DNA of 64,000 nt. Origin: an uncultured Tidjanibacter sp. GTDB taxonomy: Bacteria > Bacteroidota > Bacteroidia > Bacteroidales > Rikenellaceae. The position numbers and the translations under genes were made by a program. The notes below the pieces were generated by a model that was not told the origin of the DNA, ran no database searches, and saw only the letters and a program-made list of their open reading frames with translations. This document shows positions 1 through 64,000 of this stretch, piece by piece (positions within the stretch are counted from its first letter, which is position 1; each line of letters begins with the position of its first letter). The stretch is taken from positions 248,001-312,000 of the forward strand of contig CANTVF010000003.1 of the NCBI GenBank assembly GCA_947852905.1, in the 5' to 3' direction.

Positions 1-288
1 CGTTTTCTCATCTTCGTACCATGTGTTATGAGGTTTGTCCTGCTTGGTCGATAAAGCCCCGAATATGTGTCGGACAGTTGATTATTGCGGATTTTTAAAC
101 CGTTTGAATGTACTTTATGTTAATAGGCCGATTTATTTTCATTACTTTTATGTACGCTCCAGTCCGATGACGGAATTGCCGTGTTTCCGCAGTGTGTGTA
201 TTTACAGGCAAGTATGCCGGTATGAAGTCCGCTGTCTGGAAATAGGTCTGGAATGATCGATTTTGTTTAACATAAAACTGTTTTTATC

Positions 289-1686
289 ATGCGCAGATTA
301 GTTTGTTTGTTGTTGTTCGTCGCCTTGGCGGGAACGTGCCAAGCCCAGTGGGCTGCAAAGGTGGATCCGCGTTTCGAACTTACGAGTATCGTGTTCCGGC
401 TTGTAGGGGCACAGGAGTATTCCCAATGCGGTATTCCGTCGTATGCTGCCGATATAGACGAATATTTCGCCGATTATGCCGAACATCCGGTCGTTAGTTT
501 CGCCCGTCAGATACGGGCGACCCACGGCATAGGTTATAATGCCGTATCGGGTACGGCCGACTGGCTCGTAATAGAGGACGGACATGTCAAGCTCAGTCCG
601 GAATACGTGTTCAAGGAGGCAGCGAAAGCCGATTCGCGATGGACGCCTTCGCTGCTGAGACGTTACGTCAAACTGCTCGACGACTTTTACCGCGAGACCG
701 ATTTCCAGAAGTTTTATGACAACCATGCCGAACTGTACCGTTATGCCGAGAGTCAGCTCGACAATCTTATGGCCGAGGTCGATCCCGAGTGGTTCGTGTC
801 GTTTTACGGCAAGGAGTTCGGCGATCCGGACATATTCATAGGAATGTGCAACGGCCCCAGCAACTATGCACTCGTTTCCGGTTCGCGAAAGTCGGGTTAT
901 GGAATAGTGGTCGGCTGTAACAGCGACAATAACGGTCGCCCCGCATACAATCCTTTGTTCCTTACAATCATACTGCATGAGTTGGGACATAACTTTTCCA
1001 ATCCCCTGTCGGAGCAATACTGGCCGGAAATGGAGGCTGCGGCGGATATCATCTATCCCCATGTAGCCGAAATCATGGCCATGCAGGCGTACGCCGATGC
1101 GCGTATCGTTACAGGGGAGTGGTTCAACAATCTTTGCGTAGCCATGTGTTACAGGGAGATGGGGTCTCCTTACTACGATTATGTGGTCAACGGTTATCAG
1201 GCATCCGGGTACGTCTGGATGAGACGTGCCGTAGAGTTTATGGACGAATTTTATGCGGATAGGGAACGTTATCCCCACATAAGCGATTTCATGCCGCGGA
1301 TAGTGGAGTTTTACGACAGTGTCGCGGCCGATTACGATGAGATAGAAAGGGAGTATAACGAGCAACTGCCCGCTATAGCTGAGATTACGCCTGCGGCAGG
1401 AAGTACCGTGTCCGCAGACGCTCTTCCTTCGGAACTCGTAGTGCGTTTCTCCAAACCTATGTCGGGCGGATACGGTGCAAATTGGGTGGACGACCCTCAA
1501 GTGATTGCGATACCTCTGGACGGCGGTTGTTACTGGCGCGACGAATGTACTCTGGTATATCCGCTGAAAACAGATCAGCTCGAAAGCGGCAAGACATACG
1601 GTCTGATGTTGCTCGGCTGGGCTTTCGTGTCGGCCGACGGGTATGCTTTGCCCGGTTACCACGACGTGACCTTTACGGTGGAATAA
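289..1686 (+). CDS. Exported DUF4932-like putative zinc metallopeptidase
   Basis: This 465-residue protein starts with a clear signal peptide of about 19 residues ending in CQA, so it should leave the cytoplasm. An HELGH motif at residues 230-234 matches the HExxH zinc site of metallopeptidases. The surrounding protein resembles DUF4932 proteins of Bacteroidota, which are annotated as putative peptidases; no substrate is known. Residues from about 360 to the end look like an Ig-type Big_5 domain (a PAAGSTVSADALPSELVVRF-like start). There is no T9SS tail or lipobox, so it is probably periplasmic or secreted. The next gene, a subtilisin, has the same orientation but its own leader. The zinc site is visible; the peptidase activity is inferred. 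Confidence 0.8.
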   Translation: MRRLVCLLLFVALAGTCQAQWAAKVDPRFELTSIVFRLVGAQEYSQCGIPSYAADIDEYFADYAEHPVVSFARQIRATHGIGYNAVSGTADWLVIEDGHVKLSPEYVFKEAAKADSRWTPSLLRRYVKLLDDFYRETDFQKFYDNHAELYRYAESQLDNLMAEVDPEWFVSFYGKEFGDPDIFIGMCNGPSNYALVSGSRKSGYGIVVGCNSDNNGRPAYNPLFLTIILHELGHNFSNPLSEQYWPEMEAAADIIYPHVAEIMAMQAYADARIVTGEWFNNLCVAMCYREMGSPYYDYVVNGYQASGYVWMRRAVEFMDEFYADRERYPHISDFMPRIVEFYDSVAADYDEIEREYNEQLPAIAEITPAAGSTVSADALPSELVVRFSKPMSGGYGANWVDDPQVIAIPLDGGCYWRDECTLVYPLKTDQLESGKTYGLMLLGWAFVSADGYALPGYHDVTFTVE

Positions 1687-1718
1687 CGCGACCGTTCGAC
1701 CGAATTTTTAGGTTATCG

Positions 1719-1756
1719 GGGGGAGTATGGCAACAATTTGTTGCCGTATTCCCTCC
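1719..1756 (+). terminator. Hairpin after the DUF4932 gene
   Basis: Inverted repeat 33 bp after the stop codon: GGGAGTATGGCAAC and GTTGCCGTATTCCC, with two G-U wobbles and a short AT loop. There is only a weak T-rich tail. It probably terminates the peptidase transcript. Confidence 0.5.
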
Positions 1757-2053
1757 GTTGATTATTGTAGACGGAAACCTGCGGTGGCATGTCGTCCGGG
1801 ACGATCGGTATGGTAAAATGCCTGTACAGTATTGTATGGTATACCGCTGGATTTGTCGTAAAATATGCGGGTGATGTCGGATTAAAAATTACTGACGGTA
1901 GCTATAAACGAAAAAACTGTATAACTTTATGGTCGTTTGCCGGTAAATGAAAATTCCGACAAAAAAAACGACGGCACTTCCGTATATCCGGAAGAGGTCG
2001 GTTCAGACCATGTCGGCTGTTGCGTAATGCTTAATACGAAACATTTAATGTAT
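1757..2053. other. Intergenic region, no gene
   Basis: Leader region before the subtilisin gene. The reading frame is open upstream of the chosen start, but that extension lacks a signal peptide and looks non-coding. I see no convincing promoter, RNA or repeat. Confidence 0.5.
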
Positions 2054-4813
2054 ATGAGAAAAACCAAATTGATTTTACCTGTTCTGGCGGCTCTTGCCGC
2101 AGGGGCGTGTACCAGAGAGCCTGTCGTGGAGCCTGTCCCGCAAACCGGAATAACTCAGCGACCGACGCAGGAGGACGCAGGCTATGTGAACGGTTGGATA
2201 CGAATAAAACTGGCCGAGGATATGCATGCGCTCAATACGGGCGAGTTCACCCGCGGCGGTTTCGATTCCGGTGACGAATATCTCGACGAGGTGGCCGAAA
2301 GACTGGGTGCTACCGAAATACGCAGGGTTTTCGCCGAGGGCGGCAAATTCGCCGAACGTCGACGTAAGTTCGGACTTCACCTTTGGTACGATATAAGGAT
2401 AGACGATGCCGTTTCCGTGACGAGGGCGGGGCAGGATATCGCCGATGTGCCGGGAATCAGCCATGTACAACCCGTATATAAAATAAAATGGGCCGATGAT
2501 CCGACCGTCATGCCTGCGGAATACGTGTATGCTCCCATGCGTACTTCGTTTGCCGCAGGAGCGGCGCCGGTTAACGATCCGGACATAGACAAACAGTGGC
2601 ATTACCACAACGACGGCTCGGTGAGAGGTTCCGTGAAAGGGGCCGATATAAACCTGTTCGAGGCGTGGGAGAAATTCAATGCCGGCGATCCTGACGTTAT
2701 TGTCGCCGTGCTCGATCAGGGCGTGGAATACACTCATCCGGATCTGCAGGCCAATATGTGGATCAACGAGGCCGAACTCAACGGGCAGCCGGGTGTGGAC
2801 GATGACAATAACGGATATATAGACGATATTTACGGACTCAACTCGGACGACAAAAGCGGGGATATCGTTTTCGGAGACCACGGCACGCATATCGCCGGTA
2901 CCATAGCCGCGGTGAATAACAATGGAGTGGGTGTTGCCGGTATTGCCGGAGGTACCGGAAACGGAGACGGTTGTCGTGTGATGACGGTACTGATAACTCC
3001 CGGCAGCGAATGGACCAACTATGCCGACGCTTTCGCCTATGCTGCCGATAACGGTGCGGTGATAACCTCCAACAGCTGGTGTCTCGGCATGGAGCGGGAC
3101 GGTATGCCGCAGGATTTGTCGGAAGCGATAGATTATTTCATAGCCAATGCCGGACTCGACGAGAATGGCGTACAGACTGGACCTATGAAAGGAGGTATCT
3201 GTATGTTCGCCGGAGGTAACTATAACAATTCCGGTCCTCAGTACGTGGGTAATCTGCAATATCCGGCTGCCGATCCCCGTGTGATAGGGGTGACGTCGAT
3301 GGGGCCGTCATACAAGAAGGCAGGATATTCGCAGTACGGCCCGCAGGCCGATATAATGGCTCCCGGCGGGGATTCGGAGAATTACGGTAATGCCGGCGGA
3401 GTGTACAGTACTATGACCGGCGGCGGTTACGGATATCTGTCGGGGACTTCCATGGCGACGCCACATGTATCGGGTGTTGCGGCGCTTATGATAGCCCAGT
3501 ACGGAGGCGACGGGTTTACGGTAGACGAATTGAAAAAGATACTCCTCAGCAGTTACCGCAATGTGGGCGAATATCAGGAGGCGAGTTACAAGAACGGTCT
3601 CGGAGCCGGATTGCTCGACGCGTCGCTTATGGACAATTATTTCAAGAATCCCGGTACGGCACCCGATGCCTTGACTGATCCGAAAGTGGAGGGTATTGCC
3701 GACGGGCTCGTATTCTCGTGCAAGGTACCTGCCGACGCTAACGGCGATCCTGCGACGTGGATATACATAAGTTATGCACCTGAAGGCAGCACTGATGCAG
3801 CGGACCGCATCGAACGGCGCATGTCGTTCAATATGGGAGTGGGGAGTGCGTTTTCGTATACGGCGACATTGCAGGGAGATACTGCCTATGACGTGGAGAT
3901 GACGGCGGAGGACAGATACGGAAACCGTTCGAAAACCTATTCCGCTACGACCAAAACTCTCCCGCATATAAATCGGCCGCCGTATATCGTTACCAAGTTC
4001 TTGGATTTCTCCATACAGCAGGTGAGCGAAGAACGTACGCGCAGGTTCGATCTGTCGCAGTATGTCGGCGATCCTGACGTGGGAGAGTTCGGCGACAAAT
4101 TGTCATATAAGTTGGAATCGAACAGCGATGATAGTGTCGTGGCCGTAACGATAGACGGTGCGGAGGCTACTTTCGAGCCTTTGAATATAGGTGCTTCTGC
4201 CGTGAAGATCCGAGTGTCCGATATGGCCGGAGAATACGTCGATCTGGACGTTAACGTTTCCGTACTCCATAAGCCTCTGCCTAACATTACCATAGATAAG
4301 GCCGGAATGGAAAACACGGTATCCGTTCCTCTTGCCGAGTATTTCTATGATCCCGGCATTGAAGAGTATAGCTACGAGGCCGTAAGTTCCGACAGGTCGA
4401 AGGTTGCCGTCAATTTCAGCGACAATGTTATGAATATAGTGCCTCTCGATGAAGGGTCGGTAGTCATCGAATTGTCGTGTCAGCCCGGGGCCGGGAACGT
4501 TATTCGGTCTCAGTTCAACGTGGAGGTGCTTGCCGGAGCCGATTCTGGCGGCGGAACAGTTCCCGGCGATACGGATATGGCGTTGTATCCCAATCCTGTC
4601 GTGGACGATTTGAATGTACTTTTGACCGGTAAATCGGGAAATATCTCCGTAGAGGTTTACGATTCTGCAGCGCGCAGGGTGCTCGTCGGCGAGGCGACCC
4701 TCGATGCCGACGGAAACGGCGTCATGAAAGTCTCTTCGTTGGGTGCCGGTCTTTATTCCGTAGTGGTGAAACACGGCGGCGACAGATATAACGGAACTTT
4801 CGTAAAACGTTGA
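2054..4813 (+). CDS. S8 subtilisin-family peptidase, lipobox and T9SS C-terminal domain
   Basis: A secreted serine endopeptidase of 919 residues. I start it at the ATG at 2054, because this opens directly into a signal sequence with a lipobox-like AAGAC ending at Cys19; the frame continues open upstream to 1937 without a plausible N-terminus. After a prodomain of about 150 residues comes the subtilase domain, with Asp221 (AVLDQGVEYTHPDL), His276 (DHGTHIAGT) and Ser466 (GTSMATPHVSG). Fibronectin or Ig-like beta domains follow. The last 75 residues are a type A T9SS sorting domain (ALYPNPVVDDLNV to the C-terminus). A lipobox together with a T9SS tail is unusual, because T9SS cargo normally uses signal peptidase I. 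Catalytic function is secure; anchoring is inferred. Confidence 0.92.
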   Translation: MRKTKLILPVLAALAAGACTREPVVEPVPQTGITQRPTQEDAGYVNGWIRIKLAEDMHALNTGEFTRGGFDSGDEYLDEVAERLGATEIRRVFAEGGKFAERRRKFGLHLWYDIRIDDAVSVTRAGQDIADVPGISHVQPVYKIKWADDPTVMPAEYVYAPMRTSFAAGAAPVNDPDIDKQWHYHNDGSVRGSVKGADINLFEAWEKFNAGDPDVIVAVLDQGVEYTHPDLQANMWINEAELNGQPGVDDDNNGYIDDIYGLNSDDKSGDIVFGDHGTHIAGTIAAVNNNGVGVAGIAGGTGNGDGCRVMTVLITPGSEWTNYADAFAYAADNGAVITSNSWCLGMERDGMPQDLSEAIDYFIANAGLDENGVQTGPMKGGICMFAGGNYNNSGPQYVGNLQYPAADPRVIGVTSMGPSYKKAGYSQYGPQADIMAPGGDSENYGNAGGVYSTMTGGGYGYLSGTSMATPHVSGVAALMIAQYGGDGFTVDELKKILLSSYRNVGEYQEASYKNGLGAGLLDASLMDNYFKNPGTAPDALTDPKVEGIADGLVFSCKVPADANGDPATWIYISYAPEGSTDAADRIERRMSFNMGVGSAFSYTATLQGDTAYDVEMTAEDRYGNRSKTYSATTKTLPHINRPPYIVTKFLDFSIQQVSEERTRRFDLSQYVGDPDVGEFGDKLSYKLESNSDDSVVAVTIDGAEATFEPLNIGASAVKIRVSDMAGEYVDLDVNVSVLHKPLPNITIDKAGMENTVSVPLAEYFYDPGIEEYSYEAVSSDRSKVAVNFSDNVMNIVPLDEGSVVIELSCQPGAGNVIRSQFNVEVLAGADSGGGTVPGDTDMALYPNPVVDDLNVLLTGKSGNISVEVYDSAARRVLVGEATLDADGNGVMKVSSLGAGLYSVVVKHGGDRYNGTFVKR

Positions 4814-4828
4814 TCTTTCAGTGCCTAT

Positions 4829-4875
4829 AAAACGGCAGCCCTGCATACAAGGAGGTATGCAGGGCTGCCGTTTTT
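4829..4875 (+). terminator. Rho-independent terminator after the subtilisin gene
   Basis: A near-perfect 18-20 bp stem (ACGGCAGCCCTGCATAC and its complement) with a 6-base loop and a T run, starting 16 bp after the stop codon. Confidence 0.88.
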
Positions 4876-5023
4876 CATATTGGTATTACCGGCGCGGGTT
4901 CGGGTATCGTTCCGCCGCAGGGCATGGACGGTATTGTCATGTTATTATAGCTGGTCGATCGATTATATAGGGCTGGCAATAGCTTTCTCGGCCTCGATAT
5001 TATGGAACGGGTAGTTATAGATT

Positions 5024-5064
5024 GAAAAGAGTGAATCGAATTTATCCGATTCACTCTTTCTTTT
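5024..5064 (-). terminator. Terminator facing ssb, probably bidirectional
   Basis: Stem AAAGAGTGAATCG paired with CGATTCACTCTTT, with T-rich sequence on both flanks, in the gap after the 3' end of ssb. The rest of 4876-5214 holds no gene or other structure that I can support. Confidence 0.75.
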
Positions 5065-5214
5065 GTTTGACATATGATTGTACCGTTATTGCGATACATG
5101 TTCGCAGCATGTCATGCCGACAATATTTTCCTGCCGCTGTCGGGCACGTAGTCTGTCGGGAAACGCTACCCGTCGTCCGGTTTACGTGCATTGCGCGTTT
5201 GCAGACGTACTTTG

Positions 5215-5730
5215 TCAGAACGGGAGATCGTCCGGATCGTCGTCGACATTCACTGGGGGAGCCGAAGGTTGTTGCGGAGCCTGATAACCGCCCTGCTGTC
5301 CGTAGCTGTTTCCCTGCTGTCCGTATCCTCCTGCCTGTTGTCCGTAACCTCCGGAGTTGCCGCCGTTCTGCGAGAGGGGTTGGCCTGCTGAATTATTGTC
5401 CTGACGCCGGCCGAGCATCTTGAGGTCGTCGGCGACTATCTCTATGGTATACCTTTTGGCGCCCTGCTGGTCCGTCCATTCGCGGCTTCGGAGACGTCCT
5501 TCGATATATATTTGAGAGCCTTTGCGTATGAAACGGTCGGCTACATCGGCCAGATTGCGCCAGAGGACTATATTGTGCCATTCGGTATGGTCGCGTGTCT
5601 CCTGACTGTCGCGGTTGTATATGCGTTCGGTGGTGGCCAGTCTTATGCGCGCCATCTTGACGCCGCTTTCGAGAGTCCTTATGTCCGGGTCGGCACCCAC
5701 GTTGCCGATCAGAATTACTTTGTTTACCAT
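5215..5730 (-). CDS. ssb: Single-stranded DNA-binding protein
   Basis: SSB binds single-stranded DNA as a tetramer in replication, recombination and repair. The chosen start, MVNKVILIGNVG, is the canonical SSB N-terminus; 12 extra in-frame codons upstream are not SSB-like. Residues 1-110 form the OB fold (ATTERIYNR, HNIVLWRNLADVADRF, IYIEGRLRSREW). A flexible Gly/Gln/Tyr-rich linker follows, with GGYGQQ-type repeats, and the protein ends in the acidic tip DDDPDDLPF that binds partner proteins. The length of 171 residues is normal. It lies 105 bp downstream of the purine nucleoside phosphorylase gene on the same strand. Confidence 0.97.
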   Translation of the reverse strand: MVNKVILIGNVGADPDIRTLESGVKMARIRLATTERIYNRDSQETRDHTEWHNIVLWRNLADVADRFIRKGSQIYIEGRLRSREWTDQQGAKRYTIEIVADDLKMLGRRQDNNSAGQPLSQNGGNSGGYGQQAGGYGQQGNSYGQQGGYQAPQQPSAPPVNVDDDPDDLPF

Positions 5731-5835
5731 AATGTTTATGCTTTGAGCTTTACGACAACCCGACATTGGCTGTCGGTGCTGTATTGCGTAATATTTTCGG
5801 ATAAATTCCGCTGCGGCATTTGTACCGCTCGTGTG

Positions 5836-6639
5836 TCAGAGCCGTTCCAGCATGCCTACGAACAGGCGCGTCATCTCCTTCTCGGCTTTTTTTCCCTGTG
5901 CCTGCACTTCTTCGTGCGATACGGAGTTGTCCGTCGCCAGATCGGTGATTATCGAAACGCCGAAACAGGGTATGCCCATGTGACGGGCGGCTATAATTTC
6001 GGGAGTTGTAGACATGCCGACAGTGTCGCCGCCTATGGCCCTGACGTAGCCGTATTCGTGCGGCGTTTCGAAAGTGGGACCCGTGAGGCTGACATAGCAA
6101 CCGTACTGAAGTTTTATCTTGTTCTCTTCGGCTATCTGTGTTGCGAGGCTTATAAGAGCAGGGTCGTATGCGTCCCTCATGTCCGGGAAACGCGGGCCGA
6201 GTTCGTCTATGTTGGGACCTATCAGCGGATTGGGGATCAGGTTTATGTGGTCGGTGATTACCATTAGGTCGCCGACCCTGAACGACGGATTTGTGCCTCC
6301 GCTGGCATTGGAGACGAACAGGCGGCTGATGCCGAGGAATTTCATCACCCGCACGGGAAATACCACCTGTTGCGGCGTATAGCCTTCGTAATAGTGGAAA
6401 CGTCCCTGCATGGCTACGATACGTTTGCCGCCGAGCATCCCGAATATGAGCCTGCCGGTATGCCCTTCTACGGTCGATATCGGGAAGTGCGGTATGGAAG
6501 CGTAGTCTATAGAATGAAGTATGTCTATGTGTTCTACCAGTCCGCCGAGTCCGGTGCCGAGTATTATGCCGGCTTCCGGTACGAAGCCGTCGATTTTCTC
6601 TTGTATGAAGGCTGTCGCCTCCTTGATCTGTTGTAGCAT
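5836..6639 (-). CDS. punA: Purine-nucleoside phosphorylase
   Basis: Cytosolic purine salvage enzyme that splits inosine or guanosine with phosphate into base and ribose-1-phosphate. The 267 residues match the trimeric PNP family: the phosphate-binding GTGLGG near residue 28, EGHTGR, the GRFHYYEGY segment, VSNASGG, the substrate-site TFETPHEY, and the ITDLATDN loop with the base-binding Asn. It begins 46 bp after lpxK and probably shares its transcript, an unrelated but tolerable pairing. The spacing to ssb suggests that gene may have its own promoter. Confidence 0.95.
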   Translation of the reverse strand: MLQQIKEATAFIQEKIDGFVPEAGIILGTGLGGLVEHIDILHSIDYASIPHFPISTVEGHTGRLIFGMLGGKRIVAMQGRFHYYEGYTPQQVVFPVRVMKFLGISRLFVSNASGGTNPSFRVGDLMVITDHINLIPNPLIGPNIDELGPRFPDMRDAYDPALISLATQIAEENKIKLQYGCYVSLTGPTFETPHEYGYVRAIGGDTVGMSTTPEIIAARHMGIPCFGVSIITDLATDNSVSHEEVQAQGKKAEKEMTRLFVGMLERL

Positions 6640-6685
6640 ATTTCGTTTGTTTTTGAATTTCGCCGTGTCTGTCGCCGTTTTTTTG

Positions 6686-7729
6686 TCAGTTGTCCGTCGA
6701 TGATATGTTGCGCATGAGTGTGGATACGAATACGTCTTCGTCCCGCTCCGGGAAATGGAGCTTTATGGGCATTTTGTAAAGCCTCCGTTGCAGTTCGGTC
6801 GGAATCTTTTTCCGGTTGGCGAGTTTTACGGCGTCTTTTTCGGTCGTTATTATTATCGTATCTTCGGGTAGCGCCGACAGTTGTTGTTCTATCTGTTGCA
6901 GATCACGTACCTTGTATGCGCGGTGGTCTCTGAACAGCCATTTGGCTTTTATGTCGAAACGTTCGCTGAGGGAGTTTTCGAGTGCAGCCGGGTTGCCTAT
7001 GGCTGCCATTATCGCCGCGTTGCGACCGGGTGTTACCGGATTTTCGGCCTCCGGGAACATGGGAATAAGTCCCGTTTGTTTCATGGAGGTGAAGAACAGT
7101 TTCTGGTACGGGAAAAGGTGGAGCGATTTCACTGCTATGCGCCTGTCTATCGGCGTCAGTCCCTCCGGTGTTTTGGTCACGAGGACTATATGAGCTCTGT
7201 GCAGCTGCGACGGCAGGTCTCGCAGATTTCCCCACGGCAACATGTGGTCGTCCCATATGGGACGGGTATAGTCTATCAGCACTATGTTGACTTTAGGCGT
7301 GACGCTTCGATGCTGGAAACCGTCGTCGAGCAGGATAAGGTTTATTTCCGGATGTTCTTCGCGGATTCGTTTTATTCCCTCCTCGCGGTTTTCGCATACC
7401 ACGACTACCGTATCGGGAAATTTGCGTTTTATCTGTTTGGGTTCGTCGCCTACGTCGAGAAACGACGAGCCTATGGTGACTTCCAGATAGCCTTTCGTCC
7501 TGCGGCCGTATCCGCGGGAGAGTACCGCCGGCTTGAAATTCTGCGTCAGGCGTTCTATGAGATATTCCACGGTGGGGGTTTTGCCTGTTCCGCCTACGGT
7601 TATGTTGCCTACGCACACCACCGGTATGTCGGCTTCGTAACGCTTGAATATGCCGATGTCATACAGCCAATGGCGTATCCGCAGCACGAATGCATAAAGG
7701 GCGGCAGGTATGGCACCGAGGAATTTCAT
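6686..7729 (-). CDS. lpxK: Tetraacyldisaccharide 4'-kinase (lipid A)
   Basis: LpxK phosphorylates the 4' position of the tetraacyl disaccharide 1-phosphate in lipid A synthesis, at the inner face of the inner membrane. The 347-residue protein has a membrane-associated N-terminus, a P-loop in GNITVGGTGKTPT near residues 42-54, the family segments LSRGYGRRTKGY and LLDDGFQHR, and the C-terminal IITTEKDAVKL. Length fits the family. A complete Bacteroidota promoter lies 37-68 bp upstream, so this is the first gene of a short operon with the purine nucleoside phosphorylase. Confidence 0.96.
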   Translation of the reverse strand: MKFLGAIPAALYAFVLRIRHWLYDIGIFKRYEADIPVVCVGNITVGGTGKTPTVEYLIERLTQNFKPAVLSRGYGRRTKGYLEVTIGSSFLDVGDEPKQIKRKFPDTVVVVCENREEGIKRIREEHPEINLILLDDGFQHRSVTPKVNIVLIDYTRPIWDDHMLPWGNLRDLPSQLHRAHIVLVTKTPEGLTPIDRRIAVKSLHLFPYQKLFFTSMKQTGLIPMFPEAENPVTPGRNAAIMAAIGNPAALENSLSERFDIKAKWLFRDHRAYKVRDLQQIEQQLSALPEDTIIITTEKDAVKLANRKKIPTELQRRLYKMPIKLHFPERDEDVFVSTLMRNISSTDN

Positions 7730-7765
7730 AGTGTCTGTAATTTATTAATATGTCGTGCGGATTTT

Positions 7766-7797
7766 CAAAGTTAGGATAAAAACCGCGGAAAAACAAA
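7766..7797 (-). promoter_or_regulatory. Promoter of lpxK
   Basis: On the minus strand: TTTG at 7794-7797, 20 bp, then TAACTTTG at 7766-7773. This matches the Bacteroidota housekeeping consensus TTTG-N19/20-TAnnTTTG and predicts a leader of about 30 nt. Confidence 0.72.
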
Positions 7798-8304
7798 GCA
7801 TCCGGTGGCGGCCTCACTCAAATAATCTCGTGCGTTAGGTTGCGGGAACGCGGATATGTAGCGAAAGTCGTTCGGGCAGCATCGTTTAACTCGTTAGCAT
7901 ACAACATGTCCGCCGGGCGATAAGGGGTGCGCGGTAAGGGGGTGTCGGAAATGTCTTTTGTGTTATGAGGTGGTCGGATGTTTCGGGCGGGGCGACTGTA
8001 TGTGTACCGTATTGCGGTTGAGGGGAATTTCTGGGAGATGTCGCCGCATCTTCTCTGAACGTTCGTTTTTTTTACCGGGCGTTCTCGAGGGTATCTGTGC
8101 ATAGCGTCGATCGGTAAAGGACGGTTGTTTTCGCATCGTTGCGGCGGGATGACATCATGGCGTGGAGATATGAAAACGACGGGTGTGTCATAACGGGCAA
8201 CCTGCTGCGTTTTTATCGTGAATCGGGCTAAGGCATTTACCTTTCGTAAACGCCTGTCGTCTTCACACTCATAGCCTTGCATATTACCCGTTCTCACATA
8301 CCTT
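7798..8304. other. Gene-free gap between lpxK and panD
   Basis: Over 500 bp with no convincing gene. One 159-codon minus frame exists, but its Arg/Thr/Pro-rich sequence lacks any domain, and codon use differs from the neighbours. No tRNA cloverleaf is visible. It could be a decayed gene or an unrecognised RNA. Confidence 0.5.
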
Positions 8305-8347
8305 AACTGGGTTGTGTCAAAACGCTAAGTTTTGACACAACCCAGTT
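8305..8347 (-). terminator. Perfect 19-bp hairpin downstream of panD
   Basis: AACTGGGTTGTGTCAAAAC and its exact complement surround a 5-base loop, 53 bp beyond the panD stop. No U tract follows on the panD strand, so it may protect the mRNA end or act as an atypical terminator. Confidence 0.55.
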
Positions 8348-8399
8348 GCGATTCGATTGCGCGTTCGGCGGACGGTATGCCGTGCCGGTGCGCAAGAGG

Positions 8400-8753
8400 T
8401 TATTTTACAAGCCTGTTCGTGGCCGTGTCAGGGAATATTACCCACGGACGGAACGTTTTGGCTTCTTCGAAGTCCATGCGCGCGTATGAGATGATTATGA
8501 CCGTGTCTCCGACAGCTACCTTGCGGGCTGCGGCTCCGTTGAGACATATGTCGCCACGGCCGCGTTCGCCTTTGATGACGTATGTTTCGAGGCGTTCGCC
8601 GTTGTTGACGTCCACGATCTGCACCTTCTCGCCTTCTATTATGTTGGCGGCTTCCAGTAGCGCCTCGTCTATGGTGATGCTGCCTACATAGTTGAGGTTG
8701 GCCTGCGTGACGGTCACCCTGTGTATTTTGGATTTCAGCACTTCGATGGTCAT
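8400..8753 (-). CDS. panD: Aspartate 1-decarboxylase precursor
   Basis: PanD makes beta-alanine from aspartate for pantothenate and CoA. It is a pyruvoyl enzyme that self-cleaves at Gly-Ser, visible here as NYVGSITID with the Ser near residue 25. The start [13 protein letters not shown] is the family N-terminus and gives 117 residues; 18 further in-frame codons upstream lie inside panC and are rejected. The start overlaps the panC stop by four bases (ATGA), so the two are translationally coupled and their products meet in the same step of the pathway. Confidence 0.96.
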
Positions 8754-9586
8754 ACGAAACGGATGTTGTCTATTAAACGTATGTCGCCTGCCTGTACGGC
8801 GACGCAACCGCGGATATGTTTCCCCGTGTTCCAGTCCGAAACGTCGGCGAGCGTCTCCTCGTCCACCAGTTTGAAATATATGACTTTCAGCAACGGATCG
8901 GATTCTATATGCCTTATTACGGCAGCTTCGGTTTCGGCTATGCCCGTCTGTCCGGCCTTGTCGGCAGCGTCCTTAAGCGCCCTGTATATGCCGGGGGCTG
9001 CCTTGCGGAGCTCCGCCGACAGAAGCCTGTTGCGCGAACTGAGCGCCAGACCGTCCTCCTCGCGGACTATGGGGCATGGTGAAATCTCTATGTCGAGGGC
9101 GAGCTGTCTGAGCATCTCTCTGATGACGGCTATCTGTTGGAAATCCTTTTCACCGAAATAAGCCCGCTGGGGTTCCACTATCGAAAAAAGGCGGCTTACC
9201 ACTTGGGCTACTCCGTTGAAATGGCCGGGGCGCGTAGCTCCTTCCATAACCTTGTCTATAGTGCCGAAATCGAATACTCTCGTATCCGGCTCCGGATATA
9301 TTTCCTCTACCGTGGGCATGAATACCAAATCGGCTCCTGCCTTGCGGAGTACTTCTATGTCGGCTTCGGGCGTGCGCGGATAATTCCTGAGGTCGTTCTT
9401 GTCGTTGAATTGCGTCGGATTGACGAAAACGCTCACTACGACAGTGTCGTTTTCCGAGCGGGCTTTCCGTACCAATGAAACGTGTCCTTCGTGCAACGCC
9501 CCCATGGTGGGAACGAAACCTATCGAGGTGCCACGCAGCGCGGCAAGGCGCGTTCTAAGACCTTCTACGGTTGTAAACTGTTCCAT
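8750..9586 (-). CDS. panC: Pantothenate synthetase
   Basis: PanC condenses pantoate with beta-alanine using ATP, through pantoyl-adenylate, in the cytosol. The 278-residue product has the ATP-site [10 protein letters not shown] near residues 26-35, the pantoate-binding VFVNPTQF, the FGEKDFQQ segment and the LSSRNRLL loop. The ATG at 9586 is preferred to one ten codons upstream because the protein then starts just before the first family beta strand. It is directly coupled to panD, which supplies its beta-alanine, and has its own promoter about 70-100 bp upstream. Confidence 0.97.
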
Positions 9587-9654
9587 TGTAATTTTAAATG
9601 TATGTGGCGACCGCACGTTACGGACGCCGTGCCGTTTCGCTGTCGGTCAGGCGG

Positions 9655-9685
9655 CAAAGTTATGAACTTTCCGGATACCGTGCAA
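9655..9685 (-). promoter_or_regulatory. Promoter of panC-panD
   Basis: On the minus strand: TTG at 9683-9685, 20 bp, then TAACTTTG at 9655-9662. Both elements and the spacing match the Bacteroidota consensus; the leader is about 65 nt. Confidence 0.7.
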
Positions 9686-9793
9686 TTATAATCGTCTTTT
9701 TTGCCTGCTGCAGTCGGGTGTGCGATGCGTTGTCGGTCAGGTGTTTCCGTAGCCGTAAGGCGTGGGAATGCCCATTGTGACGGCAGGCGGATG

Positions 9794-10816
9794 TCAGAGC
9801 ATTTCGATAAGGGCGTCTACGTCCTCTTCGCGTGTAGCCCAGCTGGTGGCTATGCGTACTACGGTGTGGTTTTCGTCGGCCGTTTCCCAGAAACTGAACG
9901 AAACATTTTTCGCCAGTTCCGCCATTTTTTCGTTATCCAGAATTATGAATATCTGGTTGGTGGGCGACTGGATATGGAAACGGTATCCGCGTTCGGCGAA
10001 TGCGACACGCAGTTTTTCGGCCATCTTTATCGCGTGCCGCGATATTTCCGTGTAGAGGTCGTCGGTAAACAGTTCATCGAACTGAATGCCGAGCAGGCGG
10101 CCTTTGGCCAGAAGCGCTCCGTGCTGTTTGATGATCGTGAAAAAATGGGGTATCAGTCCTCTCCGCGTCACTACCGCCTCGCCGAAGAGCGCTCCCACTT
10201 TCGTGCCTCCTATGTAAAAGGCATCGCATGCGGCGGCTATCGTTTCGAGGGTGACGTCGGTACCCATAGCGGCGAGTCCGTAACCGAGCCGTGCGCCGTC
10301 GAGATACAGCGGAATGCCGTACCGGCGGCATACGCCGCTTAAGGCTTCGAGTTCGCTGCGGGTGTAGAGCGTGCCGTATTCGGTGGGGTGTGATATGTAT
10401 ACCATTCCGGGGGCTACCATGTGTTCCCGGTTACCGTCTTTCAGAAATGTGGCTATGTAATGTTCCGCGTCGTCGGCCGCTATTTTGCCGTCGCGTCCCG
10501 GCAGGGCGAGTACCTTGTGCCCGCATGATTCTATCGCTCCGGCTTCATGTACGCTTATGTGGCCGGTGTCGGCGGCTATGACGCCTTCGTAATTGCGTAG
10601 CAGGGCATCTATTACGGTAGAGTTGGTTTGCGTGCCTCCCACCATGAAATAGACCTCTGCATCGGGCGATCCGCAAGCTCTGCGTATTTTCGCTTTGGCC
10701 TCTTCGCAATAACCGTCGAGTCCGTAGCCCGGCGTTTTTTCCATGTTGGTTTCCAGCAGTCTGCGCATGATGCGCGGGTGTGCGCCTTCCATATAGTCGC
10801 TGTCGAAATGTTGCAT
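9794..10816 (-). CDS. ltaE: Low-specificity threonine aldolase family PLP enzyme
   Basis: A fold-type I pyridoxal-phosphate enzyme of the beta-eliminating lyase family; members cleave L-threonine or L-allo-threonine to glycine and acetaldehyde. The 340 residues show the PLP-phosphate region VGGTQTNST, the stacking-His region ADTGHISVHEAGA, the LDGARLGYG segment with the cofactor-binding Asp, and the Schiff-base Lys in YIGGTKVGALFG. A TAGTTTTG -7 element sits at 10862-10869 on the minus strand without a clear -33 partner. Exact substrate range cannot be read from sequence. Confidence 0.9.
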   Translation of the reverse strand: MQHFDSDYMEGAHPRIMRRLLETNMEKTPGYGLDGYCEEAKAKIRRACGSPDAEVYFMVGGTQTNSTVIDALLRNYEGVIAADTGHISVHEAGAIESCGHKVLALPGRDGKIAADDAEHYIATFLKDGNREHMVAPGMVYISHPTEYGTLYTRSELEALSGVCRRYGIPLYLDGARLGYGLAAMGTDVTLETIAAACDAFYIGGTKVGALFGEAVVTRRGLIPHFFTIIKQHGALLAKGRLLGIQFDELFTDDLYTEISRHAIKMAEKLRVAFAERGYRFHIQSPTNQIFIILDNEKMAELAKNVSFSFWETADENHTVVRIATSWATREEDVDALIEML

Positions 10817-11003
10817 AGTCGGCGAAGGTTATTGTCGTTACGTTATTATGGATTTTCGGGACAAAACTAATAAATGCCGCGTAGAGGTGTTCCTTTTTTC
10901 CGTTGCGGCGCATATTTTTATCTAATTTGTATTCGCGGTTCGGATTGCCGGACGGGAAATGACGTAGCTATGTCCTGCGGCCGTGAAATCTGAAGATATT
11001 TTT

Positions 11004-11011
11004 TATCTTTG
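11004..11011 (+). promoter_or_regulatory. -7 element upstream of the dipeptidyl peptidase III gene
   Basis: TATCTTTG fits the TAnnTTTG consensus. No good -33 box is seen. It would give a leader of about 180 nt before the start at 11201. Confidence 0.5.
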
Positions 11012-11060
11012 TGCTTATCAAAAACGCGGCGGACAGGTCTCCGTGCGAAAGGGTAAAGGC

Positions 11061-11086
11061 GAACTGTCCGAAATTCCGGACAGTTC
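11061..11086 (+). other. Perfect hairpin in the dipeptidyl peptidase III leader
   Basis: GAACTGTCCG and CGGACAGTTC pair exactly around a 6-base loop, about 115 bp before the start codon. No T tract follows, so it is not an obvious terminator. It could be an mRNA structure or an operator. Nothing else is seen in 10870-11200. Confidence 0.45.
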
Positions 11087-11200
11087 TGCAGGCGCACGTT
11101 AGTCTGTTCATAGGTGCGATTATCGGCACGTCGTGGCGTGTATGCGTCCGGGCTGTCCGTACCTCGTGTCTTTCGTCGGGCATGTAAACATTACTGGAAT

Positions 11201-13249
11201 ATGAAAAAGGGTTTAATAGTTTTGACTATGGCATTTATATCTTCGGCGGTATTCTCATGCCGTCCCCGCCCTCAGGAACCGCAGGCGGTGCAGGAGCAGT
11301 TCGATTGGATAGTGGATACTTTCGACGATGTGAAAGTATTGCGGTACCGGGTGACCGATTTCGACAGGCTCCCGCTGCAACAGAAGACGCTGATATATTA
11401 TCTGAGTCAGGCGGCGTTGTGCGGCAGGGATATAATATACGACCAGAATTGCGAGTACAACCTTCCGATCCGCAGAACGCTCGAAGCCGTGTATGTGGGG
11501 TACGAGGGCGATCGTAACGATCCGCAGTGGGCGGCTTTCGAGAAATATCTGAAAAAGGTGTGGTTCGCCAACGGCATTCATCATCACTATTCGAGCGACA
11601 AGTTCATTCCCGGTTTCAGCGAGGAGTATTTCGACATGCTTGTGGCTTCTGTTCCGGAAGACCGATTCCCGCACGATTTCGGCTCGGTGGAGGAACTCAT
11701 GGCTGTCATCAAGCCTGTAATGTTCGATCCTTCGGTATGTCCGGTGCGCGTCAATCAGGCGGCGGGCGTAGACCTGTTGCAGACTTCGGCGATGAATTAT
11801 TACGACGGTGTGACACAGCGCGAGGCGGAAGCTTTTTACGGTCGTCTTGCGAAACGCGCCGGAAGCGAGCCTTTGTCCTACGGACTCAATTCGCAGTTGG
11901 CCAAGGAGGACGGCCGTCTTGTGGAGCGTGTATGGAAAGTGGGAGGCATGTATTCGCCTGCGCTCGAAAAGGTGGTCTATTGGCTGGAAAAGGCTGCCGG
12001 TGTGGCCGACGAACGCCAAAAGGAGATAATCGAAGCGTTGATTTCGTTTTACAATACCGGCGATCTGGCCGAATACAACCGTTTTAATATACTGTGGGTA
12101 CAGGATACCGTAAGTACGGTGGATTTCGTCAACGGTTTTACGGAGGTATACGGCGATCCGCTCGGATATAAGGCTTCGTGGGAATCGCTCGTCAATTTCA
12201 GGGACGACGAGGCTACGCTCCGTACGGAGATCATAAGCGACAATGCGCAGTGGTTCGAGGATCATTCTCCCATACAGGACAAGTATAAGAAAAAGGAGGT
12301 CAAGGGCGTTTCGGCCAAAGTCATCAATGCGGCGTTTCTCGGCGGAGACTGTTATCCTTCGACTCCCATAGGTATCAATCTGCCCAATGCGGACTGGATC
12401 AGAAAGGAATACGGCTCCAAGTCTGTGACCATTCAGAATATTACGCAGGCTTATGCGGAGAGCAGCAAGGGTAACGGGTTTCTCGAAGAGTTCATATTGC
12501 GTCCCGAAGACCGCGATCGCATAAAACTTTACGGTACTCTGGCCGACAACATGCATACCGATCTGCACGAATGTCTCGGGCATGGCTCCGGTCAGTTGGC
12601 TCCCGGAGTGAACGGCGACGAGTTGAAACAGTACGGATCGGTACTCGAAGAGGCGCGTGCCGACCTGTTCAGTCTCTATTATATGGCCGATCCTAAAATG
12701 GTGGAACTCGGACTCGTTCCCGATGTGGAGGTAGCCAAGGCGGAATACGCTTCGTATATTTCCAACGGCATGATGACACAGCTGGCGCGTGTGGAACTCG
12801 GCAAGGACATAGAGCAGACCCATATGCGCAACCGCCAGATGATAAGCCGTTGGGCTTACGATCTGGGACGTCGGGATAACGTCATAGAGCTGGTGGACGT
12901 CGACGGCAAGACTTATGTGGTGGTGAACGATTTCGATAAACTGAGGTCGCTGTTCGGGCGTATGTTGCGCGAAGTGCAGCGCATAAAGTCCGAAGGCGAT
13001 TTCTTTGCAGGCCGCAAACTTGTCGAGAAATACGGCGTGAAGGTCGATCCGGTGTTGCATGCACAGGTGTTGGAACGTTACGGCGCGCTCGGAATACAAC
13101 CCTATGCGGGCTTCGTGAATCCTGTATATACTCCCGTGATGGAGGGCGGCGAAATAGTGGATATAGAGTGCGGTTATCCTGCGGGCTATGTGGAGCAGAT
13201 GCTCGATTATTCCTCCCGGTATTCTTATCTGCCGTCGGTGAACAAGTGA
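11201..13249 (+). CDS. Dipeptidyl peptidase III (family M49), lipoprotein
   Basis: A zinc exopeptidase that removes dipeptides from peptide N-termini. The start at 11201 opens into a lipoprotein signal with the lipobox VFSC (Cys20), giving 682 residues; the frame is open further upstream but without a signal. The zinc site HECLGH is at residues 456-461 and the second motif EEARAD at 483-488. HECLGH, rather than the HELLGH of eukaryotic enzymes, is the form known in Bacteroides DPP III. Lipidation would place it in the periplasm or at the outer membrane. It stands alone behind a long structured leader. Confidence 0.93.
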   Translation: MKKGLIVLTMAFISSAVFSCRPRPQEPQAVQEQFDWIVDTFDDVKVLRYRVTDFDRLPLQQKTLIYYLSQAALCGRDIIYDQNCEYNLPIRRTLEAVYVGYEGDRNDPQWAAFEKYLKKVWFANGIHHHYSSDKFIPGFSEEYFDMLVASVPEDRFPHDFGSVEELMAVIKPVMFDPSVCPVRVNQAAGVDLLQTSAMNYYDGVTQREAEAFYGRLAKRAGSEPLSYGLNSQLAKEDGRLVERVWKVGGMYSPALEKVVYWLEKAAGVADERQKEIIEALISFYNTGDLAEYNRFNILWVQDTVSTVDFVNGFTEVYGDPLGYKASWESLVNFRDDEATLRTEIISDNAQWFEDHSPIQDKYKKKEVKGVSAKVINAAFLGGDCYPSTPIGINLPNADWIRKEYGSKSVTIQNITQAYAESSKGNGFLEEFILRPEDRDRIKLYGTLADNMHTDLHECLGHGSGQLAPGVNGDELKQYGSVLEEARADLFSLYYMADPKMVELGLVPDVEVAKAEYASYISNGMMTQLARVELGKDIEQTHMRNRQMISRWAYDLGRRDNVIELVDVDGKTYVVVNDFDKLRSLFGRMLREVQRIKSEGDFFAGRKLVEKYGVKVDPVLHAQVLERYGALGIQPYAGFVNPVYTPVMEGGEIVDIECGYPAGYVEQMLDYSSRYSYLPSVNK

Positions 13250-13355
13250 TCTTGCTTTCATTCCGAATGCGGTGGGGAAGTGTCGGAAGCGGTTTGCGAA
13301 TCGAGCGGCGGATATGGATTGGAGACGCTTGTGTTGTAACAGTTGATTGATAAAG

Positions 13356-14723
13356 ATGAAAAAGATTTCCGGAAAGATGATATGGACAATCGCGGGCGTG
13401 GTCGCGGTTGCGGCGGTCATAACGGTCGCGGTGTCGGTTTCTCGCGGTTGTTCCCGTGAAGGGAAAGATGTTGCGGGGAATGTGGACGAGGATGATATGT
13501 CGTCGCCGAATCTGATGTACGGCATAGAATACGACAATTATGAGGTGGTGACTGACAAGGTGCATAACGGTCAGACTTTGTCCCACATACTCGACGGATT
13601 CGGTATCGGGCCGGCCACTATAGATCGTGTGGACAGAGAGGCCCGGCCGGTGTACGACATGCGGAAGATGCGTGCCGGTCAGACCTATACGGCATTTCTG
13701 GAGAAGAACGATTCGTTGCGAGGCCGTTTGCGGCATTTCGTATATGAAAAGAATCCGACGGATTACGTCGTAGTTTCTTTCGTCGGCGATTCGATAGAGG
13801 TGTACGAGGATAGCAAGGAGGTCAGCATAGTGCGCCGCAAGGAGACCGCGCGTATTTCCAGTTCGTTGTGGAACGCCATAGTGGAGGCGGGCATTCCTGT
13901 AGCCATATCCTGCGATATGGAGGATATATTCGGCTGGAGCGTCGATTTCTTCGGACTTCAGCAGGGCGATGAGTTTACGGTTATTTTCGACGAGAGGTGG
14001 ATAGATACCGTGCGTGTCGGTACCGGTATGGTTTGGGGCGCCGAATTTCGCCATAACGGCAAGACTTATACTGCTATTCCTTTCAAACAGGACGGGCATC
14101 TGGCCTACTGGGACGAGAACGGGAACAGTCTCCGCAGACAATTCCTGAAAGCTCCGCTTAAATATACGCGAATAAGTTCGCGTTTCAATCCGTCTCGCCT
14201 GCACCCGATTTATAAGGTGCGCCGACCGCATCTCGGCGTTGATTATGCCGCTCCGAAAGGTACGCCCGTCGTGGCCATAGCCGACGGTGTGGTTACCGAT
14301 CGCCGGTGGGATCCCAAAGGAGGCGGCAATATTCTGAAGATAAAACATGCCAACGGTTATGTTTCCGGTTATCTGCATCTTAGCGGCTACGCCAAGGGAG
14401 TGGGCGTCGGAACGCGCGTGTCGCAGGGACAGCTTATAGCCTATGTCGGCAGTACGGGTGCGTCTACCGGTCCCCATCTCGATTTCCGTATATGGAAGAA
14501 CGGTACGGCGATAGACCCGCTCAAGATTCCTTCCGATCCTGTGGAGCCGATAAAACCGGCCAATCGTGCGGCGTTCTCTTACTTCAAGGAGAGAATAACG
14601 GCCGAGTTGGAGGGGGATGTACCCGACGAGCGTAAGATTCGCGATATGGATTATGTGCCGTCGCCGGAAGAACTTGCGGCCGATACGTTGGCTGCATCCG
14701 GTTCGGCGGTCGAGATGAAATGA
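13356..14723 (+). CDS. M23 family murein endopeptidase, membrane-anchored
   Basis: A periplasmic peptidoglycan hydrolase of the lysostaphin/DD-endopeptidase type, 455 residues. The ATG at 13356 is used because the in-frame upstream codon at 13347 is TTG. Residues 9-28 form one hydrophobic anchor. A LysM/OapA-like region (KVHNGQTLSHILDGFGI) and a linker domain precede the peptidase domain, where the zinc and catalytic residues are His292 and Asp296 (HLGVDYAA), His341 (YLHLSGY) and His374 (GPHLDFRI). All expected M23 ligands are present, so it is probably active. It lies 106 bp after the M49 gene on the same strand. Confidence 0.92.
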   Translation: MKKISGKMIWTIAGVVAVAAVITVAVSVSRGCSREGKDVAGNVDEDDMSSPNLMYGIEYDNYEVVTDKVHNGQTLSHILDGFGIGPATIDRVDREARPVYDMRKMRAGQTYTAFLEKNDSLRGRLRHFVYEKNPTDYVVVSFVGDSIEVYEDSKEVSIVRRKETARISSSLWNAIVEAGIPVAISCDMEDIFGWSVDFFGLQQGDEFTVIFDERWIDTVRVGTGMVWGAEFRHNGKTYTAIPFKQDGHLAYWDENGNSLRRQFLKAPLKYTRISSRFNPSRLHPIYKVRRPHLGVDYAAPKGTPVVAIADGVVTDRRWDPKGGGNILKIKHANGYVSGYLHLSGYAKGVGVGTRVSQGQLIAYVGSTGASTGPHLDFRIWKNGTAIDPLKIPSDPVEPIKPANRAAFSYFKERITAELEGDVPDERKIRDMDYVPSPEELAADTLAASGSAVEMK

Positions 14724-14800
14724 TAAACGGCCGCTACGGTCGCGGTATGGCGCTGCGTGTCGTTCCGTGAGAATTGTTGCGGTCGGAATTAACGATTTTT

Positions 14801-15256
14801 ATGTTGTCGGCGAAGATGACAAGCGAAGATATGCCGGTGGATGAACGGATAGTCAAGTTCATCAGGAAGCATCATGTGATGACCATAGCCACCGTGGCGG
14901 ATGGCGTACCGTATTGTGCCAATCTGTTCTATGCGTATATGGCCGACAGCAATATGTTCGTATTCACGTCCGATGCGGCTACGCGCCATTACGGCGAAAT
15001 GTTGTCCGGAGGTACGGTCGCTGCGTCGGTGGTATTGGAGACGCGCACCGTGGGCAACGTGCAGGGGTTGCAGTTGCAGGGGCGTGCGACGCTCGCTGCC
15101 GGCGATATGCTCGAGAGGGCGCGTTCGGCCTATCTCAAACGTTTTCCGTATGCCGTGATTGCCGATCTTACGTTGTGGACGTTCGAACCTGTATTCATGA
15201 AACTGACCGACAACCGGCTCGGTTTCGGCAAAAAACTCATCTGGAATGGACGATAA
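14801..15256 (+). CDS. Pyridoxamine 5'-phosphate oxidase-fold protein
   Basis: A 151-residue split-barrel protein resembling the YhbP and general PPOX-like families, which bind flavin or heme. The conserved opening is VKFIRKHHVMTIATV, followed by GVPYCANLFYAYM and VFTSDAATRHYGEML, then a C-terminal beta segment ending in FGKKLIWNG. Such proteins rarely have an assigned substrate. The frame begins with a TTG at 14774, so the ATG at 14801 is preferred; one at 14816 is also possible. Its end overlaps the next gene by 11 bp, so the two are probably one transcript. Confidence 0.78.
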   Translation: MLSAKMTSEDMPVDERIVKFIRKHHVMTIATVADGVPYCANLFYAYMADSNMFVFTSDAATRHYGEMLSGGTVAASVVLETRTVGNVQGLQLQGRATLAAGDMLERARSAYLKRFPYAVIADLTLWTFEPVFMKLTDNRLGFGKKLIWNGR

Positions 15257-16295
15257 CATGCGGAAAGGTGTCAGGGTGGCCGTAACCGGGGCTACGGGGA
15301 TGCTCGGAAGCCACATAGTGGCGGAGCTCGTGCGCAGTGGGTACGCAGATATTACGCTCGTTGTGCATAACGCCGACCGTATGAACGGTGTCTACGATAC
15401 CATGAGGCGTCTGGGCGTAAGTGTTCCATCCGCCGGATTCCGTATCGTGGAGACCGGACTGGACGGCGATTATCCCGAAGGGTTGCCTGCCGCCGATCTG
15501 GTGTTCAACTGTGCGGCGAGGATAATGTCCGGCGATATGACACGGGAGGAACTCGTGGCGCATAATGTGGCCGTGGCACGGAATGTAGCCCGCTGGTGTC
15601 TCGAAAGGGGGGTCGGCAAACTCGTGCATATAAGTTCAATATCCGCATTGGGAGAGCCGGAATTTGGCGATACGGTCGATGAGAGGTGCGAGGCGCACGA
15701 CGTGTCTCATTATGCCGCTTACGGGCAGAGTAAGTATTATTCCGAACGAGAAATATGGTCTGCCGCCGACAAGGGACTGCACGTGGTGGTACTCGCTCCC
15801 GGTGTAATACTAGGCGAGGGAACTGGCGGTAACAACAGTTCGGCTTTAGTGCCGGCCATGAGCAGCGGCATACCGTTTTATACAGACGGATTGATGTCCT
15901 ACGTCGATGTCAGGGACGTCGCCCGTGCGGCGGTATTGCTGGCGCGGTGTCCGGAGGCCGACGGGCGCAAGTTCATTCTGTCGGCCGGAGATCTGTCGTA
16001 TCGCGAACTGTTCACTATGGGAGCGCATGCGGCGGGTCGTCCGGTGCCGTTCGTCCGTGTGGGGCGAGGCGCAGTGAATGCGGCTTACGGTCTGATGCGG
16101 ACTGGTATAGCGTTGCGGTTGATAAAGGATCGCGGCGTGGGGCGCGACAATCTCGGCAGCGTGTTGAGGCGTACCCGTTACGACGGATCAGCGGTTACCC
16201 GGATATGCGGTTTTTCGTACACTCCATTGGAGGAGACTGTCGACAGGGTCGTGAAGTATTACCGTTGCGGCCGGAAATCCCGGAAAAACCGTTAG
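15246..16295 (+). CDS. Extended SDR (NAD-dependent epimerase/dehydratase family)
   Basis: A 349-residue Rossmann enzyme with the nucleotide-binding motif VTGATGMLGSHIV at the N-terminus and the catalytic YGQSKYYSE (Tyr-x3-Lys), preceded by the Ser-rich VHISSISALGE. It belongs with the epimerase/dehydratase and 3-beta-HSD-like extended SDRs that act on nucleotide sugars, dihydroflavonols or steroids; the substrate is not evident. Two starts are possible, 15246 (overlapping the upstream gene) or 15258, twelve bases later. The tight overlap implies translational coupling with the PPOX-like protein. Confidence 0.8.
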   Translation: MDDNMRKGVRVAVTGATGMLGSHIVAELVRSGYADITLVVHNADRMNGVYDTMRRLGVSVPSAGFRIVETGLDGDYPEGLPAADLVFNCAARIMSGDMTREELVAHNVAVARNVARWCLERGVGKLVHISSISALGEPEFGDTVDERCEAHDVSHYAAYGQSKYYSEREIWSAADKGLHVVVLAPGVILGEGTGGNNSSALVPAMSSGIPFYTDGLMSYVDVRDVARAAVLLARCPEADGRKFILSAGDLSYRELFTMGAHAAGRPVPFVRVGRGAVNAAYGLMRTGIALRLIKDRGVGRDNLGSVLRRTRYDGSAVTRICGFSYTPLEETVDRVVKYYRCGRKSRKNR

Positions 16296-16460
16296 CATAG
16301 TCGGAATCTGTCAGGGCATGCCTGATAGGCTACGTAAGAGCTGTCGGAGTTGAGGTCGTGCGGTAGCGGCCGGTACGGGCTGGAGTGTACGTTGTTCGTA
16401 GATACGGCCTGTCGGAAACGACGGTTACGATTTCGAATGAATATTATTTTGATTGTATAT

Positions 16461-17189
16461 ATGGTTGAGGTAGGAGTTGTGATAGTGGCAGGGGGTAGCG
16501 GACAGCGTATGAAGTCGGGGTTGCCGAAACAGTTTTTGCCGCTTTACGGAGAAGCGACGGTACTGGAGGTCACTTTAAGGCGTTTTATGCAGGCGTTGCC
16601 GGGCAGCGAGATAGTCGTGGTACTTCCCGTGTCTGAGATAGCACGTTGGGAGGGAATATGCCGCAGCAGGGAACTCATCGGTACGCACAGGATATGCAGC
16701 GGCGGAGCCACCCGTTTCGATTCGGTACGAAACGGTATAGAAAGTCTCGGCGAATGTCGTCTTATAGTAGTACACGACGGTGTCCGGCCGCTGGCGTCGG
16801 ACGATCTGATACGTCGATGCGTTGCGGCTGCATCCGTTGCCGGAGCTGCGATCCCCGTGGTAAGGCCTGTGGATTCGTTCCGGGAGGTGGACGGCGACCG
16901 CAACCGTATAGTGGACAGGGAGCGTTTGCGTGCCGTGCAGACGCCGCAGGTATTCGATGCGAAGTTGTTGCGAAAGGCTTACGGCAGCGATTACCGTCCT
17001 GAATTTACCGACGACGCTTCGGTCGCGGAGGCTGCCGGGGCGGCGATAACCCTGTGCGAAGGAGAAAGGATGAATATAAAGATCACTACTCCGGAGGATA
17101 TGGCCGTGGCGCGTCTGTTCATGATGAAATTTGCCGGTGACGGAGTGGACGATATTTGCGGCGGGACTTTCGATGCCCGGCGGTTGTGA
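16461..17189 (+). CDS. ispD: 2-C-methyl-D-erythritol 4-phosphate cytidylyltransferase
   Basis: IspD transfers CMP to methylerythritol phosphate, the third step of the non-mevalonate isoprenoid route. The start at 16461 leads straight into VGVVIVAGGSGQRMKSGLPKQ, the CTP-binding segment with the critical Arg and Lys; the longer frame upstream looks non-coding. Further family motifs are HDGVRPL, AIPVVRPVDSFRE, LRAVQTPQVF and TDDASVAEAAG. The length of 242 residues is usual. The next gene starts 7 bp after the stop, so the two are probably cotranscribed. Confidence 0.96.
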   Translation: MVEVGVVIVAGGSGQRMKSGLPKQFLPLYGEATVLEVTLRRFMQALPGSEIVVVLPVSEIARWEGICRSRELIGTHRICSGGATRFDSVRNGIESLGECRLIVVHDGVRPLASDDLIRRCVAAASVAGAAIPVVRPVDSFREVDGDRNRIVDRERLRAVQTPQVFDAKLLRKAYGSDYRPEFTDDASVAEAAGAAITLCEGERMNIKITTPEDMAVARLFMMKFAGDGVDDICGGTFDARRL

Positions 17190-17196
17190 AGACAAG

Positions 17197-17742
17197 ATGA
17201 TAACTAAAGTATTCAGATGCGGTAAAATGGATCGTCGCGCCCGACGATGTACGGTAGCTGTGTTTGTACTGCTGGCTGCCGTCATGGTCGTCGTGTGGTA
17301 TTTTTGGGGCGACGGCGGTTATGTCACCGCATGGACGGCATCTTTCATTGTCGCCGTGTGCGCGTTTTTCATAATGTCGGTGCCGCGACGTATCGTCGTA
17401 GGTGAGACGGGAATAGAGATACGTTGTCTGGTAGAGGTGACGCATATAAGCTATGCCGACCTGCGCAGCATACGTCGTCTGGATGCTACGGACATGAAAA
17501 AGAAGTATCTCGTTCTGGGGAGTTACGGTTTTTTCGGATATTACGGTTTCTACCGTGACGGGCGCACATGGGAGACGCTCAAGTTGTATTGTACACGTTG
17601 GGACGACTTCGTCGAGATAACCGATGCGTGCGAGCAGAGGTATGTGGTCAGTTGTCCTCAGACGAATACGTTTTTGGAGGCTGTCAACGAGGCCATGCGC
17701 AATTTTACGGGTGAAACGGAAACCGGAGCCGGGAATGCCTGA
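17197..17742 (+). CDS. PH-like domain protein with two membrane segments
   Basis: A 181-residue protein with a basic N-terminus, two adjacent transmembrane helices (about residues 18-35 and 42-60), and a cytoplasmic beta-rich domain of the bacterial PH type (RRIVVGETGIEIRCL, ISYADLRSIRRLD, GRTWETLKLYCTR, FLEAVNEAM). The layout matches the small Bacteroidota PH_10-like proteins, whose role is unknown. The start 7 bp behind ispD is chosen over an in-frame one inside ispD. Function is not assigned. Confidence 0.7.
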   Translation: MITKVFRCGKMDRRARRCTVAVFVLLAAVMVVVWYFWGDGGYVTAWTASFIVAVCAFFIMSVPRRIVVGETGIEIRCLVEVTHISYADLRSIRRLDATDMKKKYLVLGSYGFFGYYGFYRDGRTWETLKLYCTRWDDFVEITDACEQRYVVSCPQTNTFLEAVNEAMRNFTGETETGAGNA

Positions 17743-17852
17743 ACGTTGCTCCCTGTCGGCAGGGGACGTTGACAAACGGATGTTTGCGGTTTTGTGCGAG
17801 GCGGTTTGACGTACATATCATCGCGTGGCTACGTTATAGGTTATGCCGTACG

Positions 17853-17903
17853 GAAAAAAGGACGTTTCGGAGTATGCGTGCGTACTCTTGAAACGTCCTT
17901 TGT
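17853..17903 (-). terminator. Terminator after the ACT-domain gene
   Basis: AAAGGACGTTTC and GAAACGTCCTTT flank an extended inner stem; on the minus strand the hairpin runs into a T tract. It lies 83 bp beyond the stop of the ACT-domain gene. Confidence 0.75.
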
Positions 17904-17985
17904 CATTGTCGTATGCGCTTGCGGCATGGGGTAGCAAAAGGTCTGTCTGTAGTTGTCTTCTGTTTGCGTCTTTACGTCGCAACGG

Positions 17986-18417
17986 TCAGTATTTGAATAT
18001 GGCTGCGGGTTCGTCGTTCGGGCGCACCCCTTTTTCATACGAAAACAGTCTTTCGCATGCGTCCGTATCGTTCGGGCGAATTACTATTTCGGCAGTATAC
18101 CCTTGCGAAAAGGCATGGACTGATTCGACGGCGACGTTTTCTCTGGACATCCTTGCGAGTACGGCCGATACGGCGCCGGGAGTTCCGGCGCACTGGATAC
18201 ATACGACCTGATTTACGTCGACGTCGTAACCCTCGCTGCGTAGGATATGCTCGGCACGTTCCGCGTCGGATACCGTAAGACGCAGTGTGGTGCATTTCCT
18301 GTCGACGGTTATGTCGAATCTTTTTATGTGTATTCCTTCGTTTTCTACGGTGCGTATTATTTTCTCCGTTTCGTCGTCGTGTCCGTCTATCCGGACGGAA
18401 AGTTGTCTCTCTTTCAT
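17986..18417 (-). CDS. Tandem ACT-domain protein
   Basis: 143 residues forming two ACT-like units: an N-terminal one (QLSVRIDGHDDETEKIIRTV onward) and a more typical second one beginning VVCIQCAGTPGAVSAVLARM. ACT domains bind amino acids or similar small ligands. Proteins of this kind are repeatedly found beside phenylacetate-CoA ligase genes in anaerobes, and here the ligase lies 163 bp upstream on the same strand. It is therefore likely to sense or regulate aryl-acid or aromatic amino acid metabolism; this is inferred from context only. Confidence 0.82.
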   Translation of the reverse strand: MKERQLSVRIDGHDDETEKIIRTVENEGIHIKRFDITVDRKCTTLRLTVSDAERAEHILRSEGYDVDVNQVVCIQCAGTPGAVSAVLARMSRENVAVESVHAFSQGYTAEIVIRPNDTDACERLFSYEKGVRPNDEPAAIFKY

Positions 18418-18580
18418 TGTTCTTGTCGTTTTGATTAGGTTTTCTGCGGTGCGACCTTGGCGGGTAGTGCCATACCGTAGTGATTTTCCCGCGATTTTGC
18501 AGCGTACCCGTTCTCGGTGTTATGACCGAAAGGGGGCGCAGACGCTTGCCGGTAATGTTTCTCAGCGCATTGTTGCATTG

Positions 18581-19879
18581 TCAGTGCAGTTTGCGGTTGT
18601 CTATCACGCGTTTTGTCTTTCCTTCGCAACGCTGTATCGTATCCGGCGGAACTATCCTGACCGTCGCATTGATACCGAGTATGTCGTGAAGCCGCGTTGC
18701 GGTCTTGGACTGCAGTTCTGGCGTCGCGACGTTTCCCGTACCGTTTTCTCTGCGTCGTTCCACTTCTACTGTCATTTCGTCGCGGTTGTCTTTTCGGTCC
18801 ACTATTATGCGGTAGTGCGGTTCCAGTTCGCCCGTTTCGAGTATGACGCCTTCGATCTGCGACGGGAATACGTTCACGCCGCGTACTATCAACATGTCGT
18901 CGCTACGTCCGGCGATCCGGCTTATGCGCGTACTGGTGCGGCCGCATTCGCATTTTTCATGCGTGAGGGAACATAGGTCTTTCGTCCGGTAACGCAGCAG
19001 CGGCATGCCCTCTTTCGTAAGGGTCGTTATTACCAGTTCTCCTTGTCGTCCGTCCGGTAGCGGCCTGAGAGTTTCGGGATCCACTATTTCGGGATAGAAA
19101 TGGTCGTCGATGATGTGCGAGCCATTCCTGTATTCGCATTCGTGTGCGACGCCGGGACCCATGATTTCGCTCAGTCCGTAGATGTTGTAGGCTTTTATGC
19201 CTAATTTCTCCTCTATTTCGCGGCGCATATTTTCGGTCCACGGCTCGGCGCCGAAGATTCCCAGACGCAGCCGTGTGCCGTGTCGGTCGTCGGCGGAAGT
19301 ATTCAGCATGTCGGCCATGTACAGTGCGTATGAAGGGGTGCATGCCAGAGCGGTTATGCCGAGGTCGTGAATGAGGCGTATGTGTTTGGCTGTGTTGCCG
19401 CTCGAAGTGGGGACAACGGTAGCGCCGATGTTTTCTATCCCGTAGTGCAGGCCGAGTCCGCCTGTGAACAAACCGTAACCGTATGCTACGGAGAATATGT
19501 CGTTGTGGTCGGCTCCGTATGCGCTAAGGCAACGGGCTACCGTTTCGGCCCATACGGTCAGATCGTGGCGCGTATATCCTACTACCGTGGGGTTTCCGGT
19601 TGTTCCTGACGATGCGTGAAGACGGATTATCTTCGTCATGGGTACTGAGAAGAGTCCGTACGGGTAATGGGTTCGCAGGTCGTCCTTGGTGGTGAACGGC
19701 AGTCTGGTGATGTCGTCTATCGAACGTATGTCTCCCGGCAGTATATCGAGTTCCTGTAATTTCTGCCTGTAGAACGGGGAGTTGTGATAGAGGTCGTTTA
19801 CGAGTTTGCGCAGGCGTGCGCTTTGAAGTTCGTGCTTTTCTTCGGAAGACATGCATTCCTTTTGTACGTTCCAAATCAT
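18581..19879 (-). CDS. paaK: Phenylacetate-CoA ligase
   Basis: An ANL-superfamily adenylating enzyme that activates phenylacetate or related aryl acids to CoA thioesters with ATP. The start MIWNVQKECMSS gives 432 residues, the normal PaaK length; 25 further upstream codons are not family-like. Visible motifs are the P-loop-like HASSGTTGNPTVVGYT, YGYGLFTGGLGLHYG, YGLSEIMGPGVAHEC, YRTKDLC and the C-terminal-domain GRSDDMLIVRGVNVFPSQIE. In gut anaerobes these often act with 2-oxoacid ferredoxin oxidoreductases, which are not seen here; the partner is the downstream ACT protein. Confidence 0.94.
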   Translation of the reverse strand: MIWNVQKECMSSEEKHELQSARLRKLVNDLYHNSPFYRQKLQELDILPGDIRSIDDITRLPFTTKDDLRTHYPYGLFSVPMTKIIRLHASSGTTGNPTVVGYTRHDLTVWAETVARCLSAYGADHNDIFSVAYGYGLFTGGLGLHYGIENIGATVVPTSSGNTAKHIRLIHDLGITALACTPSYALYMADMLNTSADDRHGTRLRLGIFGAEPWTENMRREIEEKLGIKAYNIYGLSEIMGPGVAHECEYRNGSHIIDDHFYPEIVDPETLRPLPDGRQGELVITTLTKEGMPLLRYRTKDLCSLTHEKCECGRTSTRISRIAGRSDDMLIVRGVNVFPSQIEGVILETGELEPHYRIIVDRKDNRDEMTVEVERRRENGTGNVATPELQSKTATRLHDILGINATVRIVPPDTIQRCEGKTKRVIDNRKLH

Positions 19880-20265
19880 GTTTAAAATAAGTTTTACTGT
19901 TGATATTATAGAGTGTGAATATGTTCGGGGATAAACGACGGCAAGGCGATGCAAAGACCCTGTGCGAGGTCTCTGATCTCCTTTCGGTAAAGTGTTATTG
20001 TCGTTTTTTACGGATTGCCGCCGTCAGGCGGAAAGGAGCGGACGATTTGGTCTACGAAAGCATGACGTGTCCCCGGAAAGCGATCATGCCTTCTCCGGTA
20101 AACGTGAAAAAGAAAAATCGGTTATATGTTCCGAATGCTTTCATTGCTGACGAATCGTTCGTAGATTGCAAATATTGCAATGATATTTTACATATGCAAG
20201 TAAAATGTTCGTTTTCTTTCGGTACTATCGTTTTTTATATGGCGTATTGGGCATGGTGGGTACTT
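19880..20265. other. Gene-free gap upstream of paaK
   Basis: No coding frame can be supported. On the paaK strand there is a small hairpin (AGACC and GGTCT around 8 bases near 19967-19984), but no clear promoter or known riboswitch pattern. Confidence 0.4.
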
Positions 20266-20307
20266 GAAAACGATGCCCCCTCAGCCGTTTGGCTGAAGAG
20301 GCATCGT
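20266..20307 (-). terminator. Terminator of the DUF4435 gene
   Basis: ACGATGCC-CCC-TCAGCC pairs with GGCTGA-AGA-GGCATCGT around a 4-base loop, with an internal mismatch. On the minus strand it is followed by TTTTC. It lies 27 bp past the stop. Confidence 0.7.
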
Positions 20308-20333
20308 CATGATTTATGTGCGGTTATTGCGGT

Positions 20334-21407
20334 TTATTGTGCCGTGTTCTGCCGGTGCAGGGTGCGCAGGTAACACTCTATGTCGCGCTTGAGTTTCTTG
20401 TACAGGAAGCAGTCCTTATAGTTTTCATTGAACAACAGCGCGTTGCGCACATCTTGCAGCGCGTTGTTATAGTTGCACTGTTCGTTGGTGAGAGCTACTC
20501 CCTGCCGTTTGGAGTGCATGATCCTTGAGAGCGACATGACGCGCAACTTGTCGCATACGGCTTCGAGTACCGGCATTACGACGTTGTCCATCAGAGTGTG
20601 TCCCTGCATGAACAGGTATGTGTTTGCCGGCCTGACGCCTCTGGAACGCAGCATGCGTTCGAAAGCAGGGAAATTTTTCTCCATGGCTCCGTGTTGTGCC
20701 CGAAGGCTTTTTATACGGCGTTCCACTTGACGTGTCAGCCACTGCAGGGTCTCCGCACCGTTGTTTTCCACTTCGAGGTAGTTGAGTTTCACGCTGCTCT
20801 TGAAATCGACCAGCGTGAATACGTTGGGCGTGGAGATCTGGGCAGAATAGGCGTACCAGATGAACAGCGGATATATGATTCGTGAATAGTCCTCGAAGAA
20901 TTTATCGAAATCGAAAATGTAGAGGTCGTTTTTGGTGGCCTTGACGCACAGGTTGTGCAGCGAGGGGGCGTAGCACAGGTAGTTCTCGGTAGCGTATGCG
21001 TAGGTGTGGAATATGTTGGGACATCTGTTTATAGTGGCCGACGCTTCGGTCTGGTCTTTGAAAAGATAGTCGAAGTCGCTATCCACACAGTACAGGGATA
21101 ACGAGCCGTCCGGCGATTGCGTGCCGTCGTCGCCGGCCATGGCGAGCACCACTTTTTTGCCTTTGGCAAGATCCTCCCTTACCGGAACCGATATCTCGAA
21201 CGTGAATTCTTCTGATTCGTAATCGTCGAAGACGCCGCGCCAGAAGGCCACGTCGTCGTAACCTTCCACGTATACTTTTACAAGCCTTTGCCCGTACTCC
21301 AGCGGAGTGCGTTCCAATACGAGATTGCCGTCTTCCCGATATTCGTCCCAATGTTTTTTGGGGCGGAATTTCTTTTTCTTTGACATTTTCCTGCTATGAT
21401 TTGACAT
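20334..21407 (-). CDS. DUF4435 protein with TOPRIM-like acidic motifs
   Basis: 357 residues from the ATG at 21407 (an ATG at 21386 is an alternative). A very basic N-terminus (RKMSKKKKFRPKKHW) is followed by KVYVEGYDDVAFW and, about 70 residues on, YCVDSDFDYLF. A conserved Glu followed by an Asp-x-Asp is the arrangement of metal-binding TOPRIM domains, and DUF4435 is the matching family. Such proteins occur alone or with ATPases in defence or repair settings, but none of those partners is next to it here. Its job is unknown. A TAATTTTG -7 box at 21420-21427 on the minus strand could drive it. Confidence 0.8.
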   Translation of the reverse strand: MSNHSRKMSKKKKFRPKKHWDEYREDGNLVLERTPLEYGQRLVKVYVEGYDDVAFWRGVFDDYESEEFTFEISVPVREDLAKGKKVVLAMAGDDGTQSPDGSLSLYCVDSDFDYLFKDQTEASATINRCPNIFHTYAYATENYLCYAPSLHNLCVKATKNDLYIFDFDKFFEDYSRIIYPLFIWYAYSAQISTPNVFTLVDFKSSVKLNYLEVENNGAETLQWLTRQVERRIKSLRAQHGAMEKNFPAFERMLRSRGVRPANTYLFMQGHTLMDNVVMPVLEAVCDKLRVMSLSRIMHSKRQGVALTNEQCNYNNALQDVRNALLFNENYKDCFLYKKLKRDIECYLRTLHRQNTAQ

Positions 21408-21585
21408 GGTCGGAACAGCCAAAATTACTTGTTATTCCGTTAATAACCTTACTCCTGCGATATTTTTAGTTCTTTTTGTGTCCGTGTGTGCCATTGTCTC
21501 TGTCGCACCGGCATGCGCTCTTCTCCGGATAACGGGACAGTATTTGAATTTCGTATGCGACGGTATACGAGTGCGGCCGGCGAGG

Positions 21586-21620
21586 TGACAGACTGTAACG
21601 CCGAGACTGACAAATTGTCA
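21586..21620 (+). promoter_or_regulatory. Two related palindromes upstream of clpB
   Basis: TGACAGACTGTAA (21586-21598) and TGACAAATTGTCA (21608-21620) share the form TGACA-N3-TGTMA and start 22 bp apart, about two helical turns. The second is a perfect inverted repeat around one base. The layout suggests paired dimer sites for a regulator of clpB. Confidence 0.55.
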
Positions 21621-21630
21621 TCAGTGCGGG

Positions 21631-21647
21631 TTGGCAAATAATTTGCT
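21631..21647 (+). promoter_or_regulatory. Sigma-54-like promoter of clpB
   Basis: TTGGCA at 21631 and TTTGCT ending at 21647 place GG and GC exactly 10 bases apart, as in the -24/-12 consensus TGGCAC-N5-TTGC. Transcription would start near 21658, giving a leader of about 57 nt. A seven-base TAATTTG also resembles a degraded housekeeping -7 box, so both readings remain open. Confidence 0.55.
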
Positions 21648-21714
21648 ACACCATATCATACCGTCATGGACGGTGGAAAATAGAGTGGAAATAGAATAAA
21701 ACAAGTTACAGCAT

Positions 21715-24312
21715 ATGAATATAAACACATTGACAATCAAGGCGCAGGAGGCGCTGCAAGCGGCCTTCTCCGTGGCGTCGGCAGCCTCCAATCAGGCGGT
21801 TGAACCGGCGCATATCCTTTCGGCTCTAATTGCCGAAGACGATTCGTTGTGTTCCTACCTGTTGTCGAGGGTCGGTGTAAACGTACAATCGTTGCGTAAG
21901 GATACCGAGCGCATGATAGAGTCGTTGCCCAAGGTTTCGGGAGGCGACAACTACTTCTCGCAGGCTTCTTCCCGCGTGGTGCAGAAAGCGGTCGATTATA
22001 CGAAGACTTTCGCCGACAAGTTCGCATCGGTGGAACATTTGCTGCTCGGTCTGCTGGCCGACGGCGGCGAGGTGGCGAAACTGCTCAAGGGTAGCGGCGT
22101 CTCCGAAAAGGAGCTGGTCGCCGCTATTCGCGAGATACGTAAGGGAGGATCGATAGACAGCCAGACTTCCGAACAGGTGTTCGACGCTCTTGGCAAGTAT
22201 GCGATCAACCTTAACGAAATGGCTCGTAGCGGCAAGCTCGATCCCGTAATCGGACGTGACGAGGAGATACGACGCGTGTTGCAGATACTGTCGCGAAGGA
22301 CCAAGAACAACCCTATTCTGGTGGGAGAGCCGGGCGTCGGCAAGACGGCCATAGCCGAAGGTATCGCTCGCCGTATAGTGGACGGCGACGTTCCCGAAAA
22401 CCTGCGCAGCAAACAGATATTTTCGCTCGATATGGGTGCGCTCGTTGCCGGAGCCAAATATAAGGGCGAGTTCGAGGAGAGGCTGAAAGCCGTCGTACAG
22501 GAAGTGGTCTCTTCGGAGGGCGAGATATTGCTTTTCATAGACGAGATACATACCCTTGTGGGTGCCGGTAAGGGCGAAGGCGCCATGGATGCGGCCAACA
22601 TACTGAAACCTGCCCTTGCGAGGGGCGAGTTGCGTACCATAGGCGCTACGACGTTCGACGAATACCAGAAATATTTCGAGAAGGACAAGGCGCTCGAACG
22701 TCGTTTCCAGATGGTCATGGTGGACGAACCTTCCACGGCCGATGCGGTGTCCATACTGCGAGGGTTGAAGGAGAGGTATGAGAACCACCATAAGGTGCGT
22801 ATCAAAGACGAGGCTATAGTGGCGGCGGTGGAGTTGTCGCACCGTTACATCACTTCGCGTTTTCTGCCCGACAAGGCCATAGACCTCGTGGACGAGGCTG
22901 CTGCGCGTCTGCGTCTGGAGATGAATTCCGTTCCTGAGGAGATCGACGATCTGGACAGGCGCGTGCGTCAGCTCGAGATAGAACGCGAGGCGATACGGCG
23001 CGAGGGCGATGAGAAGCGTATCGAAGAGCTTTCGCGCGAGATAGACGACATAAACGCCCAGCGCAGCGAGCTGCGTGCCAAATGGCAGAGCGAAAAGGGT
23101 ATGATCGACAAGATCCAGAAAAACAAGGAACTTATCGAACAGTACAAGCAACAGGCCGTCGAAGCCGAACGTAACGGCGATTACGGTCTTGTGGCCGAGA
23201 TACGTTACGGCAAGATACGGGAAGCCGAACAGCAGAACGCTACGCTTCAGGCCGAGCTGAATGCGGCCAACTCTTCGCACGGCTCCATGATAAAAGAGGA
23301 GGTCGATGCCGAGGATATAGCCGAAGTGGTGGCCAAGTGGACGGGAATACCCGTGAGCCGCATGCTGGAGAGCGAACGTACCAAACTGCTGCATCTGGAG
23401 GAGGAACTCCATAAGAGGGTAGTAGGGCAGGACGAGGCCATTTCGGCCGTGGCCGATGCCGTGAGGCGTTCGCGTGCAGGATTGCAGGATTCGCGGCGGC
23501 CGATAGGCTCGTTCATCTTCCTAGGTACGACCGGTGTCGGCAAGACGGAGCTTGCCAAGGCTTTGGCCGAGTTCCTTTTCGACGACGAGAATATGATGAC
23601 GCGTATAGATATGAGCGAGTATCAGGAACGGCACGCCGTGTCGAGGCTCATAGGAGCGCCTCCCGGATACGTCGGTTACGACGAGGGCGGCCAGCTTACC
23701 GAGGCGGTAAGGCGCAAACCCTATTCGGTGGTGCTGCTCGACGAGATCGAAAAGGCGCATCCCGACGTGTTCAACATACTGTTGCAGGTGTTGGACGACG
23801 GACGTCTGACGGACAACAAGGGGCGTACGGTAGATTTTCGCAATACTATAATTATCATGACATCCAATATGGGATCGCATCTTATCATGGAGAATTTCTC
23901 CAAGGGATACGACGGTACGAAGATTCCGCAGGAGGTCGTGGACCGTACCCGCAACGAGGTCGTTGATATGTTGAAGCAGACCCTGAAGCCGGAATTTCTG
24001 AACCGTATAGACGAGATAGTTATGTTTACCCCGTTGACGAGGGACGACGTATACCGTATCGTCGGTATGCAGATACGTTCTCTGGCAGGTATGCTGGCTT
24101 CCAACGGCATCGAATTGCAGGTTACCCCTGCGGCGCAGGAGTGGCTTGCCGATCACGGTTATGATCCCATGTACGGTGCGCGTCCCGTGAAGAGGACTAT
24201 CCAGCGTTATGTCGTGAACGACCTTTCACGCAAGATTCTGGCGGGAGACGTGGAGCGCGAACGCCCGATTGTGATAGATGTCGCAGGCGATTCGTTGAGT
24301 TATAGTAATTAG
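21715..24312 (+). CDS. clpB: ATP-dependent disaggregase ClpB
   Basis: ClpB is a hexameric AAA+ chaperone that pulls proteins out of aggregates together with DnaK. The 865 residues hold the N-domain repeats (NTLTIKAQEALQAAFSVA, AVEPAHILSALIAED), Walker A of ring 1 at 204-211 (GEPGVGKT), Walker B LLFIDEIHTL, the coiled-coil middle domain near 410-520, Walker A of ring 2 at 604-611 (GTTGVGKT), and the pore segment GAPPGYVGYDEGG. It is a complete family member. It is monocistronic, with a strong terminator after it and unusual control sequences before it. Confidence 0.98.
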   Translation: MNINTLTIKAQEALQAAFSVASAASNQAVEPAHILSALIAEDDSLCSYLLSRVGVNVQSLRKDTERMIESLPKVSGGDNYFSQASSRVVQKAVDYTKTFADKFASVEHLLLGLLADGGEVAKLLKGSGVSEKELVAAIREIRKGGSIDSQTSEQVFDALGKYAINLNEMARSGKLDPVIGRDEEIRRVLQILSRRTKNNPILVGEPGVGKTAIAEGIARRIVDGDVPENLRSKQIFSLDMGALVAGAKYKGEFEERLKAVVQEVVSSEGEILLFIDEIHTLVGAGKGEGAMDAANILKPALARGELRTIGATTFDEYQKYFEKDKALERRFQMVMVDEPSTADAVSILRGLKERYENHHKVRIKDEAIVAAVELSHRYITSRFLPDKAIDLVDEAAARLRLEMNSVPEEIDDLDRRVRQLEIEREAIRREGDEKRIEELSREIDDINAQRSELRAKWQSEKGMIDKIQKNKELIEQYKQQAVEAERNGDYGLVAEIRYGKIREAEQQNATLQAELNAANSSHGSMIKEEVDAEDIAEVVAKWTGIPVSRMLESERTKLLHLEEELHKRVVGQDEAISAVADAVRRSRAGLQDSRRPIGSFIFLGTTGVGKTELAKALAEFLFDDENMMTRIDMSEYQERHAVSRLIGAPPGYVGYDEGGQLTEAVRRKPYSVVLLDEIEKAHPDVFNILLQVLDDGRLTDNKGRTVDFRNTIIIMTSNMGSHLIMENFSKGYDGTKIPQEVVDRTRNEVVDMLKQTLKPEFLNRIDEIVMFTPLTRDDVYRIVGMQIRSLAGMLASNGIELQVTPAAQEWLADHGYDPMYGARPVKRTIQRYVVNDLSRKILAGDVERERPIVIDVAGDSLSYSN

Positions 24313-24346
24313 AAGCATACCCCCGACATCGACATATGAATTTGGT

Positions 24347-24387
24347 ATTCCCCGGCGAGGAGTTCTCCTCGCCGGGGAATTTTTTTG
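24347..24387 (+). terminator. Terminator of clpB
   Basis: Perfect GC-rich stem ATTCCCCGGCGAGGA with its complement, a short loop, then seven T residues, 35 bp after the stop. Confidence 0.93.
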
Positions 24388-24555
24388 TCTTCGCGAACCA
24401 TTTACGTAACATTATGCGTAACCGGTAGACGAATTGTAGTGTAAAACGGACGGAATTTATTATATTCGTGTATGATTCGCTGCCGGTGTAGCGGCGTGTC
24501 GGATATTTGCCGTGCATGAATCGTTCGTGCGTGGAACTTCAAGGTTTTAGTCAGT

Positions 24556-25059
24556 ATGAAAAAATTGTTTTTTACGGTGTTGGTGCTGTGTTTCGCGGCA
24601 TCGACGGGATTTGCTCAAAGGCGTGGCGTAGTAGGTCTGGCGTCTATGGATATAGGTGTCAGCATGAACGGATTCAAAGAGTTCAGACCGCTCGATTTTA
24701 CCCTTACGTTGGGCTACGGGTTCAATGACCGTTGGTTTGCGGCCGTTCCTTTTACAGCATCGAATATATTGCTGTCGCCATCCGGAGCGCGGAATTATGT
24801 GCCCGATCTGCGTATAGGTGCGCAGGTAGGATACAATTTCATAGCCGATGAAAGGAATACGGTGGCCGTGACCGGTACGTTCAGCGGAACGGTTTATGCC
24901 GATCCGTACAAGGCGTTGTGTTACGACATCGGTGTGATGTGGACGCCGACCGGTCATTGGCGGGCTATGGTAAGGGGAGGTTTCAGATATTACCAGTCGC
25001 TCGGCAGCGGTTACAAGGATTATGCTAACATTTATGTAGGTTTCGGTTTCCGTTTCTAA
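24556..25059 (+). CDS. Small outer-membrane beta-barrel protein
   Basis: 167 residues with a signal peptide of about 20 residues ending in GFAQ. The mature protein is made of alternating strands with aromatic girdles (DFTLTLGYGF, LRIGAQVGYNF, NIYVGFGFRF) and ends in Phe, as expected for a BAM-inserted barrel with about eight strands. The nearest type is the general OmpA/OprF-like or outer membrane beta-barrel family of Bacteroidota. No ligand or partner can be named. It follows clpB but is separated from it by a strong terminator. Confidence 0.75.
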   Translation: MKKLFFTVLVLCFAASTGFAQRRGVVGLASMDIGVSMNGFKEFRPLDFTLTLGYGFNDRWFAAVPFTASNILLSPSGARNYVPDLRIGAQVGYNFIADERNTVAVTGTFSGTVYADPYKALCYDIGVMWTPTGHWRAMVRGGFRYYQSLGSGYKDYANIYVGFGFRF

Positions 25060-25074
25060 CCGGTTTCCGTGTAT

Positions 25075-25130
25075 AATGCTGCCGGCGGGGGATCGTAAGA
25101 TCCCCGCCGGCAGCATTCTTTTTATAGAGG
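25075..25130 (+). terminator. Terminator of the barrel-protein gene
   Basis: A long stem AATGCTGCCGGCGGGGGATC and its complement with a 4-base loop, followed by TCTTTTT, 16 bp after the stop. Confidence 0.88.
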
Positions 25131-25169
25131 TGATTGTAACGGTCTTTTCTGGATTGCGCCTACATGATT

Positions 25170-25210
25170 CACCCCGGCCGTCAAACTGCAACGCTTTGAC
25201 GGCCGGGGTG
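25170..25210 (-). terminator. Hairpin after the fimbrillin-like gene
   Basis: CACCCCGGCCGTCAAA pairs perfectly with its complement around 9 bases, 42 bp past the minus-strand stop. No U tract follows, like the hairpin after panD. Confidence 0.55.
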
Positions 25211-25251
25211 ACGTTACATGCGGTCGTATCGGCCGGCGGAATTCGGTCCGG

Positions 25252-26631
25252 CTATTGCGGGACCGAGTAATATATTTTTATCGAACTTGCCGTGGCGGCG
25301 TAAAGCGGGCTTTTGTTTTCTATCCTGAAATACCGGCAGGAGATGTTTTCGTCGGGACGGAAAGTGTTGACGCCGGCACTCTCGCCTTTTAATCCCTCGG
25401 TTTCGTAGATGTCCGTTTCGGTTCCGAAACTTACGTAGGTATATTTGGCAGGGGCGTTTTCGGTTATGTCGATCTCTATCCGTACTATATCGCCCGGTAG
25501 CGGATCGGCATTGTACAGGATTCCCGTTTTCGCTTTGAACGATATATGTTTCGCTTCTTGGGACGTTTTGTAGCTCAAGTCTTTATAGGTGAATCGAATG
25601 CCGTTTTTGGTTTCCGTGGTGAGCTGCGAAGTGTTCGAGGCCTTGAGTCCGAGGTCGTTTCCGTCGAGAGAGAGCGATTCGGTGCGTATGAATTCGTCGC
25701 CGGTGCCGAAACTTATACCTGTCTCTTTCAGTACACCCGATTTTATTTCAAGCCCCTCCCTCGTCATGCAGACGCGCGATTCCTGCACTGTGGTTATGGT
25801 GAACGTGATCTTGTCGTATTTACCGGGCAGCAATGAGAACCATATGTCTGTCAGTTCGCCGACCGTTACCGCAGCCTCGTCGAAATCGAGTGTTATTTCG
25901 TCGGTCGTCGCGGTTCCCGCGGTGAGTGTCCATTCCGATGTGGCTGGGTCTATCGCGATGCCGAAGTCTCCGGCTACCGGAATACCTTCATCGGCCGACA
26001 ATGTTACGGTCGATACGGTCTCGTCGGCTATGCTTTCGGGCAGATTGTCCGGTTTGAGGTGGAGGTATCCCGTATGGTGGCGGAAGCGGAAAGCGCCAGC
26101 TTCGGCTTGGGGGTTGTCCGTATTGACGGATACTTCGAGTACGTCGGATAGCAGCAGTACGGCTTTCTCGTCGAAACTGTCGGGATAGTATGTTTGCACC
26201 GAAGGGAAATGGATTGTATCGGCGGTATTGTCGGCTACGGCTTCGGCTGGATATACGGCGTACAACGATTGGCTTATGGTGCCGGCAGCATCGTCCGGAA
26301 TCAGCGCCTCGCCTGAGAACTCTGCGTATTCCCGATCGAATCCGGCGTCGTCGGAGATCATGTCGTACCGGCTCCATGCGGCGCCCTCTGCCGTCGTGCG
26401 TACGCCGTCGGTGAATGAGGCCACCGAGAGGGCGTCGCCGGGACTCCATACCATTCGTCTTCGGCCGGTGGATTCATCGTATTCGTAATCCGCCTTGGTG
26501 TTTTCGTCCGAGTATGCGCCTACGGTCATGCGTATAGGGTCTTTTACGGGGGCTTCGTGAGTGCCGTCGACGGAACATGACGACAGCGTTACGGCCGTCA
26601 TGACTGCTGTTGCGAGAAATATGTTTTTCAT
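25252..26631 (-). CDS. Fimbrillin-family lipoprotein
   Basis: 459 residues with a lipobox VTLSSC (Cys19). The mature start, DPIRMTVGAYSDENTKADYEY, has the IxxxxG...TKA pattern typical of Bacteroidota fimbrillin-like (FimA/Mfa-type) proteins. Two beta-rich halves follow, with WSPGDALSV, FRFRHHTGYLHLKP and VTLSADEGIPVAGDF segments. Such lipoproteins are exported to the surface and may form or cap pili, but no FimB/C/D or Mfa genes are seen here. A 47-codon gene ends 4 bp before its start and must be cotranscribed. Confidence 0.75.
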   Translation of the reverse strand: MKNIFLATAVMTAVTLSSCSVDGTHEAPVKDPIRMTVGAYSDENTKADYEYDESTGRRRMVWSPGDALSVASFTDGVRTTAEGAAWSRYDMISDDAGFDREYAEFSGEALIPDDAAGTISQSLYAVYPAEAVADNTADTIHFPSVQTYYPDSFDEKAVLLLSDVLEVSVNTDNPQAEAGAFRFRHHTGYLHLKPDNLPESIADETVSTVTLSADEGIPVAGDFGIAIDPATSEWTLTAGTATTDEITLDFDEAAVTVGELTDIWFSLLPGKYDKITFTITTVQESRVCMTREGLEIKSGVLKETGISFGTGDEFIRTESLSLDGNDLGLKASNTSQLTTETKNGIRFTYKDLSYKTSQEAKHISFKAKTGILYNADPLPGDIVRIEIDITENAPAKYTYVSFGTETDIYETEGLKGESAGVNTFRPDENISCRYFRIENKSPLYAATASSIKIYYSVPQ

Positions 26632-26635
26632 GGCT

Positions 26636-26779
26636 TTACCAGTCTAAATCGCTATCGTCGAGTATGATGTCTCCGCCGGCCTTGCCTCGTTCGCCGAACT
26701 CGGATATTGCCATTCCTGCTTCCGGCCTTACTTCACATACCGTGACGGTCGGTTCCGAATATTTCTGTTTTCGTTCCAT
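26636..26779 (-). CDS. 47-residue small protein upstream of the fimbrillin-like gene
   Basis: An open frame of 48 codons, starting MERKQKYSEPTVTVCEVRPE and ending GGDIILDDSDLDW. It stops 4 bp before the lipoprotein start. The pattern KYxxPxVxVxxV, with a Gly-rich middle and an acidic C-terminus, resembles the many short peptides of Bacteroidota that begin with K-Y-x-x-P and sit just before exported lipoprotein genes. It has no signal peptide. The function of this class is not known to me. Codon use matches the neighbours, and the tight spacing supports translation. Confidence 0.72.
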   Translation of the reverse strand: MERKQKYSEPTVTVCEVRPEAGMAISEFGERGKAGGDIILDDSDLDW

Positions 26780-26989
26780 GATGAGAATATTGTTTTGAAT
26801 TGAATTTTCGGGGGAGTATTGAAAACAAGGATAAATATAGTAAAAAGTTCTAAATGTGTGCTAAAAAGTTCTGCGCTGGTGATGCGGCTGGTGTACGGTG
26901 TCTGTAAAGCTGTCGGGAGATTTTGGCGGTGCGCTTTTCGGGGAAACGAGAAATGTTCCGTCGAATATTCATTGCTCGCTTATTATTGA

Positions 26990-26997
26990 TAAATTTG
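26990..26997 (+). promoter_or_regulatory. -7 element of pfkA
   Basis: TAAATTTG matches TAnnTTTG, 57 bp before the pfkA start. A TTG at 26972-26974 is only 15 bp upstream, so the -33 box is uncertain. Confidence 0.5.
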
Positions 26998-27053
26998 CAT
27001 GGGAGGGCGTGCATTGCACGATTGTTGAACGTAAAGGATAAAATACGGATAAT

Positions 27054-28034
27054 ATGCACGGAATTAATTGTATAGGAATATTGACCTCCGGCGGCGACGC
27101 GCCGGGAATGAATGCCGCCATAAGGGCCATAACCCGGACGGCGCTGTATAACGGTTTCGAGGTCAAGGCGATTTATCGCGGATACAAAGGGTTGCTCACC
27201 GGAGAGATAAAGCCTTTCAGGTCTGACGACGTCAGCAATATAATACAGCTCGGCGGAACTATCCTCAAGACTGCGCGCAGCAAGGAGTTCCAGACCTATG
27301 AAGGACGCCAGAAGGCGTATGAAAACATGATGCGCGAGGGCATAGACGCACTGGTGGTGATCGGTGGGGACGGATCGCTGGCCGGTGCGCGCGAGTTCGC
27401 CGCAGAGTTCGATATTCCGATAGTGGGGCTGCCCGGTACGATAGACAACGACTTGTCCGGGACGGATACCACCATAGGATACGATACGGCGCTCAATACT
27501 ATCATGGAAGCCGTGGACAAGATACGTGACACGGCGATGTCGCACGAGAGGTTGTTCTTTATCGAGGTTATGGGGCGCAGTGCGGGATTTCTCGCTCTGA
27601 ACGGCGCCGTGGCCACGGGTGCCGAGGCCGCCATAATTCCTGAGATAGCCACCGAGGTAGACCAGCTCGCGGAACTTATCCAGAACGGATTCAAGAAGAG
27701 CAAAAGCAGCAGTATAGTGCTCGTGGCGGAGAGCGAGCTTACTGGCGGTGCCATGGGGCTTGCAGCAAGGGTTAAGGAGGAGTATCCCGAATACGATGAG
27801 CGCGTCACGATATTGGGGCATATACAGCGCGGCGGTTCGCCGACGGCGGCCGACAGGATATTGGCTACCCGTATGGGCGAAGCGGCGGTGAACGCACTTA
27901 TCGAGGGGCAGCGCAACGTGATGATAGGCGTAAAGAACGGCGATATGGTCTACGTACCGTTCTCCAAAGCCATACGCGACGACAAGCCTATCAACCGTGA
28001 TTTGCTGCAGACGGTCAAGATGCTGTCTATCTGA
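27054..28034 (+). CDS. pfkA: ATP-dependent 6-phosphofructokinase
   Basis: PfkA phosphorylates fructose-6-phosphate in glycolysis. The 326 residues show the ATP loop [17 protein letters not shown], the signature GGDGS at 104-108 (Gly at the position that favours ATP over pyrophosphate), the catalytic [20 protein letters not shown], the [10 protein letters not shown] substrate segment, and [14 protein letters not shown] with the allosteric or substrate Arg. Length equals the bacterial A-type enzyme. It is monocistronic, with a bidirectional terminator shared with the operon that converges on it. Confidence 0.97.
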
Positions 28035-28062
28035 CGGCCGTGCCGCAGTACCGGTAATATGC

Positions 28063-28101
28063 TAAAACGGCATGGGACCCGCAGTCTCATGCCGTTTTAT
28101 G
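28063..28101 (+). terminator. Terminator between pfkA and the PspC operon
   Basis: TAAAACGGCATG and CATGCCGTTTTA pair around a further inner stem. A/T tracts on both sides allow it to serve both converging transcripts. Confidence 0.75.
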
Positions 28102-28121
28102 GTTTATCGATATTTGTGCCG

Positions 28122-28496
28122 TTACCGTTTGCGTTCGAGGCGGGATGCTATCACGGCTATGCCGGTTATTATGATGACTATAGGCAATATTATTCTGCTG
28201 AACGATATGTCGAAATCGAGTATCACGAAGATGCCTGCGAAAACGCCCAATGCGGCGGTTATGATTCCGGCAATCCAGCGGCGCACTGCGATGAGGTATC
28301 CGCCTATCACTATCAGCAGCATCTGCCACGAGAATACCGCCTTGAAGAACGAGTAACCTATAAGGTCGATATTGTAGAACAGCCACAGCGTTCCTGCGAG
28401 TATGAGGACGATGCCGAGGTATATGTTGCCGGCCATGTTGGTTGAGGTGCGGCGTCCCTGCGATTCCGGGATCCTGTTGTCGTTTATTATTTCCAT
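28122..28496 (-). CDS. Small multi-pass membrane protein (LiaI/LiaF-like transmembrane region)
   Basis: 124 residues. A polar N-terminus (EIINDNRIPESQGRR) precedes four hydrophobic helices, covering about residues 22-42, 47-66, 70-90 and 95-115, and a basic tail RLERKR. The arrangement resembles the LiaI-LiaF-like transmembrane region found next to PspC proteins in envelope-stress operons. It is the last gene of a five-gene minus-strand cluster, 83 bp after a PspC protein. Its N-terminus resembles that of the short PspC protein upstream (MEIINNDS versus MEIINDNR). A specific role is not known. Confidence 0.7.
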   Translation of the reverse strand: MEIINDNRIPESQGRRTSTNMAGNIYLGIVLILAGTLWLFYNIDLIGYSFFKAVFSWQMLLIVIGGYLIAVRRWIAGIITAALGVFAGIFVILDFDISFSRIILPIVIIITGIAVIASRLERKR

Positions 28497-28579
28497 GATC
28501 GTTTGTTTTTTATGGTGTCGGTTGATGTTCAGTTCCGTGCATACCGGTGATGTTCAGGTAACGGATAGGTTTGTCATGT

Positions 28580-29890
28580 TCATTGGTGACGATCTTCGAC
28601 GCCGCACGCGGCGTCTGTCGTGGATTCTATCCATACGGAACCTGAGCCGGTCTGCTTGCGGATTATTTGTCTGGAGAGCGTGTCCGATTCGTCACTGCGG
28701 TTTACTACGGCCTTGTCGATTACTACCGAGTCGCCGTTGATATTGACATTTATTCTGATGTCGTTTTCTCCGTTCCAGTCGTCCCATGCGGCTTCGTCAA
28801 GATCGTCAATCATGTCGTCTATGTCGTTTATCACCGTACCGGAAGAGTGTATTATCCTGTGTGACGAATCCTTTATGGTGTCTACATTGTGCGCCGTTAT
28901 GACGATGAGGTATATCAGCAGCAACAGCCATATGACGCCGGAGGTCAACATGAACGTACGGTTGGTACGGAACCCGAACAACAGTTTAAGCAGCAGGTAG
29001 AAAAGTACCATGAAAGGTATGAAGATCGCGAGCAGGGTTATTACAAGATAAGCAGTGACCGATATGCCGTCAAATGCGGGCATGAAATCCGGAGGGAAGA
29101 AATCCATTACTCCGCCCCATACGAGCAGGCTTATTATGCCGGCGAGTATTCCGCATGCGGCCAATCCGAATGCGAGCGCTATGAGGAAGATGAATACCTT
29201 AAGGCAGAATTGCAGGATACGTCCCAATGTGTACACTATGTCTGCCCACACAGAGGCCGAACGCTGTCTTTTCGGCGAAGGCGACATGGTGGAAGCGTCG
29301 TCCGCGAAAGTCTGGTGTATGGAGTTGGCCGTAATTCGTTCCCCTTTCATTTCGAGCTTCTGGCGCGGAGTGCGCGCCATGGGTACCGCTATCCAGAGGA
29401 ATATGTACAGCAGCATGAATACGGGAATCAGCACGGCGAAAATTTCCGACACTTCGTTGTCTATCAGTCCACCGAGTATGGTCATTATCAGCGGCGAGAA
29501 GAATATGATCCTTATCCATACCGGATCTATGCGGAAATATGTGCCCAGTCCGGAACATACTCCGCCGAGTATGGCGCCTTCCGGATTGCGGTAGATACGT
29601 TTCGGTATCTGTCCTGTCGGCTGTTCCGGTGCTTTGTCCATGTCGTCCGGAAATCCGAGTTGCGAAATGATGTTCTCTATGGTGCCGAGCGTTACTACGG
29701 TCTCGCTCTCCTGACCGTCGAGAATGAGTTCGGCGATGCGCGCCTCTATGTCGGCTACTATTTCTCGTCCGTCGGGATTCTTGGCGTATCCCTTTTCGAG
29801 CGTCTTCAGATAGCTGTCCAGCGCTTCGTACGCTTCTTGCTGAAATGTGAACGCTATGCCGGACAGGCTTACGGTTATGACATTCTGCAT
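28580..29890 (-). CDS. Large PspC-domain membrane protein
   Basis: 436 residues from the start MQNVITVSLSGIAF; 21 more in-frame codons upstream overlap the intergenic region. Residues 1-70 form a cytosolic domain (FTFQQEAYEALDSYLKTLEK, EIVADIEARIAELI) shared with the first gene of the operon. The PspC domain follows, with IYRNPEGAILGGVCSGLGTYF near 115-135 and its helix pair. Several more transmembrane helices and a C-terminal periplasmic-type domain complete the protein. PspC proteins in general sense or buffer membrane stress. It comes directly after the PadR regulator, 17 bp away. Confidence 0.87.
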   Translation of the reverse strand: MQNVITVSLSGIAFTFQQEAYEALDSYLKTLEKGYAKNPDGREIVADIEARIAELILDGQESETVVTLGTIENIISQLGFPDDMDKAPEQPTGQIPKRIYRNPEGAILGGVCSGLGTYFRIDPVWIRIIFFSPLIMTILGGLIDNEVSEIFAVLIPVFMLLYIFLWIAVPMARTPRQKLEMKGERITANSIHQTFADDASTMSPSPKRQRSASVWADIVYTLGRILQFCLKVFIFLIALAFGLAACGILAGIISLLVWGGVMDFFPPDFMPAFDGISVTAYLVITLLAIFIPFMVLFYLLLKLLFGFRTNRTFMLTSGVIWLLLLIYLIVITAHNVDTIKDSSHRIIHSSGTVINDIDDMIDDLDEAAWDDWNGENDIRINVNINGDSVVIDKAVVNRSDESDTLSRQIIRKQTGSGSVWIESTTDAACGVEDRHQ

Positions 29891-29907
29891 TGTTTCGGTC
29901 GGTTTGG

Positions 29908-30243
29908 TTAATTTCCCCTGATGATATCTATCTGGCGGACGAGTTCGTCCCACGAGGCGTCGAGCTGTGCGAGGGCTTCGCGCCCTTTTTCCGTTATGGA
30001 GTAGTATTTACGCGGAGGGCCCTGCGGAGATTCCTCCCAGCGGTAAGAGAGCAGTCCTTGGTTTTTCTGTCGCGTCAGTATGGGGTACAGGGTCCCTTCC
30101 ACCACTATCATGTGCGCGTTTTTAAGTTCGGCTATGATTTTAGGTGCGTAGGAGTCCTCGCGCGACAGTATCAGCAGAATGCAGTATTCCAGAATACCCT
30201 TTCGCATCTGCGCTTTCGCATTGTCTACATTTATTGTTGCCAT
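29908..30243 (-). CDS. PadR-family transcriptional regulator
   Basis: A 111-residue winged-helix regulator of the short PadR subfamily. It shows the family start KGILEYCILLILSREDSYAPKI broken across helices 1-2, the recognition region VEGTLYPILTRQKNQGLL, the wing SPQGPPRKYYSITEKGREAL, and a C-terminal dimerisation helix. PadR proteins usually repress their own operon and release DNA on ligand or stress signals. Its start overlaps the end of the upstream PspC gene by 13 bp, and a PspC gene follows, so it very probably controls this cluster. Confidence 0.92.
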   Translation of the reverse strand: MATINVDNAKAQMRKGILEYCILLILSREDSYAPKIIAELKNAHMIVVEGTLYPILTRQKNQGLLSYRWEESPQGPPRKYYSITEKGREALAQLDASWDELVRQIDIIRGN

Positions 30244-30488
30244 TGTTGATTTCCTCCAGAATTACGGTTGTCGGTATTGCCGGCGGGTTCGAGCGGGACT
30301 ACGATCCACAGGATCAGGTAAGCCCACAGGCCGCCGGAAAAGAAAAATATCGACAGCAGCGCTATTATGCGTACTATCACTACGTCTATGCCGAAATAGT
30401 CGGCTAACCCCTGACATACGCCGCCGATCTTCTTGTTGCGGCTGCGGTACAGTTTTCTGGGTTGCGAATCGTTATTGATGATTTCCAT
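30231..30488 (-). CDS. Short PspC-domain protein
   Basis: 85 residues consisting almost only of the PspC domain: KLYRSRNKKIGGVCQGLADYF near residues 12-32, then IDVVIVRIIALLSIFFFSGG and a second helix LWAYLILWIVVPLEP. A Gln/Asn-rich tail follows. It lies 33 bp after the first gene of the operon and overlaps the PadR gene by 13 bp. It is the minimal version of the domain carried by its two larger neighbours. Confidence 0.88.
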   Translation of the reverse strand: MEIINNDSQPRKLYRSRNKKIGGVCQGLADYFGIDVVIVRIIALLSIFFFSGGLWAYLILWIVVPLEPAGNTDNRNSGGNQQWQQ

Positions 30489-30521
30489 GGTTTCGCTTCT
30501 TTTTATTAATTGTATGGCGGA

Positions 30522-31019
30522 TCAGCCGTTTACGGGCGGATAGTATTCAGGTTCGGAAGGTATCACTATCCACATGATAATGTATACCCACAGGCTTATG
30601 CCTCCGAAGAATATCAGTATGAATGTAAGCAGACGGACGACCGATACGTCTATTCCGAAATATTGCGCTATGCCGCCGCACACGCCTCCGATCACACGGT
30701 CCGCTCTCGAACGGCGCAGTTTTTTGATATTGGCCTGCGGTTGTTGTTGTCCCGGGCGGACGTCGCCGAATTCGTCCGCACGGCCTATTATGGCCATGGC
30801 TCTGCGCACCAGGTCGGAATTGACTACCTGTCTCGGCGAAGAGAGGTGTTCGGTGAATATGTCCGCGATACGCATTTCGACGTCGTTCAGCGTCTCTGCG
30901 GCTTCACGAGGCTCGAAACGCGCCCTGATGTCATCGAGGTAGCGTTTGAGTATAAAGTAGGCATCCTCGTCTATAACGAAGGCGATGGAGCCGATATTGA
31001 CGTTTAACGTTTTTTTCAT
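30522..31019 (-). CDS. PspC-domain protein with N-terminal cytosolic domain
   Basis: 165 residues. The N-terminal 70 (TLNVNIGSIAFVIDEDAYFI, LNDVEMRIADIFTEHL) match the start of the large PspC protein downstream. The PspC domain begins at about residue 98 (KLRRSRADRVIGGVCGGIAQ) and includes the usual helix pair before a short tail (VIPSEPEYYPPVNG). It is the first gene of the operon, with a -7 element about 30 bp upstream. Together the genes look like one envelope-stress module. Confidence 0.88.
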   Translation of the reverse strand: MKKTLNVNIGSIAFVIDEDAYFILKRYLDDIRARFEPREAAETLNDVEMRIADIFTEHLSSPRQVVNSDLVRRAMAIIGRADEFGDVRPGQQQPQANIKKLRRSRADRVIGGVCGGIAQYFGIDVSVVRLLTFILIFFGGISLWVYIIMWIVIPSEPEYYPPVNG

Positions 31020-31050
31020 GGTCCGATAGTTTTTGAGTTATTCTGTAATG

Positions 31051-31058
31051 CAAATATA
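31051..31058 (-). promoter_or_regulatory. -7 element of the PspC-PadR operon
   Basis: TATATTTG on the minus strand fits TAnnTTTG and predicts a start of transcription about 25 nt before the first gene. CAATACTGTG-CAATAC, a short direct repeat at 31071-31086, overlaps the expected upstream region and might be an operator. Confidence 0.55.
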
Positions 31059-32018
31059 TGGATTAATTTTCAATACTGTGCAATACATAGTATATTTTTT
31101 TGTAAAGTCATGTTGGATGATCTTTTATCCTTTATGTATGTATCTGTATTATATGATGTTAGTGTGTGCGAGTCGCCGGTGCTTTTTGGCATCCGGTAGT
31201 ATCGTTTCGATATTCGAATTTTATTGTCGGCTATGTATGTGTTCTGTCTTTGGGTTTATGTATTGCGGTGTATTATGTGTTTTAGTGTCGGTGCGGGCAC
31301 GGCCAGCATTGCGTTTGCAGGCATTTTGTCATTTGCCCCGTGTTGTTTTTATCTGATACCAAAAACGTGCCGTAGAGTATGGTAATGAGGGTTGTACATT
31401 TTTTTCGCAAAAAAAATTATGAATTGTTAGCGTAATTCAAAAAATAACTGATATTTTTGTGTTATCGGAATAACAGTTATTTCGATAACAGTTCTTTGAT
31501 TGTAGCTATTGCGTATTTCCGCTGGTAGGAAATACAGCGGTGTATTGCGGGAGGCGGCTAGTTTTATGCCGGATTCCTGCGGTGACCGCAGCTAAAGTTT
31601 GTCCGGTGGACGGCCCCGCTGCCGGATGTGTATTTAAGTTTGAATTAGGCCGTGTTGCGATGCGGCGTAATGAAAGTTGGGTTAACGTACAGGTCGGTGT
31701 GTCGTCCGGGGCGCACTCGTACCTGCGGGGCTTTTCCCGGAAACGTTCTTCGAGGAATTTTCGGTCTTTGACATGTGGCGATCGAGTTGGCGACGGGATG
31801 CATTGCGGTTTACGTCATGATTCATGGCGTTATGTCCATGTCGTTACGGCTCAGTTGAAAATGGTTGACCGACAAGTTATTTTCCTGTATTAGGAGGCAT
31901 TTGGCAGAATAATTGTCCATAGTTCTTAAACAGAATGAACGACGAATACGTTATGGCCGTGCAGGGGCATTTGATTGTGGCTTGCAGGCGCCTGCGGATT
32001 CGTGAAAATTGATAGGAT
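31059..32018. other. Gene-free region of nearly 1 kb
   Basis: Between the PspC operon and an SDR gene. The left part is AT-rich, the right part looks like ordinary composition. A 117-codon plus frame (31540-31893) has no domain or start context and is not accepted. The one clear structure is the palindrome at 31462-31493. No tRNA, tmRNA, RNase P or known riboswitch signature was recognised. Confidence 0.5.
31462..31493. promoter_or_regulatory. AT-rich palindrome with overlapping direct repeat
   Basis: TTATCGGAATAA and TTATTTCGATAA form an inverted repeat with one mismatch around 3 bases. ATAACAGTT also recurs at 31470 and 31485 as a direct repeat 15 bp apart. This could be an operator, but the next gene starts over 500 bp away. 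Confidence 0.4.
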
Positions 32019-32792
32019 ATGGATTTGTTCGATTTGAAAGGACGTGTTGCGGTGGTAACCGGAGCGTCCAGCGGATTAGGCGCCGATGCGGCTCGTGCTT
32101 ATGCGGCTTACGGTGCCGATGTTGCTTTGCTTGCGCGAAGGAAGGAGAGGCTCGATGCTTTGGCCGGGGAGTTACGTGGCCAAGGAGTCGATGCACTGCC
32201 GGTGGCCTGCGACGTATCCGACGAGGAGAGCATAAAAGCTGCCGTCAAAGAGGTGCTGGATCATTTCGGCAGGATAGATATATTGCTCAACAATGCCGGA
32301 GTAGCCGTACCCGGAGGAGTGGAGACGCTTACTCCGGAAGAGTGGGACAGGTCTATGAATGTCAATGTCAAGGGTATTTACTTGATGTGCAAATACGTGG
32401 TTCCGCAGATGCGAGAACGCAAGTACGGCAAGATAGTCAATATAGCTTCGATCAATGCGACGCTCGCCGACAAGGTGCCGGAATTGTGGCGTCACTCGTA
32501 TAATGCTTCCAAAGCGGCCGTAAGGGGACTTACGATAGGTATGGCGGCGTCGTATGCGGCAGACAATATTACGGTGAACTCAATAGGGCCGGGGCTGTTC
32601 GAAAGCGAGATGACCGAAAATACATTGTTCAAGCATGAAGGGTTCATGAACATGTATAACGGGATAGATCCTGCATCGCGTCCGGGACGTCGCGGGGAAT
32701 TGAACGGAACGATCATATACTTTTCTTCGGAGGCATCGAGCTACGTGACCGGACAGCATGTGATCGTGGACGGAGGATTTTCGATAGTATGA
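32019..32792 (+). CDS. Classical SDR oxidoreductase
   Basis: 257 residues with every classical SDR mark: VVTGASSGLGADAA (cofactor loop), CDVSDEES, LLNNAGVAVPGG, the catalytic Ser in VNIASINAT, Tyr-x3-Lys in YNASKAAVRG, and the C-terminal TGQHVIVDGGFSIV. It is closest in style to gluconate 5-dehydrogenase and 3-oxoacyl-ACP reductase-like SDRs; an Arg at the end of strand 2 (LLARRKERL) suggests NADP. The substrate is unknown and no pathway partner is adjacent. It is monocistronic. Confidence 0.88.
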   Translation: MDLFDLKGRVAVVTGASSGLGADAARAYAAYGADVALLARRKERLDALAGELRGQGVDALPVACDVSDEESIKAAVKEVLDHFGRIDILLNNAGVAVPGGVETLTPEEWDRSMNVNVKGIYLMCKYVVPQMRERKYGKIVNIASINATLADKVPELWRHSYNASKAAVRGLTIGMAASYAADNITVNSIGPGLFESEMTENTLFKHEGFMNMYNGIDPASRPGRRGELNGTIIYFSSEASSYVTGQHVIVDGGFSIV

Positions 32793-32931
32793 CCATGTTT
32801 TCCCGATCGTATTGCAGGTACGCTTGCATCGGAGGGTATAGTGGTATATATATATGATATTTATCAAAGAGTAGTTCCGCTCTGATTTTCAGGCGGAGGT
32901 TTTTTAAGTTTTAGGTAGGATTTTAGATGGT

Positions 32932-32967
32932 GCGGAGGCAAGCTGTGAGAGTTCGCCTCCGCTTTTT
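32932..32967 (+). terminator. Possible terminator after the SDR gene
   Basis: GCGGAGGC and GCCTCCGC pair across a 15-base loop and are followed by TTTTT, 140 bp after the stop. Confidence 0.6.
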
Positions 32968-33095
32968 CGTGGAGGGGGCGTCGGAATGAATTATGTCCCG
33001 GCGGTCGAGGCGGAGAAATTCTTATGGATGACCGGAGGGGGCAGCGTTGAGATCGGGTTATGTTATAATCGTATATGCCGGTATACTTAATTGTA

Positions 33096-33132
33096 AAACG
33101 AAAGGGCGGGATTTTTTCCCGCCCTTTCGTTT
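33096..33132 (-). terminator. Terminator of the first BACON gene
   Basis: A perfect stem AAACGAAAGGGCGGG with its complement and an AT loop, A/T-flanked on both sides, 15 bp beyond the minus-strand stop. The rest of 32793-33146 shows no gene. Confidence 0.8.
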
Positions 33133-33146
33133 AGTATCGTTCCGGT

Positions 33147-34616
33147 TTACAGATTGTCTATGATTTGCACTTCTGAAAATTTCCTGTCAAACTTGCCTGT
33201 AATCTTGTTTTGGGCGTCGTCCTCGAAATTGAATTCGATAGTGTAGACGTCGCCTTCACGCGATACGGTCATGCTTCCTTTGGTAATAGGTGCCGAGATC
33301 GTCGCAACGTCGTTTTCATAGTAGTTGTACCACGTGCCGATCTGGAATTGAGAAAACTCTGAAACAGATCCTGAGTATACGGTAGGATAGTGGTAAAGTA
33401 CTCCCTCATCCCCGAATTCCTGATAGTTGTCCACATTGTAGGTAACGCTGGGCATATAGTTGTATTCGTCGCCTTCGAGACGTTCGCAATAGACTACCAT
33501 TTCCAGACGTCCGCCTGTGCCGTGCCAATCGCCTAACTGGTCCATGGTAAGGTTTTCGTCATGGATTCTTATTTGGATTTCGGTATAATCCTGATAGTCG
33601 GGTTGGTCTTTCTGGATTTGCAATTTTGCATATCCGTTCAGCATGGATTCCGGGAAGACCATATCCTCTGTCAAGTTGCTGAGCGTAGGGTCGCCGGCTT
33701 CCTGATTTATGGTAACGGTGACTGTTTCTACCTCTGACGAGCTGGGGGTGATTATGACATAACCCGTTCTCGGTGCGGTGGTAAGATTTCTTTTGACGGT
33801 TACGGTCAGTATGCCTTCCGTCGTATTGGTATCGAGGTCGAACCAGCTTACGCCTTCATCATCGTCGCCTTTTATGGCCGTAGTCCAACCCACACCGAAA
33901 CTTTCGACGGTGATCGTCTGAGGTTCCTTGTCGTTACCCTTAAAGGTGAGTTCGCTTTTGTCGGTACGCAGATACGGATCTATCGTACTTTTGGTCTGGG
34001 TAATGGTGACTACGATATTGTCCAGTGCTTCGATGCTCGGTTTTATGGTCAACTTGGCCGAACGTGTTTCGTATTTGGGGTTGTCGGTAACAGTTACTAC
34101 GATCTTGTTGTCCTGCACCTCGGCCTTGGCCCACTCTTTGCCTACCGGATCTACCGAACATGTCCATGTGAGACCGTCGCCTTCGGCCGTTACGGTTATC
34201 TCCTGCGGAGTGTCGTCTTCACCTGCGAAAGTGAGTTCGGTCTTGTCGGCTTCGAATGTGTATGTGATGCCGCTTTGGGATATGAGTACCGTTTTCGCGG
34301 CTATCGAGGTATTGTTGGTGGGGGCGATTTTTATTTGGCTGTTACGGGCATCGACGGTAGGATTGTCGGTAACCGATACGGACAAACCTTCGTTGCTCTT
34401 CTCGGCAGACAGCCATTCCTTGTCTTTGTCGGGAATGGTGAAATCCCATTCTACTCCGGTCGCATTTACCGTAATGGTTTTCGGTGCGTCGCCCTGCGAT
34501 GCGAACATGATGCTTTCAGGCGTTACCTCCATGCTCACCGGCTTTTCTTCCGGGCCGTTCTTGCAAGCCACCATTGCCACGGCAACGGCAATGACGAATA
34601 ACAAATTCTTTTTCAT
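33147..34616 (-). CDS. BACON-repeat lipoprotein, 489 residues
   Basis: A signal with lipobox AMVAC (Cys18), then three tandem BACON-type beta-sandwich domains, at about 29-115, 118-210 and 215-310, each with the VxWDF/TWT...W core and a closing VTIxQ strand. A C-terminal domain of about 175 residues follows, starting near MLNGYAKLQIQKDQPDYQDY and ending GSMTVSREGDVYTIEFNF and FSEVQIID. BACON domains are usually linked to carbohydrate or mucin binding at the surface. The C-terminal domain is shared with two neighbours but I cannot name it. No SusC/SusD pair is nearby. Confidence 0.85.
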   Translation of the reverse strand: MKKNLLFVIAVAVAMVACKNGPEEKPVSMEVTPESIMFASQGDAPKTITVNATGVEWDFTIPDKDKEWLSAEKSNEGLSVSVTDNPTVDARNSQIKIAPTNNTSIAAKTVLISQSGITYTFEADKTELTFAGEDDTPQEITVTAEGDGLTWTCSVDPVGKEWAKAEVQDNKIVVTVTDNPKYETRSAKLTIKPSIEALDNIVVTITQTKSTIDPYLRTDKSELTFKGNDKEPQTITVESFGVGWTTAIKGDDDEGVSWFDLDTNTTEGILTVTVKRNLTTAPRTGYVIITPSSSEVETVTVTINQEAGDPTLSNLTEDMVFPESMLNGYAKLQIQKDQPDYQDYTEIQIRIHDENLTMDQLGDWHGTGGRLEMVVYCERLEGDEYNYMPSVTYNVDNYQEFGDEGVLYHYPTVYSGSVSEFSQFQIGTWYNYYENDVATISAPITKGSMTVSREGDVYTIEFNFEDDAQNKITGKFDRKFSEVQIIDNL

Positions 34617-34895
34617 AGCATTGATGATTTAATGAAGTTAGATTATCATATATAGAGTGTATGTTTTCCGGAGACAATATACTGATTTTTTGAGATTATT
34701 TCGGAGGCAGAGTCGTGTTTTTTTGCCTTATGAATGATTTGCCTTTATTTTTCGGAATTATACATTGGTGAATTTTTGTTTCCGAACGTTTTTGTTTAAG
34801 GTGTCTGATTGCATGATAGGATAGAGATTTTGATATATGGCGTGCAGTCCGGTATTTCGTTTATGATTCGGGTAAGTTATGCAGTTTGTACAGAA

Positions 34896-34928
34896 ACTGC
34901 CGCACATGTAGTCGACATATGCGGCAGT
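34896..34928 (-). terminator. Hairpin after the second BACON gene
   Basis: ACTGCCGCACATGT pairs with ACATATGCGGCAGT (one wobble), 23 bp past the minus-strand stop; the T tail is weak. The remaining 34617-34895 is AT-rich and empty of genes. Confidence 0.55.
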
Positions 34929-34950
34929 CTATTGCGGCGATTCTGTCGGA

Positions 34951-36111
34951 TTAGCGATTGCCTGCGATTATGACTTCGTCGAAGGTCCTGTTGAAAGTTC
35001 CGGTGATTTTGCTGCCCGAACTTATTTTGAAGTCGAGGACGATATTGTACGTATCGCCGTCACGCTTCACGGTCATGCTGCCGTTCGTGATCGGGCCCTC
35101 GTTTACCGGTTGGCCGTTTTCGTAATATGTGTACCATGTATACATCCTCTCTTCGCCGGGGAAACCGGTAATCTGGTGACCTGCTTTCAATATGCCTTCC
35201 TGTACTGTGGGATATTTATATACCGGACCATCGGGACCGATGTACTCGTAATCGTCCGCTTCGTATGTGGCGTTCGGCATATATCCGTAACTGTCGTCCA
35301 TTTCCGAGCGCGAGCAGTGTGCGGCTATTTTCAGAAGCCACCCCGTTCCGTCTGGTAGGCCTTCTTCTTTAGGTGTTAGGGCTTTGTCGTGCATTGTAAT
35401 CCATAGATCGGTGTGTTCTTGATATTCGGGCTGGCCTTTACGTATCGTCAGTACGGCATGGCAGTCCTTCATCGCCTGCGTCAAGTCGATATCTTTATAG
35501 AAAGTGCTCAGGTCGCGTCGGCCGAAGTATTGAATGACCTGTACCAATGTGTCGTATGGACGGTTTTTTTGCCGTATGACGATATCGCCCTTGCGTTGAC
35601 TGCCTGTAGTGTTTTTATCCGTGGTTATAGTAATGGTTCCTGTATCCGGATCCGGTTTCATGTATATCCATTCTTGGCTCGACCATGCGCGTATCATATT
35701 CGGGTGGTCCGATTCTATGATTTTGTATTCGCCTCCGATGCCGTTGAACCGAAGCGGTGCGATGCGTTGCTCTACGTGAATACGGTATGGATTGTTGGGC
35801 ATGTGCGCGACGTTTACGAGTATCGTGCCGTCGCGTTTGCTGTTGCCGGTATTGTCGGTGACGGAGACAGCGATTCCCCATTCGGTCCGTTCCGCCCGAA
35901 GCCATTCGGCGTCGCAGTCGGAGATATGGAAATCCCATGTTTTGTTTGTGTGTACCGAGACTTCCGTCGCTTCGTTACCTTCGGCGTCGAAAATAAGATT
36001 CCGGGTACTTAATAGCGGGGCGAGGTCGCATTCTATGATGAAGGGGGTGTTTTTGCATGCCGTGAGCGCTATGGCTGCGAGTGTTAGGCAGATGTATGAT
36101 CCGGTTTTCAT
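34951..36111 (-). CDS. BACON-domain lipoprotein, 386 residues
   Basis: The shortest of three neighbouring paralogues. The lipobox is ALTAC (Cys19). Two BACON-like domains (about 30-112 and 115-195) carry the TWDFHISDCDAEWLRAERTE core and VTDNTGNSKRDG strand. The C-terminal domain starts near TLRKGQPEYQEHTDLWITMH-like sequence and ends in GSMTVKRDGDTYNIVLDF and FDEVIIAG, matching the two flanking genes. It lacks one BACON repeat compared with them, which fits gain or loss of repeats after duplication. Exposed ligand binding is inferred. Confidence 0.82.
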   Translation of the reverse strand: MKTGSYICLTLAAIALTACKNTPFIIECDLAPLLSTRNLIFDAEGNEATEVSVHTNKTWDFHISDCDAEWLRAERTEWGIAVSVTDNTGNSKRDGTILVNVAHMPNNPYRIHVEQRIAPLRFNGIGGEYKIIESDHPNMIRAWSSQEWIYMKPDPDTGTITITTDKNTTGSQRKGDIVIRQKNRPYDTLVQVIQYFGRRDLSTFYKDIDLTQAMKDCHAVLTIRKGQPEYQEHTDLWITMHDKALTPKEEGLPDGTGWLLKIAAHCSRSEMDDSYGYMPNATYEADDYEYIGPDGPVYKYPTVQEGILKAGHQITGFPGEERMYTWYTYYENGQPVNEGPITNGSMTVKRDGDTYNIVLDFKISSGSKITGTFNRTFDEVIIAGNR

Positions 36112-36242
36112 GTAAGCTGTATTTTATGTCGGTTGAATTTATATGCTGTTTTTCACAAGATACGGTATTGTCAGGAATAATGGTATGTGTAAGAATGGAT
36201 TTACTGTTGATTTTCGACAGCTGCTGGTTGATGACATATATG

Positions 36243-36279
36243 AAAAATCCCCGCACCGATAAATAGCGCGGGGATTTTT
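36243..36279 (-). terminator. Terminator of the third BACON gene
   Basis: AAAAATCCCCGC pairs with GCGGGGATTTTT around 13 bases; the minus-strand side continues into T-rich sequence. It lies 21 bp past the stop. Confidence 0.78.
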
Positions 36280-36300
36280 GTGTGCTTTGGCGGTAACGGC

Positions 36301-37812
36301 TTACATCGCGTTGTCGCGTACCACGACTTTGGAGAATGCCCGTTTGAATGTGCCGGTGAGTTTGTTATGAGCGTCGTCCTCGAAATTGAATTCTATGGTA
36401 TAAACGGCGCCTTCTCCCTCGCCTTCGCGCGTTACGGTCATGTTTCCGCCGGTGATCGGAGCTTCGTCTTTCACTTTTCCGTCTTCATAGTAGGTGTACC
36501 ATGTCTGTGCCTTGCGTTCCATCGGGAAAGTAAGCAATACGCCTGCCTGTACTGTCGGGTAGTGATAGTAAAATCCGTTTTCGTCGGAACCTTCGAAGTC
36601 GTCTACATTGAACGTGGTGCTGGGCAGATAGTTGTATTCGTCGCCCTCCAGACGTTCCGAGTGGAGGATTATTTCGATATGGCCGCCTGTTCCGGTGCCG
36701 TCCCAGTTGCCGCTCTCTTCGTCTACCGGTAATCCTTCGGAGTAGAGTTGTATAGTGAGGTCGGTGTAATCCTGATATTCCGGTTGGTCTTTCTGTATTT
36801 CGAGACGTGCGTAACCGTTAAGCATTTCGGCCGGGAATTCGAGATCGCCGGTAAGCGTTGTCAGCAGTCCCTCTTCGCCTGGGCCCTGCGTTACCACTAC
36901 CGTTACCGGATCTATTGTCGCTATGGTAGGAGTAATGATTATATGGCCTACGCGTTCTTTCGGATTTACGTTTCTTCGAGCGGTAACGGTTATGGTGCCC
37001 GCATCATTGTTGGTTTCTACGACGAACCAGTCTATGCCTCCGTCCGGTTCGTCGGGATTATACAGCGAGGTAGTCCAACCTGCGCCGAAACTTTCCACCG
37101 TAACGACTCGCGGAGCGGTGTCATTCCATGCGAGATCAATGTTTTCCTTGTCTACACGAACGTACGGATCTATGGTGCTTTCGGTCTGTGTTATGGTAAC
37201 CGTTACCGGATCTATACCCTCTACGGCCGGAGTGACGGTCAGCTTTCCGGAACGGTCCTCGTATTTGGGGTTGTCCGCTACGGTCACGATGATTTTATTC
37301 TCTTTTACTTCGGTCGTGACCCACGTTTTGCCTATCGGATCCATTGCGCAAGTCCACGTAAGTCCTCCTTCGGTAGTTACGGTAATTTCCTGCGGTTCGT
37401 TGTTTTCTCCTGCGAAGGTTAGTTCCGTTTTGTCTACTTCAATGGAGTAGAGATCTGACGTGCCACCCTGGGATACGAGAACGGTTGCAGGGCTTACCGA
37501 AGTGTTGTTTACCGGTTTGATCTTGATCTCGCTGTTACGAGAATCTATTGTGGTATTGTCTGTAACCGTTACGGACAGCCCTACATCGTTTCTTTCGGCT
37601 TTGAGCCATTCTTTGGCCGCATCTGGAATGGTGAAGTCCCATTCTACGTTTTCTGCCTTTACGGTTACGGTCTGCGGAGTGTTGTCGGTGGAGACGAATG
37701 TCAGCCCTTCGGGGGTAGCCGTCAGGCTGGCCGGTCCTTTTTCTGGTCCTTTGTCGCATGCCGCGAAGGTCAGTGCCGTTGCGGCGATCACTAAAAATGA
37801 TAGTTTTTTCAT
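36301..37812 (-). CDS. BACON-repeat lipoprotein, 503 residues
   Basis: The start MKKLSFLVIAATALTFAAC is used because it gives a lipoprotein signal (Cys19); 69 upstream in-frame codons look non-coding. Three BACON domains follow at about 30-115, 120-212 and 218-315, very close in sequence to those of the 489-residue paralogue (VEWDFTIPDAAKEWLKAERN; TLTWTC-type second core). The shared C-terminal domain starts near MLNGYARLEIQKDQPEYQDY and ends in MTVTREGEGEGAVYTIEF and a FSKVVVRD strand. The three genes read in the same direction but are separated by terminators. Confidence 0.85.
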   Translation of the reverse strand: MKKLSFLVIAATALTFAACDKGPEKGPASLTATPEGLTFVSTDNTPQTVTVKAENVEWDFTIPDAAKEWLKAERNDVGLSVTVTDNTTIDSRNSEIKIKPVNNTSVSPATVLVSQGGTSDLYSIEVDKTELTFAGENNEPQEITVTTEGGLTWTCAMDPIGKTWVTTEVKENKIIVTVADNPKYEDRSGKLTVTPAVEGIDPVTVTITQTESTIDPYVRVDKENIDLAWNDTAPRVVTVESFGAGWTTSLYNPDEPDGGIDWFVVETNNDAGTITVTARRNVNPKERVGHIIITPTIATIDPVTVVVTQGPGEEGLLTTLTGDLEFPAEMLNGYARLEIQKDQPEYQDYTDLTIQLYSEGLPVDEESGNWDGTGTGGHIEIILHSERLEGDEYNYLPSTTFNVDDFEGSDENGFYYHYPTVQAGVLLTFPMERKAQTWYTYYEDGKVKDEAPITGGNMTVTREGEGEGAVYTIEFNFEDDAHNKLTGTFKRAFSKVVVRDNAM

Positions 37813-38128
37813 GTAAATTGTGTTTATAGGTTGTAATGTGCAATAAGATTTGCGATGTAAGATTAGCGGTTTTTTGCGGAAAATATTGTGTTCCCGGCGG
37901 CATTTGGGTGTCTGCAAATTGCCTATTAGAGTGTTCCCGTCGTGCATTGTAAGTATAATTGGAGGTAAATAATGTTGTTGTAGCGATCGGCGAATGTGCG
38001 GTCGTATGCTTTGCATCACGTCATTCTCAGTGCCGCGGGACGTAGGCAGGTCGTGAAAGACGTGGCATGCCTTGTGGAACGCCGAAAGGAAGGCCTGGCG
38101 TGCAGGTACGATCGGTACAGAAGGAATT
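37813..38128. other. Gap between asd and the BACON genes
   Basis: Upstream region of the third BACON gene. I see no gene, no clear TAnnTTTG promoter, and no repeat. Confidence 0.4.
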
Positions 38129-38162
38129 GAAAAAGGGTGCGGATCGTCCGCACCCTTTTTCC
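38129..38162 (-). terminator. Terminator of asd
   Basis: AAAAAGGGTGCGGA pairs with TCCGCACCCTTTTT around 3-4 bases, with A/T tracts on both sides, 20 bp past the asd stop. Confidence 0.88.
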
Positions 38163-38182
38163 GTTATATGGTTTTTGCTGCG

Positions 38183-39196
38183 TTATTTCGGCAACTTGCC
38201 CTGCGATACGAGGTATTCGGCTATCTGTACGGCGTTCAGCGCCGCGCCTTTGAGTATCTGGTCGGCTACGCACCAGAACGTAAGTCCGTTGGGGTTTGCG
38301 AGGTCTTCGCGCACGCGGCCGACATATACAGGATATTGGTCGGCTATGAACAGCGGCATGGGATATACCTGTTTTTCAGGCTCGTCCATGAGAACTATGC
38401 CGTCGAAATTTGTGAACGCTTCGCGAGCCTGAGCCACGCTTACGGGTCGTTCCGTTTCTACCCATACGCTTTCGGAATGTGCCCTGAGTACGGGTACGCG
38501 CACGCATGTGACGCTTACCTTTACGTCCGAGTGCATGATCTTCTGCGTTTCGTTGACCATTTTCATCTCCTCTTTCGTGTAGCCGTTGTCGGTGAAGACG
38601 TCTATCTGGGGTATCAGATTTCCGGCGAGCTGGTATGCGAATTTTTCGACATGCGGCTCCTTGCCGGCGGCTATTTCGGCATACTGGTTCTGCAGTTCGG
38701 CCATGGCGCTCGCTCCCGCACCGCTGGCTGCCTGATATGTGGAGGCGTATACGCGGCGTATGTGCGAAATGTTCTCTATGGCTTTGAGGGCTACTACGAG
38801 CTGTATGGTGGAACAGTTGGGGTTGGCTATCACATTGCGGGGTGCGTCGAGCGCATCTTCCGGATTGACTTCGGGGACTACGAGCGGGACGTCGGCATCC
38901 ATACGGAATGCGCTCGAATTGTCTATCATGAGCGTTCCGTGTTTGGTTATCGTCTTCTCGAATTCTTTCGATGTGCTTCCGCCGGCGGATACGAACGCTA
39001 CGTCTACGCCCTTGAAATCGTCGTTGTGACGGAGTTCGCGCACTGCGATTCTGCGTCCGCAGAATTCGTATTCGGTGCCTGCGCTGCGCCTCGAGCCGAA
39101 CAGCAACAGCTCGTCTATGGGGAAACGCCTCTTGCGGAGTACCTTCAGGAACTCCTGACCTACGGCGCCGCTTGCGCCTACGATAGCTACTTTCAT
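38183..39196 (-). CDS. asd: Aspartate-semialdehyde dehydrogenase
   Basis: Asd reduces aspartyl phosphate to aspartate semialdehyde, the branch point for lysine, diaminopimelate, threonine and methionine. The 337 residues begin with the NADP fold [18 protein letters not shown], continue with [15 protein letters not shown] and contain the catalytic Cys in [14 protein letters not shown], plus the [11 protein letters not shown] and [15 protein letters not shown] segments. It lies 70 bp downstream of the class A PBP gene on the same strand, a sensible link between diaminopimelate supply and wall synthesis. Confidence 0.97.
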
Positions 39197-39266
39197 ATTT
39201 TCAGTGTTTTTGTTATTCCTTGTTTTTTGCCCGGATATTTCACGGCAGTCCGTTCGGCATTGGACC

Positions 39267-41627
39267 TCAATCGAAGAATCCTTCGTCCTCCCAACCTGTC
39301 GCGGTGTCCTCGTCGGGCGACATGCTGTCCGGACAGTTATATTCCACGGCTCCTGCCGGACGGTAGAACTTGTCGCTGCGACGCACTCCGAGCGACGGGT
39401 CGGAGTATACCTTTTTCATAAATTCTCCGAATACGGGCAACGCCAGCGACGCTCCCTCGCCTCCTGAGACGAGATGCGCGCTTTGGTCTTCGCAACCGAT
39501 CCACACGCCGCCGACGAGATTGGGCGTTACTCCCATGAACCATGCGTCGCGTCCTTCCTGTGAAGTTCCGGTTTTACCGCCTATTTCGACGTCGCGGAAA
39601 CCGTAGACGTTCCGCAGTCTTATCGCCGTACCCGTCGCGACATTGTTCTGGAGCATCTGTACCATGGTATATGCTGTCTGTTCGCTTATGGCATCGCTGA
39701 CCGTCGGAACGAACGTGGATATGACATTGCCCTGTCTGTCCTCTATGCGGGTTATGAATATTGGTTCGGTAAATACGCCTTTGTTCACGAACGTGCCGTA
39801 GGAGCCGACCATTTCGAACAGGGAAACGTCTACCGGTCCGAGGGCGAGCGAGTTTACGGGATCTATGTAGCTGTGTATGCCCATCTGGTGGATGAAGTCG
39901 GCGACGGCACGCGGATCCTTGGCCTGTTTCATGATCCATGCAGAATAGTTGTTGCGACTGCGTGCCAGTCCCCATCGCAACGGATGCAGCACTCCGTCGT
40001 ATTCGACCCGTCCGGCCTCCTTGGGTTGCCACGGCTCCATATTGTCGGTTTCGAGCGTTACGGGCAGGTTGGGAACCATGGTACAAGGTGTGAAGCCCAT
40101 GTAGTCTATGGCGAAACAGTAGACGAACGGTTTTATGGTGGAACCTATGTGGCGTTTGCCCTGTTTAACCATGTCGTACTTGAAGTATTTGAAGTCGGGG
40201 CCGCCCACGTATGCTTTCACGTGTCCCGTGTTCGGGTCCATGGCCATGAACGATCCGCGCATGATCTGTTTGTGGTGCAGTATCGAGTCGCGCGGTGTCA
40301 TTACGGTATCCACCTCTCCTTTGTAAGTGAATATACGCATAGGAACTGGGGTGCGGAAGTCGGCTTCTATTTCCTCTTTCGTGGCACCCTGTTCCTTGAG
40401 GTTGCGGTAGCGGTCGGTGTAACGCATGGCACTCTGTATGATCCGTTCGGCCGCTTCGTTGGATGTTTTAAGGAACAGTTGTCCGGTACGTTTTACCTGT
40501 GCGTCCATGCGTGGCTGTATGGCTGTCAACTGTGCGACGAGCGCTTCTTCGGCATACTCCTGCATGTCGTAGTTGAGCGTGGTGTATATTTTCAGTCCGT
40601 CGCGGTATATGTTATAGGGGGTGCCGTCGGATTTGGTGTTTTTATGACACCAGCCGTATATGGGGTTGTTTTCCCAGCGTTCCAGTTCCGCTTCGTAGTC
40701 TTTGCCGTACTGTTTTTTCGTCGGACGCGGCATGTTCATCACGTTGCGGATCATTTCGCGGAAATAGGTGGCTATGCCGTCGTTGTGCGAGACGGGGGTG
40801 AATTTCAACTCTATGGGGAGTCGTTTGAGAGAGTCGAGCGTATTACGCGATAGGTAGTTGCTTTGGTACATGCGGGTCATGACCGTGTTGCGGCGTTCGA
40901 GGGAACGTTCCGGGTTGCGTACCGGGCTGAAACGGGTCGGTGCGTTCACGACACCGACGAGCAATGCCGATTCCTGTACGTTGAGTTCCGACGGATCCTT
41001 GTCGAAGAACGTTTTCGCGGCCGCTTTTATGCCGTAGGAGTTGCTGCCGTAGAATACCGTGTTGAGGTACATGGCTATGATCTCCTCCTTTGTATAGTTG
41101 TATTCCAGTTTTACGGCCGTAATCCACTCCTTGAGTTTGGTTATGACCATGCGGAAAGGATTGTGATAGACGAGCTCTTCGCGCGGGAAGAGGTTTTTGG
41201 CGAGCTGCTGCGTTATGGTACTGCCTCCTCCTTGACCGCGCTGCCCCATTGCTATGGTTTTGAAGGCCACGCGTGCCAGCGATATGAAGTCAATGCCGGA
41301 GTGGGTGTAGTAACGCGAATCCTCGGTGGATACGAGTGCGGCTACCAGTGCCGGCGACAGGTCTTCGTAGTCTACATATGATCTGTTCTCCACATAGAAC
41401 GATCCGATCAGTCTGCCGTCTTCGGCATATATTTCGGTGGCGAGGTTGCTTTTGGGGTTTTCGAGCTCCTCGAATGACGGCAGTCTGCCGAATGCGCCTG
41501 CCGCGACGAGCAGTATCAACAAGGCGAACACTCCTGCCAGCGAGCCGAATATTCCCCAGAACCATTTGGTGAATCGCCGTGCGCGTTCGCTACGGCTTTT
41601 CTTATGTGTCTTATCAGTATTCTGCAT
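39267..41627 (-). CDS. Class A penicillin-binding protein (PBP1A)
   Basis: A bifunctional murein synthase of 786 residues. A basic cytosolic tail ([17 protein letters not shown]) and one transmembrane helix (about 28-50) anchor it. The GT51 glycosyltransferase domain shows [13 protein letters not shown] and [14 protein letters not shown]. The transpeptidase domain has the Ser-x-x-Lys motif in [16 protein letters not shown] and KTGTSQEG, so both activities should be intact. A TATCTTTG -7 box at 41635-41642 lies so close to the ATG that the mRNA would be almost leaderless. It is probably cotranscribed with asd. Confidence 0.95.
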
Positions 41628-41634
41628 AACACTG

Positions 41635-41642
41635 CAAAGATA
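41635..41642 (-). promoter_or_regulatory. -7 element directly before the PBP gene
   Basis: TATCTTTG on the minus strand, 8 bp before the start codon, implying a leader of only a few bases. No -33 box is evident. Upstream, 41643-41906 contains no gene or other feature I can support. Confidence 0.45.
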
Positions 41643-41906
41643 TGAATTTGACCATATATTATATACTCCTCGGATAATATAACTGTATTATTGAATTAAT
41701 GTGGTTGCCATTGTGTGATTTTAAATGTATGTTATATCGTAAACCGTTGCGGCGGATCGGAGCACCTTTCCCGGTGTGCATTGCGGGGCAGTCTGAAATT
41801 TTCTATGAAAAATATTTGTACCGCCATACTCAGGGAACGCGCTTATCCTGCAAATATTTTGCTCTTTTGACGGCATGCCGGTAGAAAGATAAACCGTCGG
41901 CATCAC

Positions 41907-41936
41907 TTTTTAAAACGGTAAATAGTCTTACCTTTG
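41907..41936 (+). promoter_or_regulatory. Promoter of folB
   Basis: TACCTTTG at 41929-41936 fits the -7 consensus; a T-rich TTTTT at 41907-41911 may act as the -33 region. The start codon is 67 bp downstream. Confidence 0.55.
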
Positions 41937-42002
41937 TAGACCGGAACGGTTGTCGGAGAAGAAGCGGTTCCGGCAGGTTTAACAGACAGAGAAAGGATTC
42001 GC

Positions 42003-42356
42003 ATGATTTATACCATTACCCTCGAAGATATGGAATTCAAGGCTTATCACGGTTGTTACGACCTTGAAAAGATCGTCGGCAACCGTTTCACAGTCAGCCT
42101 GTCGCTCGACGCGGAACTCGACGAAGCCGCCGAAGCGGACGATGTCGCCAAGACGGTGAATTACCTGAACGTGTACCGCACCGTGTCCGAATGTATGAAG
42201 GTGAAATCCGATATTCTGGAGAATGTCGTGCTGCGTATCGTGGATGCCTTGTATGCCGAGTATCCTTCTCTGCGCAAAGTGTGCGCTACGGTGTCGAAAC
42301 TGGCGCCACCGCTCGGCGGGAAGATCCGCAAAGTGTCCGTTACCCTCTGTAAATGA
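42003..42356 (+). CDS. folB: Dihydroneopterin aldolase
   Basis: FolB cleaves 7,8-dihydroneopterin to hydroxymethyl-dihydropterin and glycolaldehyde in folate synthesis. The 117-residue protein is a single tunnel-fold unit with LEDMEFKAYHGCYDLEKIVG (catalytic-region Glu and His) and the C-terminal KLAPPLGGKIRKVSV, which includes the conserved active-site Lys. Length matches the family. The next gene on this strand starts 140 bp later and is unrelated, so folB is probably monocistronic. Confidence 0.93.
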   Translation: MIYTITLEDMEFKAYHGCYDLEKIVGNRFTVSLSLDAELDEAAEADDVAKTVNYLNVYRTVSECMKVKSDILENVVLRIVDALYAEYPSLRKVCATVSKLAPPLGGKIRKVSVTLCK

Positions 42357-42496
42357 CCTCCGGCACGGTGTGTTGATCGGTTGTTGATAACTTGAGCCGT
42401 TACGGTTGGGACATTCGGAGAAATGGAGGTAAAATTGTAGGGATACTTCACTTTTCCAAGAGTAATCATTGAAAAAAATATATAAAGTCTACTGTC

Positions 42497-45073
42497 ATGT
42501 CCGATACAAAGACTAACGTGGGCGCCGACGGGCGTCCGCTTACCGAGTACCAGTACAACGAGGCCATAGAGGCATCCAAGGAGTACTTCAAAGGCGACGA
42601 TCTGGCCGCAATGGTGTGGGTCAGCAAATATGCGCTTAAGGATTCGTTCGGTCACATATTCGAGAAATCTCCCGAACAGATGCATTGGCGTATAGCGAAC
42701 GAGATTGCCCGCATAGAGAATACGTACCCTAATCCAATGAGTGCGCAGCAGGTATACGATCTCCTCGAAAATTTCAGGTATATCATACCGCAGGGCGGAC
42801 CTATGACCGGTATAGGTAACAACATGCAGATAGCGTCTCTGTCCAACTGTTTCGTTATCGGACACAAGAACCCGGCCGACTCGTACGGCGGTATCATAAG
42901 GCTCGACGAGGAACAGGTGCAGCTTATGAAACGCAGGGGTGGCGTGGGGCATGACCTTTCGCATATCAGGCCTACGGGCAGCCCCGTGCTCAACAGTGCG
43001 CTCACCTCGACGGGTATAGTTCCCTTCATGGAGCGTTACTCCAACTCCACGCGCGAGGTGGCTCAGGACGGTCGTCGCGGAGCGCTCATGCTGTCGCTCT
43101 CGATAAAGCATCCCGACGCAGAAAATTTCATAGACGCCAAGGTAGAGACAGGCAAGGTGACCGGCGCCAACGTATCCATAAAGATAGACGACGAGTTCAT
43201 GCGTGCCGTGATAGAGAATCGCAAATATTTGCAGACCTATCCGATAGATTCCAAAAATCCTATGGTTTCCAAGGAGATAGACGCCCGTACGCTGTGGAAC
43301 AAGATCGTCCATAACGCATGGAAAAGCGCCGAGCCGGGCGTGTTGTTCTGGGATACCATAATCCGCGAATCGGTACCCGACTGTTATGCGGACGAGGGTT
43401 TCCGTACCGTTTCCACGAATCCTTGCGGCGAGATACCGTTGTGCCCGTACGACAGCTGTCGCTTGCTCGCTATGAATCTGTACAGCTATGTGGACGATCC
43501 GTTTACGCCGAAAGCGAAATTCAATTTCGAAAAGTTCCGCAAGCATGTGGAATACGCGATGCGTATCATGGACGACATAATAGACCTCGAACTCGAAAAG
43601 GTCGATGCCATATACAACAAAATCAAGCACGACCCCGAAGATCTCGATATCCGCCGCGTAGAACTGTCGTTGTGGGAAAAGATACGTGATAAGGCTATCA
43701 AGGGCCGTCGTACCGGACTGGGCATCACTGCGGAAGGCGATATGCTCGCCGCACTCGGCCTTACCTATGGTACCGACGAAGCCATAGATTTCGCCGTCGA
43801 GGTACAGAAGACGCTCGCGCTGGAGGCTTATCGTACTTCCGTGAAGATGGCACGCGAGAGAGGCGCGTTCCCGATGTACGACAATCTCAAGGAGGAGGGC
43901 AATCCCATGATCGAGCGTATACGCAAGGCCGATCCCGCCCTTTATGAGGAGATGACGCAGGTTGGGCGCCGCAACATAGCCATGCTTACGATAGCTCCCA
44001 CGGGTACCACGTCGCTTATGTCACAGACTACGTCCGGTATAGAACCCGTGTTCCGTCCCGTGTACAAGCGCCGTCGCAAAGTCAATCCCAACGACAAGAA
44101 TGTAAACGTCACTTTCACCGACGAGGTGGGCGACCACTGGGAGGAGTACAACGTATTCCATCACAAGTTCGTCGTATGGCTCAAGGCCAACGGTTACGAT
44201 ACGTCGAAACTCGACTCAATTTCCGATGCGGAACTCGACGAGCTGGTGAAAAAGTCGCCATACTACAAGGCTACGGCCAACGATATAGATTGGGTCGCTA
44301 AGGTGAAGATGCAGGGTGCCATACAGAAGTGGGTAGACCATTCCATATCGGTGACTGTCAATCTTCCGGAAAACGTTACCGAGGAGCTTGTTGGCGAAGT
44401 GTACAAAGCTGCGTGGGAGAGCGGTTGCAAAGGCGTTACCGTATATCGCGACGGGTCGCGTGCAGGAGTTCTCGTGGATGCGAAGCCCAAAAAGAAAGAT
44501 CACGACTGCGGTTGCGACGAGTATAAGCCGCCGTTGGCACGCCCGATAGAACTGGAAGCCGACGTGGTGCGTTTCAAAAACGGCAGCGAGGACTGGATAG
44601 CTTTCGTCGGTATATACAACGGCCGTCCTTACGAGATATTCACCGGTAAGATAGAGGAGGATTCGCTCTATATCCCCAAATCCATAAACAAGGGATTCAT
44701 AGTCAAGGTGAAGGAGGAGGACGGACAGAAACGTTACGATTTCCGTTATCAGGACAAATACGGCTACCCGCATATAATAGGCGGTATATCGCGCCTGTTC
44801 GACAAGGAGTTCTGGAACTATGCCAAATTGATCTCCGGAGTGTTGCGCAACGGTATGCCCATAGTGGATGTCGTCAACCTCGTAGATGGCCTCAGCTTCG
44901 ACAGCGAAACCATAAGCAACTGGCAGAGCGGCGTGGCACGGGCACTGAAACAGTACATAAAGGACGGCACCAAAATTCCGAAACAGAAATGCCCCAACTG
45001 CGGTGAGGAGACGCTCGTATTTCAGGAGAAGTGCCCCCATTGTACCTCCTGCGGCTGGTCGCGTTGCAGCTAA
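42497..45073 (+). CDS. nrdJ: Adenosylcobalamin-dependent ribonucleoside-diphosphate reductase (class II)
   Basis: Reduces ribonucleotides to deoxyribonucleotides using coenzyme B12 to generate the thiyl radical, so it needs no oxygen. The 858 residues include ASLSNCFVIGH (redox Cys), NPCGEIPLCPYDSCRLLAMNL split over the active site near residues 308-328 with the radical Cys and Glu, and TIAPTGTTSLMSQTTSG (phosphate binding). The C-terminal segment has the zinc-ribbon-like cysteines CPNCGEE, CPHCTSCGWSRCS and the mobile redox pair. No cobalamin riboswitch fits in the 140 bp upstream. A complete, probably major RNR of this anaerobe. Confidence 0.95.
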   Translation: MSDTKTNVGADGRPLTEYQYNEAIEASKEYFKGDDLAAMVWVSKYALKDSFGHIFEKSPEQMHWRIANEIARIENTYPNPMSAQQVYDLLENFRYIIPQGGPMTGIGNNMQIASLSNCFVIGHKNPADSYGGIIRLDEEQVQLMKRRGGVGHDLSHIRPTGSPVLNSALTSTGIVPFMERYSNSTREVAQDGRRGALMLSLSIKHPDAENFIDAKVETGKVTGANVSIKIDDEFMRAVIENRKYLQTYPIDSKNPMVSKEIDARTLWNKIVHNAWKSAEPGVLFWDTIIRESVPDCYADEGFRTVSTNPCGEIPLCPYDSCRLLAMNLYSYVDDPFTPKAKFNFEKFRKHVEYAMRIMDDIIDLELEKVDAIYNKIKHDPEDLDIRRVELSLWEKIRDKAIKGRRTGLGITAEGDMLAALGLTYGTDEAIDFAVEVQKTLALEAYRTSVKMARERGAFPMYDNLKEEGNPMIERIRKADPALYEEMTQVGRRNIAMLTIAPTGTTSLMSQTTSGIEPVFRPVYKRRRKVNPNDKNVNVTFTDEVGDHWEEYNVFHHKFVVWLKANGYDTSKLDSISDAELDELVKKSPYYKATANDIDWVAKVKMQGAIQKWVDHSISVTVNLPENVTEELVGEVYKAAWESGCKGVTVYRDGSRAGVLVDAKPKKKDHDCGCDEYKPPLARPIELEADVVRFKNGSEDWIAFVGIYNGRPYEIFTGKIEEDSLYIPKSINKGFIVKVKEEDGQKRYDFRYQDKYGYPHIIGGISRLFDKEFWNYAKLISGVLRNGMPIVDVVNLVDGLSFDSETISNWQSGVARALKQYIKDGTKIPKQKCPNCGEETLVFQEKCPHCTSCGWSRCS

Positions 45074-45111
45074 TCCTACCCGCACTCGCAGAAAAGATAC
45101 AGGGTTACAAC

Positions 45112-45135
45112 TGCCGCTTTTTGTAAAAAGCGGCA
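45112..45135 (+). terminator. Hairpin after nrdJ
   Basis: TGCCGCTTTTT and AAAAAGCGGCA pair perfectly around GT, 39 bp after the stop. The T-rich 5' arm is unusual for a plus-strand terminator. Confidence 0.5.
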
Positions 45136-45167
45136 CCGAAAACTTTCGGATATTATTTATGCTATAA

Positions 45168-45215
45168 CATATTATAAGATAGGGTCTGCTTCGACAGACC
45201 CTATCTTATAATATG
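45168..45215. terminator. Bidirectional terminator between nrdJ and radC
   Basis: A perfect 21-bp stem (CATATTATAAGATAGGGTCTG and complement, read in parts) around CTTCGA, between converging genes. The AT-rich outer half can supply the U tract on either strand. Confidence 0.75.
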
Positions 45216-45307
45216 TATTGGTGTACTGTGAAGTAAATATCCGAGAGTTCTTTGGGTTCCTTTCTTGCAAGAAAGGAACGATATAAATCGGGTGTTTTCT
45301 GGTGGAG

Positions 45308-45976
45308 TTATTGTATATGACCGTGTTGGCGGAAGCTGTAGGAGGCGTTGTCGGCTATTATGATATGGTCTACGAGGAGTATGTCGAACAGTGCTGCGGC
45401 TTCTGTTATCCGTGCCGTCAGTGCTATATCTTCGGGGCTGGGGGAGGCTATTCCTGAGGGGTGGTTGTGGACTATTATCATTGCCGGGGACAGCAACTCT
45501 ATGGCGCGTTTGACGACGAGTTTGTAGTCTACTGTCAGGGAGGTGACTCCGCCTTGGCTGATCCGCCTTTTTTCTATCACGCTGTTTGCCGATGTAAGGT
45601 ACAGCGCCCACATTTCTTCGTGTTTGAGGCGTGACAACTGGGGCGCGAAAATTTCCGCCACGTCGTCTTTGGTACGTATTACGGAAGGTGCCGCGGCTTC
45701 CTGGTTACGCAACCTTACTGCCAGTTCGAATGCTGCCGTAAGTACTGCGGCACGTCTCATGCCTATGCCTTCGGTCATGCGCAGACGCGGCATGTCGGCG
45801 CGCGACAGTGTGAGCAGCGATGAGCCGTTGGCATCGAGGATCCGTGTCGCCGTTTCTATCGCGCTGTATTCGCCGCCGTCGCCGAGGATTATGCTTATCA
45901 GTTCTGCGTCGGATAATGACTCCACGCCGCGGGAGACGAGTTTTTCGCGTATCTCCCTGTCAGTTGATCTTTCCAT
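45308..45976 (-). CDS. radC: RadC-family JAB1/MPN protein
   Basis: 222 residues with a helix-hairpin-helix-like N-terminal part (LVSRGVESLSDAELISIILGDG) and a JAMM metal site: Glu in LKHEEMWALYL, then HNHPSGIASPSPED. This is the complete pattern of a zinc-dependent JAB domain. RadC was named as a repair protein, but its biochemical role is still unsettled. Its start overlaps the end of rnc by 17 bp, so it is translated from the rnc transcript. Confidence 0.94.
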   Translation of the reverse strand: MERSTDREIREKLVSRGVESLSDAELISIILGDGGEYSAIETATRILDANGSSLLTLSRADMPRLRMTEGIGMRRAAVLTAAFELAVRLRNQEAAAPSVIRTKDDVAEIFAPQLSRLKHEEMWALYLTSANSVIEKRRISQGGVTSLTVDYKLVVKRAIELLSPAMIIVHNHPSGIASPSPEDIALTARITEAAALFDILLVDHIIIADNASYSFRQHGHIQ

Positions 45977-46766
45977 GTACGGCTTTGTACTTTTCGAGAC
46001 TCATGTCTACCGTGTCCATGAAGTAGTCGCCGACTTCGTCGTTGCTTACGATCTGGGTCACCGCCCATGCCGCTTTTTGTTCGGCTTCCTTTTTGGAACT
46101 GCCGCAGCCGTGGCCGAGTTCTATGCCGTCTATTATTATCTTGGACAGGAATTTGGGCTGTTGTACCGTCGATTCGGCGTCGGCCGTCGTATTGAAGTGT
46201 ATGGAGCGTTTGCTTTTCTGACACCACTCTATCAGCCGGCTTTTAAAATCCGTCTCGGTGTTCGTTATGTCGCTCAGATCTACGTACCGGCGGAGCAGGT
46301 TGTTTATGACGAACCTGTTCGCGAAGTCGTATCCCTTGTCGAGATATATGGCGCCAATGAGCGCTTCGAGAGCGTTGCCGCTGAGGTGTTTGTGGCTGTA
46401 TGTGCCGCTGAATCGGGCTACTATGTGGCGGTCTATGCCTATGCGCGAGGCGATGTCGTCCATTGTGGCGCGGCTCACTATGCGTGAACGCATCTGGGTG
46501 AGGAACCCTTCGGTCTGTTCCGGATATTCGATGAACAGATAATCGGATACTATGGCTTCCAGTACGGCGTCGCCAAGAAATTCGAGCCTTTCGTTGTTGG
46601 CCGTGTTACCGTCTGGCAACGATACGGATGCCGAGCGGTGGATGAGTGCGAGCTTGTAAAGATCTATGTTGTCGGGGGTCAGACCGAGCATGGAGTGTAT
46701 GGTTGCGTAAAACTCCTTATCGCGGCCGAAGAGCCTGTGAAAGCCCCTTTTTATTGCGTCGAACAT
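45960..46766 (-). CDS. rnc: Ribonuclease III
   Basis: RNase III cuts double-stranded RNA in rRNA maturation and mRNA decay. The 268-residue protein has the catalytic signature NERLEFLGDAVLEAIVSDYL broken as NERLEFLGDAVLE near residue 59, the second acidic motif ALEALIGAIYLDKGYD, and a C-terminal double-stranded RNA-binding domain (FKSRLIEWCQK ... GSSKKEAEQKAAWAV). The order acpP-fabF-rnc is widespread in bacteria and is kept here. A full promoter lies 265-295 bp upstream, giving it a long leader. Confidence 0.96.
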   Translation of the reverse strand: MFDAIKRGFHRLFGRDKEFYATIHSMLGLTPDNIDLYKLALIHRSASVSLPDGNTANNERLEFLGDAVLEAIVSDYLFIEYPEQTEGFLTQMRSRIVSRATMDDIASRIGIDRHIVARFSGTYSHKHLSGNALEALIGAIYLDKGYDFANRFVINNLLRRYVDLSDITNTETDFKSRLIEWCQKSKRSIHFNTTADAESTVQQPKFLSKIIIDGIELGHGCGSSKKEAEQKAAWAVTQIVSNDEVGDYFMDTVDMSLEKYKAVHGKIN

Positions 46767-47030
46767 TTTGCTTTGCAGTTTTTTTGGACTCGATAGTCAA
46801 GGTTGGGAATGCGGTTTGTCACATGGCTTTGTCTTTATAAAAATATTCGTTTCTCGACGGTCGTTTTCTCGTCTCGCCGAACGTTCCGACTTCGGATTAT
46901 CGAAGACATTAATTTATAAAGATTTTTATGGGATCGTCGCCGACGGTTGCCGGATAGACCGCATTCCGTGAGTGGCGATGGCGGCATCGTGCTCTGTAAT
47001 GCGTCTTGCCGACAGTCTGTTTCCACACAG
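46767..47030 (-). other. Long untranslated leader of rnc
   Basis: About 260 nt between a well-formed promoter and the rnc start, with no open frame worth reporting. A short stem (CTTCG and CGAAG around 6 bases, near 46890-46905) is visible. It may be a self-regulatory RNase III target or encode a small RNA; neither is shown by sequence. Confidence 0.45.
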
Positions 47031-47061
47031 CAAAGATATTACAAAGCTGCGTGAAAACAAA
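47031..47061 (-). promoter_or_regulatory. Promoter upstream of rnc
   Basis: On the minus strand: TTTG at 47058-47061, 19 bp, then TATCTTTG at 47031-47038. It is one of the best consensus matches in the window and lies just after the fabF terminator, so rnc-radC form their own unit. Confidence 0.72.
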
Positions 47062-47094
47062 CCGGCGTGCCGGCGTTGGCGATAGTGATAAATG

Positions 47095-47131
47095 AAAATC
47101 CCCTCCGTCATTGTATGGTGGAGGGGATTTT
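47095..47131 (-). terminator. Terminator of fabF
   Basis: AAAATCCCCTCC pairs with GGAGGGGATTTT across 13 bases, with T residues following on the minus strand, 23 bp beyond the fabF stop. Confidence 0.82.
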
Positions 47132-47153
47132 GTATTTGAAGCTTGTCGGCCGA

Positions 47154-48401
47154 TCAGATCTTTTTGAGAAGAACCGTGGCGTTGTGTCCGCCGAAACCGA
47201 AAGTGTTGCTTATGGCCACCCTGACTTCGCGCTTCTGAGCTTTGTTGAGCGTCAGGTTGATCCTTTCGTCGATATTGGGATCGCGGTTGAAGTTGTTGAT
47301 TGTCGGAGGAATAACGCCTTCCGTGATCGCCATGATGCAGGCGAGAGCTTCTATGGCGCCGGCTGCGCCGAGAAGGTGTCCCGTCATGGATTTGGTGGAA
47401 CTTATGTTGACGTCGTATATTCTGTCTCCTATGGCGCTCTGTATGCCGAGCAATTCCGGTATATCGCCCGCCGGGGTGGATGTTCCGTGAGTGTTGATAT
47501 AGTCTATTTCGTCTATCGATACACCTGCTTCCTCGATTGCGTCGAGCATGGCTTTCTTGGCTCCCGACCCTTCGGGGTGGGGGGCGGTCAGGTGGTGAGC
47601 ATCGCCGCTCATACCTCCTCCGCCTATTTCGGCGTATATTCTGGCTCCACGTGCCAAAGCGTGTTCGTACTCTTCGAGTATGAGACCTCCTGCACCTTCG
47701 CCTATCACGAAGCCGTCTCGGTCGGTATCGTATGGACGCGATGCCGTGGCCGGATCGTCGTTGCGTGTAGACAGTGCCTGCATGGAATTGAAGCCTCCTA
47801 CACCCGGCTCATTGACCGATGCTTCCGATCCGCCGGTTACCATGATGTCCGCACGACCTGCGCGGATCTGGTCGGCCGCTATGATCATGGCGTGGTTGGA
47901 CGATGCGCATGCCGATACGGTACAGAAGTTGGGACCCATGAAACCGTATTTCATGGATATGTGGCCTGCTGCTATGTCGGCGATCATCTTGGGTATGAAG
48001 AACGGGCTGAAGCGGGGGGTATTGCCTCCTGATATGTAACCCGATATTTCGTCGAACATCGATTTGAGACCGCCGATGCCCGATGCCCATATGACGCCTA
48101 TGCGGCTTTTGTCTATATTGTCCAGATCGAGACCTGAATCTTTGACAGCCTGATCTGCCGCCACCATGGCGTATTGCGAGAAAAGGTCGTATTTACGTAC
48201 CTCCTTGCGGTCGAAGAAATCCTCCCAGTTGTATCCTTTTACTTCACAGGCAAATTTCGTCTTGAATTTTTCAGCATTGAAATGTGTCACCGGCGCGGCA
48301 CCGCTGACACCCGCTTTCAGGTTGGCGAAGTACTCCTGTATGTTGTTGCCAAGCGGATTGATCGTGCCGATACCGGTCACTACAACTCTCCTTTTCTGCA
48401 T
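47154..48401 (-). CDS. fabF: 3-oxoacyl-[ACP] synthase II
   Basis: FabF condenses malonyl-ACP with acyl-ACP in fatty acid elongation. The start MQKRRVVVTGIGTINPLGNN gives 415 residues; 13 upstream in-frame codons are not family-like. The catalytic triad is visible: Cys in VSACASSNHAM, His in NTHGTSTPAGD, and His in STKSMTGHLLGAAGAIE with its conserved Lys. It is downstream of acpP, its substrate carrier, but a terminator-like hairpin lies between the two, so acpP can be expressed at a higher level. Confidence 0.97.
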   Translation of the reverse strand: MQKRRVVVTGIGTINPLGNNIQEYFANLKAGVSGAAPVTHFNAEKFKTKFACEVKGYNWEDFFDRKEVRKYDLFSQYAMVAADQAVKDSGLDLDNIDKSRIGVIWASGIGGLKSMFDEISGYISGGNTPRFSPFFIPKMIADIAAGHISMKYGFMGPNFCTVSACASSNHAMIIAADQIRAGRADIMVTGGSEASVNEPGVGGFNSMQALSTRNDDPATASRPYDTDRDGFVIGEGAGGLILEEYEHALARGARIYAEIGGGGMSGDAHHLTAPHPEGSGAKKAMLDAIEEAGVSIDEIDYINTHGTSTPAGDIPELLGIQSAIGDRIYDVNISSTKSMTGHLLGAAGAIEALACIMAITEGVIPPTINNFNRDPNIDERINLTLNKAQKREVRVAISNTFGFGGHNATVLLKKI

Positions 48402-48700
48402 AGCAATTTGTTTTGGGTTTTTATATGTCGCACCCCGCAACGGCGAGGCGCTGCAATTTAGTATTTATTTGCGTCGGTAGATACTTTTTTTCGAAAAAAA
48501 TCCTTTTACGGATATTCGGGGAATATTTACCGCTGGAATTTCCGACGCTGCGAAACACGGCTGGAGCTTAATTTTCCGTTCCGTAACCGTGTCTCGTATC
48601 GTCGGACACAGATCGTGGCGATTGCCGTGCGGAGTTTCCTCGACGGTTACCTGCCGCCGCGCCATCCGATCTTTTGAGGGTGTGCCTCTTACAATAAAAG

Positions 48701-48732
48701 ATAAGGTAAAATAAATGAATATTTTACCTTAT
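48701..48732 (-). terminator. Hairpin between acpP and fabF
   Basis: ATAAGGTAAAAT pairs with ATTTTACCTTAT around 8 bases, then a T-rich run on the minus strand, 28 bp after the acpP stop. It probably gives an abundant monocistronic acpP mRNA with partial read-through. No other feature is seen in 48402-48700. Confidence 0.7.
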
Positions 48733-48759
48733 TAGATTATTCATCGGAACTCGGTGCGA

Positions 48760-48996
48760 TTAGGCTTTGTGTTCTTCGATGTATTTGATAGCTTCGCCGA
48801 CAGTAGTGATCTTTTCAGCGTCTTCGTCCGGGATCGAGATTCCGAACTCCTTCTCAAATTCCATGATAAGCTCTACGGTGTCGAGGGAGTCTGCACCAAG
48901 ATCGTTAGCAAAACTCGAAGTCAGCTCGATATCTTTTTCTGCAACGTTCAATCTGTCTTTGATAATCTCAACTACTTTTGATGAAATTTCCGACAT
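48760..48996 (-). CDS. acpP: Acyl carrier protein
   Basis: A 78-residue acidic four-helix protein that carries growing acyl chains on phosphopantetheine. The attachment Ser37 lies in [11 protein letters not shown]. The start MSEISSKV is chosen over a frame 11 codons longer because it gives the standard ACP length. Codon use differs from most genes here: all ten Ile codons are ATC or ATT, none ATA, as expected for very high expression. A -7 box lies 67 bp upstream. Confidence 0.97.
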
Positions 48997-49062
48997 AACT
49001 TTTAATTTTAGTTCAACAATATTTTGCAAGTAAATTTGGCCTTCTTAAAGGAAATTCATTGG

Positions 49063-49070
49063 CAAAAGTA
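49063..49070 (-). promoter_or_regulatory. -7 element of acpP
   Basis: TACTTTTG on the minus strand matches TAnnTTTG; the upstream side is A/T-rich without a clear TTG. The leader would be about 60 nt. The rest of 49071-49351 is an AT-rich divergent intergenic region with no gene. Confidence 0.5.
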
Positions 49071-49351
49071 GCACTTTTTCCTTAAAAATTGAAAAATGGT
49101 AATTCTTTTTGCCGGATGTAGACCAATAAGTGAGGCTATTTTATTGTTTGTTAGTGTATTGCATTATTTCTGATTTTGTCGTGTACGGGCTTATGCGATT
49201 TGTGGCATGAATCTGGCATGCAAATATATTTTGCGTATGCGGAGAGTTCTGGTTATATTAGCGAGCGGCTTTGGCGCGAGGCCCGTCAGGTGGCATTCCC
49301 GGCCTGTTGACATATTGCAGTGAGATTATTCATTTTAAAACATATAATAAT

Positions 49352-50053
49352 ATGAGATTGTTGTTGATAAGCAATTCGACCAATGCGGGCGAGGAGTATC
49401 TGAAGTATCCGATAGGCGATATAGCCGAATTCCTGAGTTGCGCCAACGAGGTGTTGTTCATTCCCTATGCGGCGGTGACGTTTTCCTATGACGAATATGC
49501 CGCAAAGGTACAGAGGCGTCTCGATGAGATAGATCTGAAAGTACGTCCTATCCACAGGGAGGCCGATCCGGTGGCTGCGATACGTGAGGCGGAGGCCATT
49601 ATGGTAGGCGGCGGAAATACGTTCGCCCTGATCAAGGCTATGCAGGAGGGCGGCTTGTTGGGACCGATACGCGAACGTTTGGCCGAGGGTGTACCCTACG
49701 TCGGGTGGAGTGCGGGAAGCAATGTGGCCTGTCCGACTATCCGTACTACGAACGATATGCCTATCGTGGAGCCGTCGTCGTTCGAGGCTCTTGGGGTGGT
49801 TGGATTCCAGATCAATCCCCACTATCTGGACGCCAATCCGGAGGGACATGCCGGCGAAACGCGCGAACAGCGCATAGAGGAGTTTATTGCGGCCAACAGG
49901 GACGTTTATGTCGCGGGACTGCGCGAAGGTTGCATGCTGCGTCTGGAAGGGGACAGACTGTCTTTGAAAGGAGCGCGTCCGATGCGTATATTCCGTTACG
50001 GGGAGAAACCGCGCGAAGTTTCCGCGGGCGACGATCTGTCGTTTCTCATGTAG
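49352..50053 (+). CDS. pepE: Peptidase E (alpha-aspartyl dipeptidase, family S51)
   Basis: PepE cleaves dipeptides with N-terminal aspartate in the cytosol. The start MRLLLISNSTNAGEEYL is the typical family opening and gives 233 residues; 27 in-frame upstream codons are rejected. The nucleophile Ser120 lies in VGWSAGSNVACPT; the preceding GGGNTFALIKAMQEGGL and the later FQINPHYLDANP, with the catalytic His, fit the family. A gene for a YraN protein follows 94 bp later on the same strand. Confidence 0.93.
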   Translation: MRLLLISNSTNAGEEYLKYPIGDIAEFLSCANEVLFIPYAAVTFSYDEYAAKVQRRLDEIDLKVRPIHREADPVAAIREAEAIMVGGGNTFALIKAMQEGGLLGPIRERLAEGVPYVGWSAGSNVACPTIRTTNDMPIVEPSSFEALGVVGFQINPHYLDANPEGHAGETREQRIEEFIAANRDVYVAGLREGCMLRLEGDRLSLKGARPMRIFRYGEKPREVSAGDDLSFLM

Positions 50054-50147
50054 GCTACGATAGCCGCTTTTCGGTATTGTCGTCCGCAGAGCGTTATGTT
50101 ATACCTATAGTCCGTAGTGCAGGGAATATGCTATTACCTTAAAATAT

Positions 50148-50513
50148 ATGGGAAAGACGGTAGAACTCGGCGCTGCTGGGGAACGGGTGGCGGTGGAGTG
50201 GTTGCGAGCGGCAGGATTCGTCATCATGGATACCAACTGGCGTGCCGGACGATATGAGTTGGATATAGTTGCGAATAGCGGCGATATCGTACATTTCGTC
50301 GAGGTCAAATTGCGTAAGGCCGGCTCTCTTACCGCTCCGGAAGATGCCATGACGCCAGTCAAGTGCCGTGCTTTGCTGAAAGCCGCCAATTTTTATATCG
50401 AGCAGCACGGCATAACGTCGGACTGCCGGATAGACATGATTGCGGTGGAGTACGACGATGAAGGGGAAACGGTAGTCAGGTATATTCCCGATGCGGTGAC
50501 GCCCGGCTGGTAA
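50148..50513 (+). CDS. yraN: YraN/UPF0102 endonuclease-like protein
   Basis: 121 residues of the UPF0102 family, a PD-(D/E)xK nuclease fold of unsettled function. Visible parts are GAAGERVAVEWLRAAGF, the core acids YELDIVANSGDIVHFVEVK (Asp, then Glu-x-Lys), and LLKAANFYIEQ. It is an ordinary member in length and motif content. It sits between pepE and bcp in the same direction, with gaps of about 95-100 bp, so cotranscription is possible but not certain. Confidence 0.9.
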   Translation: MGKTVELGAAGERVAVEWLRAAGFVIMDTNWRAGRYELDIVANSGDIVHFVEVKLRKAGSLTAPEDAMTPVKCRALLKAANFYIEQHGITSDCRIDMIAVEYDDEGETVVRYIPDAVTPGW

Positions 50514-50612
50514 GAGGTACCGGAGCATGTATGTCGTTATGTCTGCAAGGCTTGTAATAGGCATGCATGTTGCCGGAAGACGACTGTAACGATTCATTAA
50601 AAATTATGAGAT

Positions 50613-51068
50613 ATGCTTAAAGCAGGAGATAAGGCTCCCGATTTCAGGGGAGTAGACCAGAACGGCAACGAGTTGTCGCTCGGCATGTATAAGGGTAAGA
50701 AACTGATACTTTATTTCTATCCCAAGGATAATACGAGCGGGTGTACTGCAGAGGCGTGCAGTCTGCGCGACGGATATTCGGAACTGAAAGCCAAAGGTTT
50801 CGAGATAGTGGGCGTCAGTCCCGACAGCGAGAAGTCCCACAAAGGTTTCGCCGACAAACACGAGTTGCCGTTCCCGTTGATCGCCGATACAGACAAGACG
50901 ATAGCCACTGCCTACGGTACATGGGGACTTAAGAAATTCATGGGACGGGAGTATATGGGTATCATTCGCACGACGTTCGTTATCGACGGCAACGGTGTGA
51001 TAGAAAAGGTGTTCGATAAGGTGAATACCAAACGGCATTTTGAACAGATAGCCGACGCATACAGATAG
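50613..51068 (+). CDS. bcp: Thioredoxin-dependent thiol peroxidase (BCP/PrxQ)
   Basis: A 151-residue peroxiredoxin that reduces hydrogen peroxide and organic peroxides. The peroxidatic Cys44 and resolving Cys49 are in TSGCTAEACSLRD, the same spacing as in E. coli BCP. Also visible are LILYFYPKDNT, VVGVSPDSEKSHKGF-type sequence, LPFPLIADTDKTIA and RTTFVIDGNGVIEKVF. It is a complete family member that would help an anaerobe cope with oxygen exposure. A strong terminator follows. Confidence 0.95.
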   Translation: MLKAGDKAPDFRGVDQNGNELSLGMYKGKKLILYFYPKDNTSGCTAEACSLRDGYSELKAKGFEIVGVSPDSEKSHKGFADKHELPFPLIADTDKTIATAYGTWGLKKFMGREYMGIIRTTFVIDGNGVIEKVFDKVNTKRHFEQIADAYR

Positions 51069-51125
51069 ACCGGATCGGAATGATCCGGACGGGTCGCTGT
51101 TTGCGGCGATGCGGCTTAGTATTAT

Positions 51126-51170
51126 ATCAGAGGGAGCAGGAAAATCGTTTTCCTGCTCCCTCTGATTTTG
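51126..51170 (+). terminator. Terminator of bcp
   Basis: A perfect stem ATCAGAGGGAGCAGGAAAA with its complement around TCG, followed by TTTT, 58 bp past the stop. Confidence 0.88.
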
Positions 51171-51293
51171 TATCGCCACCATATTCCTGTAGCATGGTAG
51201 CGGAGGCGGAATCGTCCGTATGCTGCGGTATATTCTTCGTACCTGCGCCGGGATTTACCTACTGTCTGCTGCGGAGGGCATGCTGTTGCCGGA

Positions 51294-53126
51294 TCAGAAC
51301 GGGAATATCAACGGGAGTACGAGTATCATTACCCCGCCCATTATAAGCTGCAACGGCAATCCGACCTTTATATAATCGCCGAAACGGTATCCTCCGGCAC
51401 TCATGACGAGCGCGTTGGGCGGTGTCGAGAACGGCGATGCGAAACACATGCTCGCCGATACGGCGACGGCGAAGAGGAACGGATACGGGCTTACTCCCAT
51501 TCTCAGTGCTGCGTCCATGGCTATAGGGGCGAAAAGTACGGCGGTCGCCGTATTGCTTATGAACATGGTCATGAGCGATGTGGCGAAGTATACCATCGCC
51601 AGCAGGCCCAGCGGTCCCGTGTCGCCTATGCCGTGAAGCAGGAATTCAGATATGGCAGCCGTTATGCCGGTTTTGTCGAATGCAGTGGACATGGGTATCA
51701 TGGCTCCGATAAGCACTATGCTGCTCCAGTTGATGCTTGCATAGGCCTCTTCCATGTTACGCAGACATCCGGTGAGTACTATGAGTATGGCTGCGGCGAG
51801 AACCGCCCCTACGGAAGGAATGATATCGAGTACCATGACGGTTATCATGGCCACCATTATCAGCGCTGCGACGGGCGCTTTCCTGTCAAGGGTTATGCGG
51901 GCTGCCATTTTTTCGGGCTGTCCTACTACGACGAACTCTTCGGTGTATTCTTCCAGGGCGGTGATGTTGTCCCAGGTTCCCTGTATGAGCATTGCGTCGC
52001 CGGCGTGCATCTTAGCGTCGCGGAAGTCGCCGAGGGCGTATTCTCCGTGGCGTTTGATGCCTATGACGTTTACATTGTACAGTTCGCGGAAACGGCTGTC
52101 GGCTACCGTGTGGTTTATCAGTTGGGAGTTGGGCATTATGAATATTTCGGCGAATCCGTTTTCTGCCGATACCGGCGAACTGTGTCTGTCCCATTCGGAC
52201 GGCAACAGACCGCATTCGGCGATGAAACGGTCGGCGTTTTCGCGGGTGCCGTGTATGGTGATAGTGTCGCCCGCGAGTAGGACGCTTTGCGGTCCGGCGA
52301 CCTCTTCTGTTATATTTTTGCGGAAGCGTGTTTGGGAATGGTGAGTGATCTTGCCTATGCTGACATCGAATATCGAACCTATGCGGAGTTCCTTCAGGGA
52401 TTTTCCCGTTATGGGCGAACTTTCTGGTACGGTGGCTTGGAGACTCTGGTTTTTCAGATTGTATTCCTCGACCAGTTGTGCCAGCGATTTAGGTTTCTTC
52501 TTTTTGTTGCCTGTTCCGGTATCCTTGGAGGTCAGCCAACGGCTAAGAAAAAACAGTACCGTTACGCCTACTGCGACTACCACGGCACCTACGGGAGCGA
52601 ACGAAAAGAAGCCCAGCGGCTCGAAGCCGTTGTCTACTATGGCTTCCTGTATGACGAGGTTGGGCGGTGTGCTTATCAGGGTGAACAGTCCCATGCTGCT
52701 TGCGAATGCCATAGGCATGAGATAACGTCGCGGATTTATGCCTGCCGATGCTGCCATACTCATTACTATGGGCATCATGACCGCTACTGTTCCGGTATTG
52801 CTGACGAATGCTCCTATCAGCGCCGTTACAAGCATCACGAGTACGAAAAGCACGTTTTCGTTTTTGCCACCTATGTGTAGTATACGGCTGCTTATCATTT
52901 TAGCGAGTCCGGTGCGGAATATTCCGGCGCCTACTATGAACAGGCCGATCATCATTATGACCACCGAATTGGAAAAACCGGACAGCGCCTCAGCGGGCGT
53001 CAGTATGCCCGATAACAGCAATACGAGCAGGGCGCACATGGCCACTATGTCGGAACGGACTTTGCCGCTCATGAAGAATCCGCATGATACCACGAGGGTT
53101 ATGAGCGTCAATAATGAAGGTGACAT
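51294..53126 (-). CDS. SLC13-family (CitT/ArsB-type) permease with two TrkA-C domains
   Basis: A 610-residue inner-membrane transporter with about ten hydrophobic helices in two halves. The segments SNTGTVAVMMPIVMSMA and SNTATAVLFAPIAMD are the paired re-entrant signature loops of the DASS/SLC13 fold. Between the halves, residues of about 200-390 form two TrkA-C (RCK_C) domains (GKSLKELRIGSIFDVSIG, DTITIHGTRENADRF; ADSRFRELYNVNVIGI, DAMLIQGTWDNI). This layout is common in bacterial SLC13 permeases for dicarboxylates, sulfate or similar anions; the ligand is not evident. Confidence 0.9.
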   Translation of the reverse strand: MSPSLLTLITLVVSCGFFMSGKVRSDIVAMCALLVLLLSGILTPAEALSGFSNSVVIMMIGLFIVGAGIFRTGLAKMISSRILHIGGKNENVLFVLVMLVTALIGAFVSNTGTVAVMMPIVMSMAASAGINPRRYLMPMAFASSMGLFTLISTPPNLVIQEAIVDNGFEPLGFFSFAPVGAVVVAVGVTVLFFLSRWLTSKDTGTGNKKKKPKSLAQLVEEYNLKNQSLQATVPESSPITGKSLKELRIGSIFDVSIGKITHHSQTRFRKNITEEVAGPQSVLLAGDTITIHGTRENADRFIAECGLLPSEWDRHSSPVSAENGFAEIFIMPNSQLINHTVADSRFRELYNVNVIGIKRHGEYALGDFRDAKMHAGDAMLIQGTWDNITALEEYTEEFVVVGQPEKMAARITLDRKAPVAALIMVAMITVMVLDIIPSVGAVLAAAILIVLTGCLRNMEEAYASINWSSIVLIGAMIPMSTAFDKTGITAAISEFLLHGIGDTGPLGLLAMVYFATSLMTMFISNTATAVLFAPIAMDAALRMGVSPYPFLFAVAVSASMCFASPFSTPPNALVMSAGGYRFGDYIKVGLPLQLIMGGVMILVLPLIFPF

Positions 53127-53278
53127 ATGTGTGTAGTTATTGGTTTTGCGGTATTTCGGGTATTATTTCGAGTGCGGCAACGGTCATGGGGATGATATAT
53201 TGGCGGAATGTTCCGGATGTTTCCGTTTGGAATTGTGCGATTCATCAGTTGGCCGATTGTTGCCGTCACTCTATGCAT

Positions 53279-53312
53279 ACCGGCAGTTCTCTGTTATAAA
53301 AGAACTGCCGGT
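53279..53312 (-). terminator. Hairpin after the aquaporin gene
   Basis: ACCGGCAGTTCT pairs with AGAACTGCCGGT around 10 bases, 18 bp beyond the stop. The U tract is poor. Confidence 0.58.
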
Positions 53313-53329
53313 GCATATGTGGGGTAGTG

Positions 53330-54016
53330 TTATTTTATGGTTTTTTTGTCGAACAGGCGCCATACTATCGCTGACAGAGCTGCACCTGCGAAAGGCGCTA
53401 CGATGAACAGCCACAGTTGCGACAAAGCTTGTCCGCCTTCGAATATGGCCGGACCTATGCTGCGGGCAGGGTTGACCGAAGTGCCCGTAATCGGAATGCA
53501 GACGATGTGTACGAGAGTGAGCGTGAGACCTATGACGAGGCCTGCCATAGCCGGATTGCCCTTGTCGCTGCTGGTCACACCCAGAACGGTAAGCACGAAA
53601 ATGAATGTGAATATCATTTCGGCCAGAAATGCCTGACATGCCGTACCTTCGCTGAAACTGTTTGCTCCGGTCCCGGTTGGTCCTTGGTGTATTCCCGTAG
53701 ATACTAGCAGATAGATTATAGCCGATCCTATGACAGCGCCTATTACTTGGAAAAGCATGTACATGCCGGCTTCTTTCCCTTTCATTCTTCCCGACATCCA
53801 GAATCCCAGAGTAATGGCCGGATTTATGTGACAACCCGATATATTGCCGATAGTATAGGCCATGGCTACAACCGACAGACCGAAAGCGAGCGCTACTCCT
53901 ATCGTGCCCACTCCGGCTCCTACTGTTCCGGCAACGGCGCCCGAGAATACCGCGCTGCCGCAACCCATTAGTACCAAAACCATGGTACCGATCATTTCAG
54001 CTAAATACTTTTTCAT
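53330..54016 (-). CDS. aqpZ: Aquaporin (MIP family)
   Basis: A 228-residue six-helix channel of the inner membrane for water. Both NPA boxes are present: HINPAITLGF near residue 63 and SVNPARSIGP near 185, where the Arg is the selectivity-filter residue. The N-terminus KKYLAEMIGTMVLVLMGCGS is typical, and the size and short loops favour an AqpZ-type water channel over a glycerol facilitator. The gene appears monocistronic, with a -7 box about 95 bp upstream. Confidence 0.92.
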   Translation of the reverse strand: MKKYLAEMIGTMVLVLMGCGSAVFSGAVAGTVGAGVGTIGVALAFGLSVVAMAYTIGNISGCHINPAITLGFWMSGRMKGKEAGMYMLFQVIGAVIGSAIIYLLVSTGIHQGPTGTGANSFSEGTACQAFLAEMIFTFIFVLTVLGVTSSDKGNPAMAGLVIGLTLTLVHIVCIPITGTSVNPARSIGPAIFEGGQALSQLWLFIVAPFAGAALSAIVWRLFDKKTIK

Positions 54017-54109
54017 AAGGTAGGTTATTTTAGAATGAATTGAATGTGTATCTATATCGGAAATGGCGGTGTGATATTCCTATTACCATTGTAAGTTATA
54101 TTTCTTTTC

Positions 54110-54117
54110 CAAATATA
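54110..54117 (-). promoter_or_regulatory. -7 element of the aquaporin gene
   Basis: TATATTTG on the minus strand; no clear -33 box. It is close to a divergent promoter on the plus strand. Confidence 0.45.
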
Positions 54118-54158
54118 ATGTTTTTTAAGATATGATGTTCAGACTTGCAGCGATAATA

Positions 54159-54188
54159 TTGCGAAGTCTGCCTTTAGTCGTATATTTG
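54159..54188 (+). promoter_or_regulatory. Promoter of the DUF2148 gene
   Basis: TTG at 54159-54161, 19 bp, then TATATTTG at 54181-54188: both boxes and the spacing fit the Bacteroidota consensus. The start codon lies 34 bp downstream. Confidence 0.72.
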
Positions 54189-54222
54189 CTTTTGTAGTTT
54201 TATTTGAAAATCTTCGACTGTT

Positions 54223-54771
54223 ATGATGACTGAACAGGAAACCCGTGCCGATAATATAATGGCTGTAGCACGGAACATGATGATTGCCGCCCGGACGGCT
54301 CCCAAAGGTTGCGGCGTGGATAATCTGGAAATAGCGGTCTTGTGTCGCGATGAACTGCCGGCTTTCGCCGATGCTATGCGACGTACGGGCGAGAGGCTCG
54401 GTAAGGCGTTTTTCATGCGTGACGCCGGTAATGTGGAGGGTTCCGATGCCGTGGTGCTGATCGGAACGCGCCATTCCGTGCGTAAGTTGAATTGCGGATA
54501 TTGCGGTTTCGCGACATGTCGGGAGAAAAGCGAGCAGGCTCCTGCGACGCAGTGTGCGTTTTCAGTGACCGATCTCGGTATAGCCGTGGGGTCGGCAGCG
54601 GCTGTTGCGGCGGATGCGCGCGTAGACAACCGCATACTGTATTCGGCTGGAGCTGCGGCCATGGAATTCGGTTACATGCCCGATTGTACTATCGTTTTTG
54701 CCATAGCTCTGTCCGCTTCCGGCAAGAATATATATTTCGACCGTCAGAATAAATGCGAGACAACCCGTTGA
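54223..54771 (+). CDS. DUF2148 ferredoxin-like protein
   Basis: 182 residues. The cysteine cluster CGYCGFATCREKS followed by a Cys in ATQCAF is the conserved metal-binding pattern of DUF2148 proteins, which are predicted to hold an iron-sulfur centre. N-terminal (ARNMMIAARTAPKGCGVDNL) and C-terminal (GYMPDCTIVFAIALSASGKN) segments fit the family. Its biological role is not known. It has its own promoter and no operon partner. Confidence 0.88.
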   Translation: MMTEQETRADNIMAVARNMMIAARTAPKGCGVDNLEIAVLCRDELPAFADAMRRTGERLGKAFFMRDAGNVEGSDAVVLIGTRHSVRKLNCGYCGFATCREKSEQAPATQCAFSVTDLGIAVGSAAAVAADARVDNRILYSAGAAAMEFGYMPDCTIVFAIALSASGKNIYFDRQNKCETTR

Positions 54772-54885
54772 CCCTTTTGTAAGCCGAGGCTGTTATACGG
54801 ATTTATGTGCTGATGTCGTTTGTTCTCTTTTGTAGAGGACTGGAAAACTTTTCGGAAATACTACGTATTTCACGAGTTTATGAAA

Positions 54886-54925
54886 ATTAACGGGGGCAGA
54901 CTTTTGCCTGCCCCCGTTAATTTAT
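54886..54925. terminator. Bidirectional terminator between the DUF2148 gene and recJ
   Basis: ATTAACGGGGGCAG pairs with CTGCCCCCGTTAAT around 8 bases, flanked by A/T on both sides, between converging genes. Confidence 0.82.
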
Positions 54926-55011
54926 ACTAAATGCCGACGTGTAAAAGTTCCTCGCTTTTATTATGAGGTACGTTAACGAATAAATATAATAATCCGACCG
55001 GACCTTGTTGG

Positions 55012-56772
55012 TCAGCGTACTATCTTTATGTCTTTGATGCGCAACTGTGGCGTAGTCTTGCCGCGGTAATGGTTTTCGACCACCGTGTAGCAAACGTCTA
55101 TGGGCCTGCCGCCGCGTATCCATTCGTAATAGGTCGGTTGCTGGAACGCTATGGCCGCTATCGTGGTATTCGGCTTCTGTTTCTGCGTCAGGTCCATGCG
55201 CAAGTGTTCCCTTTCGGCGCCTACCAGTTTGGCGTCGCCGCGGTTACTTACGCCGCGCGTTACGAATACCGGAGCCGTATTGCCCGGCCCGAACGGCTGG
55301 AACGCTTCCAGCGTGGCGCGGAACGAAGGGGTTATGTCGCTGAACAATAGTTCGGAATCTATCTCTACCTGAGGGATAAGCATGTTCGGGTCTATGTTCG
55401 TCTCGACGTATTCGTTGAATCGTCTCGTAAACTCTTCGACGTTTTCCGGTCGCATGGTAAGACCTGCGGCATACATGTGGCCGCCGAAGTTTTCGAGCAG
55501 ATCTGCGCACGATTCCACCGCCTGATACAGGTCGAAGCCCGGCACGCTGCGGGCGGATCCCGTGACGAATCCGTTGCTCATTGTCAGCACTACCGTCGGG
55601 CGGTAGTAGGTCTCTATAAGCCGTGATGCCACTATTCCCACGATGCCTTTCATCCATTTGGGATTGTAGACGACAGTGCTTTTGAGCTCTTTATACTCAG
55701 GGTGGCTCTCTATGTAACTGTGGGCTTCCAGCGTTACGGAACGGTCTATGCTTTTGCGTGCCTGATTGCTGCTGTCGATGAAGGTGCCGAATTCGTCGGC
55801 GAGATCTTCGTTTCGCTCGACGAGAAGGTTTACGGCCGCATGTCCGCCCGACGGCGCCGATCTGTCTTCGTCACGGTCTACCGCCATACGGCCTGCAGCG
55901 TTTATTCGCGGCCCTATCTTGAATACTATATCGTCCACGGTGATCTTGTGTCCCTCCAGACCGCATATCTTGATGATCGATTGCAGCCCCTTGCGCGGAT
56001 TGTCGTTCAGTTTCCGCAGGCCGTAGTGGGCGAGTATCCTGTTTTCCCCTACCAGCGGTACTATGTCCGCGGCGGTACTCACTACCACCAGATCGAGCAG
56101 ACCGACGATTTTCTCGAACGGGATACCCTTGAGCTGGCTGTAGCCCTGCACGAGTTTGAAGCCGACACCGCATCCCGACAGCTCGTCGAAAGGATAACCG
56201 TCGTCCGGCCGCTTGGGATCGAGCACGGCCACGGCGGCGGGAATTGCGTCACCGGGAAGGTGGTGGTCGCAGATGATGAAATCTATTCCCAGCTCGTTGG
56301 CATAGGCCACTTTTTCGACAGCCTTTATTCCGCAGTCCAGCGCGATGATGAGGTTTACTCCGTTTCTTTTCGCATAATCTACACCGGTTTTGGATATGCC
56401 GTACCCTTCCGTATAACGGTCGGGTATGTAGAACAGCATATCTTTCACACCCATCTGCCTGAGGAAGATATATACCAAGGCAACGGCCGTGGTGCCGTCG
56501 ACGTCGTAATCACCGTATACCATGATCTTTTCACCATGGGTGATAGCTTGGTCGATGCGCCTCACCGCCTTGTCCATATCCTTCATCAGGAACGGGTCGT
56601 GCAGGTCGGACAGCTTGGGGCTGAAGAACCTTGAAGCTTGTTCGTAAGTGTCTATGCCTCTTTGTACGAGTAGGTTGGCAAGCACTCTGGGAATCCCGGT
56701 CGCGGCAGCCAGTTCGGCCACCTTCCGGGGATCACCCTGAGGCTTGATCACCCAACGTTTTTCGATAGGCAT
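55012..56772 (-). CDS. recJ: Single-stranded-DNA-specific exonuclease RecJ
   Basis: RecJ degrades single-stranded DNA 5' to 3' in recombination and mismatch repair. In 586 residues it shows the DHH phosphoesterase motifs VYGDYDVDGTTAV (motif I), ALDCGIK, FIICDHHLPGD (motif III, DHH) and the DHHA1 segment with NFGGHMYAAGLTM. All metal ligands of the family appear present. Its start lies inside the 3' end of lipB (41-bp overlap), and recJ is the last gene of a lipA-lipB-recJ transcript. Confidence 0.95.
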   Translation of the reverse strand: MPIEKRWVIKPQGDPRKVAELAAATGIPRVLANLLVQRGIDTYEQASRFFSPKLSDLHDPFLMKDMDKAVRRIDQAITHGEKIMVYGDYDVDGTTAVALVYIFLRQMGVKDMLFYIPDRYTEGYGISKTGVDYAKRNGVNLIIALDCGIKAVEKVAYANELGIDFIICDHHLPGDAIPAAVAVLDPKRPDDGYPFDELSGCGVGFKLVQGYSQLKGIPFEKIVGLLDLVVVSTAADIVPLVGENRILAHYGLRKLNDNPRKGLQSIIKICGLEGHKITVDDIVFKIGPRINAAGRMAVDRDEDRSAPSGGHAAVNLLVERNEDLADEFGTFIDSSNQARKSIDRSVTLEAHSYIESHPEYKELKSTVVYNPKWMKGIVGIVASRLIETYYRPTVVLTMSNGFVTGSARSVPGFDLYQAVESCADLLENFGGHMYAAGLTMRPENVEEFTRRFNEYVETNIDPNMLIPQVEIDSELLFSDITPSFRATLEAFQPFGPGNTAPVFVTRGVSNRGDAKLVGAEREHLRMDLTQKQKPNTTIAAIAFQQPTYYEWIRGGRPIDVCYTVVENHYRGKTTPQLRIKDIKIVR

Positions 56773-57466
56773 AATCTTCTATTTTTATTTTAATATTTAT
56801 AATCTTCTCCAGATGCGCCATGAACGCCATTTTGACGGCTTCCATGTCGGCCGCTTCGCCCGTTTCGCGAGCTATCGAAGTAGCCCCCCTGTCGGCGAAT
56901 CCGCACGGATTGATGTAGTCGAACCACTTCAAGTCCGTGTTGACGTTCAGCGCGAAACCGTGCATCGTGACATAACGCGACGAGCGCACTCCTATGGCTG
57001 CAATCTTGCGTAACGGGCCTTTGTCGGTAAGCCATACGCCTGCAGCACCGGCTACACGCGTACCGCTTATGCCCCATTCGGCCACCGTCCTTATGACAGC
57101 CTCTTCGAGCGAGTGTATATAGTCGCGCAATCCGATACCTTCCCGTTCGAGATCGAGTATCGGATAACCTACCAGCTGACCCGGTCCGTGAAACGTTATG
57201 TCACCGCCGCGGTCTATATGGTAAAACGATGCACCCTGTTGTTTCAGGAAATCTTCGGCCACGAGCATGTTCTCTTCGTGGCCGCTTTTGCCCAGCGTAT
57301 ATACCGCCGGGTGTTCGCAGAGCAACAAAAATTGCTCCGCTTTTATCGCAGGATCCTGCTTGGATGCCAGAAGATGCCCGAAAATGTCCTTTTGCATTTC
57401 CCAGCACTCGGCATAGTCGATAACGCCCAAGTCACGGCATATTACTGTTTCCTTCGGCGTTTCCAT
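56732..57466 (-). CDS. lipB: Octanoyl-[ACP]:protein octanoyltransferase
   Basis: LipB moves octanoyl from ACP to the lipoyl domains of 2-oxoacid dehydrogenases or GcvH. The 244 residues contain RGGDITFHGPGQLVGYP near residue 85, the acyl-binding KIAAIGVRSSRYVTMHGFAL, and the catalytic Cys in INPCGFADRGATS. The protein is slightly longer than usual at the C-terminus, where 41 bp are shared with recJ. It starts just after lipA (2 bp gap), whose product inserts sulfur into the octanoyl group, so they form a functional pair. Confidence 0.95.
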   Translation of the reverse strand: METPKETVICRDLGVIDYAECWEMQKDIFGHLLASKQDPAIKAEQFLLLCEHPAVYTLGKSGHEENMLVAEDFLKQQGASFYHIDRGGDITFHGPGQLVGYPILDLEREGIGLRDYIHSLEEAVIRTVAEWGISGTRVAGAAGVWLTDKGPLRKIAAIGVRSSRYVTMHGFALNVNTDLKWFDYINPCGFADRGATSIARETGEAADMEAVKMAFMAHLEKIINIKIKIEDYAYRKTLGDQASG

Positions 57467-57468
57467 AG

Positions 57469-58353
57469 TCAGTCTTGTTTATTTATGCTTCCCAGAGCCT
57501 GTTCGGCCAGATAGGACGAGCGTACGAGCGGCGCACTCGCCACATATTTGAATCCGCGCATTCGAGCCAGATCGCCGTACATGGCGAATTTGCCCGGCGT
57601 AACGTATTCGGCTACGGGATAATGTGCCAGCGTCGGACGCAGGTATTGACCGAGAGTCACTATCGAGCAGCCCACGTCGGCCAGATCGTCGAGCGTGCGC
57701 AGTATCTCCTCTTCCGTTTCGCCGAGACCGAGCATGATGCCGCTTTTGGCTACGGCGCCGCGCGAGGCTATGTACCGGAGCACTTCTAGCGAGGTGCGGT
57801 ATTTAGCCCGCGACCTTACCATGGGCGTGAGCCTTTCGACCGTTTCGATATTGTGCCCGATGATGTCGGGCTTGGCGTCTATGACCGTGTCGAGCATTTC
57901 GGTGCGGCCGTCGAAGTCGGGTATTAAGACTTCTATCGTTGTGGACGGATTGACTTCCCTGATCGCACGTATCACCGCAGCCCAATGGGCAGCTCCGCCG
58001 TCGGGCAGGTCGTCCCTGTCTACGGAGGTGAGTACGGCATGTTTGAGTCCCATGAGACGTATGGACTCGGCGACCTCGCGGGGTTCGCTCTCTTCTGGCG
58101 GTAGCGGCCTGCCGGTTTTTGTGGCGCAGAATTTACACGAGCGCGTGCATATGTCACCCAAAATCATGAACGTGGCTGTCCTTCTGCTCCAGCATTCCGA
58201 TTTGTTGGGACACTTGCCGCTGTCGCAGATAGTGTGCAGATGATGTTTCTCCACTATCTTGGACACGTCGGCGAATGTATCGTCGTTATGGAGTTTGATC
58301 TTGAGCCAACCGGGTTTGAGATTTTTAGCTACCTTATCGTTGTTGTAAGGCAT
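57469..58353 (-). CDS. lipA: Lipoyl synthase
   Basis: A radical-SAM enzyme that inserts two sulfurs into protein-bound octanoyl. The start MPYNNDKVAKNLKPGWLKIK gives 294 residues; 24 upstream codons are not conserved. The auxiliary cluster ligands are Cys43, Cys48 and Cys54 (CDSGKCPNKSEC), the radical-SAM ligands Cys69, Cys73 and Cys76 (CTRSCKFC), and the C-terminal Ser motif is VRSSYLAEQ. All known functional residues are present. It is the first gene of the lipA-lipB-recJ unit. Confidence 0.97.
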   Translation of the reverse strand: MPYNNDKVAKNLKPGWLKIKLHNDDTFADVSKIVEKHHLHTICDSGKCPNKSECWSRRTATFMILGDICTRSCKFCATKTGRPLPPEESEPREVAESIRLMGLKHAVLTSVDRDDLPDGGAAHWAAVIRAIREVNPSTTIEVLIPDFDGRTEMLDTVIDAKPDIIGHNIETVERLTPMVRSRAKYRTSLEVLRYIASRGAVAKSGIMLGLGETEEEILRTLDDLADVGCSIVTLGQYLRPTLAHYPVAEYVTPGKFAMYGDLARMRGFKYVASAPLVRSSYLAEQALGSINKQD

Positions 58354-58379
58354 TGTATTATTATTTTTTCCAATTGATA

Positions 58380-58387
58380 CAAAAGTA
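58380..58387 (-). promoter_or_regulatory. -7 element of lipA-lipB-recJ
   Basis: TACTTTTG on the minus strand, 27 bp before the lipA start; the -33 box is unclear. Confidence 0.5.
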
Positions 58388-58797
58388 GCTATAATTTTTC
58401 GATTTATTATTACTACGCACCGCAAAATCGCCCCAAATAACGTTTGCGGCAGTTATGCACTTAGGGTTGAGAGCCTTGCATGCCGCGAAGATGTCTCTTG
58501 CGCTCGCGTTCCGGAAAGGCGCCGGCAACGGCAGGCCTGATTTTTGTGGCGGCGGAATAACGCGGCGGGACCGGTCGTGAAAAGTTTCCGTTGTAGTTGC
58601 TTTTATGCGGTTAGGGTGTGTCGGGGCTGTGTCGGTTTCCGCGGTGCGCATGTTGTCGTGCAGATAGTGGCGGGATACGGATGTCGTCACGTCTGATTGT
58701 GTCGGTATTGCGGCGTATACGCCGTCGGTGGAGTATGCGTCCGTTGCGGCGAGAGTGGTTGGTAATGAGTAAAGTATAATTATAATTTTCAGAATAT
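58388..58797. other. Divergent intergenic region
   Basis: About 400 bp between lipA and the membrane-protein gene. No coding frame, RNA, or clear plus-strand promoter was recognised. Confidence 0.4.
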
Positions 58798-59463
58798 ATG
58801 TACGTGAAGAATAACTGGGCGTTCGTCGTCTACAAATTCGTCTTGCTTGCGGTGTGCGGTTACGGCATCGCATGCCATATGAACGGAGACTGGGCTTCGT
58901 TCAACTACTATACGGTGCTGAGCAATACGGCCTGTTTCGTCTATTTTCTCACGTCGCTGGTCGTGAACATACGCCGCATGGCCGCGGGAGAGAGTGTCGA
59001 GACGTGGCGGCCGCGCGTCGAGGGCGCCGTAGTTTTCTGTATCACCGTGACGTTTCTGATATACCATTTCGTCCTGCGCCCCGAAGCGTTCCGCATGGGT
59101 AACGACGGTAATTTCTATTCGGCCCTCAACATGGCACAGCACTACATAGTGCCTATCATGACGATCGGCGACTGGCTGCTGTTCTGCCCTAAGGGAAAAT
59201 GGCGCAAGGGCGATCCTGCCTCTTGGTTGTTGATTCCGCTGTTCTATTTCGTCTATATTTTGATCCGGGCGCCGTTCGCGGGTAACATAGGCGGTACCTC
59301 CAGCCCGTATCCCTATGCGTTCATAGATATTCAGGCCAACGGCGTAGGCGTAGTGGCGCGTAACGCATTGCTGGCGGCTGTCGGTATGCTCGCTCTGGCA
59401 TATATTCTGTATGCCGTGGATATGCTGCTCGCGCGTGCCGGGAGAAAAAGAAAAATGCGTTAG
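58798..59463 (+). CDS. Pr6Pr-type, FAR-17a/AIG1-like membrane protein
   Basis: 221 residues with six hydrophobic helices. The paired signatures FNYYTVLSN (Thr39) and NMAQHYIVPIMTIGDWLLF (His115) match the Pr6Pr family and its relatives FAR-17a/AIG1. In the human proteins AIG1 and ADTRP, a membrane Thr and His form the hydrolase site for fatty acid esters of hydroxy fatty acids. An enzymatic role here is therefore possible but inferred. It is 315 bp upstream of the 5-alpha-reductase homologue on the same strand, so a link to lipid or steroid processing is plausible. Confidence 0.72.
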   Translation: MYVKNNWAFVVYKFVLLAVCGYGIACHMNGDWASFNYYTVLSNTACFVYFLTSLVVNIRRMAAGESVETWRPRVEGAVVFCITVTFLIYHFVLRPEAFRMGNDGNFYSALNMAQHYIVPIMTIGDWLLFCPKGKWRKGDPASWLLIPLFYFVYILIRAPFAGNIGGTSSPYPYAFIDIQANGVGVVARNALLAAVGMLALAYILYAVDMLLARAGRKRKMR

Positions 59464-59507
59464 GGGCGTAACGTTTATCGTAATTTGTTATATTTACAAT
59501 CCGTAAG

Positions 59508-59542
59508 CCGCCGAAGTATACCGTCTGCGTATGTTTCGGCGG
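59508..59542 (+). terminator. Weak hairpin after the membrane-protein gene
   Basis: CCGCCGAA and TTCGGCGG pair across 19 bases, without a T tract. Otherwise 59464-59778 shows no gene or promoter I can support. Confidence 0.35.
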
Positions 59543-59778
59543 ACGGTATGTCGTATGTCCGATCGGCTCCGGCGCTTTTCCCGTTACGGTCTGTCATGGC
59601 GTTTTAGCCCGATAGTATACGCTTGACGAGTGTATGTATTTTACATTGTCCTGACATTCGTTAAGTGCGTATTGGTTTGTTGCCGGATATGGCGCGGTTT
59701 CGTAAGGCTGGATTGTTATGGCGGCAGTCGCGATGCATACCGGATTGTTAAGACGACTAAACGATAATTATTGTTGCG

Positions 59779-60540
59779 ATGCATGCTTTCAATGTACTTC
59801 TGATTACGATGACCGTATTGGCCGTCGTGGTATTCGTGGCGCTGTTCTTCGTGGATGCCGGTTACGGTATGCTGCTCGACCGCAAGTGGGGTAAAACGGT
59901 GCCGAACAAAATAGGGTGGTTCGTGATGGAAGCTCCCGTTTTCGTGGCCATGACGGTGCTGTGGCTTATGTCCGACCGTCGTTTCGAGATAACGCCGCTC
60001 TGTTTCCTGCTGCTTTTTCAGGCGCATTATTTCCAGCGGGCGTTCATATTTCCGTTCCTGCTCAAGGGACGCGGCCGCATGCCTATAGCCATAATAGCGA
60101 TGGGTATAGTGTTCAATCTCGTGAATGCCCTCATGCAGGGAGGGTGGATCTTCTATCTTTCGCCGGCCGACCGTTATACGCCGCAATGGCTGCTGACGCC
60201 GCAGTTTATCGTAGGAACGGTAATATTCATAGCGGGCATGGTGATAAACCTCCATTCCGACTACATAATCCGTCATCTTCGCAAAGACGGCGATACGGGA
60301 CATTACATACCTTACGGAGGCATGTTCCGTTACGTGAGTTCGGCCAATTATTTCGGCGAGCTGACCGAGTGGGTGGGATTCGCCATACTGACTTGGTCGT
60401 GGTCGGGTGCCGTGTTCGCTCTGTGGACTTTCGCCAATCTCGCGCCTCGCGCCGTGTCGATACGCAAACGTTACGAAGCCGAATTCGGGGACGAGTTCAG
60501 GCGTCTGAAACGTAAAAGCATAATACCATTCATTTTCTGA
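59779..60540 (+). CDS. Steroid 5-alpha-reductase family enzyme
   Basis: A 253-residue multi-helix membrane protein strikingly like human SRD5A1/2: KIGWFVMEAPVF, HYFQRAFIFPFL, NLHSDYIIRHLRK, IPYGGMFRYVSSANYFGEL, EWVGFAILTWSW and a C-terminal KSIIPFIF. Family enzymes use NADPH to reduce the 4,5 double bond of 3-oxo-delta-4 steroids to the 5-alpha form. Glu51 and Tyr84 line up with the catalytic Glu57 and Tyr91 of SRD5A2; the neighbouring Gln56 is Met here. The OYE gene starts 3 bp after its stop, so they are coupled. In gut Bacteroidales such genes were linked to allo bile acid formation; the substrate here is inferred. Confidence 0.88.
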   Translation: MHAFNVLLITMTVLAVVVFVALFFVDAGYGMLLDRKWGKTVPNKIGWFVMEAPVFVAMTVLWLMSDRRFEITPLCFLLLFQAHYFQRAFIFPFLLKGRGRMPIAIIAMGIVFNLVNALMQGGWIFYLSPADRYTPQWLLTPQFIVGTVIFIAGMVINLHSDYIIRHLRKDGDTGHYIPYGGMFRYVSSANYFGELTEWVGFAILTWSWSGAVFALWTFANLAPRAVSIRKRYEAEFGDEFRRLKRKSIIPFIF

Positions 60541-60543
60541 CGT

Positions 60544-61767
60544 ATGAAAAATTCACTTCTGTTTACGCCGGCCTCCATTGGCCCGTTGACGTTGCGTAAC
60601 CGCACGATACGGTCGGCAGCGTTCGAAAGCATGTGCGAGAATAATGCCCCGACACAGCAACTTGAGGATTACCACCGTAGCGTAGCCGCAGGCGGCATCG
60701 GAATGACCACTCTGGCGTATGCGTCGGTGACGCGCAACGGACTTTCGTTCGAGCGCCAGTTGTGGCTGCGCCGCGAGATAGTTCCTGCTTTGCGAAAGAT
60801 AACCGATGCCATACACCGCGAAGGGGCGGCAGCCTCAATACAGATAGGGCACTGCGGCAACATGTCCAAAAGGAGCGTAGCCGGCGAGATGCCCGTTTCG
60901 GCATCCGGAGGTATAAATATATATTCCCCCACTTTAGTCCGTGCGTTGCGCGAAAGCGAGATCCGCGATATAGCGCGCGCTTTCGGCGAGGCTACGTCGT
61001 TGGCTCGCGAAGCCGGATTCGATGCGGTAGAGATGCATGCCGGTCACGGCTATCTGCTCAGCCAGTTCCTGTCGCCGTATACCAATCATCGTCGCGACAG
61101 TTACGGAGGTTCGCTCGCCAACCGGATGCGTTTCATGAACATGGCCCTTTCGGAGGTCATGACGGCTGCCGGCGGCGATATGGCCGTGCTTGTCAAGACC
61201 AATATGCGCGACGGATTCAAGGGGGGCATAGAGATCGACGAAGGTCTTGAGATAGCCAAGGAGCTGGAGCGGGGCGGCGCTCATGCGCTCGTGCTGAGCG
61301 GCGGTTTCGTGAGCCGTGCACCCATGTATGTTATGCGCGGAGAGATGCCGATAAAGACTTTGACTCATTATATGAATTGCTGGTGGCTTAAGGCCGGTGT
61401 CCGCATGTTCGGTCGCATGATGATACCGTCGGTGCCGTTCAAGGAGTGTTATTTTCTCGACGACGCTCTCAAGTTCCGTCGGGAACTGAAACTGCCGCTG
61501 GTGTATGTGGGCGGAATAGTGAATCGCGGCAACATAGAGACGGTGCTCGGCAACGGATTCGAGTTCGTGCAGATGGGGCGGTCGTTGATTACCCAACCCG
61601 ACTTTGTAAACCGTATGAGGGAACATGACGACGATCCGTGTTACGGCAGCGGTTGCGAACACAAGAATTACTGTATCGCACGCATGTACACGATAGACAT
61701 GAAGTGTTACAAGGACGTGCCCGACATGCCTGCCAAACTGAAACGCGAGATAGACGGCGTACATTGA
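60544..61767 (+). CDS. Old-yellow-enzyme-type NADH:flavin oxidoreductase (candidate 5-beta-reductase)
   Basis: 407 residues covering the FMN TIM barrel of the OYE family: LFTPASIGPLTLRNRTIRS, QIGHCGNMSKR, DAVEMHAGHGYLLSQFLSP and RRDSYGGSLANR (substrate and FMN site), VGGIVNRGN and FVQMGRSLI. The C-terminus has four Cys in the order C-x4-C-x5-C-x10-C, which may bind an iron-sulfur cluster, but the spacing differs from 2,4-dienoyl-CoA reductase and BaiCD, and the FAD/NAD domains of those enzymes are absent. Three bases separate it from the 5-alpha-reductase gene. Together they could interconvert 3-oxo-5-beta, delta-4 and 5-alpha steroids. Reaction direction is inferred. Confidence 0.85.
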   Translation: MKNSLLFTPASIGPLTLRNRTIRSAAFESMCENNAPTQQLEDYHRSVAAGGIGMTTLAYASVTRNGLSFERQLWLRREIVPALRKITDAIHREGAAASIQIGHCGNMSKRSVAGEMPVSASGGINIYSPTLVRALRESEIRDIARAFGEATSLAREAGFDAVEMHAGHGYLLSQFLSPYTNHRRDSYGGSLANRMRFMNMALSEVMTAAGGDMAVLVKTNMRDGFKGGIEIDEGLEIAKELERGGAHALVLSGGFVSRAPMYVMRGEMPIKTLTHYMNCWWLKAGVRMFGRMMIPSVPFKECYFLDDALKFRRELKLPLVYVGGIVNRGNIETVLGNGFEFVQMGRSLITQPDFVNRMREHDDDPCYGSGCEHKNYCIARMYTIDMKCYKDVPDMPAKLKREIDGVH

Positions 61768-62129
61768 CGCGAATGCCTGACGCTGGTTGTAGCGGCCGTT
61801 GTTTCAGATCGTTTCTCCGGCGGTTTCGTGCGGGCGGCGTGCCGGTGACAGGCGTTGCGCGCAGACTTTTCCGTAACGGTGCAGGGGATGGCCGTGCCTT
61901 CGAGAGAGATTACTGTACCGTTACGATATGGATTTGTGCGGATTTATCGGAAATGCTGCTTGCTGCATTTTCGCGGCATCAGGGATGAAATGTCTGTCTG
62001 TTCGTTGTATGTGTTACGCGTGACCGGGTTATAAAATCATGTCGGATTTTTTTGTACGGCAGTAACTGTCGTTGCGAATCGTTTCCCGATAGTTTCGGAG
62101 TATTTGCTTTAGTGATTTTTCTGGACGGA
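61768..62129. other. Gap between the OYE and SDR genes
   Basis: About 360 bp with no supported gene, hairpin or consensus promoter. The SDR may still be read from the upstream transcript. Confidence 0.4.
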
Positions 62130-62942
62130 ATGAATAAGTCGTATAGTACAAATGGCCATGGCGACCTTTGGGCTGTGGTGACGGGGGCCGGTTCCGGTAT
62201 AGGATTGGCTTTCGCTCGTAATCTCGCCGGCCGCGGATACAATATATTCGCAGTAGGGCGGGAGATGGAACGTCTCCTGACGTGCCGCAGCGAGTTGGAA
62301 TCCCGTTACGGGGTGAGGGTCGTTGCCGAAAGTATGGATCTGGCCTGTCCCGATTCCGCCGAACGGCTTTACGAACGTTATCTCGCAGCGGGAATCAGGG
62401 CGCAGGTGCTTGTAAACGATGCCGGAATGTTCATTTACAACGACATACTCGACACTTCGCAGGATAGAATAGATGCCATACTGATGTTGCATATACGCAC
62501 CGTAGCGACGTTGTGCCGGCTGTTCGCTGCGGATATGGCCTCTTCCGGTGGCGGACATATCGTGAACATGGCGTCGTATTCGGTATGGATGCCTTATCCC
62601 GGTATTGCGTTGTACAGCGCTACCAAGGCTTTCGTGAAGACGTTCTCCGTAGCCTTCGCTAAGGAGGTGTGCGAATGCGGCGTATCGGTTACGGCGGTGT
62701 CTCCTGCAGGTGTGGCTACCGATTTTTACGGTCTTCCGTCGAAACTTCAGAAGCTGGGGCGCAGGCTCGGAGTGTTGTTGACGCCCGATGCCGTGGCACG
62801 CAAGTCTTTGAAGGCGGCTTTCCGCGGCCGCAGGCACATAGTGCCCGGCTGGTATAACCGCATATTCATCCCCCTGTTGCAGCACATGCCCTCGTCGTGC
62901 GTGCGGCTGATAAGGCGCGAAACAAAACGATTCATGCGCTGA
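62130..62942 (+). CDS. Classical SDR, candidate hydroxysteroid dehydrogenase
   Basis: 270 residues from the start MNKSYSTNGHGDLWAVVTG; an earlier in-frame start at 62052 adds an unlikely extension. Cofactor loop TGAGSGIG (19-25 region), NDAGMF in place of the usual NNAG, the Ser of NMASYSVW and Tyr162-x3-Lys166 in YSATKAF make an active SDR likely. The C-terminal part (KLGRRLGVLLTPDAVARKSL, basic end RRETKRFMR) could contact the membrane. The position behind a 5-alpha-reductase and an OYE fits a 3-hydroxysteroid dehydrogenase that completes the iso/allo conversion; this comes from context. Confidence 0.8.
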   Translation: MNKSYSTNGHGDLWAVVTGAGSGIGLAFARNLAGRGYNIFAVGREMERLLTCRSELESRYGVRVVAESMDLACPDSAERLYERYLAAGIRAQVLVNDAGMFIYNDILDTSQDRIDAILMLHIRTVATLCRLFAADMASSGGGHIVNMASYSVWMPYPGIALYSATKAFVKTFSVAFAKEVCECGVSVTAVSPAGVATDFYGLPSKLQKLGRRLGVLLTPDAVARKSLKAAFRGRRHIVPGWYNRIFIPLLQHMPSSCVRLIRRETKRFMR

Positions 62943-63008
62943 TTGTTATGCCGGCATATACGGCGGAGAGTTGCCGACCGTGCATACAGGAACGGTAGTG
63001 ATATACCT

Positions 63009-63043
63009 GAAAAGGGAGGCCTTAGCGAAGACCTCCCTTTTCC
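63009..63043 (-). terminator. Terminator of efp, also facing the SDR
   Basis: GAAAAGGGAGG-CCTT pairs with AAGA-CCTCCCTTTTC around 3 bases, with A/T flanks. It separates the converging SDR and efp genes. Confidence 0.8.
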
Positions 63044-63090
63044 ATGTGTCGGACGACACTTGCCGGAATGTTTGCCGGCTGGTCGTTTCG

Positions 63091-63657
63091 TTATTTTATC
63101 CTTTCGTAGTATTCGCGGGTGCGAGTGTCTACGCGTATCTTGTCGCCGGTGTTGATGAACAGGGGCACCTTAACCGTTGCGCCGGTGTTTACCGTAGCGG
63201 CTTTCAACGAGTTGGAGGATGCCGTATCGCCCTTGATGCCGGGTTCGGTATAGGTTACCTCCATGTCTACGATAGGGGGCAGCTCGGCCGACAGAACGAT
63301 CTCCTTGTCAGTGTGAAACATTACCTCCACGATCTGGCCGTCGGTCATCAGGTCTGCGTTTTCGATCATCTTCTTGTCTATGGTGATCTCCTCGAATGTT
63401 TCCGTGTGCATGAAGTGCGCGCCGAGGTCGTCCTCATAGGTGAACTGGTAGGGGCGGCGTTCCACGCGTACCGGCTCTATCTTTTCGCCTGCCGAAAAGG
63501 TCTTTTCGAGGATACGTCCGTTTTCGAGGTTTTTGAGTTTGGTACGCACGAATGCGGGACCCTTGCCCGGTTTTACGTGCAGGAATTCCACGACGCTCAC
63601 CGTCTTGCCGTCGAGTTCGATGCACATGCCGTTCTTTATGTCTGCTGTTGTTGCCAT
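63091..63657 (-). CDS. efp: Elongation factor P
   Basis: EF-P relieves ribosome stalling at consecutive prolines. The 188 residues form the usual three domains: a KOW-like N-terminal domain with Lys32 at the modified tip ([10 protein letters not shown]), the central OB domain ([20 protein letters not shown]-like, read in parts), and the C-terminal OB domain ending [16 protein letters not shown]. The tip is Lys, so a lysine-type modification could apply, but no modifying gene is in view. A promoter-like TAACTTTG lies upstream. Confidence 0.97.
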
Positions 63658-63733
63658 TTTGTTTATGATTTTGTTTACGAAATTTCGTCGTGATATTTCC
63701 CCTTATGGCGGGGTGCGGCCGTATAAAACAGGA

Positions 63734-63764
63734 CAAAGTTACGATTTTTTCCCGAAACACGAAA
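63734..63764 (-). promoter_or_regulatory. Promoter of efp
   Basis: On the minus strand: TTTC at 63761-63764, 19 bp, TAACTTTG at 63734-63741. The -7 box is perfect and the -33 box has one mismatch. Confidence 0.6.
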
Positions 63765-63907
63765 TAGGTGTGTAATGGTGTGTTGGCGAGAGCGTTGGAT
63801 TGGTGTCACGGCACGTCTTGCACATACCGGGGAGTAGTTCCGGGCGGTTTGTCGTGTCGGCGGTATCTTTCCGTTTGACAGGTGTCGTATAAGTAGGGGA
63901 GGGAAGG

Positions 63908-64000
63908 TTAGCGGGCATTAGTGTCTCCGCCGTTCCAGCGGTAGCGGTCGCCCGGCAGACCGGCCGCTTTCATGATCCTCTCCGCCACGGTATCGCACAA
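63908..64000 (-). CDS. C-terminal end of a gene cut by the window edge
   Basis: The minus strand is open for 30 codons from the right edge to a TAA at 63908, with GC-rich codons like those of the neighbours (segments DTVAERIMKAAGLPGD and RYRWNGGDTNAR). The gene begins outside the window. I do not recognise the family. Confidence 0.45.
   Translation of the reverse strand: MCDTVAERIMKAAGLPGDRYRWNGGDTNAR

Follow-up and report, generated by a model that had tools for sequence, protein, structure and literature searches.

A candidate 5-alpha-reductase, OYE and SDR cluster for bile acid or steroid remodelling in Tidjanibacter

Described clusters and the Tidjanibacter locus

Bacteroidota turn 5-beta 3-oxolithocholic acid (3-oxoLCA) into isoallolithocholic acid (isoalloLCA), a product with reported effects on T cells and Gram-positive pathogens, as set out in passages of PMC10382948 and of another review. 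The cluster for this ‘indirect pathway’ is described for Parabacteroides merdae and Odoribacteraceae as a 5-alpha-reductase (5AR), a 3-beta-hydroxysteroid dehydrogenase (3-beta-HSDH) and an NADH:flavin oxidoreductase (Sato 2021, cited in a passage of PMC10382948; Li 2021, cited in a passage of PMC12697870). The P. merdae 5AR lies in a cluster together with an oxidoreductase resembling BaiCD/BaiH and a predicted 3-beta-HSDH, and no allo-LCA derivatives are made once the 5AR is disrupted (same passages of PMC10382948). Alistipes sp. and Odoribacteraceae are among the 5AR carriers named in part of PMC12789469. A literature search on Tidjanibacter and steroid found no title on the subject.

The stretch of DNA analysed here (the window, 64,000 nucleotides) belongs to a Tidjanibacter-like host genome (Rikenellaceae) and carries four ORFs of interest, all on the plus strand and all genuine in an ORF check of the window. 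A membrane-bound steroid 5-alpha-reductase homologue (59779-60540, 253 aa; PF02544, E 3.8e-45) is followed, 3 bp from its stop codon to the next ATG, by a single-domain OYE-type FMN oxidoreductase (60544-61767, 407 aa; PF00724, E 1.7e-52) and, after a 362 bp plus-strand spacer (61768-62129), by an SDR (62130-62942, 270 aa; PF00106, E 3.4e-37). The SDR begins at the ATG at 62130, the listed start at 62052 being a TTG extension. A Pr6Pr-family membrane protein (58798-59463, 221 aa; NF038065, E 5.6e-21), a neighbour of uncertain relevance, precedes the 5AR by 315 bp. All four genes have a third-position GC of 0.64-0.70. Outside the cluster, on the minus strand, lie LipB (56732-57466) and LipA (57469-58359; radical SAM in the Pfam profile search), both named from sequence, and EF-P (63091-63657; profile search), which the SDR adjoins. 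The adjacent, same-strand pairing of an SRD5A-family 5AR with an OYE is that of the isoallo-LCA type of cluster; the SDR supplies the third enzyme class and is a candidate 3-beta-HSDH. That these three genes lie in a row on one strand, the first two 3 bp apart, had been predicted, and coordinates and profile matches agree.

Membership of the 5AR in the SRD5A family is clear from its PF02544 score (154 bits, cut-off 22.6) and from phmmer matches to the SRD5A structures 7c83 (194 bits, E 2.4e-56; nearly full-length alignment with conserved segments) and 7bw1 (143 bits). Its characteristic segments are kept among homologues: ME.PVF in 81/81 copies, SANY.GE in 80/81, N..SD in 79/81 and HY.QR in 77/81. 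It differs from the SRD5A structures in its linkage to OYE and SDR genes.

Conservation of the unit and its looser neighbours

The gene order is not peculiar to Tidjanibacter. Among 80 named loci (the best 80 of 356, four of them same-genus contigs), 69 have an OYE at most 300 bp downstream of the 5AR in the same orientation, and in 61 an SDR comes after the OYE within 400 bp. Two Odoribacteraceae loci (L024 and L060, Butyricimonas) share the order; no record titled Parabacteroides or Odoribacter occurs among these best 80 of 356. In a survey of 295 Bacteroidales genomes, 34 carried close relatives of both 5AR (at least 280 bits) and OYE (at least 450 bits, or split), adjacent within 600 bp in 29 of the 34, including the window's own genome. 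Since synteny holds across genera, a chance arrangement is excluded. The unit is missing from most of the 295 genomes sampled, and is thus widespread yet patchy in the order. Apart from 5AR, OYE and SDR, no family was present in more than nine loci when up to seven ORFs on each side of the 5AR were clustered, so that no further pathway gene emerged from the 63 of the 80 loci that could be parsed (the greedy ORF caller did not pick up the 5AR in the other 17, and some clusters were antisense shadows).

This distribution bears on the idea that the family names mislead and that the substrate is one of the bacterium's own lipids, a non-steroid enone. Retention of the unit in several genera, including two genomes with rumen or reticulum in their titles, would fit such a role, as would a weak match of the 5AR to a very-long-chain enoyl-CoA reductase (22of_A, E 3.9e-7). 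However, the 5AR is far nearer to 7c83 than to that enzyme, a core lipid pathway would not be absent from most of the order, and 5AR disruption has a bile acid phenotype in the passages of PMC10382948; we regard this idea as very unlikely.

The SDR is only loosely linked to the 5AR-OYE pair, being 362 bp away and beside EF-P. In a tree that took in 17 of 63 cluster SDRs, it falls with the five remaining Tidjanibacter SDRs (100/99), and cluster SDRs of Rikenellaceae join next (89/82; 97/92 with that of L070), which identifies it as the orthologue of the cluster SDR within Rikenellaceae. Cluster SDRs outside the family are only about 35-49% identical to it, so a single common SDR function is not assured. 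Its position varies even within the genus: the OYE-SDR spacer is only 10 bp in loci L013 (genome G006) and L011 (genome G015), whilst in G003 and G010 the SDR lies beside EF-P on the opposite strand, at distances of about 26 kb and 22 kb respectively from the OYE, and in G014 it is about 44 kb away. The best DNA match to the 362 bp spacer in nine fetched stretches had an E value of 0.11.

Within Tidjanibacter, 6 of 23 genomes have the 5AR, and the same six carry the SDR at 64% identity or more; elsewhere in the genus the best SDR match over a long stretch reaches 46%, with a 78-residue piece in G022 at 50%. The six form one clade (100/100) in a tree of RecJ, which was detected in 22 of the 23 genomes. 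Because this tree unites them, the co-occurrence represents one lineage event and was rejected as independent evidence.

The Pr6Pr-family protein scores 75.4 bits against NF038065 (cut-off 30). The original prediction made it a new cluster member of a ‘lipid-ester hydrolase-like’ family. Neither part found support. The protein has no Pfam match at 0.01 and no PDB sequence match at E 1, and a Pfam search of five Pr6Pr members at E up to 10 listed eight weak families, none of them AIG1/ADTRP-type lipid-ester hydrolases, though remote kinship could escape such searches. It is found near the 5AR in only 3 of the best 80 of 356 loci (L011-L013, all same-genus contigs), and its relatives occur in 5 of the 23 genus genomes, all within the 5AR-bearing clade; it was not found in G010, the sixth member. 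The gap from its end to the 5AR ranges from 63-94 bp (G015, G006) through about 1.1 kb (G014) to 4.3 kb (G003). It is a lineage-specific neighbour of the 5AR. A tight four-gene operon was likewise rejected, since the positions of both Pr6Pr and SDR vary among the genus genomes.

The OYE flavoprotein

The OYE, a candidate 3-oxo-5-beta-steroid delta-4 oxidoreductase, is the sole one detected in its genome at E 0.001. Its residues H165, H168 and Y170 line up with the YqjM motif. Among curated models it matches mycofact_OYE_2 and BaiCD best, though neither score comes near its cut-off: the BaiCD profile NF041087 gives 177.4 bits against an 825-bit equivalog cut-off, its best match covering just residues 6-262 of the 407 aa (the model has 642 positions), which places the protein outside BaiCD. 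The Clostridium scindens 3-oxo-delta-4 bile acid oxidoreductase BaiCD shares the OYE barrel but has an FAD/NAD domain, whereas the protein here is a lone barrel.

According to part of PMC12238238, Clostridium steroid 5-beta-reductases have N and S at two specificity positions and BaiCD mostly Y/S and E. The Clostridium innocuum enzyme ci2350 (N166/S171) shares the OYE superfamily and the catalytic Tyr with the window OYE, but the latter has G169 and Q174, placed by anchoring on this Tyr and not by full ci2350 alignment. Both residues are found in 70/70 OYE copies and match neither published signature. The words Bacteroid, Parabacteroides, Odoribacter and Alistipes are absent from the main text of PMC12238238.

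Four cysteines are also invariant in the 70 copies: C104 and the three of a tail at residues 371-388 (C371-x5-C377-x10-C388). Together with the lack of a published reductase signature in a single-domain OYE, they are possibly new. In a structure model built from 24 sequences (mean pLDDT 84.4; about 52-60 in the Cys tail), Foldseek ranks 2-naphthoyl-CoA reductase 4 and 9 (TMq 0.79), above single-domain OYEs in the top ten (0.73-0.75); other multi-domain entries score no or barely better than these (6qkg_B 0.76, 1ps9 0.74, 2tmd 0.73), and the preference is suggestive at most of an Fe-S-type OYE. The Bacteroidales cluster OYE might form a separate, undescribed class of flavoenzyme, a lone FMN barrel whose Cys tail and C104 may hold an Fe-S centre or redox thiol site. 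Since BaiCD's FAD/NAD domain is missing from it, electrons would pass between it and a separate partner, so that desaturation of the steroid A ring could supply the cell with electrons. The rumen and reticulum copies would point to dietary 3-keto steroids as its wider substrates. We consider this proposal, taken as a whole, unlikely.

Solved relatives of the OYE are mostly named reductases, and it is almost contiguous with the 5AR. Both features would suit a scheme in which the two are alternative reductases of one delta-4-3-keto intermediate, giving 5-beta or 5-alpha products, so that steroid is detoxified or used as an electron sink with no line from 5-beta to 5-alpha. Such a scheme is conceivable, if somewhat unlikely, as the reported formation of isoalloLCA from 5-beta 3-oxoLCA by Bacteroidota needs an oxidative OYE-type step (passages of PMC10382948 and another review).

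Proposed function and comparison with known systems

The reading that we favour, and hold to be probable, is that Tidjanibacter has, in 5AR-OYE-SDR, its own version of the Bacteroidales ‘indirect pathway’ cluster, which inverts 3-oxo bile acids, or 3-keto steroids related to them, at C-5. After oxidation by the OYE, the membrane 5AR would in a second step deliver a hydride from NADPH to the alpha face of C-5, giving a flat 3-oxo-allo product, and in a third the SDR would reduce the 3-oxo group, probably to a 3-beta-hydroxyl (the isoallo product). We infer the substrate of the cluster, the direction of the OYE step and the stereochemistry of the SDR step.

Besides the divergence of cluster SDRs outside Rikenellaceae, three observations count against this reading. 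The OYE lacks either published signature. Bile salt hydrolase (PF02275) was not found by profile search in the window's own genome. Two metagenome-assembled genomes have the pair, one with Sheep_Reticulum in its title (L054: 5AR-OYE-SDR) and one with Yak_Rumen (L086: 5AR-OYE), and bile acids are not expected in the rumen or reticulum. The first and last of these would be explained if the A-ring chemistry were the same and the natural substrates were other 3-keto steroids, such as host steroid hormones or dietary plant or animal sterol ketones, with bile acids incidental. This is quite possible, though we stop short of calling it probable: only two of the best 80 of 356 titles name a pre-gastric site outright, the binning of such genomes can err, and Bacteroidota strains do convert bile acids, an activity lost on 5AR disruption in P. 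merdae (passages of PMC10382948).

If C-5 inversion by the cluster is functional, Tidjanibacter joins the Bacteroidales makers of flat (allo or isoallo) bile acids or 5-alpha steroids. Presence of the 5AR-OYE pair in two rumen- or reticulum-titled genomes is possibly new, and with a unit so widespread, if patchy, in the order, its natural substrate becomes a directly testable question.

The enzyme classes, the A-ring chemistry and the likeness to the isoallo-LCA cluster were all part of the original prediction, and are supported by the order kept in several genera, by the retained active-site motifs and by the three-part cluster in the review passages. In P. merdae and Odoribacteraceae, as in the window, a membrane 5AR, a BaiCD/BaiH-like OYE and an SDR are grouped, a likeness at the level of review description. 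The window differs in that 362 bp separate the OYE from the SDR, which adjoins EF-P, and that a Pr6Pr protein stands in front. With these differences, the window cluster appears to be a Tidjanibacter copy of a three-gene cluster type already described.

Layout of the locus and its membrane protein

Four ORFs in a common orientation lie on the forward strand at the right end of the window: a Pr6Pr-family membrane protein (58798-59463), a 253 aa SRD5A-type steroid 5-alpha-reductase homologue (5AR; 59779-60540), a 407 aa OYE flavoprotein (60544-61767), which starts 3 bp past the 5AR stop, and a 270 aa SDR (62130-62942). LipA, LipB and RecJ, named from their own sequences, lie upstream on the opposite strand, and EF-P lies downstream of the SDR. 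No tRNA genes were detected in a scan across the entire window. The genome itself is 2.24 Mb in 17 contigs.

Five of 23 genus genomes, each of them within the 5AR-positive clade, have a relative of Pr6Pr, which lies between 63 bp and 4.3 kb from their 5AR. By tblastn (1e-5), Pr6Pr was found at three of 80 named 5AR loci, the same-genus contigs L011-L013. The remaining 77 gave no match, and some of them have short upstream flanks. Pr6Pr may belong with the cluster in this Tidjanibacter lineage; the general unit does not include it. The original prediction of a lipid-ester hydrolase-like protein found no supporting match in Pfam or PDB sequence searches.

Conservation of the 5AR-OYE-SDR unit

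A scan of named genomes gave 356 places encoding a 5AR relative, of which the best 80 were retained, and OYE and SDR homologues at these loci were scored if above 90 bits. Among these 80, the nearest relatives of the window 5AR are Tidjanibacter MAGs (Rikenellaceae; 79-83% identity), which marks the host as a Tidjanibacter-like bacterium of the gut. At 69 of the 80 a same-strand OYE begins no more than 300 bp after the 5AR, and at 61 an SDR comes no more than 400 bp after that OYE. When only loci with 1500 bp or more of sequence downstream are counted, the OYE figure is 67 of 76; for the SDR, with 2700 bp or more required, it is 60 of 75. The 11 loci without such an OYE comprise two contig ends (L087 and L017, the latter bearing a partial OYE that scores under the threshold), three displaced OYEs (L019, L026, L069) and six close 5AR relatives with no OYE found in the fetched flank (L049, L051, L055, L059, L072, L076). 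These solitary 5ARs may have a different role or partner.

Among 295 sampled Bacteroidales genomes, 5AR matches at E 0.001 occur in 76, and in 35 of these the score reaches at least 280 bits; an OYE that is split or scores at least 450 bits is present in 40, and 34 genomes have both genes at those cut-offs. The two genes are adjacent (within 600 bp) in 29 of these 34, among them the window's own genome and two others of the genus; of the other five, three have them on different contigs (G026, G142, G239), one has an OYE split across two contigs and not adjacent to the 5AR (G170) and one has them 2.2 kb apart (G263). A 5AR of at least 280 bits lacks a qualifying OYE in one genome (G024), and a qualifying OYE lacks a qualifying 5AR in six. 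The grouping of 5AR, OYE and SDR is more than chance, and from these counts and the adjacency the unit is widespread yet patchy in the order. The proposal of a steroid/bile acid-type cluster rightly recognised a genuine, conserved arrangement.

Bacteroidales-type 5ARs also appear in records titled Lachnospiraceae (L023), Pseudoflavonifractor (L067) and Proteobacteria (L076) MAGs, accompanied by OYE and SDR in the first two. These are probably mislabelled or mixed bins, with horizontal transfer a less favoured explanation.

Linkage and orthology of the SDR

The window OYE-SDR spacer, 362 bp, is unusual: at 59 of the 63 SDR-bearing named loci the SDR either overlaps the end of the OYE or begins no more than 60 bp past its stop. 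The spacer is 10 bp in the relatives G006 and G015. In G003, G010 and G014 the OYE and SDR are ~22-44 kb apart. The SDR adjoins EF-P in G003 and G010 (L115, L116), far from the 5AR-OYE pair, and in the window it adjoins both OYE and EF-P (62130-63657). The position beside EF-P in all three indicates that the SDR linkage has been loosened by local rearrangement, and the window arrangement could be a starting state from which the other layouts split off by inversion.

In a tree built from 24 SDRs (six from Tidjanibacter, one paralogue and 17 of the 63 found in the clusters), the window SDR and its five Tidjanibacter counterparts form one group (100/99), which joins Rikenellaceae cluster SDRs (89/82; 97/92 with L070), a placement that identifies it as the cluster SDR. 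The motifs TG..SGIG and Y...K are present in 41 and 61 of 64 SDRs, respectively.

The window's own genome has a second SDR (L118, G000:C8:80680-81438; 36% identity), placed nearer Butyricimonas/Sanguibacteroides cluster SDRs (83/82). Seven loci (L030, L037, L045, L046, L056, L060, L073) have a second, divergent SDR after the first, with 23-29% identity to the window SDR; of the 63 parsed loci, 44 together have 66 SDR ORFs.

Substrate, enzymes and published clusters

Pre-gastric sites are named in two titles among the best 80 of 356: L054, from sheep reticulum, has the full 5AR-OYE-SDR, and L086, from yak rumen, has 5AR-OYE with no SDR above the cut. Four loci bear RUG names, which we take to denote rumen genomes: all three genes are present in L062, 5AR-OYE in L089 and the displaced OYE in L019, and L087 is a contig end. 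Bile acids are not expected in rumen or reticulum, so the unit may act on other 3-keto steroids besides bile acids. No PF02275 hydrolase was found in the window's own genome, which makes conjugated bile acids unlikely as first substrates.

The window 5AR retains the SRD5A active-site segments in alignment and motif counts. The cluster OYE is the only OYE gene detected in its genome. Alignment with YqjM places H165, H168 and Y170 on the active-site motif and reveals an insert of ~37 residues (267-303) containing a hydrophobic stretch, and an AlphaFold model from 24 of 70 OYEs is an OYE barrel by Foldseek (mean pLDDT 84.4). These 70 copies are the window's and 69 of at least 390 aa from the loci, the shorter L018, L068 and L081 being left out. 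All 70 keep GHCGN (C104) and the C-terminal tail C.H..YC..RMY...M.C; C366 is poorly kept (3%). Multi-domain OYEs have an Fe-S region after the barrel, of which these cysteines are reminiscent, marking a putative site, although their spacing differs. BaiCD of Clostridium scindens carries a C-terminal flavin/nucleotide domain, for which the length and profile match of the cluster OYE leave no room.

The published clusters were described by Honda and colleagues, reference 107 of a review, which we take to be Sato 2021. That review states that P. merdae, O. laneus and B. dorei strains convert 3-oxo-delta-4-LCA to isoalloLCA, that disruption of the P. merdae 5AR abolished allo-LCA derivatives, and that clustered alongside the 5AR lie a predicted 3-beta-HSDH and a flavin oxidoreductase resembling BaiCD/BaiH, the latter proposed to act as the 5-beta-reductase (PMC10382948). 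Elsewhere, the Bacteroidetes 5AR is termed membrane-associated in one account (PMC9645264), and another places the annotated gene in all chicken Bacteroidetes isolates except two Odoribacter and one Parabacteroides distasonis (PMC6069880). Likened by its description, the window set is of the same kind as the published cluster; its interest beyond that kind lies in the OYE architecture and the natural substrate. At the two positions by which PMC12238238 tells BaiCD and the Clostridium steroid 5-beta-reductase apart, the cluster OYE family has G and Q, unlike either enzyme.
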